The notes under the pieces are model-generated. The model had not been told where the DNA came from, did not search any database, and was given only the letters and a program-made list of their open reading frames with translations. A program made the translations under genes and the position numbers. A stretch of DNA of 42,569 nt, from positions 65,637 through 108,205 of the forward strand of contig JAAYJK010000026.1 in NCBI GenBank assembly GCA_012522955.1, read 5' to 3'. Shown here piece by piece: positions 1-42,569 of the stretch (its first letter is position 1; every line of letters begins with the position of its first letter). The DNA is from Syntrophomonadaceae bacterium. Lineage in GTDB: Bacteria; Bacillota; Syntrophomonadia; Syntrophomonadales; Syntrophomonadaceae.

Positions 1-31
1 AGGGACCAAAATTACCAATCAAAGCGAACAA
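1..31 (-). CDS. tatA: TatA-like translocase subunit, N-terminus only (cut by window edge)
   Basis: Only the first ten codons are present, read leftward from a TTG at 29-31: (M)FALIGNFGP. A strong AGGAGGG lies 7 nt upstream. The short hydrophobic start with a Gly-Pro is like the N-terminal membrane helix of TatA, the pore-forming subunit of the twin-arginine protein export system. The position directly downstream of tatC on the same strand fits. With so few residues the name rests mainly on context. Confidence 0.6.
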   Translation of the reverse strand, partial: MFALIGNFGP

Positions 32-185
32 GGCAATCCCTCCTTTACTTCGAATAATTCCTGATCTATACAATAATGACTATTATTCTATTTTTTATTT
101 AATTTGTTTCCCCATACATACTGATATTATGACAAAAAGGCCTTCCTTTGTAAAGAAATTAGGCTAAGGCTTTATACAGTAATAT

Positions 186-950
186 TTACTCTTCATTAGG
201 AACTGCCTCTTTTCTCTGGCGTTTTTTGCGTCCCGCCCATTTGGATATCCAGATACTGATCTCAAACAAGAGATAAACCGGTATAGCCATCATCATCTGT
301 GAAATCGGGTCCGGACCTGGAGTAAGGGCTGCTGCCAGCACTACTATAATTAATAAGGCATATTTGCGATTACGGGCCAAAAGTTCATATCTTAGGACCC
401 CTATAATAGTAAGAAAATACACTATCACCGGCAGTTCAAAAACTAGGCCAAAGGGTATGGTAAAGGCAATAACAAACGCAACATATTGGTCTACTTTAAA
501 CATAGTTTCCAAGCTCTCGCCGGCAATATAGATGAAGAATTTAAGCACCAGGTTCAGTATACCGAAATAGGCAAAAAGAACCCCGGCCGCAAACAGCAAC
601 AGACTTATGGGCAGCAAAAAATATATATATTTACGTTCCGATGGATACAGGGCTGGTTTAAAGAAACGCCATAAGGACCATAAAACTATGGGAGAAGCAA
701 GAATGAACCCGGAAAGAAAGGCCAATTTCAATTTAACAAAGAAAGCTTCAGTAACTCCGGTTACTACCAGGTTTTCATCCAAGTTGGTTAAAGGCGAGGT
801 AATTATGGCTAAAATCTCTTCATTAAAAGAAAAGGATAAAACCGCAGCTACAATTATGGCTATAACACTGATAATCAATGATTTACGCAGTTCCTCCAGA
901 TGTTCCATTATGGTCTGTTTATCTTCCGGCGAAAGATCTTTGAATGCCAT
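186..950 (-). CDS. tatC: Sec-independent protein translocase TatC
   Basis: A 254-aa integral membrane protein with the usual six hydrophobic segments. It has the TatC N-terminal signature 'MEHLEELRKSL' at residues 15-25 and the region FFKPALYPSERK near residue 92. TatC recognises twin-arginine signal peptides of folded, often cofactor-containing exported proteins and docks them to TatA. The ATG follows GGGGGG with 6 nt spacing. It lies 42 bp downstream of the polyprenyl synthase gene and just upstream of the tatA start, so it is probably co-transcribed with both. Length is normal for the family. Confidence 0.95.
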   Translation of the reverse strand: MAFKDLSPEDKQTIMEHLEELRKSLIISVIAIIVAAVLSFSFNEEILAIITSPLTNLDENLVVTGVTEAFFVKLKLAFLSGFILASPIVLWSLWRFFKPALYPSERKYIYFLLPISLLLFAAGVLFAYFGILNLVLKFFIYIAGESLETMFKVDQYVAFVIAFTIPFGLVFELPVIVYFLTIIGVLRYELLARNRKYALLIIVVLAAALTPGPDPISQMMMAIPVYLLFEISIWISKWAGRKKRQRKEAVPNEE

Positions 951-992
951 AAATTTCCCCCCATTGCTGAGTACTATTGCTTAATATAAAAT

Positions 993-1958
993 CTAGTATT
1001 CTCGGGCCGAGATAAAATCCGCGATTTCATACAGGGTACTTTTTACCGGTTGGTCCGGGAGATTATCGAGCTCTTTCCTCGCTTTACGAGCATAGTGCTC
1101 CGTTACCCAGTAAGCATAATCGACTCCATCTGAACTTAGAACCAGATCCAGTATGCGCTCCGATTGAGCTGAACACAAGTCGGGGGACGACAGAAGATGC
1201 CTCAACTCCTCTTTATCCGGACTGTGTTTCAAAGCATAAATAGCCGGAAGGGTGATCACCCCCTGCTTGATATCGCTGCCAGTAGGCTTACCCAGCACCT
1301 CTTCATCGGCGACAAAGTCAAGTATATCATCGGTTACCTGAAAAGCCATACCCAAGTAATATCCATATAGTTCCAGGGCTCTAATCTGAGCGGCCTGGGC
1401 TCCACCAATCATGGCTCCCAACTTACAACTGACTGATATTAATAAGGCTGTTTTTCGTTCTATTCGACGCAAATAATTTTTTAGCCCCACGTCAACGTTG
1501 TAAGAGCTCATCATCTGGTATATCTCACCTTCACAAATCCTCATACTGGCCTGAGCCAGCACATCCAGAATATCCCTGCGCTGATAAGATGCGCTCAGGG
1601 CCAGAGCCCGGGCAAAAATGTAGTTGCCGGCATTAATAGATACTCGATTGCCCCACTGGTATTTGACGGTATAAGTCCCCCGCCGCAGCACTGAATTATC
1701 TATAACATCGTCATGAACCAGGGTAGCCAGGTGAGTTAATTCCAGGGCCGTAGCCATAGGTATAACTTGCTCCAGGTTATCCAGAAAAAAGCGGGCGGCC
1801 AGTAAAGCAAAAGCGGGCCGGAGTCTTTTTCCGCCTGCTTTAGCCAAATGTATTGAAGCCTGGTTTAAAATATCAACCCCCGAATTTATATTTCGGTTTA
1901 GATTTCCTTCCACCATTTCCAGTTCCCTGCACACAGGATCAAACATTTGCTTATGCAT
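993..1958 (-). CDS. hepT: long-chain trans-polyprenyl diphosphate synthase (heptaprenyl-type catalytic subunit)
   Basis: A 321-aa class I isoprenyl diphosphate synthase that extends allylic diphosphates with isopentenyl diphosphate to make the side chain of menaquinone. It shows GGKRLRP at 42-48, the first aspartate-rich motif DDVID at 83-87, the following LRRG, and the second motif DDILD at 210-214, so both Mg-binding sites are intact. The start ATG has GGAGAGGG upstream. The neighbours ubiX, ubiA and ubiD point to quinone synthesis. A degenerate relative encoded at 5199-5945 could be its partner subunit, as HepS is for HepT in bacilli; that pairing is inference. Confidence 0.9.
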   Translation of the reverse strand: MHKQMFDPVCRELEMVEGNLNRNINSGVDILNQASIHLAKAGGKRLRPAFALLAARFFLDNLEQVIPMATALELTHLATLVHDDVIDNSVLRRGTYTVKYQWGNRVSINAGNYIFARALALSASYQRRDILDVLAQASMRICEGEIYQMMSSYNVDVGLKNYLRRIERKTALLISVSCKLGAMIGGAQAAQIRALELYGYYLGMAFQVTDDILDFVADEEVLGKPTGSDIKQGVITLPAIYALKHSPDKEELRHLLSSPDLCSAQSERILDLVLSSDGVDYAYWVTEHYARKARKELDNLPDQPVKSTLYEIADFISAREY

Positions 1959-2024
1959 GTTTCCCTCTCCAAAAGCGAATTAACATATATTATATAGCTA
2001 TTTAAGCTGGATTCCAATAAATTC

Positions 2025-2642
2025 TTATCGCTCTTCCTCATATTGGTATCTTTGGTAAATATTATGTTCAATATTCAAGGCATCCAGGACCTTGCCCACC
2101 ATAAAATCAATTATATCTTCCAGAGTCCGGGGGTGATGGTAAAAAGCCGGCATGGCCGGTATCAGATGAGCCCCCAATTCTGATAGAGTTAACATATTGC
2201 GCAAATGCATTGAATGTAGGGGGGTCTCCCGCGGCACCAGGATCAATTTACGCCTTTCTTTTAACATCACATCAGCTGCCCTTTCAGTAAGATTCCTGGC
2301 ATTTCCTGTGGCTATCCCTGATAAACAGGCCATGCTACAAGGCATAATAATCATAGCCTCACTGATAAAAGAACCGCTGGCCAAAGTAGCGGCGATGTTT
2401 TGATTATCATAAAAATACCTATGCCCTGATGGCAGCTTAGCCCCTAAAACATCCTCCACCGATCCGGATAAATCCCAGCCCAGCTCATGTTTAATAACCA
2501 GGCGGGCGGGTTCACTGACTATAATATGCACTTCTTGGTCCCTTATTAGCAGTTCCCTGATCAATCTTATCCCATAAACTGATCCACTGGCACCACTTAC
2601 TGCGATTATATATTTAGCCAAATTCTTGTCCCTCATATCCAT
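2025..2642 (-). CDS. ubiX: UbiX-family flavin prenyltransferase
   Basis: Makes prenylated FMN, the cofactor of UbiD decarboxylases, from FMN and dimethylallyl phosphate. The 205-aa product has the N-terminal flavin motif VSGASGSVYGIRL, then MIIMPCSMACLSGIATG and the C-terminal arginine-containing region LVPRETPLH, all typical of UbiX. The first ATG (2642) has no good Shine-Dalgarno. An in-frame TTG at 2621, 8 nt after GAGGG, would start the protein seven residues later at LAKYIIAVSG and may be the real start. It sits between ubiA (7 bp) and hepT on one strand and serves the neighbouring UbiD. Confidence 0.92.
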   Translation of the reverse strand: MDMRDKNLAKYIIAVSGASGSVYGIRLIRELLIRDQEVHIIVSEPARLVIKHELGWDLSGSVEDVLGAKLPSGHRYFYDNQNIAATLASGSFISEAMIIMPCSMACLSGIATGNARNLTERAADVMLKERRKLILVPRETPLHSMHLRNMLTLSELGAHLIPAMPAFYHHPRTLEDIIDFMVGKVLDALNIEHNIYQRYQYEEER

Positions 2643-2649
2643 TCTTAGT

Positions 2650-3510
2650 TTATACTAGTATGTCCATCATTGCAGCAGCAAATATTATCAGACCCACATA
2701 ATGGTTTATTCTAAAGGAGGCAAAGTTAACCCGACTCAAGTTTCCCGGTTTCACGATTATGTGCTCATAAGTCAGAATTATCCCAGCCAAAGCCACTCCC
2801 ATAAAATAGAACCAACCCAGCTTAAGTACCATACCGTTGGCAATTAATAGGATAACGGTAAAAAAATGAAACAAGGCGGAAAACCTTAAGGCACCAATTT
2901 CCCCAAAGCGGGCCGGTATCGAATGAAGATTATTTTCCCGGTCGAATTCAATATCCTGACAGGCATACATGGAATCAAATCCGGCAATCCAACAGGCTAC
3001 CGCCATCCCCAAGAGCAGAGGCTGCCAATCCAAGGTACCGCTTATAGCAATCCAGGCTCCAACTGTGCCGCTGCCGATTGCAATCCCCAGTATAAGATGA
3101 CACCACCAGGTAAATCGTTTGGTATAAGAGTAACCCCATAATACTATTACAGCTAGCGGTGCTAGGCGCAAACAAAGGGGATTGAGCTTAGCGGCGGCAA
3201 AAAACAATAAACCTAGACACAAAAACACTGCCAGCCAAATGGCCCACAGGGGTAATTGCCCTGAGGGTAGAATCCACCCTGCAGTTCTAGGGTTAGCTTG
3301 ATCAATATGACGGTCGATCACTCGATTTAAGCAGAGGGCAGCAGTGCGAGCTGCTATCATGGCTATAGTAATCCAGAATAATTGGTATAAGGACGGTATG
3401 GCTCCAGCTGCTAAAATGGCTCCTAAATATGCAAAGGGCAAGCCAAATAAAGAATGACTGAAGTCTATCAACTTTAGAAATCTGCCAATCTTATTCAATG
3501 CCGTAGTCAC
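2650..3510 (-). CDS. UbiA-family aromatic polyprenyltransferase (menaquinone branch, MqnP-like)
   Basis: A 286-aa membrane protein with about eight hydrophobic helices. It carries the two UbiA Mg-diphosphate motifs: NRVIDRHID at about 62-70 (NxxxDxxxD) and DSMYACQDIEFD at about 180-191. It should attach the polyprenyl chain made by the neighbouring synthase to an aromatic acid, probably 1,4-dihydroxy-6-naphthoate in the futalosine route. The substrate is inferred from an anaerobe with menaquinone-type genes; 4-hydroxybenzoate is the alternative. The GTG start overlaps the end of ubiD by 20 bp, so translation is probably coupled. Confidence 0.9.
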   Translation of the reverse strand: MTTALNKIGRFLKLIDFSHSLFGLPFAYLGAILAAGAIPSLYQLFWITIAMIAARTAALCLNRVIDRHIDQANPRTAGWILPSGQLPLWAIWLAVFLCLGLLFFAAAKLNPLCLRLAPLAVIVLWGYSYTKRFTWWCHLILGIAIGSGTVGAWIAISGTLDWQPLLLGMAVACWIAGFDSMYACQDIEFDRENNLHSIPARFGEIGALRFSALFHFFTVILLIANGMVLKLGWFYFMGVALAGIILTYEHIIVKPGNLSRVNFASFRINHYVGLIIFAAAMMDILV

Positions 3511-4939
3511 TCCACTTTTTATTTACCATTTCAATAATATCCTGGTTCATAGCTATATCCCGGGGCCACTCCCGATTATGACCTTCTTCCTGCATTTTCC
3601 GGGTAGCGTCTATACCCATTTTGGATCCCAGCAGAGGCAATGGTGCTGAATGATCCAATACTTCCAGGGGACCATCTACTATCATAGTATCGCGCCGGGG
3701 GTCAACGTTGTTGAATACCTTCCACATTACTTCAGAAACATTTTGCACATTAACATCCTCATCCACTACCACAATAAACTTGGCAAACATCATCTGCCCC
3801 ATTCCCCATAGGGAATTCATGATTTTCCTGGCATGACCCGGGAAACTCTTCTTTATGGAAATGAGTACACAATTATGAAATACTCCTTCCATGGGCAAGT
3901 GCATATCTACCACCTCAGGCAGCTGAAACTTCAGCAAGGGTAAAAAGATGCGTTCAGTGGCCAGAGCCATGTAGCAATCCTCCTGAGGTGGTTTGCCCAC
4001 GATAGTAGTTGGATATACGGCATTTTGACGATGGGTAATACAAGTAACGTGAAACACCGGATACTCTCCTGCTAGAGAATAATAGCCAGTATGGTCACCG
4101 AAGGGACCTTCGATTCTGCGTTCAAAGGGCTCTACCCTTCCTTCAATAATTATCTCGGCATCGGCCGGGACTTCCAAATCTACGGTTTTGCATTTTACCA
4201 TTTCTACTGGTTTCTTCCTTAAAAATCCGGCAAATATTAATTCATCAATATCCCGGGGCAGGGGAGCGGTAGCGGAATAGGTAATAGCAGGGTCACCGCC
4301 TAAAGCCACCGCAACTTCGGTAGCCTTCCCCAGTTGGCAGTTTTGGCGATAGTTCTCCGCCCCATCATGATGAATGTGCCAATGCATTCCAGTTGTCTGG
4401 GTATCAAATACTTGAAGTCGATACATACCCACATTTCTCTTGCCCGTCTGGGGATTCTTGGTATATACCTGAGGCAAGGTTATGAATGGTCCTGCATCTT
4501 CAGGCCAGCATTTTAAAACCGGCAGCTTATCCAGGGAGGGATGGTAATCGATAACCTCCTGGCACACTCCACTTTTTACCGTTTTAGGCATAAAGGAAGC
4601 AAGTTGAGCCAAACGCGGCAGTATTTTTACTTTGTCCAACATAGAAGATGGTACATTATCAGCAATTTGTATAAATTCCACTATCTCTTGGGCTATGTCA
4701 TCCAGACTTTCTACTCCCAGGCTTAAAGCCATCCGCTCCCGGCTGCCATAGGCGTTTATTAGCACCGGCATCTTTGATCCCTTTACATTTTCAAACAACA
4801 AGGCTGGCCCATAGTTTTTGCTAACCCGATCGGTTATTTCAGTAATCTCTAATTCCGGGTCAACCTGGGTATTAATTCGAATCAATTCACCCTTACTCTC
4901 CAGCACTTGAATAAATTCCTGTAAATCCTTGTATGCCAA
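3491..4939 (-). CDS. ubiD: UbiD-family decarboxylase (menaquinone biosynthesis)
   Basis: Prenyl-FMN-dependent decarboxylase of about 482 aa, expected to remove the carboxyl group after prenylation in quinone synthesis. It carries conserved UbiD blocks such as GMYRLQVFDTQTTGMHWH, LGGDPA, and EGPFGDHTGYYS. An in-frame ATG lies at 4981, but the TTG at 4939 is preceded by GGAGG with 8 nt spacing and gives the normal UbiD start (M)AYKDLQEF, so I place the start there. It is first in the ubiD-ubiA-ubiX-hepT-tatC series. A 260-bp space separates it from the upstream 248-aa gene and could hold the operon promoter. Confidence 0.93.
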   Translation of the reverse strand: MAYKDLQEFIQVLESKGELIRINTQVDPELEITEITDRVSKNYGPALLFENVKGSKMPVLINAYGSRERMALSLGVESLDDIAQEIVEFIQIADNVPSSMLDKVKILPRLAQLASFMPKTVKSGVCQEVIDYHPSLDKLPVLKCWPEDAGPFITLPQVYTKNPQTGKRNVGMYRLQVFDTQTTGMHWHIHHDGAENYRQNCQLGKATEVAVALGGDPAITYSATAPLPRDIDELIFAGFLRKKPVEMVKCKTVDLEVPADAEIIIEGRVEPFERRIEGPFGDHTGYYSLAGEYPVFHVTCITHRQNAVYPTTIVGKPPQEDCYMALATERIFLPLLKFQLPEVVDMHLPMEGVFHNCVLISIKKSFPGHARKIMNSLWGMGQMMFAKFIVVVDEDVNVQNVSEVMWKVFNNVDPRRDTMIVDGPLEVLDHSAPLPLLGSKMGIDATRKMQEEGHNREWPRDIAMNQDIIEMVNKKWSDYGIE

Positions 4940-5198
4940 CGTTATCCCTCCGTATTCATCTCTTTCATAAATAAACGGCATGCTCTTTTAACCAGCCTGC
5001 CATTCCAGGGCTTCCAAATATACTGTAACTTGCACCAGACATCACTACACCAGCAAACTGTCCCATATCAGAGAGATCCCGCCATCAGCCTACCTTGCTT
5101 AAAGCAATCCAAGACTCTACACTCATGCCAGTTATTAAGCAATTGCTGCATCTTTGAAACGCCTTTTCTTAATCCCAAGCTCAAGCTGAGGTATTAAT

Positions 5199-5945
5199 CT
5201 ATACAGCCGCCATTTTGTCCGGCACAGATAGAAGTCCTTGTATTTCTCTATAAATAGGACCCATAAAAGTATTCATGCTATTCTGGGGCTCAGCCATTAA
5301 TATGCTTACGCTGGCTTCCAGATAAGTCAAAGCCTCTCCCTTTAATTGATCATGATTAAGAAACTCAACCGCTATACCCAAATTAGATCCTGCTTGCTGG
5401 AAGGAATTTTGTTCTTCTGTACCCTTTCCAGCACAATAAGCTGCGGTCAAAAAGGCGCTTTTGTACAAAGATGCCCGGCTACTAGCTATATAATCACTGC
5501 GGCTGCTGCCCAGTTTATATCTCCTTACCATTCCTTCGTTGATTTCACAAATCAAATCGGCAAACAGAGGCAGAAGCATGTCCGCCTCGGCATCAATTAG
5601 CAGGGCCATAATTCGGCCAAACATGTAGTCACCAATAAGTATGGAAAACTGCATGTGCTGATTATATTCCTGACCCTCTTCATCATCATGTATTAATTCA
5701 TGAATAAAGACCGATAAATAAAGTATCTTAAAAATATTGGCCATAGACAGGCTGAAATCTTTGTTTAATCCCATTCCTCGATAGATACTGAATACAATGG
5801 GAGGAAGGGCCCGCCAAGTGTGGTCCCCGTCTATCCATTCCATATAGATTTCCATTTCCTGTTCCCAGGGCAAGATGCTTTCATTAAACAAAACATCCAA
5901 CTCCTGCATTTCATCGCTTAAATTCCGGCGAAATTTAAAAACCAT
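5199..5945 (-). CDS. degenerate isoprenyl diphosphate synthase-like protein (possible HepS-type partner subunit)
   Basis: A 248-aa all-helical protein that looks like a polyprenyl synthase that has lost its active site. HELIHDDEEG at 82-91 stands where HepT has VHDDVID, GDYMFGR at 105-111 matches GNYIFAR of HepT, and EFLNHD at 194-199 replaces the second DDxxD. The LRRG after the first motif is absent. This suggests a non-catalytic subunit or a regulator. Bacilli have a two-part heptaprenyl synthase whose small subunit HepS is of similar size. The ATG follows AGGGGGATATTAA. A Fur-like box lies about 115 bp upstream. A terpene-synthase-fold enzyme with another metal site is the alternative. 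Confidence 0.6.
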   Translation of the reverse strand: MVFKFRRNLSDEMQELDVLFNESILPWEQEMEIYMEWIDGDHTWRALPPIVFSIYRGMGLNKDFSLSMANIFKILYLSVFIHELIHDDEEGQEYNQHMQFSILIGDYMFGRIMALLIDAEADMLLPLFADLICEINEGMVRRYKLGSSRSDYIASSRASLYKSAFLTAAYCAGKGTEEQNSFQQAGSNLGIAVEFLNHDQLKGEALTYLEASVSILMAEPQNSMNTFMGPIYREIQGLLSVPDKMAAV

Positions 5946-6059
5946 TTAATATCCCCCTAAGATCCTCCATATGCTTCTTTCTCTCCCTGAATCTATTTTA
6001 TAGCCGAAGGCCTCATTCTTCTCCATGTATTTTCTTCCTGATTGACTCTCTCTTGCATA

Positions 6060-6074
6060 TGATATTCATTATCA
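6060..6074. promoter_or_regulatory. Fur-like box upstream of the degenerate prenyl-synthase gene
   Basis: TGATATTCATTATCA is a 7-1-7 inverted repeat with one mismatch and resembles the Fur core TGATAATnATTATCA found perfectly at the fur promoter in this window. It lies 115 bp before the 248-aa gene, in an AT-rich intergenic region. No clean -35/-10 pair was found beside it. Iron control is inference. Confidence 0.4.
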
Positions 6075-6169
6075 TTATTTTCCCGGGCAAATAACTAATC
6101 TATATTATATAGGAAAACCTATCTGCTTACATAAATTTTATCTTCTTTAATAAGCTGAGTACTCATAAA

Positions 6170-6212
6170 AACAAGCCTTACTTGTATTTACTTGGTTCAA
6201 GTAAGGCTTGTT
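6170..6212 (-). terminator. Rho-independent terminator after speD
   Basis: A perfect 15-bp inverted repeat (AACAAGCCTTACTTG and its complement) encloses a 13-nt loop and is followed on the minus strand by TTTTT. It lies about 57 bp past the speD stop. Confidence 0.85.
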
Positions 6213-6268
6213 AAAAATAGTTGATGCTACATCTAAACCTACATCGGTCTACTAAAATAGTATCCCTC

Positions 6269-6649
6269 CTAAATATTTACCGCCAAGCGCTCTTCCTGTT
6301 TTGCCATTACTCCCCGCTTAATCTCTGAAGCATCTACATAATCAGCTCCAAATTTTTCCTGCAGGTATTGGCATGCATCCCACGGGTTAACTGTTTCTCC
6401 ACAGGTAAATACGTCAACCGCAGCATACCCCAGTTCAGGCCAGGTATGAATCGCCAGGTGGGATTCAGAAATCACAACCACTCCGCTCACACCCTGAGGG
6501 CTAAACTTATGGAATACAACTTCTCTAACTTCAGCTCCAGCCTCCAAAGCTGCATTAACCATGATATCCTCAACCTTGCGGACATCATTTAAAACATCAA
6601 AACGACATCCGTACACTTCGGCAAGTACATGACGCCCTAAAGACTGCAA
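6269..6649 (-). CDS. speD: S-adenosylmethionine decarboxylase proenzyme, prokaryotic class
   Basis: Pyruvoyl enzyme that makes decarboxylated AdoMet, the aminopropyl donor for spermidine synthase. The self-cleavage site is in [14 protein letters not shown], where the Ser before His becomes the pyruvoyl group, followed by [11 protein letters not shown]. The open frame runs up to 6757, but the TTG at 6649 has GGAGG 8 nt upstream and yields the standard start (M)[14 protein letters not shown] and a normal length of 126 aa. It is about 9 kb from the other spermidine genes (15.7-17.9 kb) and has its own terminator. Confidence 0.92.
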
Positions 6650-6947
6650 TAATATCGCCTCCCTATTTTGTTCTATTTCCCAAACCTCCTTTTCCATTAT
6701 CAAGGCCTTATTCTGTTCATTTGGCACATGTAGAATTTTAGCATATTTCTGTCTCATGTCAATAAAGGGTAAAGTTTTTTATAATCTTTTTATTAATTCC
6801 GCCTGAACTCGAAAATAACTCCTTGGATTATTATATTATGCTCTTACAGAAAAGTCGCTACCTAGCCGGAGAAACCATGGCCAAGCACGATTTTTTGTAC
6901 TAGAATAGATAAGAAGTGATTCCCTATTACGAAAATCAGGAGTAGCT

Positions 6948-9233
6948 ATGACCAACATGAATACAAGCTTCCAACAATTAAAGGCTATTGTTGGGGATAT
7001 AATAAGAAAAACCAACTTCAATATCATCATAAATCCTGTTAAAATGGGTACTTTCATCTTACTGAGCCTGGTTTTTCTAACTTTTGTTGTTTCCCCGGCT
7101 TGGGCATCCCCAGACCAAAAACCCCCTGGAAAGGTCTACCTCTTACTCATTGATAAAATCTCTATCAACGATATCAATGAAAGCTCTACACCCCATATGT
7201 ATCAGTTGATACAGCAAGGAGCCGTTGGCCTCTCCAGCACTCGTACCTTAAAGGGTTATAATACCATCAATACCTATTTGACCATTGGAGCTGGAAACCT
7301 GGCTAAAACTAATAAAACTGGACTGATGGGGTTTAATAAAGATGAAATTATTCCCGGACAGCATCAAAAAGCTTCCCTGTTTTATAGCAACCTTACCGGG
7401 TGGGATCCGGGTGAGAGTGAATGTTTACTGATAAATTTACCCGACATACTGGTGGGTATGAAAAACGAGAGTGTAACCACGGTTCCGGGAAGGCTGGGGC
7501 AGATTTTAGCTGATAATGGATACCAGTTGGCAGTCTTGGGAAATGCTGATAACGGTACTGAACAGCTACGCCCTGTGCTGGCCGTAGGCATGGATAGCAA
7601 GGGACAAGTTGTCCTGGGAGACATAGGCCCTTCCACCCGTCATATACCTGTAGACAGCATATTGAGCTATAAAACCAATTACCAATACCTTAAAGACCGC
7701 AGCCAGCAATTTTCCAGCCAAGCTGATATATTGATCATCGACCTGCCTGATTTGTCACGACTGGAAAACTCGCCCCTTGCCTTTGACGAGGTATATCAAG
7801 AGGAAAAAAGCAGAATTCTAGGTGAAATAGATAGCTTTACCGCCTGGCTGAATTCCAGCCTGGATCCCTCCCAGGATCTGCTGCTGATAGCTGCCCCCTC
7901 CTGTTCCTTAATGGAAATAGACCAGAAAAACAATTTCGCGCCTGTTATAGCCAGCGGCTTTGGAGTACAACCAGGCTATTTAACCTCTCCCGCCACCCAG
8001 CGCCAATATATAGTGGCTAATACTGATATAGCTCCTACTATTCTAGACTTCTTTCAATTAAAGGATACTAATAATGCCATGATAGGTCGACCTATGCAGA
8101 GTATAGGTACTAATGGGGAACCGACATTGGAACAAGCCCAGCAATTAGCCAAATCCACCAGCACGACTACCAGGCTGAGAACCCCTCTTATAAAAGGCTA
8201 TGTAGCTAGTTTAATCATTATATTGCTTCTAGCCTGCATCATCATACTCAAATTCAAAGCCTATCAGTACCTGCTTCAGCCAGTGATCATTGCCATGGTT
8301 TGCTTTCCCCTGGTTTTGCTATTCCTGGGTCTCCTGCGCCTGAGCTATGACTGGCTTTACGTACTAGTGGCTATTATGGCTACCATTATCCTGACCGGAC
8401 TGGCTCTAGCCATAAGCCGCGGCAATGGTTTCCGAGCTTTTATAGCTTTGAGTTTCATTACTCTTCTAGCCATCAACCTGGATATACTAACCGGCACTAC
8501 TCTGATTCAATGTTCAGTGCTGGGTTATGATCCCATGGCTGGAGCTCGTTACTATGGAATCGGCAACGAGTATATGGGGATACTGATTGGAGCTTCTATA
8601 GCAACAGGGGCAGCTTTATTTGAAAAATTCAATAGTAAATTGATATTATTCTTACTAGCCCTATTCTTTTTGTTCGAATGTTTTTTAATTGGAATGCCTT
8701 CATTGGGAGCCCAATCCGACGGAATGATAACAGCTCCACTAGCCTTCCTGGTCAGCCTATATCTTTTTAGTGACATCAAATTGAATCTCTGGGGCTGGTC
8801 CAGCATAGTGGGTATAATCTTGTTTACTGTATTGGGGGTAAGCTTTTATGATATGAATAGGCCGGCTGAACTGCAAACCCATATTGGCCGGGCGGCCCAT
8901 CAAATAATGAGTGGTGGCTGGCAGGAAGCCTTAACCATAATAATTAGAAAATTACAGGTCAATGTGAAACTAATCAAATATACCATTTGGAGCCGAGTAT
9001 TCCTCGTAATCCTACTGGTCCTGGCCACCTTTATTTACTTCCCGGTGGGAGCTATTAAAAATCTATTTGCTCGCAGACCGGTTATTCTAAAGGGTTTTGT
9101 GGGAATAGTAACTGCAGCCCTGGTAGCCTTAATTGTAAATGATTCCGGCATTGTGGCTGCTTCCACCACCAGTATTTATTTAGTCATGCCTTTTCTCCTG
9201 CTCATGATGGAGCAGGAAAGAAATAGGCTATAG
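6948..9233 (+). CDS. exported alkaline-phosphatase-fold domain fused to a multi-helix membrane domain
   Basis: A 761-aa protein of no recognised name. Residues 1-54 hold a basic start and a hydrophobic signal ending at AWA. Residues of about 62-385 resemble the alkaline phosphatase/sulfatase fold: VYLLLIDK with a candidate metal Asp, ILIIDLPD, and NTDIAPTILDFF, a sulfatase-type signature. The Ser/Thr nucleophile cannot be assigned by eye. From about residue 410 on there are roughly ten hydrophobic helices to the C-terminus. It could be a membrane-anchored phosphotransferase or hydrolase acting outside the cell on envelope polymers, but this is inference. Start chosen by AGGAG 5 nt upstream. 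It stands alone on the plus strand. Confidence 0.7.
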   Translation: MTNMNTSFQQLKAIVGDIIRKTNFNIIINPVKMGTFILLSLVFLTFVVSPAWASPDQKPPGKVYLLLIDKISINDINESSTPHMYQLIQQGAVGLSSTRTLKGYNTINTYLTIGAGNLAKTNKTGLMGFNKDEIIPGQHQKASLFYSNLTGWDPGESECLLINLPDILVGMKNESVTTVPGRLGQILADNGYQLAVLGNADNGTEQLRPVLAVGMDSKGQVVLGDIGPSTRHIPVDSILSYKTNYQYLKDRSQQFSSQADILIIDLPDLSRLENSPLAFDEVYQEEKSRILGEIDSFTAWLNSSLDPSQDLLLIAAPSCSLMEIDQKNNFAPVIASGFGVQPGYLTSPATQRQYIVANTDIAPTILDFFQLKDTNNAMIGRPMQSIGTNGEPTLEQAQQLAKSTSTTTRLRTPLIKGYVASLIIILLLACIIILKFKAYQYLLQPVIIAMVCFPLVLLFLGLLRLSYDWLYVLVAIMATIILTGLALAISRGNGFRAFIALSFITLLAINLDILTGTTLIQCSVLGYDPMAGARYYGIGNEYMGILIGASIATGAALFEKFNSKLILFLLALFFLFECFLIGMPSLGAQSDGMITAPLAFLVSLYLFSDIKLNLWGWSSIVGIILFTVLGVSFYDMNRPAELQTHIGRAAHQIMSGGWQEALTIIIRKLQVNVKLIKYTIWSRVFLVILLVLATFIYFPVGAIKNLFARRPVILKGFVGIVTAALVALIVNDSGIVAASTTSIYLVMPFLLLMMEQERNRL

Positions 9234-9254
9234 CAAAAATCTTGATAATTCCCT

Positions 9255-9686
9255 TTAATCGTCTATACCATTAACGATATTGATTAAACCGTGCATAAAC
9301 TCTTTCTGATTTCCCTCTCCCAGTAAATCAAACAACAAGGTATTAAGGTTGGATATTATGAAATGTATCTTTTCCGCCATTGCCAGGCCCGGCTCGGTAA
9401 TAAATACCCTAATAGCCCTCCTATCATGGGCATCCAACTGTCTTTTGACCAATTGTTCCTTCTCTAGTTTATCTACCAGTACGGTCATGGAAGAACTATC
9501 AATTAAAGTACGACCTCCTATTTCCTTGAGAGTCAAGCCATTTTCCTCCTGCAGGCAAAAAAGTATAAATGACTGGGGTATACTGATCCCTATCTCATCT
9601 AATTGGCGGCTCAATAAGCGATCAATTTTTTTCATAGCTGCACGCATGTTAAAACAAATGTAGGCATTTAATCTATCCATTTTCAA
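9255..9686 (-). CDS. MarR-family transcriptional regulator
   Basis: A 143-aa winged-helix repressor. The DNA-binding part includes LTLKEIGGRTLIDSSSMTVL (recognition helix region, about 54-73), then the wing VKRQLDAHDRRAIRVFIT with the DxRxxR motif typical of MarR. The ATG follows AAAGGAG. It is divergent from trpS and convergent with the 761-aa gene, so its targets are not obvious. No conserved ligand residues can be named. Confidence 0.88.
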   Translation of the reverse strand: MKMDRLNAYICFNMRAAMKKIDRLLSRQLDEIGISIPQSFILFCLQEENGLTLKEIGGRTLIDSSSMTVLVDKLEKEQLVKRQLDAHDRRAIRVFITEPGLAMAEKIHFIISNLNTLLFDLLGEGNQKEFMHGLINIVNGIDD

Positions 9687-9874
9687 TACTCCTTTACCTT
9701 AAATAGACGTCCAATTTACCGTCCAAGTATTATTTAACTGTAAATATTCTTTAATCATAATATTATATAATAGTAGTATTTGCAACATTATTCACAACTG
9801 ATGGTCATTTATTTGTATTGGCTGATAGCTTGCATTAAGCTATATATAATGGTATTTTAGTTAGGTCAATACTT

Positions 9875-10104
9875 TACAAGTGATGAAGAAGAATAGTAGA
9901 AGTTAAATTATGGTCACAGAGAGCCGGAGTGCTGTGAACCGGTACCATAATATCATCGAATGGACTTCTGAGCTGCCCCCTGATGCTGTGTGATCAGGAA
10001 GCCGGTTGCCCCCGTTAAAAGGACTAAAGCGGACATTATTGTCAATAAGGGTGGTACCGCGGAAAGCTAACAGCCTCCGTCCCTTGGTGGATAGGAGGTT
10101 TTAT
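9875..10104 (+). promoter_or_regulatory. T-box leader, tryptophan-specific, upstream of trpS
   Basis: A transcript leader that senses uncharged tRNA and controls trpS. The T-box sequence AAGGGTGGTACCGCGG is at 10047-10062. Stem I has AGAGAGCCGG and GAACCGG. The specifier is GAA-TGG-ACTTCTGAGCTG with the tryptophan codon TGG at 9961-9963, which agrees with the downstream gene. The terminator hairpin (CCTCC.../...GGAGG at 10074-10098) is followed by TTTTATT. Uncharged tRNA-Trp should stabilise the antiterminator and turn trpS on. Confidence 0.95.
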
Positions 10105-10133
10105 TCATTTCTTAAGCAGGAGGACGATATATA

Positions 10134-11147
10134 ATGCAGCAAGGAAAAAAGAGAATTCTTACTGGAGACCGACCTACCGGAAACCTTCATCTGGGTCATT
10201 ACGTAGGCAGCCTGGCCAATCGCGTAAGATTGCAAGAGGAATTTGACAGTTTTATTATAATTGCTGATGTTCAGGCCTTGACTACCCACTGGGAAAAGGA
10301 TGAGAACCTGACCCGGGACGTATATGGGATTGCTTTGGATTATCTAGCGGCAGGACTTAATCCTGAACAATCCACTATTTTTGTTCAGAGTATGATACCG
10401 GAAATACATGAACTAACCATGTATTATTCCATGTTTACTTCCGTAAATGTTCTGCGCCATAATCCCACCGTTAAATCTGAGGCCGCGCAGCATGGATTTA
10501 AAGATATGACCTATGGATTCCTAGGCTATCCGGTTAGTCAAGCGGCAGACATCAGTATCTTTAAAGCTCACCTGGTACCAGTAGGGGAAGATCAAGTACC
10601 TCATATAGAACTAGCCCGCAAGATCGTTAGACGTTTTAACGATCTATATTATCCGGTATTGGTTGAACCCGAGGCATTGGTAGGAGATGTACCCCGCCTA
10701 GTAGGTTTGGACGGCAAGGCCAAAATGAGCAAAAGCCTTAATAATGCTATATTCTTATCTGATACTCCCGAGCAGGTTCAGCTTAAGATCAGAAATGCCG
10801 TTACCGACCCAGCCCGTATTCGAAAAACTGACCCCGGACACCCGGAAATATGCACCGTTTTCGAATACCATAAGGTATTTAACAGCGATGCAGCAACAGA
10901 AATCGAAGCAGATTGCCGCAGTGGAAGCATAGGCTGTGTAGCCTGCAAAACTCGCTTAGCTCAACAGCTCAATGCCATGCTGGAACCCATGCGGGAAAGA
11001 AGAGAAAAATATCTGCAAGCTCCCGGGCAGCTAAAAGAAATTTTAATGGAGGGTACCCGCAAAGCTCATTCAGTAGCCCAAGAAACCATGGTGGAAGTAC
11101 GCCAAGCCATGAATATCAATTACTTTGATCATAAAATTCCCCTTTAA
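10134..11147 (+). CDS. trpS: tryptophanyl-tRNA synthetase
   Basis: A 337-aa class I aminoacyl-tRNA synthetase that charges tRNA-Trp. The HIGH motif appears as GNLHLGH (residues 17-23) and the KMSKS loop as KAKMSKS near 200. GDRPTGNLH at the start is typical of bacterial TrpRS. AGGAGG lies 10 nt before the ATG. It is preceded by a tryptophan T-box and followed by a terminator, so it is a single-gene unit. Confidence 0.97.
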   Translation: MQQGKKRILTGDRPTGNLHLGHYVGSLANRVRLQEEFDSFIIIADVQALTTHWEKDENLTRDVYGIALDYLAAGLNPEQSTIFVQSMIPEIHELTMYYSMFTSVNVLRHNPTVKSEAAQHGFKDMTYGFLGYPVSQAADISIFKAHLVPVGEDQVPHIELARKIVRRFNDLYYPVLVEPEALVGDVPRLVGLDGKAKMSKSLNNAIFLSDTPEQVQLKIRNAVTDPARIRKTDPGHPEICTVFEYHKVFNSDAATEIEADCRSGSIGCVACKTRLAQQLNAMLEPMRERREKYLQAPGQLKEILMEGTRKAHSVAQETMVEVRQAMNINYFDHKIPL

Positions 11148-11203
11148 TTTCGATATAACAATGTAACAAGGGGACACGTCCTTCTGTTACACTGCACCAT
11201 AAG

Positions 11204-11240
11204 AAAGCGGCCGATCTTCTTAAGATCGACCGCTTTTTGC
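11204..11240 (+). terminator. Rho-independent terminator of trpS
   Basis: Stem AAAGCGGCCGATCTT pairs with AAGATCGACCGCTTT (one mismatch, 3-nt loop), followed by TTGC. It lies between the convergent trpS and the glycine-betaine operon and may act on both strands, though the T-run is better on the plus strand. An imperfect hairpin GTAACA...TGTTAC just before it (11163-11190) may be part of the same end region. Confidence 0.85.
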
Positions 11241-11274
11241 TTGTTATTTTGTTATTTTGGCACTGGTATTCTGC

Positions 11275-12198
11275 TTAGTTATTTAACTCCTCAATAGAGT
11301 CAATATCTACATAAGCGGGGACTACCAGACCTATTCTGGCCCCTTCATAACTGGGTCCCAGGTCTTCTACCTTATCGCCCACTTGATTCATGTATTCTCC
11401 ATGGGTAACCGGCAGCCAAGCGGTGAAAAAGGCATCTCCCTCTCCAGCAGCCAGACCCTGGTACATAGCGGCTGCACCAACTGACATCATCTCTACCTCA
11501 TAACCCATAATATTCTTAAGTACATCAGCCATTACATTGGTTTCTGCCCGGGCACAAGCCCATTCCACATACAGCAGGGTTACCTCTTCTTTGCTTGGAT
11601 TGTCAACTAAGGTTCCAGCGTCATAACCCTCGGGCAGCCAGCTGTTAACCAAGTCCTGGTTGTCCTGCACCCATTGCCGGGCTGCCAACACATCATCACC
11701 TAATTCATCGGCCAGGCCCATGGCTGAACCAATATCCGCATCGCCCCAGCTGAAATTGTCACATACTTCATATACTTCCGGCAGGTCTTCTTTCAGTCCC
11801 TGTCTAACTATGGTATTGATGGTTTCAGCTTCTCCATAAACCCCCTTGGGATCATCCAGAAATTTTAGATCCCAGGTGGCAAATTTCCAATGGGGTGCCC
11901 AACCGGTAACGGCTACCCATTCATTATTATCGATAGCCTGCTTTAAGGTGGCAACCATGGTAGCATCGCTGCCTTCCATCAGTTCATAGTCCAGGTCATA
12001 TTCTACCAATGCCTTTTCACTGGCAACCATAATCCCAGCCCCGGGGTCAATTCCAATTATCCTTCCCCCGAACTTATCCTTTACACTCTGTGCACCGTCT
12101 GAGGGTTCAGCAGTTTCTCCACCCCCACATCCTACTACGCTGACCATGGCAAATACCAATAAAGTCAAAATCAGAACCAGTTTTTTCTTCTTTAACAA
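11275..12198 (-). CDS. opuAC: glycine betaine/proline ABC transporter substrate-binding lipoprotein
   Basis: A 307-aa extracytoplasmic binding protein. It has a lipoprotein signal with lipobox VVGC at residues 21-24, then an acidic Ser/Glu linker. TGWAPHWKFATWDLKFLDDP and FFTAWLPVTHGEY carry the tryptophans that in this family form the aromatic cage for quaternary ammonium ligands. It is the third gene of the ATPase-permease-binding protein operon. The TTG start has AAAGGAG upstream. Expected role: osmoprotectant uptake. The precise ligand (glycine betaine, proline betaine, choline) is not determined by sequence. Confidence 0.93.
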   Translation of the reverse strand: MLKKKKLVLILTLLVFAMVSVVGCGGGETAEPSDGAQSVKDKFGGRIIGIDPGAGIMVASEKALVEYDLDYELMEGSDATMVATLKQAIDNNEWVAVTGWAPHWKFATWDLKFLDDPKGVYGEAETINTIVRQGLKEDLPEVYEVCDNFSWGDADIGSAMGLADELGDDVLAARQWVQDNQDLVNSWLPEGYDAGTLVDNPSKEEVTLLYVEWACARAETNVMADVLKNIMGYEVEMMSVGAAAMYQGLAAGEGDAFFTAWLPVTHGEYMNQVGDKVEDLGPSYEGARIGLVVPAYVDIDSIEELNN

Positions 12199-12217
12199 AC
12201 TAAATCGACTCCTTTCC

Positions 12218-13048
12218 CTATTTTTTCGTGCCTAGATTTTGGGTTATTCTATCCAGAATAATTGCAATAATAACAATTGCTACCCCGGCCTCGAAGCCTG
12301 TGCCCATATTAAGGGTTTGTATAGCTCTCCATACTATCCCGCCCAATCCCTTGGCCCCAATCATGGAAGCTATAACCACCATGGACAGGGACAACATTAT
12401 ACATTGGTTAATACCCGCCAGCATAGTCGATCTGGCTAATGGAAGTTCAATCTTAACCAGCATCTGCCAGAATGTAGAACCAAAGGATTTGCCCAATTCT
12501 ATCAGTTCTTCAGGCACCTGTTTAAGCCCTAGATCAGTTAACCTGATAACCGGAGGCATGGCAAAAATTATAGTAGTTATTACCCCGGGTACTACTCCCA
12601 AACCAAAAAAGGGGATAGCTGGCAACAGATACACAAAAGCGGGCAAAGTCTGCATAAAATCGAGGATGGGCATGATAATACGATGAGCAGTGTTGTTCTT
12701 AGCCCCTAAAATGCCTAACGGTATACCAATTAGCATACAAAGCAAGACGGCTGATATTACCATCGCTATAGTCTCCATGGTCACCGACCACAGGCCCAGA
12801 TTATATATAAAGAATAAACCCAACACAGAAAATACGGCCATTTTCTTCCCGGCCAAGCGCCAGGCCAGCAATACTATAATAATAAGTATCAATTCAGCCG
12901 GCGCGGCAATCAACAACCCCTGTAGTCCTTTTATAAATCCCTCTAGCCCCTCGGCAAAGGCTTGAGTGCTGGCGCCAAAATTACTCTGCAAATAAGCAAT
13001 AAAGTTATCTGTCCACTCAGCCAACGGAATTTTGGGTATTCTATCCAT
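12218..13048 (-). CDS. opuAB: glycine betaine/proline ABC transporter permease
   Basis: A 276-aa inner-membrane permease with six or so helices. It has the coupling-loop region ELIELGKSFGSTFWQMLVKIELPLA and the family segment MSLSMVVIASMIGAKGLG. The ATG overlaps the end of the ATPase gene by 8 bp and has a GGAAGGGGGGG leader, so the two are co-translated. It is a separate protein, unlike the fused permease-receptor OpuABC of lactic acid bacteria. Confidence 0.94.
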   Translation of the reverse strand: MDRIPKIPLAEWTDNFIAYLQSNFGASTQAFAEGLEGFIKGLQGLLIAAPAELILIIIVLLAWRLAGKKMAVFSVLGLFFIYNLGLWSVTMETIAMVISAVLLCMLIGIPLGILGAKNNTAHRIIMPILDFMQTLPAFVYLLPAIPFFGLGVVPGVITTIIFAMPPVIRLTDLGLKQVPEELIELGKSFGSTFWQMLVKIELPLARSTMLAGINQCIMLSLSMVVIASMIGAKGLGGIVWRAIQTLNMGTGFEAGVAIVIIAIILDRITQNLGTKK

Positions 13049-14234
13049 TATTTATTCCCCCCCTTCCGCCAGCCAGACCGGCGATAACTGAACCCCGCAC
13101 CAAAGTTCCCTGCAGTCGCTGATCTTCATCAATAACAGCTATGGGAACTTTAGTATATGCCATTACATCCAGCAGATCAGCTAGGGGAGTATTGGGATTG
13201 GTAGTAGGCATATCATCCTGTATGATATCCGCCAAATCCTTTATTCCTTTGGCAGCCAGCTCTGCAGCGTCCTCTGCACTTATATAACCCTTTAATTTAC
13301 CGGTGCGATCAAGAACAAACAAGGTGGACAAACCGTGTTTCTCCATAAAATTAAGAGATGTCCTGGGACCATCTTTGGGATGAACCACATAGCGAGGTCT
13401 AACCATCACCGAAGCAGCAGTAAGGGCCAGAGATCGATTAACATTTTCCACGAAACGGGCTACATAATCACTGGCCGGGGAAAGAAGAATATCTTCCGGA
13501 GACCCGATCTGAACAATTTCCCCATCTTTCATCAATGCTATATGATCTCCAATTTTCAGAGCTTCATCCAGGTCATGAGTAATAAAAATTATAGTCTTCT
13601 GTAGCTTTTCTTGAATATCTATCAGCTCATCCTGCATATCCTGCCGTATCAAGGGATCCAGAGCGCTAAAGGGCTCATCCATCAATAAAATATCTGGTTC
13701 GGTGGCTAAAGCTCGAGCAATACCTACTCTCTGTTGCATTCCTCCGCTCAGGTTCTCGGGATAGGAGTCTTCCCATCCAGACAAACCTACCATTTCTATT
13801 ACCTCCCGGGCTTTAGCCTGACGTTCCTCTATTTTAACCCCTTGAACCTCCAAGCCGTAAGCAACATTATCCAGGATATTGCGATGAGGCAAGAGGGCAA
13901 AGCGTTGAAAAACCATAGCCATTTTTCGTTTGCGCAATTCTTCCAGTTCTTTCGGGGCCATAGTAAGTACATCTACCCCATCAATAAGTATCTGACCTGC
14001 ACTGGCCTTAATTAAACGGTTGATGCATCTCAGCAGAGTAGACTTTCCGCTGCCGGACAGACCCATAATCACAAATGTTTCACCATTTTCCACAGTGAAA
14101 CTGGCATCCCGAACTCCTACTACCTGTTTGGTTTTGTCTTTAATCTCCTGGTTCGGAACGCCTTTTTTCAACATTGCTAAAGCTGCATCCGTATTGTGGC
14201 CATAAATTTTGGTAAGATTCTTAACTTCGATCAT
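13041..14234 (-). CDS. opuAA: glycine betaine/proline ABC transporter ATP-binding protein with CBS domains
   Basis: A 397-aa ATPase of the ProV/OpuAA type. Walker A GLSGSGKST is at 58-66, the signature LSGGMQQRVGIARAL near 160, then Walker B DILLMDEPFSALDP. The insert between residues 14 and 36 before the P-loop is a ProV/OpuAA feature. The C-terminal ~120 residues form a CBS pair (RTSLNFMEKHGLSTLFVLDR..., then DLLDVMAYTKVPIAVIDE), the module that binds c-di-AMP or senses ionic strength in some relatives. A c-di-AMP riboswitch precedes the gene, so c-di-AMP may act on both expression and activity; the second part is inference. Confidence 0.94.
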   Translation of the reverse strand: MIEVKNLTKIYGHNTDAALAMLKKGVPNQEIKDKTKQVVGVRDASFTVENGETFVIMGLSGSGKSTLLRCINRLIKASAGQILIDGVDVLTMAPKELEELRKRKMAMVFQRFALLPHRNILDNVAYGLEVQGVKIEERQAKAREVIEMVGLSGWEDSYPENLSGGMQQRVGIARALATEPDILLMDEPFSALDPLIRQDMQDELIDIQEKLQKTIIFITHDLDEALKIGDHIALMKDGEIVQIGSPEDILLSPASDYVARFVENVNRSLALTAASVMVRPRYVVHPKDGPRTSLNFMEKHGLSTLFVLDRTGKLKGYISAEDAAELAAKGIKDLADIIQDDMPTTNPNTPLADLLDVMAYTKVPIAVIDEDQRLQGTLVRGSVIAGLAGGRGGINNG

Positions 14235-14440
14235 ATTATCATTCCTTTATTGCAAAAGATGAGTATTATAAGCCCATATTCACTGTGCTATTAACTCGTG
14301 TAAATTCTCATATATAACTTGATATTGCTTCATTATTCCCTGAACCAGACTATGTGATACCATAAGCTAATAATTGACTGGCTAGGAAACAGACTGGAAC
14401 GCCTACATTGCTTCTAATCCGCCGCTAATTGCTCAATATG

Positions 14441-14467
14441 AAAAATAGTGCCGCTAATTTAGCGACT
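14441..14467 (-). terminator. terminator hairpin in the leader of the glycine-betaine operon
   Basis: On the minus strand AGTCGCTAA pairs with TTAGCGGCACT (2-nt bulge) and is followed by ATTTTT. It lies between the c-di-AMP aptamer and the first structural gene, so it may be the expression platform or a downstream attenuator. A second GCCGCTAATTG sequence at 14421-14431 repeats part of the stem. Confidence 0.6.
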
Positions 14468-14485
14468 AATGGAAGCATAGAAGAT

Positions 14486-14563
14486 TTAAAAGGGTATGAA
14501 TGCAGGCAATTGGTGATTAAGTGTAACTAGGAAGTTTCTGATAAATATCAGCATAACATCCAT
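14486..14563 (-). CDS. small leader ORF, 25 aa, between riboswitch and terminator
   Basis: ATG at 14563 has a strong Shine-Dalgarno (AGGAGGGGG, 7 nt before the ATG from GGAGG) and runs 25 codons to TAA at 14486. The peptide begins MDVMLIFIRNFLV and is hydrophobic at the start. It begins right at the 3' edge of the c-di-AMP aptamer and ends 19 nt before the terminator hairpin. It may be a leader peptide or a small membrane peptide. Coding is supported only by the start signal; conservation is unknown. Confidence 0.4.
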   Translation of the reverse strand: MDVMLIFIRNFLVTLNHQLPAFIPF

Positions 14564-14574
14564 TACTCCCCCTC

Positions 14575-14706
14575 CTGGCCTACGAGGTTAGCTGACGGAT
14601 TCGGGCTAAAGGGCCGCCCTATCCCGGACATGACCGGAAATTCACCCCAAAATTGGTTCCCCCGCTCCTTTGCATCTTGATGTAGAGAAAAGAGATTCGG
14701 CCTATG
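14575..14706 (-). promoter_or_regulatory. c-di-AMP riboswitch (ydaO/yuaA type)
   Basis: Read on the minus strand this region has the hallmark blocks of the ydaO aptamer: GAGCGGGGGAACCAATTTT, GGGGTGAATTTCC, then GGGCGGCCCTTTAGCCCG and AATCCGTCAGCTAACCTCGT, closed by short GGCC segments. Members of this class bind c-di-AMP and usually turn expression off. Here it precedes a glycine-betaine uptake operon, a known type of target because c-di-AMP controls turgor. Confidence 0.93.
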
Positions 14707-14754
14707 AGAATGGCTTATACCAGCAAGCATTATATTTTGTTATTTACCAATACT

Positions 14755-14783
14755 ATTATATTTTATCATAGTTGAATAAGCAA
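14755..14783 (-). promoter_or_regulatory. sigma-A promoter of the c-di-AMP riboswitch/glycine-betaine operon
   Basis: On the minus strand TTGCTT (14783-14778), a 17-bp spacer and a perfect TATAAT (14760-14755) lie about 50 bp before the aptamer. Confidence 0.8.
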
Positions 14784-14805
14784 AACTCGTTTTAGGAGGT
14801 ATTGT

Positions 14806-14847
14806 ATGCAAACGGGACTATTAAGCCCATATTTGCACGTTAAGTAA
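14806..14847 (+). CDS. small SD-led ORF of 13 codons, or remnant of a gene start
   Basis: AGGAGG at 14794-14799, 6 nt before an ATG, opens the peptide MQTGLLSPYLHVK and then TAA. The following 400 bp have stops in all frames and no clear gene, so this may be a leader peptide for the 132-aa gene or the leftover start of a decayed gene. It is divergent from the riboswitch promoter. Confidence 0.3.
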   Translation: MQTGLLSPYLHVK

Positions 14848-15217
14848 GCTTAGACCAAATTTCGCGGTCAGGGTAAAACTTGGCAGAAGGTCTATTAAGC
14901 AGGGCAGAATACCAAAACCCATAAGCATAAAATCACTGCATCTCGGAATATGGCCAAGGGGAACAATTTTAGCTACCCAGAGTGACACTATCAGCATGCT
15001 GCATCAGGCTTACTTCGCTCCAGTTGTTAATTGTTAATATAACAGTTAAAATCTAATTAGCAAATGACTTCATGGGGAGGAAGACTTAAGGTTAGGGCAG
15101 GGGGTAGGGCTATTTGGGCAATGGAAACATAACTTATCCCAGATAATATTTCGATGTATCGAGCAAAACCAGTTTATCGCCCTGGGGAGTTAATAAGACA
15201 AGAATTAGGAGTGATGG
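14848..15217. other. gene-free stretch with no recognised element
   Basis: About 370 bp without a convincing reading frame. I see no tRNA, riboswitch or transposon signature. It contains GC-richer patches (near 15075-15115, GGGGAGGAAG...GGGCAGGGGGTAGGG) but no clear stem. It may be an untranslated leader or degraded sequence. Confidence 0.5.
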
Positions 15218-15259
15218 ATTCTGCCAAACAACAAACAATTTAAACTCAATTTTTTAAGA

Positions 15260-15658
15260 ATGGAACAGCATATCATGCTGCCCAATACCACCTCAATAAT
15301 ATTGGTTCAAAACCTTTACGAAGTCTTATTCCAGTATGTCATTGATCCAGAAAAAGAAGCCCAACTAAAGTATTTTATCAATAAGCTGGAAAGTCATATT
15401 AAAAGTAAACCCCGAGCCCCTTTTTCCATGCCCTTGGATGAATTGGATTTTTTGGGTGAAGGAATGCAGGAACTGAGGCTCTTGAACTGGCTGGAAAGCC
15501 CGGTAGCAGTGTTTGAAATTGAACTACCCGGAACCGTTAATAATTTAGAGGAAGAAATGGAAGGGATTTACGACCTGCTCCTGGATTTATTTACCTTTAA
15601 TAAACAAGCCGGAAGCAATATTATCTATGTATACTCCAAGCGCCTGACCATTTACTAA
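15260..15658 (+). CDS. hypothetical protein, 132 aa or slightly longer
   Basis: Not recognised. The product is acidic, soluble and mainly helical, with LYEVLFQYVIDPEKEAQLKYFINKL and a Glu-rich segment NLEEEMEGIYDLLLDLF. The ATG at 15260 has no Shine-Dalgarno. An in-frame ATT at 15218 follows AGGAG with 7 nt spacing and would add 14 residues (after the start: LPNNKQFKLNFLR), and CTG at 15221 is also possible. No in-frame ATG, GTG or TTG precedes. It is convergent with speB and separated from it by a perfect palindrome. Confidence 0.6.
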   Translation: MEQHIMLPNTTSIILVQNLYEVLFQYVIDPEKEAQLKYFINKLESHIKSKPRAPFSMPLDELDFLGEGMQELRLLNWLESPVAVFEIELPGTVNNLEEEMEGIYDLLLDLFTFNKQAGSNIIYVYSKRLTIY

Positions 15659-15665
15659 ACAAAAT

Positions 15666-15698
15666 TAATTGACAGTGGGGAATTCCCACTGTCAATTA
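15666..15698. terminator. perfect palindrome between convergent genes
   Basis: Arms TAATTGACAGTGGG and its exact complement (14 bp) enclose the loop GAATT. It overlaps the speB stop codon and lies 7 bp after the plus-strand gene. There is no strong T-run on either side, so it may be a bidirectional transcript end or a protective 3' hairpin. Confidence 0.6.
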
Positions 15699-16559
15699 GT
15701 AGGCTAAGAGTGCTTCTCTTATTATCTTGGCGGCTAATATAGAGGTGATGTCGCCGTTATCATAAGGAGGCGAGACTTCCACCAAATCAAATCCTACTAT
15801 ATTAAGGTCCTTTAGTTGCTGCATTAACTGCAGGACTTGTCGGGAACTAAAACCGCCTGCTTCTGGAGTACCAGTTCCGGGAGCGTACGCCGGATCAATT
15901 ACGTCAACATCCAGGGTAAAATATACTGGCCCACTCCCTATCAACCCCTTTACTTGATCCAGCACCTCCAGCAAAACATCGGCATACATCCTGGTATGGG
16001 TTTGAGCATAGCTCAACTCATCTCTTGTACAGGAGCGTATCCCCAGTTGAAAAACTCGCCGGGGTCCCAGTAAATCAGAGGCCTGTCTCATAACCGAGGC
16101 ATGGGACATGGTTTCGCCCAAATAATGATCCCTTAAATCAGCATGAGCATCCAGCTGCAGTACTACCAGCTCTGGATAATGCCTGTAATAGGATTTGATT
16201 AAAGGCAGGCTAACCAGGTGTTCTCCGCCCATGGAAAACAGCTTTTTTCCCTGTTCCAGAAAGTAATCGCTAATTCGCTCAATGCGATCCAAACATTCTA
16301 TAACATTACCAAAGGGCAGTACCATATCCCCGGCATCGAAAAAATTAAGGTTTTCCAGGGATCGATCCTGGTAAATGCTGTATTCCTCAATACCTTCGGA
16401 TACTTCCCGAATGCGATAAGGTGCCAGACGGGTCCCCGGTCTAAAGCTGGTAGTAGCATCAAAGGGAATTCCCAACAGTACTTTTTCACATTCCTCTAAT
16501 TTATTAGAGGCAGCCATAAAGACTGCCTTTGCTTCCAGATACTCAATGGCTTTGTTCAT
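15696..16559 (-). CDS. speB: agmatinase (agmatine ureohydrolase)
   Basis: A 287-aa member of the ureohydrolase family that splits agmatine into putrescine and urea. The di-manganese ligands lie in GGEHLV (about 111-116), DAHADLRDHY (about 136-145) and DVDVIDPAYAPGTGTPEAGG, all intact. The arginase alternative is unlikely because pdaD, which makes agmatine, and speE, which uses putrescine, are in the same operon. It starts 8 bp after speE. Confidence 0.95.
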   Translation of the reverse strand: MNKAIEYLEAKAVFMAASNKLEECEKVLLGIPFDATTSFRPGTRLAPYRIREVSEGIEEYSIYQDRSLENLNFFDAGDMVLPFGNVIECLDRIERISDYFLEQGKKLFSMGGEHLVSLPLIKSYYRHYPELVVLQLDAHADLRDHYLGETMSHASVMRQASDLLGPRRVFQLGIRSCTRDELSYAQTHTRMYADVLLEVLDQVKGLIGSGPVYFTLDVDVIDPAYAPGTGTPEAGGFSSRQVLQLMQQLKDLNIVGFDLVEVSPPYDNGDITSILAAKIIREALLAY

Positions 16560-16567
16560 AACCCTTC

Positions 16568-17398
16568 TTATTCTCCATTCCCTATGATTTGCTTAACCAG
16601 CACTGGCAGCTGAAAAGCCGCTTCATGAAGTTTATTAGTATAGTATCTGCATCCCTGTTGATGGGTATGGCATGGTTGCTCGGGATCATGTTTTTTAGAT
16701 CCTATAGTAAAGCTCCACAAACCGCTGGGATAGGTGGGTATATTGGCCAAGTAAAGTTTGGTCAAAGGAAATATATCCTTGATGCCATTAAAGGCCATCC
16801 GCACAACCTCGGGATGGTAATAGGGAGAATCGCTCTGAACCACCAACATACCGTCATCTCTTAATAATTTGTAAACATTGGCATAAAATGATTTCGAAAA
16901 TAACTCAATAGCTGGTCCTACCGGATCAGTAGAATCAACAATCACAATATCATAGCAGTTTTCATTTTCCTGAACATATTTTATGCCGTCTTCTATTAGA
17001 ACCTTACTCTTCACATGGTCTAAAGCACATGATATGGAAGGAAAGAAGTCACGTGCTGCCTGTACCACTCTTTCATCTATCTCTACCAGAGTACCCTGTT
17101 TCACGGCTGGATGACGTACTACTTCTCTTAATGTACCTCCATCCCCTCCTCCAATAATTAATACATTTTCCGGGTTAGGATGAGAATTGCATGCTACCAG
17201 GCTTATCATCTCGTGGTAAATGAACTCATCTTTTTCGGTAGTCATTACCATTCCATCCAACAGCAACATCCGCCCAAATTGCTCGGTTTCTATAACTGCC
17301 AGATCTTGAAAGGCTGTCTTCTCTGTTCTCAAGGTACTAGTACTCTTACAGCTAAATCCTATGGCTGGAGTCTGATATTCAGTAAACCACAATTCCAA
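16568..17398 (-). CDS. speE: spermidine synthase (putrescine aminopropyltransferase)
   Basis: A 276-aa enzyme that transfers the aminopropyl group of decarboxylated AdoMet to putrescine. It shows GGGDGGTLREVVRH at 83-96 for nucleotide binding and the catalytic region DIVIVDSTDPVGPA. Length and motif order are those of bacterial SpeE. It is the middle gene of pdaD-speE-speB; its cosubstrate would come from SpeD encoded at 6.3-6.6 kb. Confidence 0.96.
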   Translation of the reverse strand: MELWFTEYQTPAIGFSCKSTSTLRTEKTAFQDLAVIETEQFGRMLLLDGMVMTTEKDEFIYHEMISLVACNSHPNPENVLIIGGGDGGTLREVVRHPAVKQGTLVEIDERVVQAARDFFPSISCALDHVKSKVLIEDGIKYVQENENCYDIVIVDSTDPVGPAIELFSKSFYANVYKLLRDDGMLVVQSDSPYYHPEVVRMAFNGIKDIFPLTKLYLANIPTYPSGLWSFTIGSKKHDPEQPCHTHQQGCRYYTNKLHEAAFQLPVLVKQIIGNGE

Positions 17399-17445
17399 AC
17401 CGGCTTCCTCCCTTTGTTATATAAATATTGAGTTTAACAGGCTTT

Positions 17446-17910
17446 TTAATACCATAAAGGTACTGCTGCAAAGGCGCATCCAATTTTCTCGACTACATGC
17501 TCGGCCGATGCCAGCTTAATCTCTTCCAACTCCAAACCTCTTACTCTAAAGGCTTCCTTGACCATATCACTAACCTTTTTTTCTGCTTCTTCTTTGCTGC
17601 ACTTGCCGGAAAATTCCATAATAACTCCAAAGCTATCTTTTTTGACACCTACTGATACGGCCGCTGCTATCCTGGTCCCAGGCTCTTCACAAACAATTGA
17701 TCCATAAGCAATTGGAAGCAGAGATCCTTCAGGTATTACCAGCTCAGGATCATATACACAGCCCGGCGGTAAAATGCTGCTGACTCTTAATAAATTAGTA
17801 TTTCCTACCCGGGCCTTTAATAAAGCTCGATCAAAAGCAGTCAACTCACTTTCGCCTTCCGAGGCAGCAGCAGTAACAAAATACTTTTTAGGTAACGGTA
17901 ACATCGGCAA
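17446..17910 (-). CDS. pdaD: pyruvoyl-dependent arginine decarboxylase
   Basis: A 154-aa proenzyme that makes agmatine from arginine. The self-processing site is the Ser44-Ser45 bond in RVSSILPPGC; Ser45 becomes the pyruvoyl group. KYFVTAAASEGESELTAFDR at the start and the C-terminal EKIGCAFAAVPLWY match the family. It is first in the operon with speE (47 bp away) and speB. Histidine decarboxylase of the same fold is less likely given this context. Confidence 0.93.
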   Translation of the reverse strand: MPMLPLPKKYFVTAAASEGESELTAFDRALLKARVGNTNLLRVSSILPPGCVYDPELVIPEGSLLPIAYGSIVCEEPGTRIAAAVSVGVKKDSFGVIMEFSGKCSKEEAEKKVSDMVKEAFRVRGLELEEIKLASAEHVVEKIGCAFAAVPLWY

Positions 17911-18027
17911 TCCTCCCTGATTAATTATCCAAACAGATATATTATATACAAACCCTAGGTAATTTCAAATCAAAATATTAAGTTGGGTAAAGCTACCCAA
18001 CTCTGAGCGATCCCTATTAGTTTAACA

Positions 18028-18924
18028 CTAGTTCCCCTTAATATTTTGCAGGAATTCCATGAACTGTAAAACCGACTTGCGCCTTTTCTTCTGGTGCGGA
18101 TAAATAATGTAAAAATAACGCTGGGCACCCTCATCCGCTATACTCAAGCTTACTATTTTGCGGTGGGGATCCAAGCGCTGAATAGCCCACTCCGATACCA
18201 TGGATATTCCCATTCCAGCTTCCACCGTAGCCAGTACTGCTTCAGTACTGCCTACCTCCATATATATGTTGATATCATCCATTTTCAATCCACTGGCGGC
18301 AATTAATTCTTCTGCCACTTTTCTGGTGCCGGAGCCTTTTTGCCTGAATACCCATTTTTCAGAGGCCAGCTCCGATAGGTGTACCTTCTCCCTCAAAACC
18401 ATTTCATGATGGTCGGGTAATGCAATAACCAGTTCATCTTCAACCCACTGAAACCCATCCACCTTGCGATTGTTATACCAGGCCCCGACTACCCCGATGT
18501 CCAATTCTCTTTCCGCCACTTTATTGAATATTCTCTCCGTATCGCCTATATCCATGCTGATCCTGATACTAGGATTATTATCTTTGAAATTCTTGACCAG
18601 CACAGGCAGTATATATTCTCCCGGTATAGTGCTTGCTCCCAAGGAAATATATCCCCTGCGGCTTTCCACTACATCTTCCATAATAATATCAGTTTTATCA
18701 ATGGCTTTGATGATTTCCCGAGCACAGTGGTATAAGGCTTCGCCCGCTTCTGTGGTCTTTAGTCTGCGACCAGATCGCTCTAACAGCAAAACCCCATAGA
18801 TATCTTCCAGCGCTTGAATCTGCTTGGTTATAGCAGGTTGAGACAAACCAAACTCATTGGCGGTACGTGACAAATTTTGGGTTTCAACCACCCGAACATA
18901 AGTTTTAAATAGGTTTAGATTCAA
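18028..18924 (-). CDS. LysR-family transcriptional regulator
   Basis: A 298-aa regulator: N-terminal HTH (NLFKTYVRVVETQNLSRTANEFGLSQPAITKQI, then ALEDIYGVLLLERSGRR) and a C-terminal substrate-binding-like domain. The frame opens at a TTG at 18960, but the TTG at 18924, 9 nt after AGGTGG, puts the HTH at the usual distance from the N-terminus, so I prefer it. It is on the same strand as, and just downstream of, sufB, so it may be co-transcribed with the Fe-S genes. The effector is unknown; it is close to CysL/CbbR-like members in general build. Confidence 0.85.
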   Translation of the reverse strand: MNLNLFKTYVRVVETQNLSRTANEFGLSQPAITKQIQALEDIYGVLLLERSGRRLKTTEAGEALYHCAREIIKAIDKTDIIMEDVVESRRGYISLGASTIPGEYILPVLVKNFKDNNPSIRISMDIGDTERIFNKVAERELDIGVVGAWYNNRKVDGFQWVEDELVIALPDHHEMVLREKVHLSELASEKWVFRQKGSGTRKVAEELIAASGLKMDDINIYMEVGSTEAVLATVEAGMGISMVSEWAIQRLDPHRKIVSLSIADEGAQRYFYIIYPHQKKRRKSVLQFMEFLQNIKGN

Positions 18925-18971
18925 TCCATACACCCACCTGTCCCATATATTGTGGCTCAAAAGGCCTCATG

Positions 18972-19892
18972 CTAACGCAGAAAACCATCAATAATTATGT
19001 CAACTGCTTCCTGCTCCATTAATCCCAGCGACATCAGTTTGATCAGTTGTTCACCAGCAATTTTACCGATGGCCGCCTCATGGGTTAATACCGCCTCAGA
19101 GTCCTCTGCCACTAACTCGGGAATAGAACTAATCCGGGCTTTATCCATAATAATGGAATCACATTCCACATGACCGTTACATTCTACCTGGCCTAATAGG
19201 GAAGCCCTGAACACTTGGACTGATGTATCCCGGGCTACTGAGCGGGATATAATTTGCCCACTTCCGCCCTTTCCCACTATATTTAACTTAACATCTGATT
19301 CCGCAACCTGATCACCCTCGGTCATAAGCCTTTCTACTATTTTCAGTGTGGCCTTGTCCTCAATATAAGCTATGGTTGATCGGTGGGTATCATCTACCCC
19401 TTTGATCTGGGTCATCTCCAATTCAGCTGAAGCTCCACTGTGTAAGGTTATTCTGGTAGTGGGGTTCATTATTCTTTTTCCCTGACCCGAGCCTTGGCCC
19501 ATATGCTTCTCAACATATCTTAAACGAGCACCTGTACCTACAACAAACTCATGAACCCCATCGTGCTTGGAATCACTGTGGCTGGGATTATGAATCCCGC
19601 AACCAGCGATGATTGTAATATCGGAATTCTCTCCGATATTAAAAGTGTTGTAGACAGTTTCTTGAATACCTGCTTGGGTGATTAGCACCGGAACATGAAT
19701 GGTTTCCTGGGTTCCTGGTTTCACTACCAGGGAAAATCCTCGTCCATCTTCCCGGGAAGTTATAGTCACCTGGGCCGAGGAATTGCGCACTATCGATTCT
19801 CCATCTACTCGTATATTAACTGCCCCATCCGGTATTTGGGTCAAATCAGTAATAGTATTTAACAGCTCCATGCTCAAATTATCAAATTTCAT
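18972..19892 (-). CDS. SufB/SufD-type Fe-S cluster scaffold (minimal Sms/Suf system)
   Basis: A 306-aa SufBD-core protein, shorter than standard SufB (about 470 aa) because it lacks the long N-terminal region. Typical features are the beta-helix core and the C-terminal block RISSIPELVAEDSEAVLTHEAAIGKI, with Glu and His near the SufC interface. With SufC next to it and no SufD, SufS or SufU visible here, this fits the minimal two-gene SmsCB arrangement of anaerobes and archaea. It overlaps sufC by 11 bp. Confidence 0.9.
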   Translation of the reverse strand: MKFDNLSMELLNTITDLTQIPDGAVNIRVDGESIVRNSSAQVTITSREDGRGFSLVVKPGTQETIHVPVLITQAGIQETVYNTFNIGENSDITIIAGCGIHNPSHSDSKHDGVHEFVVGTGARLRYVEKHMGQGSGQGKRIMNPTTRITLHSGASAELEMTQIKGVDDTHRSTIAYIEDKATLKIVERLMTEGDQVAESDVKLNIVGKGGSGQIISRSVARDTSVQVFRASLLGQVECNGHVECDSIIMDKARISSIPELVAEDSEAVLTHEAAIGKIAGEQLIKLMSLGLMEQEAVDIIIDGFLR

Positions 19893-20628
19893 AAGTCAAC
19901 AACTCTCCACACTGTTCTTTCATCTTGCATTCAACATCATCCTTGATCAAAGGCCATACTTCTTCCCGGGTACCCTGGGCCTGTACCATACCATTACCAA
20001 CCACAATTATTTCATCACATATGCCCAAGATATTTTCGTTGTGAGTAATAATAATTGTTATGGCATTCGGGTTGTTTTTAAACTTGCTATACAGAATTCC
20101 AATAAGCTTCTGTATGGTCCATAAATCAACTCCGGCTTCGGGCTCATCAAAGATAGAAACTTCTGCCTCTCGGGCTAAAACTTGGGCTATTTCTACTCTT
20201 TTCACTTCTCCGCCACTTAATCCCGGTCCCACATCCCGGAATAGGTAGTCTTCCGGGCACAGGCCTACATCCCGCATAGTACCTCTTAATGCTAGCTGAT
20301 CAATACCGGGCCGGGCAATTTTGATTAAATCTTCGATAGTTAGTCCTTTAAATCGCGGAGGTTGCTGAAAAGCATAGCTTATGCCTCGATGGGCGCGTTC
20401 ACTAATATTGAGTTGGGTTATTTCCTCCCCGTTCAGGTATATTTCTCCGCTGGTGGGGCTAAATATGCCCATCACCAATTTGGCAATAGATGTTTTTCCT
20501 CCTCCGTTGGGGCCAGTTATAGCATAAACCTTACCCTTTTCAAATACCAGGTTAATGCCGCGAATAATTTCTTTAGCTGGTCCATTTTCGTCATATACAG
20601 TCATATACAAGTTTTTGAGTTCTAACAT
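19882..20628 (-). CDS. sufC: SufC-type Fe-S assembly ATPase
   Basis: A 248-aa ABC-type ATPase that powers the Suf scaffold and is soluble. Walker A is GPNGGGKTS, the signature LSGGEVKRVEIAQVLA and Walker B VSIFDEPEAGVDLWT, the last being SufC-specific. The frame opens at a GTG at 20643, but the ATG at 20628 is 8 nt after GGAGG and gives MLELKNLY, the usual start. It lies downstream of feoA with a 118-bp gap. Confidence 0.95.
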   Translation of the reverse strand: MLELKNLYMTVYDENGPAKEIIRGINLVFEKGKVYAITGPNGGGKTSIAKLVMGIFSPTSGEIYLNGEEITQLNISERAHRGISYAFQQPPRFKGLTIEDLIKIARPGIDQLALRGTMRDVGLCPEDYLFRDVGPGLSGGEVKRVEIAQVLAREAEVSIFDEPEAGVDLWTIQKLIGILYSKFKNNPNAITIIITHNENILGICDEIIVVGNGMVQAQGTREEVWPLIKDDVECKMKEQCGELLTYEI

Positions 20629-20760
20629 AATTGAGTCCTCCACTGCAAACAGATTATCGAATATATTTTATCATAACTGTAGATTATACGTCTAATAATT
20701 CGGTTACTGCAGCTGGCTTTGTTCATAAAGCTGAATTATTCCTTAATTAATGACAGTTGG

Positions 20761-20991
20761 TCAGCCTGGAATCAACTCTACCTCCACCATTGTAGCAATA
20801 CCCTGCCCCAGGGCTAGACGACAATTGCCTACCTGCAACAACAAAGGACCTTTAAAAGGGTGACGGGAAAGGACTTCCACCCTGGCTCCCGGCACCAAAC
20901 CTATTTCAAATAAGCGTCTTTCAGAGGCATGGCCTTTTTTAATGCCTACCACTACACCACTCTGTCCAGTTTTCATATCCTTTAAATACAT
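20761..20991 (-). CDS. feoA: FeoA-family ferrous iron transport accessory protein
   Basis: A 76-aa SH3-like domain protein with the family pattern GxxGxVVGIKKGHASERRLFEIGLVPGARVEVLSRHPF and GNCRLALGQGIA. FeoA aids FeoB in Fe(II) uptake. GGAGG precedes the ATG. It lies 10 bp after feoB, that is in the order feoB-feoA, the reverse of the common order. Confidence 0.93.
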   Translation of the reverse strand: MYLKDMKTGQSGVVVGIKKGHASERRLFEIGLVPGARVEVLSRHPFKGPLLLQVGNCRLALGQGIATMVEVELIPG

Positions 20992-21001
20992 AATTGTCCT
21001 C

Positions 21002-22768
21002 CTACCCCGGTAAGATTAAATTCAATGTTGCACCAACCACAAAGGAAGTAATAAATCCCAAGGCCAGTATTTTCACTAAGCCTTTAGCTCCTATCTCCCT
21101 GACTGTCATTACCATGACCGGTAAACATGGCAGGGAAAGGGATATCATGGAGATGGCTATGGTAGCTTCTCTGGGCGTTAAACTGGCATTTAAAAGAACC
21201 AGAGGGGCCAAGTAGCGCTGAAACATAGTTACCAATACTGCTACAAAAGCATCAGATGGTATACCAAAAATCGATCGGGTAAATCCTTCCATAGTATAAA
21301 ACAGCTCAAAAAATCCCGATTCCATTAAGCCCCGGATAATTATATTCATTACCAGCAATAAGGGCAATACTTCGCTAAAGAACCCGGCAAATCTCATCCG
21401 CACCTTCTTCCATACGTTGCCCCAATCGGGAATCCGTAGAGGGGGAAGTTCATATACAAACACCTCTTCCCGGGGCATAGACCTGCTGAGTAAAAATCCT
21501 AGAATAACCAGTACTGCCAGCATAGTAGTCAACAAGACCAGCAATGAAGCATCAAAGGCTGTAATAACAGCTGCCATAACGCCTATGGTAGCAGCACAAG
21601 GAATAACAATACTAAGAATGGTAATCACTATGAATCGCTCGGCCATAGTCGGCATTAAACGAGTAGCCAATATGGCTGGAGTACGGCAGCCGAAGCCCAA
21701 AGAAAGAGGTATTACTGCCTGCCCCGAAACACCAAACAGTCTGCCCACTCTTTCCAATGCTACTGAATAGCGGGGCAGAATGCCAGTGTCCTCCAGCACC
21801 GACATTAAAAAACTAACCATTAACATAGCTGGCATAATAATGGTAAAAGGTATAATAAGTCCTTCTGGAATAGCTTTGGATAAAATATTATTGATCATAC
21901 CATCGGGCAATAAACTGGCTAAGAAATTTTCGATAAAAATGTTCACAGGATTAAGGATAGCACTTATCGGGCCTTCGCTTAATTCGATAAATTTCAATAG
22001 CAGAAAAAAGCTTAAGAATACAAAAATCAACAGTATAATGGTACCCAATATCGGCTGATCTAAGACCTTTTCCGCTTTATCAATCCAATAGCGTTGAACC
22101 TTACTCTGCCGGTGAAGTACTAGTTGGGCGGTATAGCGAGCAATTTCAGCCCTTCTGAAATCATCCGAGCCCAGACAACTTTCGGATCCAATAGAGCAGC
22201 CTGTACAGCCAGTGCATTGTAAAGAACATTCCTGGCAATTTTCATATTCCAAATAGGGCTCTATGCTGCTGGGACGGTTTAATTGCAGGCTATCCAGCTG
22301 AAGCATCTGCATTAATTCCATTAAACCTTCGCCGGCAACCGCGGAAAAGAATAGTACCGGGGCTCCCAGAATTTTCTCCAGCCGCTCGCGCTGGATTTCC
22401 AATCCTATTCTTCTAGCCCGATCGATTTGATTGAGCAGCACTATCATAGGAATTCCCAGCTGTTTGAGCTCAAAACTCAACATCAGGTTGCGCTCAAGAT
22501 TGCTAGCATCCAAAACATTTAAAATCAGCTCAGGTTTTTCCTGTTCCAGGATATCCTTTATTATTTGTTGATCCTGGCCTATAGAAAATATGGAATATAT
22601 ACCAGGAGTATCAATGATTCTTATTTTTCGGTTGGGAAGATTAATGGTGGCTTCACTGACTTCCAGAGAAGTGCCGGCATAATTGGATACGATGAAGTTG
22701 CTGCCGGTAAGGCGGTTCAAAACCAGGCTCTTGCCCACATTGGGATTTCCTATCATCACTACTGTCAT
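21002..22768 (-). CDS. feoB: ferrous iron transporter FeoB with a cysteine-rich linker
   Basis: A 588-aa Fe(II) transporter: N-terminal G-domain with G1 GNPNVGKS (7-14), G3 DTPG (53-56) and G4 NQID (113-116), then a linker and about eight membrane helices with the gate motif region FGCRTPAI. Shorter than the ~770-aa enteric form. Between the G-domain and the membrane part six cysteines are packed at 178, 181, 185, 188, 191 and 198, suggesting a metal or Fe-S site. AGGAGG precedes the ATG. It lies between fur and feoA in one operon. Confidence 0.96.
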   Translation of the reverse strand: MTVVMIGNPNVGKSLVLNRLTGSNFIVSNYAGTSLEVSEATINLPNRKIRIIDTPGIYSIFSIGQDQQIIKDILEQEKPELILNVLDASNLERNLMLSFELKQLGIPMIVLLNQIDRARRIGLEIQRERLEKILGAPVLFFSAVAGEGLMELMQMLQLDSLQLNRPSSIEPYLEYENCQECSLQCTGCTGCSIGSESCLGSDDFRRAEIARYTAQLVLHRQSKVQRYWIDKAEKVLDQPILGTIILLIFVFLSFFLLLKFIELSEGPISAILNPVNIFIENFLASLLPDGMINNILSKAIPEGLIIPFTIIMPAMLMVSFLMSVLEDTGILPRYSVALERVGRLFGVSGQAVIPLSLGFGCRTPAILATRLMPTMAERFIVITILSIVIPCAATIGVMAAVITAFDASLLVLLTTMLAVLVILGFLLSRSMPREEVFVYELPPLRIPDWGNVWKKVRMRFAGFFSEVLPLLLVMNIIIRGLMESGFFELFYTMEGFTRSIFGIPSDAFVAVLVTMFQRYLAPLVLLNASLTPREATIAISMISLSLPCLPVMVMTVREIGAKGLVKILALGFITSFVVGATLNLILPG

Positions 22769-22809
22769 ATGCTGCCTCCTGCATAGTATATTTATATATG
22801 GTTAAATTC

Positions 22810-23235
22810 TTAGCTATCTTTATTGCAAAGAGGACAATAGCCATAAAATTTCAACTCGTGATCAATTATTCTATATCCCTGCTGGTCTAGTTTGCTCTCC
22901 AATTCATAAAGCAAATCACCTGAGACCTCTGATATTTGTCCGCAACTTAAACACACCACATGATGATGATGATGTTTATCATCTTCAGATAACTCATAGC
23001 GAAATTTATTGCTTTCGAACATAGACTTATAAAGAATATCCAGGCTGGCTAATTTCTCCAAAGTCCGGTATACAGTGGCGATACCAATATTAGGGATTCT
23101 TTTCCTGGCTTCCCACAAAACTTCCTCCGCCGATAAGTGCCGCCCCTTATTCTCCATCATTACATTCAAAACTGCTTTTCTTTGACCAGTAAGACGGTAA
23201 TTGTTCCTGTACAACTTGGTATTAATAGCATCCAC
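22810..23235 (-). CDS. fur: Fur-family metalloregulator
   Basis: A 141-aa repressor with an N-terminal winged helix (LTGQRKAVLNVMMENKGRHLSAEEV) and a C-terminal metal-binding dimer domain. It has HHHHH near 94-98 followed by CLSC, and a second pair CPLC near the end, a typical structural Zn site. The ferrous-transport genes follow directly and a perfect Fur box covers the promoter, so an iron-sensing Fur is likelier than PerR or Zur. Confidence 0.9.
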   Translation of the reverse strand: MDAINTKLYRNNYRLTGQRKAVLNVMMENKGRHLSAEEVLWEARKRIPNIGIATVYRTLEKLASLDILYKSMFESNKFRYELSEDDKHHHHHVVCLSCGQISEVSGDLLYELESKLDQQGYRIIDHELKFYGYCPLCNKDS

Positions 23236-23256
23236 TAATATACGACCTTTCTGTAG

Positions 23257-23273
23257 ATGATAATAATTATCAT
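23257..23273. promoter_or_regulatory. Fur box at the fur-feoB-feoA promoter
   Basis: ATGATAATAATTATCAT is a perfect 8-1-8 inverted repeat matching the Fur consensus core TGATAATnATTATCA. On the minus strand it sits directly after TTGTAA-17 bp-TACAAT (about 23304-23276), over the expected start point. It should mediate autoregulation by iron. Confidence 0.85.
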
Positions 23274-23275
23274 TA

Positions 23276-23304
23276 TTGTATATTATAGAGTCCTTAATTA
23301 CAAT
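23276..23304 (-). promoter_or_regulatory. promoter of fur-feoB-feoA
   Basis: On the minus strand TTGTAA, a 17-bp spacer and TACAAT precede the Fur box by only a few bases. It is about 40 bp upstream of the fur start codon. Confidence 0.65.
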
Positions 23305-23349
23305 AACTAATTCATGCTATGGATTTTCCCTTACTTCCTGATATAAGAA

Positions 23350-23382
23350 AGCACTCCCCAGACATTGAAGCTGTGGGAGTGC
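23350..23382 (-). terminator. terminator after the PrsA-like gene
   Basis: On the minus strand GCACTCCC pairs with GGGAGTGC around a ~16-nt loop, followed by TTTCTTAT. It lies about 16 bp past the stop of the foldase gene. Confidence 0.7.
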
Positions 23383-23397
23383 GGGATAAGCTGGTAT

Positions 23398-24369
23398 TTA
23401 TTTGTTTGATTCTCGATAATCCTTTATTTCTGCTTTATTCTTTAAATCCTCTAGAAAATCATTAAAGGTTTGTATTTGCTTTTGCTGCAGCAGCTGTATT
23501 AAAATGTTGTTCTTTACCGATTCAAAATCCTTTGTAGAGGCTTCCTGCCTCTCTCCGGCTTTTATGATGTGATAACCAAATTCCGTTTTCACTGCTGCTT
23601 TGGTCATTTGTCCGGGTTCCAGTTTCAGAGCGGGAGTCAGAAACTCTGGAACCAATGAAGTACTCTGGTTGACTATACCCAAATCTCCACCCTGGCTGGC
23701 ACTTGAACATTTTGAGAATTCCCGGGCCAGAGCAGAGAAGTCTTCTCCGGCTTTCAATTTTTCTAATATCTGACCTGCTTCGTCCTCACTGTCTACTAAG
23801 ATATGAGAAATTTGAATACCGGATTCTTGTTGAAACATCTCAATGTTCTCATCATAATAGGCCTTTGCTTCCTCTGTCTTTACCGCCAGCTTAGCCGTAA
23901 TCTCCTGCTGTAGTTTAGATACTAAGAGCTCCATTTTCATTTCATTTTTAAAACTCTCATCATCAAACCCAGTTTGTTTAAGAAATTCCTGGTAATTGGT
24001 TTCACTGCCCTGTAATTGATTAGCTCTATAGTCATTTATGGCTTCGAGCAGCTCATCTTCCTTAACTTCTATGCCTCTATCCTCAGCTTCTTTTATCAGC
24101 AGCTTCTGGTAAACCAGGTCATCAAAAGCCTTGGTTTGTAAATTTTCCAATACTTCAGCAGGCAATTCCTCTACTTCGGTACCGCTATAGGTTTGCTGAA
24201 TCTTATAACTATTCTGCATAAGTGCATAGCGTTTATCATATTCGGCCTGAGTGATTTTTTGTCCATTCACCTCTCCCACATATTCTTCAGTACTGGAAGT
24301 ATTACTGCAACCGAACATAAAGCAGGCCGATATTATAAACAGAACCAGTACAATAAAATTTCTTTTCAT
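23398..24369 (-). CDS. peptidyl-prolyl isomerase lipoprotein of the PrsA/SurA type
   Basis: A 323-aa extracytoplasmic foldase. The signal peptide MKRNFIVLVLFIISACFMFGC ends in a lipobox Cys. A SurA-N-like helical domain follows (VGEVNGQKITQAEYDKRY...), then a parvulin domain (ISHILVDSEDEAGQILEKL, GGDLGIV, TEFGYHIIKA) and a charged tail. The frame opens ten codons upstream, but GGAGGAGG 5 nt before the ATG at 24369 decides the start. It helps exported proteins fold after secretion. Confidence 0.9.
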   Translation of the reverse strand: MKRNFIVLVLFIISACFMFGCSNTSSTEEYVGEVNGQKITQAEYDKRYALMQNSYKIQQTYSGTEVEELPAEVLENLQTKAFDDLVYQKLLIKEAEDRGIEVKEDELLEAINDYRANQLQGSETNYQEFLKQTGFDDESFKNEMKMELLVSKLQQEITAKLAVKTEEAKAYYDENIEMFQQESGIQISHILVDSEDEAGQILEKLKAGEDFSALAREFSKCSSASQGGDLGIVNQSTSLVPEFLTPALKLEPGQMTKAAVKTEFGYHIIKAGERQEASTKDFESVKNNILIQLLQQKQIQTFNDFLEDLKNKAEIKDYRESNK

Positions 24370-24468
24370 AAAAACCTCCTCCAAAAACCCTTTCATCATT
24401 GTGCAATTGACATTATAACATAGAAATGTAATATTAAGTAACTATAAGAGGGTCTCTATCCCTGGCAC

Positions 24469-24535
24469 TGAACATATTAGCGGGTCTTATAGTAACTTGT
24501 GGCAAGGGTTTGCCTAAGCTTATCCAATATGTTCA
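24469..24535. repeat. inverted repeat with an inner hairpin
   Basis: TGAACATATT (24469-24478) and AATATGTTCA (24526-24535) are exact complements 47 bp apart. GGCAA(GGGT)TTGCC at 24501-24514 forms an inner stem. No gene is present. It may be a structured RNA, a mobile remnant or an operator pair. Confidence 0.45.
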
Positions 24536-24574
24536 CACGAAAATGAATTATCCGCCGAAAAATTAGCAATCGTT

Positions 24575-24664
24575 GCGGGCGACCACAGGTCGCCCCTACA
24601 GACTCGCACCGTTAAGTATGGATTTCAGGCGGCCTATGTGTAGGGGCGGTCTTTGACCGCCCGC
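24575..24664. repeat. REP/MITE-like element with 26-nt inverted ends, each itself a hairpin
   Basis: The left arm (24575-24600) starts GCGGGCGACC and ends CGCCCCTACA; the right arm (24639-24664) is nearly its complement, beginning TGTAGGGGCG and ending ACCGCCCGC. Each arm folds on itself (GGGCGACC/GGTCGCCC and GGGCGGTC/GACCGCCC). The arms differ mainly in these inner stems, where the changes keep pairing. It sits in a gene-free stretch (24370-24815). Confidence 0.75.
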
Positions 24665-24751
24665 CGGGCATAGTCACAAATTTTCATGCTCGGTTGTGAT
24701 CCCTAATCATGGTGGTTGATGAATCGATCTAGAAGGATAGGTGGTTACAGT

Positions 24752-24787
24752 ACAACAGGGAGAACCTGGCAAGGTTCTCCCTGTTGT
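24752..24787 (-). terminator. terminator of glutamate dehydrogenase gene
   Basis: A perfect 16-bp stem (ACAACAGGGAGAACCT and complement) with a 4-nt loop lies 28 bp past the gdhA stop. The T-run is weak on both strands (TTGTATTT on plus). Confidence 0.75.
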
Positions 24788-24815
24788 ATTTATCGAGCTA
24801 GAGATTTATTAGCTA

Positions 24816-26150
<1,335 letters not shown>

Positions 26151-26304
26151 TTAATGTTCTCCCCCTTTGGAATTCATCTTTTAACCATCCCAATTATTAA
26201 GGATATACCATGTCATGTAAATACTTTGGCCGCAGATATATTGTATTCATGATTACATACAATATTATGCATGGAATGGGGCTGCTAATCCTGGTGGAAT
26301 GGTT

Positions 26305-26331
26305 AAAAAATCAAGCCCCCATGGAGGGGGC
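26305..26331 (-). terminator. terminator after the YlbF-family gene
   Basis: On the minus strand GCCCCC pairs with GGGGGC around 5 nt, followed by TTGATTTTTT. It is 58 bp past the stop. Confidence 0.75.
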
Positions 26332-26388
26332 GACAAGCAGGCATGAAAATTGGCTCAAGATGGCGGGTAAGGTCATGCTTTTATCAAA

Positions 26389-26739
26389 CTAATCATTTAA
26401 ATCTTCTTGCATACTTTTTTGTATTATTTCCTGTACATCATTAAACATCTGAATAAAGCGGGCTTCTGCCTCAAAGAAATTGGCTATTTCCCGGTGCTGG
26501 TTGAGTTTAGCAAAATCCAGGGTCAGATTCTGGATTAATTCCGCCGCCGGTTCCTCTCCTAATACCTGGGCTCGGTTAATCTCTATTTGCTTTTCCCGCA
26601 GTTGAAATACTTTTTCTTTATACTCAGGTTTTTTCTCTATCTGGCCCTTAGCTTCTATATACCTACCGAATATTTCACTATCCTTAATAGCACGAGCCAA
26701 TTCATGGGCTTTATCATAGGGGTTGATTTTATCCGACAT
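26389..26739 (-). CDS. YlbF/YmcA-family protein
   Basis: A small all-helical protein (116 aa from the ATG at 26739; a GTG at 26748 is also in frame). It has the pattern AHELARAIKDSEIFGRYIEAKGQIEKKPE..., then a helical hairpin NFFEAEARFIQMFNDVQEII, as in YlbF and YmcA of bacilli. Those act in a complex that affects RNase Y and developmental regulation, but the role here is unknown. The C-terminal cysteines that carry Fe-S clusters in the Bacillus complex are not seen. Confidence 0.85.
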   Translation of the reverse strand: MSDKINPYDKAHELARAIKDSEIFGRYIEAKGQIEKKPEYKEKVFQLREKQIEINRAQVLGEEPAAELIQNLTLDFAKLNQHREIANFFEAEARFIQMFNDVQEIIQKSMQEDLND

Positions 26740-26915
26740 TCCATCCACTTCCTTTTATATATTTTAACCTTGACTCCTGGTAACACCCCAGTACAACTTT
26801 TGGATGCAAAAATATGCAGGAGCCGTTTGATACAGCATGGTAGCAACACTATCATTCCAATAAGCTTAGCGTGATTACTCCTTGAACCCAATCTGGATTA
26901 TACTCTTCTTTAACC

Positions 26916-27926
26916 TTAGCGTATAACTCCCAGAAATACCAAATAGATAAACAAAGCATAAAACAAACCGCCTACTATCAACATCAAGGCAGTAATGTGT
27001 TTCTTGGCTCTCAGTTCCAAAAATATGAAGCTAGCTGAAGCAATAGCCAGCGCCGCAACTATTAAAGCACTATGAGTCAGTTGCCATGGAGTAAGAAATA
27101 TTCCCAAGGCTGGTATAAGTGAACTTTGAAACACCATGGCTCCAGTTATATTCCCCAAGGCCAGAGTATCTTTGTTTCTTGAAACCCATATGATGCTGTT
27201 AAACTTCTCCGGCAGTTCTGTGGCAATAGGAGTGATAATAAGGGCCAGCACAAAAGCTGGTACAGCATACATCTCAGCCACATCGGTGACCGATCCTACA
27301 AACATATGGGCCCCCAGAATAATAAAACCCAGGGCAAAAAGAACCTGCAGCAATACCAGCATCAGGGCTGGTGATGGATTGCTTCTGGCAAAATAGAATT
27401 GAGGCAATTCGTGGTCAGAATGTATATCCCTTTCCTGAACCAGCATTATTACTACGTAGATGCAGTAAGACAGTACCATTATTATGCCTATCCCCACCTG
27501 CCAAGCTCTATAGGCAGGAGATATCAGACCAGCCAGCACCGCCACTGCATATACCAGTATAAAGAAGCCCAGATCCCTGGACATACTAGAATAATCGGCC
27601 ACAACTTTAGTACCGAAGGTCCTTTTGCGCCTGAAGATTATTACTGCCATCCCGGTAACGCACATGGCCAGCGTAGCCAGCATCAAGGGCGCTCCCAGTA
27701 TGGCTCCGATCCCAATTTCATGGCCTTGGGCAGCACCACTAAAAACTATGGCAATTATGGGTATAAGAGTTTCGGGCAGGGCGGTGCCAACTGCTGCCAA
27801 AACACTTCCCACAGCTCCTTCGGAAAGGTTTAGTTTCTTTCCCAACCATTCGACTCCATTAACAAAGACTTCGGCTCCAACTAGAATTATTCCTAGACTG
27901 ATGACCAATATCGCGATGCTTTTCAC
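26916..27926 (-). CDS. calcium/cation antiporter (CaCA/YrbG family)
   Basis: A 336-aa membrane protein with about ten helices and the two inverted alpha-repeats: GSVLAAVGTALPETLIPIIA in the first half and ITPIATELPEKFNSIIWV in the second, with the ion-binding Glu residues kept. It should exchange Ca2+ or Na+ for H+ or Na+. The frame opens at a GTG at 27968, but the GTG at 27926, 8 nt after GGGAG, removes a non-hydrophobic tail and is preferred. No operon partner is evident. Confidence 0.9.
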   Translation of the reverse strand: MKSIAILVISLGIILVGAEVFVNGVEWLGKKLNLSEGAVGSVLAAVGTALPETLIPIIAIVFSGAAQGHEIGIGAILGAPLMLATLAMCVTGMAVIIFRRKRTFGTKVVADYSSMSRDLGFFILVYAVAVLAGLISPAYRAWQVGIGIIMVLSYCIYVVIMLVQERDIHSDHELPQFYFARSNPSPALMLVLLQVLFALGFIILGAHMFVGSVTDVAEMYAVPAFVLALIITPIATELPEKFNSIIWVSRNKDTLALGNITGAMVFQSSLIPALGIFLTPWQLTHSALIVAALAIASASFIFLELRAKKHITALMLIVGGLFYALFIYLVFLGVIR

Positions 27927-28056
27927 TCGTCCATCTCCCAAATAATAATTTTCAAACTCCACTTTCACCCTGGCTTAAGGCAGAGTCAGTGCAAGGCTAG
28001 ATTCTTGCCATTGGAGGATTTTACTACGAAATAATTCCTAGGGGGATAATTTCTTT

Positions 28057-28830
28057 TTAAAGCAGGAGCGGGAGCATTACCCGCTTTCCCCTGTTCAATG
28101 AAGCTATCTCCCGATAACCCGCAGCCCAGGCTGCCTGAGCTGCTTCCCTCACTCCCTCTCCCACCTCAGACGGATGATGAGCATCCGAAGCAAGGGTTAC
28201 CGGAATCTTCATTGAGGCCATCAGTTTTAATATTTCCTGTCCGGGGTACAGCTCTCCCACCGGTTTCCTCAACCCGGCACTGTTAATCTCCACACACATA
28301 TCCGATTTTTTAATTTTATTCAATACTTCATGACAGTAGTAGTTTAGACTATGGCCAACCGGTCTATGACCCCATTTTTTTATAAGGTCAAAATGAGCAA
28401 CAACCGTAAAAAGACCAGAATCAACCATTTGGCTCAACACTTGGAAATAGCGCTGACAAACCTGGTCAATATCCAAATGATCAAAACCATCCCGGTGATC
28501 GGGGTGGTCAAAGGCCCATCCATCCAAATAATGGATGGAGCCGATAATATAATCATAGGGATACCCGGCCACCAGCTGCCGGATTTGGTTTTCCCGTTCT
28601 TCCCAATAATCAACTTCCAAGCCGATCTTGATCTTAATATCATCATATTCCCGGCGAAGGTTTTCCAGCAACCGATAATCGATCTCAGCTATATATTCGT
28701 CATGTTCAGTAAAACCTATCTCCCTCAGCTTGTGGCTACGGGCAGTTTCTATAAATTGCCTGATCCATTCACGGGAATACTGGTATTCCCCGTGGGCGAT
28801 GGCATGAACATGGTAATCCAGCAGCATCAT
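28057..28830 (-). CDS. PHP-domain phosphoesterase (histidinol-phosphatase-like)
   Basis: A 257-aa metal-dependent phosphoesterase. Motifs in order: DYHVHA (5-10), FTEHDE near 40, IGSIHYLDGWAFDHPDH, VAHFDLIKKWG and LASDAHHPSEVG, which supply the metal-binding His/Asp/Glu. It resembles HisK histidinol-phosphatases, but no other his genes are present, so the substrate is open. GGGAG precedes the ATG. Last of a five-gene cluster, 19 bp after the SDR gene. Confidence 0.85.
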   Translation of the reverse strand: MMLLDYHVHAIAHGEYQYSREWIRQFIETARSHKLREIGFTEHDEYIAEIDYRLLENLRREYDDIKIKIGLEVDYWEERENQIRQLVAGYPYDYIIGSIHYLDGWAFDHPDHRDGFDHLDIDQVCQRYFQVLSQMVDSGLFTVVAHFDLIKKWGHRPVGHSLNYYCHEVLNKIKKSDMCVEINSAGLRKPVGELYPGQEILKLMASMKIPVTLASDAHHPSEVGEGVREAAQAAWAAGYREIASLNRGKRVMLPLLL

Positions 28831-28849
28831 CTATCTCCCTGATAATCCT

Positions 28850-29608
28850 TTAAATGTAACATGACAATCCACCGTCAACCATAAAGATGTTCCCGGTCAG
28901 CCAGGCCGAATCCTCACCTGCAAAAAAGAGCATAATGCCTTTCATGTCCTGAGGATAGGCAACTCTTTTCATAGGGAAGCGCCGCGTTAACTGATCCATT
29001 TTGCCTGCTTTCTCCAGCCTCTCTATTTCTAACTCCATCATATCAGTTACTATATGGGAGGGACACAGACAGTTAACCCTGATATCCGGGCCTAATTCAG
29101 CTGCCAGAGCCTTGGTAAGCATCACCACTCCACCCTTCATGGCACAATAGGCACTTACTTTCTTGCCTCCCAGCACTCCCAGTATGGAGGAAATGTTAAT
29201 TATACTGCCTCCTCCATTTTCTTTCATTAACGGAACCATATACTGAGAAACCAGGTATACACTGCGAAGATCCACCTGGTATAGCCGGTCCAGGTCTTCT
29301 ACGCTGGTATCCAGAAAAGATTTGAACAGAGAAGATCCCGCATTATTAACTAATATATCCAGTCTCCCATATTTCTCCTGTACAAAGTCTTTTAATCTCT
29401 GTATATCTTCCACTTTGCTTACATCGGCGGAACAGGCGGCGGCTTTTCCGCCGGCCTGGATAATTTCAGCTACGGTTTCTTCCAGGGGTGGCAACCGTCT
29501 CCCGGCCACTATACTAATTCCGCCTTCTTCTGCGATGATCTGGGCGGCGGCTTTTCCGATTCCAGTTCCTCCCCCGGTTATTAAAGCTACTTTACCTTCA
29601 AATTTCAT
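28850..29608 (-). CDS. short-chain dehydrogenase/reductase
   Basis: A 252-aa NAD(P)-dependent oxidoreductase. The Rossmann motif TGGGTGIG is near the N-terminus, NNAG follows, and the catalytic Ser and YCAMK (YxxxK) are intact. It ends with the usual DGGLS. A FabG-like 3-oxoacyl or hydroxyacyl role is possible given the adjacent enoyl-CoA hydratase, but the substrate is unknown. The ATG at 29608 is 6 nt after GGGAG; a TTG two codons earlier is less likely. Confidence 0.92.
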   Translation of the reverse strand: MKFEGKVALITGGGTGIGKAAAQIIAEEGGISIVAGRRLPPLEETVAEIIQAGGKAAACSADVSKVEDIQRLKDFVQEKYGRLDILVNNAGSSLFKSFLDTSVEDLDRLYQVDLRSVYLVSQYMVPLMKENGGGSIINISSILGVLGGKKVSAYCAMKGGVVMLTKALAAELGPDIRVNCLCPSHIVTDMMELEIERLEKAGKMDQLTRRFPMKRVAYPQDMKGIMLFFAGEDSAWLTGNIFMVDGGLSCYI

Positions 29609-29648
29609 GCGCAACTCCCACTTTCTATATTTTTTTCCATTAACAGTC

Positions 29649-30398
29649 CTATTTCTTGCTGTGTAAAAATTCTGACATCCTGCTGATCATATCCTCACTG
29701 CCCACGAAGTTTCTAAAACCCCATACTTGAGTCCGTATGGCAGCTTCAGTATCCATTCCCGGTATCCGGTTGGTTTGATCTTTGTTGGCTTTAAGAGCCT
29801 GGCGATCAAATGCCGCGATCTTGCGAGCTAGAGTTTTAGCTTCATTCAGATAGCTCTCTACAGGATAAACATAATTTGCCAGTCCCATTTCACGAGCTTC
29901 TTCCGCACCATAAAGCCTGCCAGTCATGGTCAGCTCTTTAGCTCGACCCAGCCCTACTATTTTCCACAGAGGGTCATTCAAGGGAGTTAAAGCCCAGCGT
30001 ATCTCAGCCTGGCCAACTTTAGCGGTCTGGGAGAAAATCCTGATATCTGCCATTACCATGAGATCGAATCCAGCTGCAATGGCCGGCCCGCTAACCGCAG
30101 CTATTACAGGCATGGGAAACCTTAAAACACTGAGGAAGGCCTTTTCAATCAGGTCTACCTTATTCATTTTATCCTGCCCCAGGTTCATTACCGTATTCAT
30201 ATCAAAACCGGCACAAAAAACCTCATCACATCCGGTCAGGACCACGGCATTAACTTCAGTATCCTGCTTTAGATCAGTAAATGCTTGGCTTATAGACTCC
30301 AATAAATCAAGATTCAAAGCATTCTTAAGTTCCGGCCGGTCGATAATCACCACGGCAATATTACCATCTTTTTCCACCTTTAGATTGTCGTATACCAT
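29649..30398 (-). CDS. enoyl-CoA hydratase/isomerase family protein
   Basis: A 249-aa crotonase-fold protein. The oxyanion-hole regions (KNALNLDLL, SGPAIAAGFDLMVMADIRI) are present, and both catalytic glutamates of true hydratases appear to be kept: Glu in KVGQAEIRW and Glu in GRAKELTMTG. It should hydrate or isomerise an enoyl-CoA. The frame opens at 30497, but AAGGAGG 6 nt before the ATG at 30398 decides the start. It lies 67 bp after the RACo-like gene and 40 bp before the SDR gene. Confidence 0.92.
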   Translation of the reverse strand: MVYDNLKVEKDGNIAVVIIDRPELKNALNLDLLESISQAFTDLKQDTEVNAVVLTGCDEVFCAGFDMNTVMNLGQDKMNKVDLIEKAFLSVLRFPMPVIAAVSGPAIAAGFDLMVMADIRIFSQTAKVGQAEIRWALTPLNDPLWKIVGLGRAKELTMTGRLYGAEEAREMGLANYVYPVESYLNEAKTLARKIAAFDRQALKANKDQTNRIPGMDTEAAIRTQVWGFRNFVGSEDMISRMSEFLHSKK

Positions 30399-30465
30399 TA
30401 AGTTACCTCCTTGGTTTGCGTCTTCTATAGTACTAAAAATAACTTTTCGCAGGGGAAGCAGGGAA

Positions 30466-32307
30466 TCAGATAAGTTCCTCATTCCCTGGAAAGTCAATCT
30501 GACTCAAAAACAATTCTTGAAATCCATCTCCTTTGGCAATCTCTATATGGCGGATTTTTTCGGACATTAGTCCGGCTCTTTCCCAGAGTGAAGAAGACAA
30601 TAATACCTGCATCGCTCCCAGTCCAGCCGCATTGCCAATGCTTTTTATGGCTGATACTGGTACCTGCGGCAATAACCCTATTCTCAAGGCACTGACCGGG
30701 TTGATATAATTGCCAAAAGATCCTGCCAGATATATGCAATCGATCTGTCCGTAGCCTACCCCGGCCTCATTTAAAAGACTATCAATGGCAGAACGAATAG
30801 CCGCCTTGGCCAGCTGTATCTGCCTGATATCTTCCTGGTTGATAGTAATTTTCAAGCCGTGGGCAGTTTGTTCCTCTCCCAACAATACTATCTGGTCCCC
30901 GTTCTGAGTACTATCTATGGGCAATGAGCCTGATTCCTGACCACTAATTATTCCATGCTTATTAATTAAACCTGTTTCCAGGAAATAGGCTAGCAAATCT
31001 ATAACTGCGGAACCGCATAAGCCCCTGGGTAAATCATTTCCCAGCACGTTAAATTCCAGCCCACTGCCTTGACCCGGGAATACTCGGTCTATGGCACCTT
31101 CACCAGCCCTCATGCCGCAAGTGATACCCCCACCTTCAAAAGCAGGACCAGCGGCGGCAGAAGCAGCCCACATTTGTTCTTGGTGTTTTAATACTATCTC
31201 TCCATTAGTACCAATATCAACCAGCAGATAAGTATGATCCTGATCCATGGGAATGCTTAATAAAGCAGCCACCGTGTCCGCTCCCACAAACCCACCTATT
31301 TGGGGTAATATATAGCATTCCGCCTCCTGGGCTGCATGAAGACCCACGGTCCTGGCCGAACATGTAAGCTGGTCGCTGAACAAGCCTAGATAAGGAGCAG
31401 CAGCAAAACCAGCCGGATTTAAGCCTAAGAAGAAGTGCAGCATTACTGGATTACCCACAACACTAAAGGCATAAATATCCTCAAATCCAATCCCCACCTC
31501 CAAGGTCATTTCTTCCAAACACCCATTGATGCTGTTGATCAAAACTCGCCGCAGGGTTTGCAGGCCATCAGGATTATCCAGGGCATAGCTCAATCGAGCC
31601 ACTATATCAGCTCCAAAGGTCTTTTGCAGGTTACTGCGGCTTATTACCGCTACTGTTTGCTTTTTCTGCAAGTCCAGCAAAGCTGCAAAAATAGTGGTTG
31701 TCCCAATATCCAGAGCGATTCCAAATGCCTGGCATGATTTGGAGCCAATATATTGCACCCTATTACCTGGATGTACCAATGCTCTTAGCTCCAAGGAAGG
31801 CCTGCCACTCCTATCCAACCTGGACAAAAAAGCCAGGTTATCCATATTCAAATCCAAATCATACGAGGGAAGAGCCATCCTCAAACGGCGATGCAGCGAA
31901 ACCGGTTCTTCATTATCCATCCCCGGGATAAAAAACTGCTTTACCTGTATTAAGGCCGGCCCTTGGTCTGAGGAAGGTAAAGGTATGGTACTGCTAGCCG
32001 CATGTTCCTGCCCGGAATAATCAAGATACACCTTTAATGGAGCATGGACATTACAGTAACAAGCCAGGCGAAAACCCTGTTTTATTTCTTCTGGCAATAA
32101 GTATTCCCTCTCCTTATCAGAGATGGGATTAGTATCGCCTTCAACTCTTAGCTTGCATTTACCGCATAAACCATTGCCGCCACAGCTACCATCTATATCC
32201 ATACCCGAATCGGCCAAGCTGTCCCATAATCTTTTCCCATCCAGCGTCCAGAACTCATGTTCAGTTCCATCTGCCTTAAGCAGCTTTATCTTCACCTGTT
32301 CATTCAT
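30466..32307 (-). CDS. RACo-like protein: 2Fe-2S ferredoxin domain plus ASKHA ATPase domain (DUF4445)
   Basis: A 613-aa protein. The N-terminal ferredoxin domain has the Cx5Cx2C motif SCGGNGLCGKC and a later Cys in LACYCN. The rest is an ASKHA-type fold with GIALDIGTTTIFAALLDL, LLVDIGTNGEIVL and YLAGSFGNYI. Relatives reduce or activate corrinoid proteins of methyltransferase systems using ATP. No corrinoid protein or methyltransferase is in this window. The start at 32307 has AGGTG 8 nt upstream and lies 7 bp after the fdhD-like stop; a start nine codons earlier is possible. Confidence 0.88.
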   Translation of the reverse strand: MNEQVKIKLLKADGTEHEFWTLDGKRLWDSLADSGMDIDGSCGGNGLCGKCKLRVEGDTNPISDKEREYLLPEEIKQGFRLACYCNVHAPLKVYLDYSGQEHAASSTIPLPSSDQGPALIQVKQFFIPGMDNEEPVSLHRRLRMALPSYDLDLNMDNLAFLSRLDRSGRPSLELRALVHPGNRVQYIGSKSCQAFGIALDIGTTTIFAALLDLQKKQTVAVISRSNLQKTFGADIVARLSYALDNPDGLQTLRRVLINSINGCLEEMTLEVGIGFEDIYAFSVVGNPVMLHFFLGLNPAGFAAAPYLGLFSDQLTCSARTVGLHAAQEAECYILPQIGGFVGADTVAALLSIPMDQDHTYLLVDIGTNGEIVLKHQEQMWAASAAAGPAFEGGGITCGMRAGEGAIDRVFPGQGSGLEFNVLGNDLPRGLCGSAVIDLLAYFLETGLINKHGIISGQESGSLPIDSTQNGDQIVLLGEEQTAHGLKITINQEDIRQIQLAKAAIRSAIDSLLNEAGVGYGQIDCIYLAGSFGNYINPVSALRIGLLPQVPVSAIKSIGNAAGLGAMQVLLSSSLWERAGLMSEKIRHIEIAKGDGFQELFLSQIDFPGNEELI

Positions 32308-32314
32308 GCCTTTA

Positions 32315-33037
32315 TCACCTGCAGTTACCTGCAATTATACCTTCCGGATGGGAATAAATATTGAACCGCTCTCCCCGAGCAAAACCAATTAAGGTTATAC
32401 CAGCCTGTACGGCCTTGCTTTGGGCTAGATTAGTTACCGTAGCTCTGGATACTACTAATTTAATCCCCATATAAATAATCTTTTCTATTATCTCACTGCT
32501 AATCCTACCACTGCTAAGAAATATCATGGAGCTGCAATCCAGCCGGTTTTTTAAACAATAACCATATAACTTGTCTACTGCATTATGTCGGCCCACATCC
32601 TCTCGACTAACCAGCAGTTTCTCGCCCTGGCTCAGGCTCATGATGTGAACCCCACCTGTCTGCTTGTGAATATCTGATGCATCCAGGTGTAACTTCATGA
32701 GTCTGGTGATGTCTTGAGCATCAACCTTGATACCTACCTCCCGTTCATGACCCTTCCGGGCTCCGGATTCCTGCCCTCTTATTAGGCTAACATATACTCG
32801 GTGGGCTTCCATATTAAAGCTCTTAATGTCCTCAATGGAATTAATTATACTATCAAAAGCCAGGGATCCAATTACCAACTCATCAACAGCAATGGGTGAA
32901 CAGTAGATCTTTCTATATGGCTCCCCGTTAAGCCATATCTCTATGCCCTGTTCTACTACCATTAGATCCTTTAGTTCAACTATTCCCAGTTCAGATGAGT
33001 AGCGTTTTATTAAAGCATAGCTTACTGCCTTATCCAC
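32315..33037 (-). CDS. FdhD-like protein lacking the sulfurtransferase cysteines
   Basis: A 240-aa FdhD-family protein by its C-terminal half: TGGVHIMSLSQG, SREDVGRHNAVDKLYG, FLSSGRISSEIIEK and SRATVTNLAQ. FdhD passes sulfur from a cysteine desulfurase to the molybdenum or tungsten cofactor of formate dehydrogenase, using a CxxC loop. Here the segment that should hold it (SLIRGQESGARKGHEREVG, then IKVDAQDI) contains no Cys. It is either a diverged FdhD or a molybdopterin-binding protein with another role. GTG start with AGGAGG upstream. First gene of the cluster with the RACo-like protein. Confidence 0.82.
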   Translation of the reverse strand: MDKAVSYALIKRYSSELGIVELKDLMVVEQGIEIWLNGEPYRKIYCSPIAVDELVIGSLAFDSIINSIEDIKSFNMEAHRVYVSLIRGQESGARKGHEREVGIKVDAQDITRLMKLHLDASDIHKQTGGVHIMSLSQGEKLLVSREDVGRHNAVDKLYGYCLKNRLDCSSMIFLSSGRISSEIIEKIIYMGIKLVVSRATVTNLAQSKAVQAGITLIGFARGERFNIYSHPEGIIAGNCR

Positions 33038-33098
33038 AGCCTTCCTCCTGTTTTCCAGTGTATTAAAATATTATCTGCCTGATGAATACCATTTAATC

Positions 33099-33120
33099 AA
33101 AAAAGGCGGCCAAAGCCGCC
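33099..33120 (-). terminator. terminator after the small membrane protein gene
   Basis: On the minus strand GGCGGC-TTTG-GCCGCC is followed by TTTTTT. It lies 20 bp past the stop and separates this gene from the fdhD-like cluster. Confidence 0.88.
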
Positions 33121-33139
33121 TCAGATTGATAGGCTAGAA

Positions 33140-33463
33140 CTATTTAGTCTCTGCCATCAGGGCAAATGCAAAAACAAAAGCCCAGACAAGTGCTGCTAGC
33201 AGAGCTATGGTGGCAGTACCCCAACCATTTCCGGCCTGTATAGCAGCATTCCCCATGCTATACAGAACATTAAACCCGATCAAACCTATGGCTGTCAGGA
33301 TAAATATAATCTTCTTAAAACCGCCCGAAAGCTCAAACTTTTTGGCCCAACCACAGAATTTCCAAAAAATAATAATCGATAATAAAACCCCCAGAAATAA
33401 GATTAACGGGTTGGTAAATATACCTCCATCACTGGCCGCAGCTGCTGATCCAAATGCTAACAT
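33140..33463 (-). CDS. small membrane protein, three predicted helices
   Basis: Not recognised. A 107-aa protein (from ATG 33463) with hydrophobic segments NPLILFLGVLLSIIIFW, IIFILTAIGLIGFNVLY and TATIALLAALVWAFVFAFAL, and an Ala/Gly-rich start. The frame opens earlier at 33532, but GAGGGGG before the 33463 ATG decides the start. It stands alone with its own terminator between the fdhD-like gene and rnpB. Confidence 0.7.
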   Translation of the reverse strand: MLAFGSAAAASDGGIFTNPLILFLGVLLSIIIFWKFCGWAKKFELSGGFKKIIFILTAIGLIGFNVLYSMGNAAIQAGNGWGTATIALLAALVWAFVFAFALMAETK

Positions 33464-33666
33464 CTTTTCACCCCCTCTTCCATAATTGCCTTGTTCATTA
33501 TTATAAAACTCTTTCGAAAGCAAGAAATCCAAGTTCTATAAAAACATAAAAAAATAGAAACCATCTTTCCTGCTTTCAACTCTCTTTTTGTAAAATATTC
33601 TCTAATAATTTCTTTTTTCCTGCTGCTTTATTAATTATTTTTGAAAAACCCTTAAGCCGGGGCAAC

Positions 33667-33695
33667 TTTACTTTCTTCACTAATTCTACTATAAT
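33667..33695 (+). promoter_or_regulatory. promoter of rnpB
   Basis: TTTACT at 33667-33672, a 17-bp spacer and TATAAT at 33690-33695 place the start point just before the P1 stem of RNase P RNA. Confidence 0.7.
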
Positions 33696-33705
33696 AAGTA
33701 GGCAA

Positions 33706-34106
33706 AAGCTAATTAAAGTAAGTAAGTCAGATAGTCGCAGATATTTTAAGCATCGGAAAAAACTGTGAAGCAGTTCTACCGTTGGGTTATATCTGAGGAA
33801 AGTCGGAGCTCCATAGGGCAGGGTGCTGGATAACGTCCAGTGGGGGTGACCCCAAGGCAAGTGCCACAGAAACAAACCGCCCGGCTACCATAGCCAGGTA
33901 AGGGTGGAACGGCGAGGTAAGAGCTCACCAGCGTTCAGGCGACTGAACGGCTAGGTAAACCCCACCCGGAGCAAGACCAAATAGAGAAACATTGAAGTGG
34001 CCCGCTTCGTTTCCGGGTTAGGTCGCTAGAGGTATCAGGTAACTGGTATCCCAGATAGATGACTATCAAATACAGAACTCCGCTTATAGATTTGCTTGCT
34101 TTAGTT
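33706..34106 (+). ncRNA. rnpB: RNase P RNA
   Basis: The catalytic RNA that trims tRNA 5' ends. Diagnostic conserved blocks in order: GAGGAAAGTCGGAGCTCC, AGGGCAGGGTGCTGGATAA, AACGGCGAGGTAAGAGCTC, GGTAAACCCCACCCGGAGC, CCAAATAGAG, and the 3' element TACAGAACTCCGCTTAT. The 5' end (AAAGTAAGTAAGTC) pairs with the 3' end (GATTTGCTTGCTTT) with G-U pairs to form a long P1. Ends are approximate. Confidence 0.97.
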
Positions 34107-34124
34107 AAATATTTGCCATAACCC

Positions 34125-34155
34125 AGGCCTTGCAATATTGCAAGGCCTTCTGTTT
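34125..34155 (+). terminator. terminator of rnpB
   Basis: The palindrome AGGCCTTGCAAT/ATTGCAAGGCCT (12 bp each arm) is followed by TCTGTTT. Its centre contains GCAATATTGC, the same core that recurs at 34209 and 34230. Confidence 0.75.
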
Positions 34156-34203
34156 ACTGATATATTCCCCTATCTTATGGATCATTTCTCAGAATTATAT
34201 CCT

Positions 34204-34247
34204 ATCGTGCAATATTGCATTAATATCGTGCAATATTGCACGATATT
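34204..34247. promoter_or_regulatory. twin palindromic sites, possible operator for the beta-oxidation genes
   Basis: ATCGTGCAATATTGCA occurs at 34204-34219 and again at 34225-34240, exactly 21 bp (two helix turns) apart. The second copy is the core of a perfect 26-bp palindrome at 34222-34247 with half-site AATATCGTGCAAT. Position, about 365-400 bp ahead of the thiolase gene and with helical spacing, suggests a dimeric regulator; the regulator is unknown. Confidence 0.5.
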
Positions 34248-34439
34248 CTCCTTAATGTCATCAGAAAAACTATTCATTTCATTCCATTATAACTCTTATT
34301 CCAATTTATTTTGGCTTGGCTAGGCTGCAAAATAAGGCATTAGTATAATTGACACAGCCTTTTATAATACAAAACATCTTTCCATGGCATATTATTTGCT
34401 AGCTTATTCATTCAACTGGCTGGGAAAGGAGGATCGTAA

Positions 34440-34502
34440 ATGCCACAGCAGTTAAAACCTGTACACCTTAAAAAAATTAACCCCTTATTGAAAATCCCAT
34501 AG
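34440..34502 (+). CDS. small SD-led ORF, 20 aa, upstream of thiolase
   Basis: AGGAGG at 34427-34432 lies 7 nt before ATG; the frame gives MPQQLKPVHLKKINPLLKIP and then TAG. It is basic. It may be a leader peptide or a small protein ahead of the beta-oxidation genes, 110 bp upstream. Only the start signal supports it. Confidence 0.4.
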   Translation: MPQQLKPVHLKKINPLLKIP

Positions 34503-34611
34503 AGAGAAGCCATATCAAGGCTCATTTCAATCTGGTAGAAGATCCCATTTTGTAGTGATTTATGCTCGGCAGGGCATCCTGTCGAGTCTTATGGAAGGAG
34601 TGTTTATTTAG

Positions 34612-35811
34612 GTGAAGGATATAGTACTGGTAAGCGCATGCCGGACTGCCATAGCACGTTTTATGGGCAGTCTAAAAGACATTCAGGCCAATGACCTGGC
34701 CATCACCGCTGGTAAGGCCGCTATCGAAAGAGCAGGGATTGATCCGGCTATAATTGATGAATTAACTCTAGGCCAGGTATTTCCTCATGGACAGGGTTCC
34801 CTGCCCTCCAGGCAAGTAGCTATGGCTTGTGGATTAAGGTTCGATAGCACAGCTTGTAATGTAAACCAGAACTGTGCTTCTGGGATGAGGGCGTTAGAGA
34901 TTGCGGCCCGGAATATACAAATGGGTAATAATGATGTTGCTCTAGTAGTTGGAGTGGAAAGTATGACCAATGCCCCCTATTTGGCTCTGAAAGCCAGAAT
35001 GGGATATCGCATGAATGCTGGCAAATTGGAAGATGCCATGATTTATGATGGCCTCTTTGATGGACTGGTACCCGGTCATATGGGTCTTACCGCTGAAAAC
35101 GTAGCAGAAAAATACGGTATTACCCGGGAAGAGTGTGATGAACTGGCCCTGATGAGCCATCAGCGGGCAACCAGAGCAGTTAAGGAAGGCACCTTTAAGC
35201 GGGAAGTGATCCCCTATGAGATCAAGAGCAAAAAGGGAAGCAAATTCTATGAAAACGACGAACACATGATTCCGGATGCCAATCTGGAAGCCATGGCCAA
35301 ATTGCCATCCGCTTTCAAGAAAGGCGGAGTTGTGACCGCTGCTAATGCCTCCGGTATCAATGACGCGGCTGCTGCAGCGGTAATAATGTCCAAAGAGAAA
35401 GCTGACGAACTGGGAGTTAAACCTTTGATGAAGCTCATCAATATCACCCATGGCGGAGTTGACCCTAAACTCATGGGTCTGGGACCGGCCCTGGCTATTC
35501 CCAAGTCTTTAAAGAACGCCGGATTAAAATTCGAAGATATTGAGTATTGGGAAATCAATGAGGCTTTTGCCGCTCAATTCCTGGGTGTAGGCAGAATGCT
35601 AAAAGAAGAATATGGTATAGAGTTGGATATGAACAAGTGTAATCTCAATGGCTCCGGAATCGCTCTGGGCCACCCGGTAGGATGTACCGCACTGCGTATC
35701 ATAGTGTCCTTGTATTATGAACTGGAAAGACAGGGCAAGACTGTGGGAGGCGCATCTCTGTGCGTAGGCGGCGGCTCGGGTATGTGTTCATTATGGACCC
35801 GGGATATATAG
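34612..35811 (+). CDS. acetyl-CoA C-acetyltransferase (thiolase)
   Basis: A 399-aa biosynthetic/degradative-type thiolase that splits acetoacetyl-CoA into two acetyl-CoA in butyrate oxidation, or the reverse. The active-site Cys is C88 in NQNCASGMRA; the C-terminal pieces NEAFAAQFLG, GHPVGCTALRI and CVGGGSGM are intact. The GTG start has AAGGAG 10 nt upstream. It is 50 bp before the acyl-CoA dehydrogenase, so the two are one operon. Confidence 0.95.
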   Translation: MKDIVLVSACRTAIARFMGSLKDIQANDLAITAGKAAIERAGIDPAIIDELTLGQVFPHGQGSLPSRQVAMACGLRFDSTACNVNQNCASGMRALEIAARNIQMGNNDVALVVGVESMTNAPYLALKARMGYRMNAGKLEDAMIYDGLFDGLVPGHMGLTAENVAEKYGITREECDELALMSHQRATRAVKEGTFKREVIPYEIKSKKGSKFYENDEHMIPDANLEAMAKLPSAFKKGGVVTAANASGINDAAAAAVIMSKEKADELGVKPLMKLINITHGGVDPKLMGLGPALAIPKSLKNAGLKFEDIEYWEINEAFAAQFLGVGRMLKEEYGIELDMNKCNLNGSGIALGHPVGCTALRIIVSLYYELERQGKTVGGASLCVGGGSGMCSLWTRDI

Positions 35812-35861
35812 ATTGCTCAAAAGAATAACCAATAGCAGATGAAAAAGAGGGGGTAAAATTA

Positions 35862-37004
35862 ATGGATTTTCGTTTATCCGATGAACAAGAAATGATGAAG
35901 AAAATGGCTCATGATTTTTCCGTTAACGAAATAGCTCCATTTGCTGGAGAATGGGACAACACCCACTATTATCCAGAAGAAGTTATCAAAAAAATGCAGG
36001 AATTGGGATTTATGACCCTGGCCTGTCCGGAAGAATACGGCGGAGTTGGCCTGGACCATGTGGCACAGAATATTGTGGCCGAGGAAATCTGCTGGGGTGA
36101 TGCAGGTATTGGTACTACTATGGTGGCTAGTGCCTTGTTGTCCACTGACCCTATTCTGGTGGCAGCCAATGATGAACAGAAGAAATGGTGGTTTGGTCGG
36201 CAGAACGAAGGGGTTCTGGGGGCTTTCTGTCTGACTGAACCCAGCGCTGGTTCCGATGCCGGGGCTTTGGCTACCCGGTGCCAAAAGGTAGGCGACGAGT
36301 ATATTATCAACGGGGTCAAACAGTTTATTACCAATGGCGGCATCTGTGGACAGTATTCCCTACTGGCCACCCTGGATAAGAGCATGGGTTACAAGGGTAT
36401 GTGTGCCTTTATGATTGACCGGGATACACCCGGCATCAGCGTAGGTAAAGTTGAGGATAAACTGGGTATCCGCACTTCAAATACCACCGAAGTTATTTTT
36501 GAAGATGTGCGGGTTCCCGCCAAGAACCTTCTCGGCACTGAAGGCCAGGGATGGTACATAATCATGAAAACCCTGGACCTGTCGAGAGCCAGTATCGCCG
36601 CTATGGCTACTGGAGTGGCTCAAAGAGCAATGGATGAATCCCTTGAATACTCCAAGCTCAGGACTCAGTTTGGCAAGCCAATTTCCAGCTTCCAGGCCAT
36701 TCAGTTCAAACTGGCTGACATGGCCATGCATATAGAAGCCTCACGCTTGCTTTATTTGGAAGCTTCTTCCCTGCAGGATATGGGAGTACCACGTTTCAGC
36801 AAAGCAGCCTCTCTAGCTAAAGCCTATGCCGGGGATACCGCTATGATGTGTGCCATCGAAGCAGTACAAGTATTCGGCGGATATGGATTTACCAAAGAAT
36901 ATCCGGTGGAAAAATTGATGAGAGACGCTAAGATATTCCAGATTTATGAAGGTACTGGTGAAGTACAGCGTATGGTTATCGCCGGAGACTTGCTTAGGGG
37001 TTAA
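35862..37004 (+). CDS. acyl-CoA dehydrogenase (short-chain/butyryl-CoA type)
   Basis: A 380-aa FAD enzyme that oxidises acyl-CoA to enoyl-CoA. Typical blocks are FCLTEPSAGSDAGAL, FITNGG, KLGIRTSNTTEV and the C-terminal RDAKIFQIYEGTGEVQRMVI, in which Glu363 of YEGT is the expected catalytic base. With the thiolase it gives two steps of beta-oxidation. Electron transfer flavoprotein genes are not in this window. AGAGGGGG precedes the ATG. Butyryl-CoA as substrate is inferred from the inferred lifestyle. Confidence 0.95.
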   Translation: MDFRLSDEQEMMKKMAHDFSVNEIAPFAGEWDNTHYYPEEVIKKMQELGFMTLACPEEYGGVGLDHVAQNIVAEEICWGDAGIGTTMVASALLSTDPILVAANDEQKKWWFGRQNEGVLGAFCLTEPSAGSDAGALATRCQKVGDEYIINGVKQFITNGGICGQYSLLATLDKSMGYKGMCAFMIDRDTPGISVGKVEDKLGIRTSNTTEVIFEDVRVPAKNLLGTEGQGWYIIMKTLDLSRASIAAMATGVAQRAMDESLEYSKLRTQFGKPISSFQAIQFKLADMAMHIEASRLLYLEASSLQDMGVPRFSKAASLAKAYAGDTAMMCAIEAVQVFGGYGFTKEYPVEKLMRDAKIFQIYEGTGEVQRMVIAGDLLRG

Positions 37005-37032
37005 TTATATAATAAATAGTTTCATCTTATGC

Positions 37033-37073
37033 ATAGGCCAGGGGGTTAGCCCTGGCCTATCTTCTTTTCTTTT
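37033..37073 (+). terminator. terminator of the thiolase-acyl-CoA dehydrogenase operon
   Basis: ATAGGCCAGGG/CCCTGGCCTAT (11-bp stem, 6-nt loop) is followed by CTTCTTTTCTTTT. Confidence 0.9.
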
Positions 37074-37105
37074 ATACAGAGTATTGATTATATCCTATAA
37101 TGTTC

Positions 37106-37140
37106 ACAAAAAAAAGAGATACGCTATGCGCATCTCTCTT
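37106..37140 (-). terminator. terminator of the HU gene
   Basis: On the minus strand AGAGATGCGC pairs with GCGTATCTCT (one G-U), followed by a run of T residues. Confidence 0.85.
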
Positions 37141-37149
37141 TTATTGCCC

Positions 37150-37473
37150 TTATTTCTTTTTAGTTGCTTTCTTTTTGCCTTTGGCAGCGGGTTTCTTCTC
37201 AACCGCTACTGCTTCCTTAAGGGATTTGCCGGGCTTAAATGCTGGAACTTTGGTAGCAGGAACTTTAATTTCTTCCCCGGTTGCCGGGCTTATGACTTTT
37301 CTTTCCTTGCGATCACGAACTTCGAAGCTTCCAAAACCTATTATTTGGACTTTTTCTCCATTTGCGAGCGCTGTCTGAATAACTTCTACCGTGGCATCCA
37401 GTGCTTTAGCAGCATCCTTCTGAGTAATTTCCGCTTTTTCCGCCAAGGATTTGACAAGTTCCGATTTGTTCAC
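37150..37473 (-). CDS. hup: HU-family nucleoid protein with a lysine-rich tail
   Basis: A 107-aa DNA-bending protein. The body matches HU: MNKSELVKSLAEKAEITQKDA, IGFGSFEVRDRKERKVISPATGEEI, and VPAFKPGKSLKEAV. It carries an extra C-terminal tail PAAKGKKKATKKK of about 15 residues, beyond the usual 90 aa. The GTG start follows GGGAGG with 9 nt. The long tail may increase non-specific DNA binding; this is inference. Confidence 0.96.
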   Translation of the reverse strand: MNKSELVKSLAEKAEITQKDAAKALDATVEVIQTALANGEKVQIIGFGSFEVRDRKERKVISPATGEEIKVPATKVPAFKPGKSLKEAVAVEKKPAAKGKKKATKKK

Positions 37474-37689
37474 GACATAGTCCTCCCTTTAATATTTTAT
37501 TGACCTAATCTTACATTCCCCAAAAAAACGGCAATTCCTGCTAAAAAAAAATTTTTTTATAAATAATTTAAAATACCTTATCCTATCTTCTTATTTACAT
37601 TCTGGCAAAAATACTTGGTTTTTATTCATTGCTTCCCAATTTTCCGGTCTTGCTTGGATTTTTATTTATATCATTTATAAATACAAGGC

Positions 37690-38805
37690 CTACAAGCTGG
37701 TAAATATCTGGGAAGAATACCCAGGCAGAAAGGTAATCTTCCACTCCTGTTTTCGGCATGATTCATCCAATAGATGACATAATAGAGAACTTACTATCTG
37801 TTCTGTTCCCTGGTGTCCGGCATCAATTATTGCTAGTCCCAAGGCCTCGGCATTTTTGGCCTCATGATACTTTATATCTCCACTTATTAGAACATCTATA
37901 TTCTGCCTGGCAGCGGTATCTATAAAGCTAGCCCCAGCTCCACTTACCACCGCTACTTTCTGTACCTGCTCTTCCAACTTCCCCACTACTCTTAGGGTTT
38001 CCAAATTTAGTGCCTTTTTAACCAATCGGCCTAACTCTCCCAAATTCATGGCTTCCTTCAACCGGCCTTTTCTGCCCATGCTAAAGACTCTATATTCGTT
38101 CTTTAGCTCATAAATATCATAAGCTACTTCTTCATAAGGATGGGCCAGTTCCAGAGCACTTACCACCCCCTTGAGATCTCGTCGGTAAAGTATCATTTCC
38201 AGACGATACTCATCCACTTCCTCCAATTGTCCCTTTTTTCCTATAAAAGGTTGGGCGTCCTCCTCGGGCAGGAAGGTTCCCTGCCCCTGGGCACTAAAAC
38301 TACATTCACTATATTTCCCAATATGGCCGGCGCCGGCCTGGCTCATGGCTGCTCGTACTGCTTTAAGATGGGAAAAGGGCACGAATACCACTGTTTTCAG
38401 CAGTTCCTCCCTTTTATAACTATCCAGGGGAGCAATCTCCTCCAGCCCCAATTTTTCTGCCAAGACCTGGCTCAATCCTCGCTCCCCGGCATCCAAATTG
38501 GTATGAGCGGAGTATACGCTTATATCTGATTTTATTAAACTCCGAATCAACCCTCCTTGAGCCAGGTCAAAATCAATGTTTTTTGGGGCTCTAAAAAACA
38601 GGGGATGGTGAGTTATTATCATGTCCACTTTTTCCTGCCGAGCCAGGTCCAGAATTTGATGATCCAGATCCAAGCTGATAAGTACCCGCTCCACCAGCTG
38701 ATGGCGGGACCCTAGCTGTAGTCCAGGATTATCCCAGCTTTCTGCCAGCTCCAACGGAAAATAGCTTTCTATCATACTTATAATGTCCTTAACTTTAGCC
38801 AGCAT
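37690..38805 (-). CDS. NIF3-family dinuclear-metal protein (YqfO type)
   Basis: A 371-aa protein with the NIF3 signature SWDNPGLQLGS, the metal-binding IITHHPLFF near 60, and DAGHQGTEQ near the end. The middle ~120 residues are the PII-like insert found in Firmicute YqfO. The function is unsettled; GTP cyclohydrolase-like annotations are not certain. The ATG overlaps the trmK end by 11 bp, a common pairing in Firmicutes. Confidence 0.93.
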   Translation of the reverse strand: MLAKVKDIISMIESYFPLELAESWDNPGLQLGSRHQLVERVLISLDLDHQILDLARQEKVDMIITHHPLFFRAPKNIDFDLAQGGLIRSLIKSDISVYSAHTNLDAGERGLSQVLAEKLGLEEIAPLDSYKREELLKTVVFVPFSHLKAVRAAMSQAGAGHIGKYSECSFSAQGQGTFLPEEDAQPFIGKKGQLEEVDEYRLEMILYRRDLKGVVSALELAHPYEEVAYDIYELKNEYRVFSMGRKGRLKEAMNLGELGRLVKKALNLETLRVVGKLEEQVQKVAVVSGAGASFIDTAARQNIDVLISGDIKYHEAKNAEALGLAIIDAGHQGTEQIVSSLLCHLLDESCRKQEWKITFLPGYSSQIFTSL

Positions 38806-39502
38806 CCATTATTACCTCCAATGCCTTTATTCTATGCTTATAATCCTCTTTTAATAACCTATTTTCAGGGCTATTGGACTGCAGAAGACTCTTATAAACA
38901 GCCTGGTATCTATCCATCCATTGCTGCAGGTAAGGTTTATAAAGTTCGTGGTCCCGGTTCTTAAGTATACGTGGGCCTATGTCCAATTCCAACCGAGATA
39001 GTTTATAGGGCCTGTTCTCCGGTTGGCTGCAGATAATAATAAAAATACGTTTATTTTCCCGTATCAGCAGCTCATCTAAAATAGGCCAACCCTGTTCAGC
39101 TAGAGCCTTGCGCAGCACAAAAGGACGGCTCATGGGCTGAAAAACAAAACGCCTGTAACTGGCAGCTTTCTCCCAATCGTGGGACAGTATTTGGCATATG
39201 GTATCTGCACCCATACCGGCCATGATCACTGTAGCAGCTTCGCTCCAGTCCAAGGCCTGCAACCCGTCACCTAACCTGGGCTGTATTGAATCCCGAGCCG
39301 GACTAAGCATAATAGCAGCTTGGGCTCTGGATAAAGGTCCCTGGCTTATCTCAGTGGCTATGGCCCATGATACTATGCCCTGTTCCACTAGGTAAATAGG
39401 TAGCCGGGCATGATCAGATCCAATGTCAGCAACCACCTGACCTGGAATAACCATCCTGGCTACGGCCAATAATCTTCCATTAATGCTAACAACACCTCCC
39501 AT
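38795..39502 (-). CDS. trmK: tRNA (adenine-22 N1)-methyltransferase TrmK
   Basis: A 235-aa SAM-dependent enzyme that methylates A22 in tRNAs. Motif I is VADIGSDHARLPIYLVEQG, then ATEISQGPL and MAGMGADTI, all TrmK-typical. The ATG at 39502 has no Shine-Dalgarno, but its own first codons contain GGGAGG; an ATT at 39484, 10 nt after GGAGG, would begin INGRLLAVA, closer to the usual N-terminus. Followed by the overlapping NIF3 gene. Confidence 0.92.
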   Translation of the reverse strand: MGGVVSINGRLLAVARMVIPGQVVADIGSDHARLPIYLVEQGIVSWAIATEISQGPLSRAQAAIMLSPARDSIQPRLGDGLQALDWSEAATVIMAGMGADTICQILSHDWEKAASYRRFVFQPMSRPFVLRKALAEQGWPILDELLIRENKRIFIIICSQPENRPYKLSRLELDIGPRILKNRDHELYKPYLQQWMDRYQAVYKSLLQSNSPENRLLKEDYKHRIKALEVIMDAG

Positions 39503-39624
39503 AAGCAGAAGCCCATTTTAATAAGCTTAAGCCTGCAACCGTCCATAACCATTATATCCCGTAAAAGCAATAATGATAAGTTCGATTCCCCTTCCTGGGC
39601 CCATATCATTCTGCCCTTCATGAG

Positions 39625-39656
39625 AAAATCCCGAGCTTTTTCAGCACCGGGATTTT
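39625..39656 (-). terminator. terminator of trpB2
   Basis: On the minus strand AAAATCCCG pairs with CGGGATTTT around a 14-nt loop, ending in TCTC. It lies 26 bp past the stop. Confidence 0.65.
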
Positions 39657-39681
39657 TATTCATATTCGATTTCTATTCCAT

Positions 39682-41043
39682 TTAAACTTGCGGTAGGGTC
39701 TTCAAGCTCTCCCGCAGTGCTTCCTCCGGAAATTCAACGTCTTCAGTTTTTCCTGATAGATAATTGTCATAGGCTGCCAGGTCCAGATGTCCGTGGCCGC
39801 TAAGATTGAAAACTATAGACTTAGCTTTTCCTTCTTCTTTGCCTTTAAGAGCCTCATTAATGGCTGCCCTAATGGCATGGGAAGATTCGGGAGCCGGAAT
39901 TATTCCTTCGGTCTGAGCAAAGAGCTGAGCCGCTGAAAAACAATCATTTTGCATTACGGCTGTGGCTTCAATAAGTCCGTCATGATATAGCTGAGAAACT
40001 AAGGGGGATTCCCCGTGGTATCGCAGGCCACCGGCATGAATGCCCGAAGGAACAAAATTATGGCCCAGAGTATACATCTTCAACAAAGGGGTAAATCCAG
40101 CCACATCACCCAAATCATAAGCAAATACACCTTTGGTCATACTGGGACAGGCGGCTGGCTCCACTCCCAGCAACCGAACCTTCTTCCCCTTCAGTTTGTC
40201 GGGAATAAAAGGAAAAGCAATTCCAGCAAAATTGCTGCCGCCGCCGCAGCATCCGATTACTATGTCAGGATAGTCGTCTACCATTTCCATCTGCAGCTTT
40301 ACTTCCTGCCCGATAATGCTTTGATGCAAGCAAACATGGTTGAGCACACTACCCAGGGAATACTTGGTATCTTCCCGGCCTACTGCATCTTCAACCGCTT
40401 CACTGATAGCCAGCCCCAGAGTACCCGGGGTATCTGGCGTTTCAGCCAGTGCTTTACGACCGCTTTCGGTAAGCGTGCTGGGACTGGAAACGCATGTGGC
40501 TCCATACATTTCCATAAAGATTCGGCGATAGGGCTTCTGATTGTAGCTTACTCTAACCATGTATACCATAGCTTCTATATCATACCTCTTACAGGCCAGG
40601 GATAATGCGGTTCCCCACTGCCCGGCTCCGGTTTCGGTAGTTATCCTCTTTATGCCCTGCATTTTGTTGAAGAATACCTGGGGAATGGCAGAATTCAGTT
40701 TATGGCTGCCTACCGGGCTAAATCCTTCGTACTTGTAATAAATCCTGCAGGGTGTATCCAGAGCTTTTTCCAAGCTATGTGCTCTAAACAGGGGGGAAGG
40801 TCTCCATTTTTTATATTCTTCTCGAATTTCTTTAGGTATTTCAATAAAGCGCTCAGTGGAAACTTCCTGAGCTATTAAGCCGTCGGCAAATATTGCTTGT
40901 AAATCTGCCGGGATTAATGGTTTTTTTGTCCCAGGATGCAAACCGGGGGCCAAGGGGGTGGGCATATCTGCCTGAACATTATACCAGAATTTAGGCATCT
41001 TATCCTCGGGCAGAATGATTTTGGTGAGCTCATCTCTACTCAT
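39682..41043 (-). CDS. trpB: tryptophan synthase beta chain, TrpB2 type
   Basis: A 453-aa PLP enzyme that condenses indole (or indole and serine) to tryptophan. The PLP lysine is K115 in VGSHKLNSA; the phosphate loop is [18 protein letters not shown] carries the catalytic Glu of TrpB. The length, the long N-terminus ([12 protein letters not shown]) and the sequence type mark TrpB2, which usually lacks a TrpA partner. No other trp genes are nearby. GAGGAG precedes the ATG. Confidence 0.95.
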
Positions 41044-41088
41044 CTCATCTATCTCCTCTCGTCTTATAAAATTTTTATAATTATAATT

Positions 41089-41117
41089 ATTTTAGCATAT
41101 AAAATTTTTTAACACAA
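41089..41117 (-). promoter_or_regulatory. promoter of trpB2
   Basis: On the minus strand TTGTGT, a 17-bp spacer and TAAAAT lie about 45 bp before the ATG. Confidence 0.6.
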
Positions 41118-41121
41118 GCAT

Positions 41122-41150
41122 TTGACCATATCACATAAATGATATAATAT
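41122..41150 (+). promoter_or_regulatory. promoter of the TPP riboswitch/thiamine operon
   Basis: TTGACC at 41122 and TATAAT at 41143 (15-bp spacer; TAATAT at 41145 gives 17). It overlaps the divergent trpB2 promoter region. Confidence 0.6.
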
Positions 41151-41162
41151 TACAGTTAATTA

Positions 41163-41262
41163 AAAGGGGGGCTGGACCGATCCGGCTGAGAGTGGACAAT
41201 AACGGTGTCCTTACCCTGGAACCTGATCTGGGTAATTCCAGCGTAGGAAGCATAGTGTGTTA
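41163..41262 (+). promoter_or_regulatory. TPP (thiamine pyrophosphate) riboswitch
   Basis: The THI-box signature is complete: GGGGGGCTGG, CCGGCTGAGAGTGG, ACCCTGGAACCTGATCTGGG and TAATTCCAGCGTAGGAAGC. TPP binding should lower expression of the two genes that follow, via the hairpin at 41267-41305. Confidence 0.97.
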
Positions 41263-41266
41263 CCTT

Positions 41267-41305
41267 AACTGCTTATTACCCTTGGTTTTGAGCAGTTTTC
41301 TTATT
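41267..41305 (+). terminator. terminator of the TPP riboswitch
   Basis: AACTGCT (41267-41273) pairs with AGCAGTT (41291-41297) and is followed by TTCTTATTT. It lies just before the Shine-Dalgarno AGGAGG of the first gene. Confidence 0.75.
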
Positions 41306-41320
41306 TAAGGAGGAGTTCTT

Positions 41321-41611
41321 ATGCCCCAGGTCAATCTTAGCCTGCAGGTACTGCCAGTGGTGCCGGAAGAAGAAATTTACGGAGTAGTGGATAGAGTAAT
41401 AGAATTAATCAGGAAATCTGGAGTAAACTACCTGGTGGGTCCAATGGAGACTACCATGGAAGGAGAGCTGGAGGAACTGATGGCGGTAGTAATAGAAGCT
41501 CAAAGGGTATGTGTAGAATCTGGCTCCAAACGGGTGATTTCGATAGTTAAAATCGATTACAAGGTAGACGGGGTAAGTATAAATGAAAAAATCAATAAAT
41601 ATCAAGAATAA
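41321..41611 (+). CDS. MTH1187-family thiamine-binding protein
   Basis: A 96-aa small alpha/beta protein with the family start LSLQVLPVVPEEEIYGVVDRVIELI and GVNYLVGPMETTMEGELEELMAVV. Members bind thiamine or its precursors and occur with thiamine riboswitches, as here. AAGGAGGAG precedes the ATG. Its end overlaps the permease start by 29 bp, so they are coupled. Confidence 0.9.
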   Translation: MPQVNLSLQVLPVVPEEEIYGVVDRVIELIRKSGVNYLVGPMETTMEGELEELMAVVIEAQRVCVESGSKRVISIVKIDYKVDGVSINEKINKYQE

Positions 41612-42362
41612 GCTTAATCCCATTCTAAGCCTGGTCCTCTTCCTAACCTTATGGGAGTTGGGAGTACGATTGTACGGAATGCCATCCTGGCTATTGCCCC
41701 CTCCTTCCCAGGTGCTGACTGCTATGCTGGATATAAAGCAGCTTCTTTGCTTTCATTCAGCAACTACCCTGTTGGAGGCCATTTACGGCTTTGGGCTGTC
41801 TATAAGCCTGGCTCTTTTTATGGGATTGCTAATGGATAACTCACCTTGGTTGAAAGAGTCCATCAATCCCATTTTAGTTGTTTCCCAGACCATACCCTTA
41901 ATAGTGCTGGCTGCCCTTTTACCCCTGTGGTTGGGGTGGGGTTGGCTGCCCAAAGTATTAATTGTGACTCTGGTATGCTTTTTCCCTATCACCATTAATC
42001 TCTTACAGGGTTTGGAATCGGTAGATGAAGATCAGTTAAAGCTTTTTAAATCCATGGGAGCCAGCCCTTGGAAGACTTTTCAGATGGTAAAATTTCCTGC
42101 TGCTCTGCCTGGATTTTTCGCCGGCCTAAAAATATCAGCAACCTACAGCATTATGGCAGCGGTAATCTCTGAATGGGTGGGAGCCCAACGAGGCCTGGGA
42201 TATTTTATGACCATTCAGCAGAAGAGCTTCGCCATCGACAAGGTTCTAGCCGCAGTCCTGCTTATCTGTATCTTAAGCCTGGTGCTAGTTAAGTTGGTGG
42301 AGTTAATCGAGTATCTGCTGATTCCCTGGAACCGAAGAAGCTTAGGGGAGACTCAGCATTAG
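41583..42362 (+). CDS. ABC transporter permease, probably thiamine precursor uptake
   Basis: A 259-aa permease with about six helices and the coupling loop KSMGASPWKTFQMVKFPAALPGFFAGLKIS. It is like ThiX-type permeases for hydroxymethylpyrimidine, a role backed by the TPP riboswitch. No ATPase or binding protein is downstream in the window, since the following sequence is repetitive and may be the window edge. Protein ends at a TAG at 42360. Confidence 0.88.
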   Translation: MKKSINIKNKLNPILSLVLFLTLWELGVRLYGMPSWLLPPPSQVLTAMLDIKQLLCFHSATTLLEAIYGFGLSISLALFMGLLMDNSPWLKESINPILVVSQTIPLIVLAALLPLWLGWGWLPKVLIVTLVCFFPITINLLQGLESVDEDQLKLFKSMGASPWKTFQMVKFPAALPGFFAGLKISATYSIMAAVISEWVGAQRGLGYFMTIQQKSFAIDKVLAAVLLICILSLVLVKLVELIEYLLIPWNRRSLGETQH

Positions 42363-42474
42363 CTCAACCAGCCGGCTTTAGGCGCCCGTAAGCAATGAGC
42401 CGAAAGGAAAGGAGATTGATAAAGGCCCAAACCATAATTACTACCGGTGTTAGCAATATTGCTTTGCGGGATGT
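42363..42474. other. intergenic tail after the permease
   Basis: About 110 bp with no convincing gene. It contains the 10-bp palindrome GCAATATTGC at 42453-42462, the same core as near 34 kb, followed by the tandem repeat. Confidence 0.5.
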
Positions 42475-42569
42475 TGCAACCTTAATTGTGAAGCGAAGCG
42501 GAACATCAGTAGTACTCGAAGGGTGCAACCTTAATTGTGAAGCGAAGCGGAACATCAGTAGTACTCGAA
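42475..42569. repeat. 49-bp tandem repeat, two copies at the window end
   Basis: TGCAACCTTAATTGTGAAGC... runs from 42475 and recurs exactly from 42524, each 46 bp and joined by GGG (period 49). The second copy ends with the last base of the window, so the array may continue. No spacers differ between copies, so it is not a CRISPR array. It may be a variable-number repeat or an assembly end. Confidence 0.85.

Follow-up and report, generated by a model that had tools for sequence, protein, structure and literature searches.

An FdhD-family protein with a deleted cysteine loop in a Syntrophomonadaceae bacterium, a probable cofactor chaperone for formate dehydrogenases

Gene content of the fdhD locus

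The window, meaning here the whole stretch of DNA that was analysed, comprises 42,569 nucleotides from a Syntrophomonadaceae bacterium (assembly GCA_012522955.1, contig JAAYJK010000026.1, positions 65,637 to 108,205 of the forward strand). It carries an fdhD-like gene, the product of which is termed FdhD1, within a cluster whose order is conserved among relatives as small protein, fdhD, (mobB), RACo-like activase and PHP-domain protein; enoyl-CoA hydratase and short-chain dehydrogenase genes have been added to the cluster in some genera (Table 1). On the same strand, the RACo-like gene probably starts 7 bases past the fdhD stop, so that the two genes are probably carried on one transcript, and they are adjacent in most genomes that have a cluster fdhD. 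The mobB gene (PF03205) belongs to the pathway of the bis-molybdopterin guanine dinucleotide (bis-MGD) cofactor. It follows fdhD in five related genomes (G027, G030, G031, G032, and G033), which indicates an original association of the cluster fdhD with a cofactor gene; in the window's genome (G000) mobB is located elsewhere, outside the fdhD cluster.

Table 1. Coordinates of the fdhD cluster and of other features in the window.
Feature	Position	Strand	Remarks
SmsB-like gene (SUFBD_core)	18972-19892	(-)	Fe-S assembly, outside the fdhD cluster
SmsC-like ABC ATPase gene	19882-20643	(-)	with the SmsB-like gene, a minimal Fe-S assembly pair
feoB gene	21002-22768		next to the SmsB/SmsC-like pair (18972-20643)
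PHP-domain protein gene	28057..28830	(-)	closes the conserved cluster
Short-chain dehydrogenase-like gene	28850..29614	(-)	judged from sequence; in the cluster in some genera
Enoyl-CoA hydratase-like gene	29649..30497	(-)	judged from sequence; cluster member in the genus and also in G009
RACo-like ASKHA activase gene	30466..32307	(-)	Fer2 + Raco_middle + RACo_C_ter; probable ATG at 32307
fdhD-like gene (FdhD1)	32315..33037	(-)	240 aa, GTG start, complete open reading frame, loop-deleted
Family core SGR...K	32480..32512	(-)	residues 176-186, kept in FdhD1
Family core TGGVH...REDVGRHNAVDKLYG	32561..32659	(-)	residues 127-159, kept in FdhD1
Loop remnant	32726..32782	(-)	residues 86-104, cysteine-free, modelled with low confidence, differs among relatives
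Terminator-like hairpin	33122-33103		between the small protein gene and fdhD, separating them
Small conserved protein gene	33140..33532	(-)	no Pfam match; upstream of fdhD, cluster head in nearly all relatives
Palindrome TGCAATATTGCA, three exact copies	34131-34142, 34208-34219, 34229-34240		upstream of thiolase/acyl-CoA dehydrogenase genes
Thiolase/acyl-CoA dehydrogenase genes	34612-37004	(+)

Beyond the head of the cluster, the three copies of the palindrome TGCAATATTGCA are probably the operator of a regulator. A count of three was reached in 1 of 100 shuffles, and a single copy is found upstream of the thiolase gene in G004, G003, and G002 (loci L047, L048, and L054).

An FdhD family member without its cysteine loop

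FdhD1 scores 190.3 bits against the Pfam profile PF02634 (FdhD-NarQ; cut-off 27.2) and 164.8 bits against TIGR00129 (cut-off 140.9), and it remains below the cut-off of NF001943 (PRK00724; 157.7 versus 269). Two FdhD structures, 2PW9 and 4PDE, were matched by phmmer, and the same two are the top PDB matches of an AlphaFold2 model built from a 55-sequence alignment (mean pLDDT 94.4), with TM-scores of 0.80-0.85 for 2PW9 and 0.80 for 4PDE, the E. coli FdhD with GDP; the model has no other strong matches in the PDB. All 15 positions that are invariant across 55 diverse FdhDs are present in FdhD1, the core invariants T127, H131, D147, G149, R150, H151, D155, G159, R178, and K186 among them, which bears out an earlier note on this DNA in which the C-terminal FdhD signatures were described as intact. 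By profile, fold and invariant residues FdhD1 is a true member of the FdhD/NarQ family, sharing all three with the E. coli protein. A plasmid scan returned only FdhDs of less than 60% identity, and a viral_contigs scan returned no relatives of FdhD1.

The cysteine loop of FdhD is, in the textbook view, the arm that hands over sulfur. In E. coli FdhD it aligns as RTGCGVCG, with cysteines C121 and C124, and stimulates IscS via C121, whereas in FdhD1 it has been deleted: an alignment with E. coli FdhD and 45 relatives leaves zero residues of the loop, about 25 having been removed. The remnant occupies the site of C121/C124, and around it (approximately residues 86-104) the structural model shows its sole clear dip in confidence, where the loop would sit. 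The absence of cysteine from this segment, as first noticed, is therefore confirmed and extended, the whole loop being absent and not just mutated. A CxxC in another register is ruled out, because no residues are left in which it could hide and 11 orthologs, that of the window included, lack the segment. A sequencing error or frameshift is likewise ruled out by the occurrence of the deletion in the closest ortholog, that of G004 with 83% identity, and in nine more (G003, G001, G022, G023, G010, G019, G016, G032, and G030), and by a dN/dS of 0.17 for fdhD between the window and G004. In the same comparison dN/dS is 0.26 for a second FdhD encoded by this genome (FdhD2, below), 0.15 for the RACo-like gene, 0.12 for the PHP gene, and 0.06 for the short-chain dehydrogenase gene; FdhD1 is maintained under purifying selection.

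Other relatives in the order have loops of the form TGCGK, SCCGK or TCxGK/R, with one or two cysteines. Judged from these sequences, a single or double cysteine is already the norm among relatives, and it is the deletion, rather than a missing CxxC, that appears to set the FdhD1 clade apart. When an FdhD tree was built without the loop columns, the 11 loop-deleted sequences formed one clade (support 97/89), the sister of which (96/95) consists of FdhDs from the same gene cluster in a sister family (G027a, G031a, and G033); these lie in the same order with respect to the RACo-like and PHP genes and, unlike FdhD1, keep both TGCGK and an adjacent mobB. Across the tree the loop-cysteine label switches about eight times, at least five of them on well-supported branches. 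These changes include one outside the order, in Selenomonas, the FdhDs of which (L078 and L081) have independently lost the loop cysteine motif.

The cysteines left in FdhD1 are C46, C161, C168, and C239, and sulfur might still be transferred through one of them, for example C46 (in a CSP/CTP motif) or C161. Both are invariant within the loop-deleted clade, and C46 is kept in 17 of the 20 loop-cysteine-free FdhDs of the set; however, it is equally common where a loop cysteine is present (25/26), both E. coli FdhD and FdhD2 have alanine at position 46, and C161 is missing from the other loop-cysteine-free lineages. A relay of this kind is considered unlikely. With the loop and both of its cysteines deleted, FdhD1 is not classed as an IscS-dependent sulfurtransferase of the E. 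coli type.

FdhD copies, formate dehydrogenases and the RACo-like neighbour

The window's genome is 99.85% complete and encodes two FdhDs, neither of which has a loop cysteine. The search for a normal FdhD elsewhere in the genome, proposed in the earlier note as a check, thus yielded only FdhD2, and no loop-cysteine FdhD was found in this genome or its genus; the FdhD2 orthologs of G002, G003, and G004 also lack cysteines at the motif position. FdhD2 adjoins a formate dehydrogenase (FDH) gene with an in-frame TGA and a moeA-like gene, and FdhD1 adjoins no FDH. Three FDHs with in-frame TGA are present in the same genome, as expected for an FDH maturation factor, and when each is read with TGA as selenocysteine (U) they score 839 and 868 bits against TIGR01591 and 1211 bits against TIGR01553.

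Among the relatives, most of whose genomes are drafts, 15 genomes from 11 genera encode no FdhDs other than loop-cysteine-free ones; 14 of these 15 exceed the cut-off of TIGR01591 (FDH alpha subunit), and the other, G017, has a partial match at a contig end. The FdhD1 ortholog is the sole FdhD in seven genomes (G010, G016, G019, G022, G023, G030, and G032), all of which have FDHs. Since several FDHs are retained with only loop-less FdhDs, the loop is not always needed, as has already been hinted at in the literature. One genome rated 100% complete (G025, L165) has an FDH above the cut-off, a cluster with the RACo-like gene and mobB, and no FdhD, in line with the report that some FDH-bearing organisms lack fdhD (PMC10609526).

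These distributions bear on whether FdhD1 might be a decaying paralog, or have been reassigned from FDH to another Mo/W enzyme. The loss of mobB from the cluster and the position of FdhD2, not FdhD1, beside an FDH would suit such a fate, as would the broken ortholog of G002, in which FdhD1 is interrupted by a frame change and a stop (an assembly error is possible) and FdhD2 is intact. Against it stand the dN/dS of fdhD and the seven FDH-bearing genomes in which FdhD1 is the only copy, to which G001 can be added, where FdhD1 is intact and FdhD2 has been reduced to a C-terminal fragment. Decay or a change of enzyme is accordingly regarded as quite unlikely, and the retention of one intact copy each in G001 and G002 suggests that FdhD1 and FdhD2 do the same job and are interchangeable.

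The neighbouring RACo-like protein shares the Fer2, Raco_middle and RACo_C_ter domains with RACo/RamA-like (DUF4445) corrinoid activases; it differs from them in falling below the AcsV and Rama_corrin_act cut-offs. Nearly every genome of the order encodes it. The gene is kept in nine genomes whose cluster has no fdhD (G005, G006, G007, G009, G013, G020, G025, G026, and G029), where it holds its place beside the small protein or PHP gene, and also in genomes without any FdhD (G021, G025, and G029). An obligate pairing of FdhD1 with the RACo-like gene was rejected on these grounds, and the earlier suggestion of another pathway shared by the two proteins is not supported. A candidate corrinoid partner is available in the same genome: the sole protein with a B12-binding cap found in G000 is a MetH of 858 aa that lacks the reactivation domain (PF02965), and for MetHs of this kind in Phaeobacter and Desulfovibrio, DUF4445/RamA-like proteins have been inferred as the reactivators (PMC5764234). 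Together with its retention in the absence of fdhD, this makes it more likely that the RACo-like protein acts as an activase of MetH, separately from FdhD, and shares the fdhD transcript by history. That FdhD1 and the RACo-like ATPase would form a reductive activation pair, with the latter supplying electrons for reductive sulfuration, is very improbable given this MetH and the persistence of the gene without cluster fdhD or any FdhD, even though the two genes are closely linked and chemical sulfuration of FDH requires a strong reductant besides sulfide (PMC12140954).

Cofactor delivery and the source of sulfur

We favour, at a probability of roughly 0.65, a function of FdhD1 as a bis-MGD-binding chaperone that supplies selenocysteine FDHs without a persulfide relay on loop cysteines. 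FdhD1 would bind the Mo/W bis-MGD cofactor and hand it to the organism's selenocysteine-containing FDHs. The disordered loop, which in E. coli FdhD works with IscS and takes sulfur from it, has been lost permanently, and the sulfido ligand would therefore have to arrive at the metal by a route that bypasses a loop-cysteine persulfide, from a desulfurase straight onto the bound cofactor or as free sulfide under reducing, anoxic conditions. Cofactor binding without sulfur transfer by these cysteines, one of the options raised in the earlier note, is in this respect the best-supported reading, the fold and invariant residues being kept and three FDHs present, although the binding itself, as well as delivery to these FDHs and the route of sulfur, is what we infer.

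The premise from which that note started, a requirement for the cysteines in E. coli FdhD, is contested, as FDH activity was still obtained with a C121A/C124A double variant (PMC6239281). Since 2018, when the cysteines were found to be dispensable in some assays, it has been a matter of dispute whether FdhD acts as a sulfurtransferase or as a cofactor chaperone. FdhD variants without both cysteines still yield active FDH, bis-MGD binding by FdhD is independent of the CXXC motif, and group III FdhDs, among them those of Clostridia and cysteine-free sequences, do not conserve this motif (PMC6239281). FdsC of Rhodobacter capsulatus, a chaperone of the FdhD family, binds sulfurated bis-MGD and does not need its CXXC cysteines (PMC6239281); unlike FdhD1, it still carries them (C104/C107). 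The cysteine-free members of group III, such as the FdhD of Methanococcus maripaludis, resemble FdhD1, when compared by description, in having no loop cysteine (PMC6239281, PMC10609526). Cysteine-free FdhDs and the dispensability of CXXC are thus already published (2018, 2023), and FdhD1 adds a well-resolved example to a known phenomenon. The order, with its repeated loss of loop cysteines and several genera that combine only loop-cysteine-free FdhDs with intact FDHs, provides a natural experiment, and loop-free FdhDs bear on the role of the loop in the family as well as on the origin of the sulfido ligand's sulfur.

With regard to that origin, IscU/NifU_N is absent in all five genomes of the genus, in which no close full-length IscS/NifS was found either, the best full-length matches being about 34% identical. 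The best desulfurase match in the window's genome is of the TIGR01977 type and adjoins the selenium gene yedF, and no IscS-type partner, as an E. coli-type sulfurtransferase would have, was found there. The archaeal counterpart of the SmsB/SmsC-like pair (Table 1) uses sulfide (PMC12192291), FDH can be chemically sulfurated by sulfide and a strong reductant (PMC12140954), and cysteine-free FdhDs have been suggested to accompany another sulfuration route (PMC10609526). The lack of IscU and of a close IscS, the presence of SmsCB, and this chemical precedent make free sulfide a plausible sulfur source for FdhD in the genus. The stricter proposal, previously speculated on for methanogens, that inorganic sulfide directly sulfurates the Mo/W cofactor on FdhD in this genus, with neither an IscS-type desulfurase nor a persulfide relay, is put forward tentatively, as possible rather than probable; if it holds, the IscS-docking loop would have been free to go from both FdhD copies.

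A general rule by which cysteine loss follows the loss of IscS/IscU was rejected and stays only a lead for this genus. With counts entered by hand per genus, the possession of only loop-cysteine-free FdhDs was associated with IscU absence (Fisher p 0.006, and 0.011 when only genomes of at least 90% completeness are counted), and a test of loop cysteine against IscU on independent tree pairs had four pairs and no power. The absence of IscS does not track loop-cysteine loss: Selenomonas (L078 and L081) and L075 have IscS-like genes and no loop cysteine, and in Syntrophomonas palmitatica a loop cysteine occurs without a close IscS. In G013 and G028, which have loop-cysteine FdhDs, fdhD adjoins nadA, a gene for an Rrf2-type regulator, iscS, and iscU. 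The loss of IscS in the order looks recent and repeated, and truncated iscS genes have a nadA-like gene and a gene for an Rrf2-type regulator as neighbours in G004 (L181, 1551-2487) and in G026 (L182, 2834-3580).
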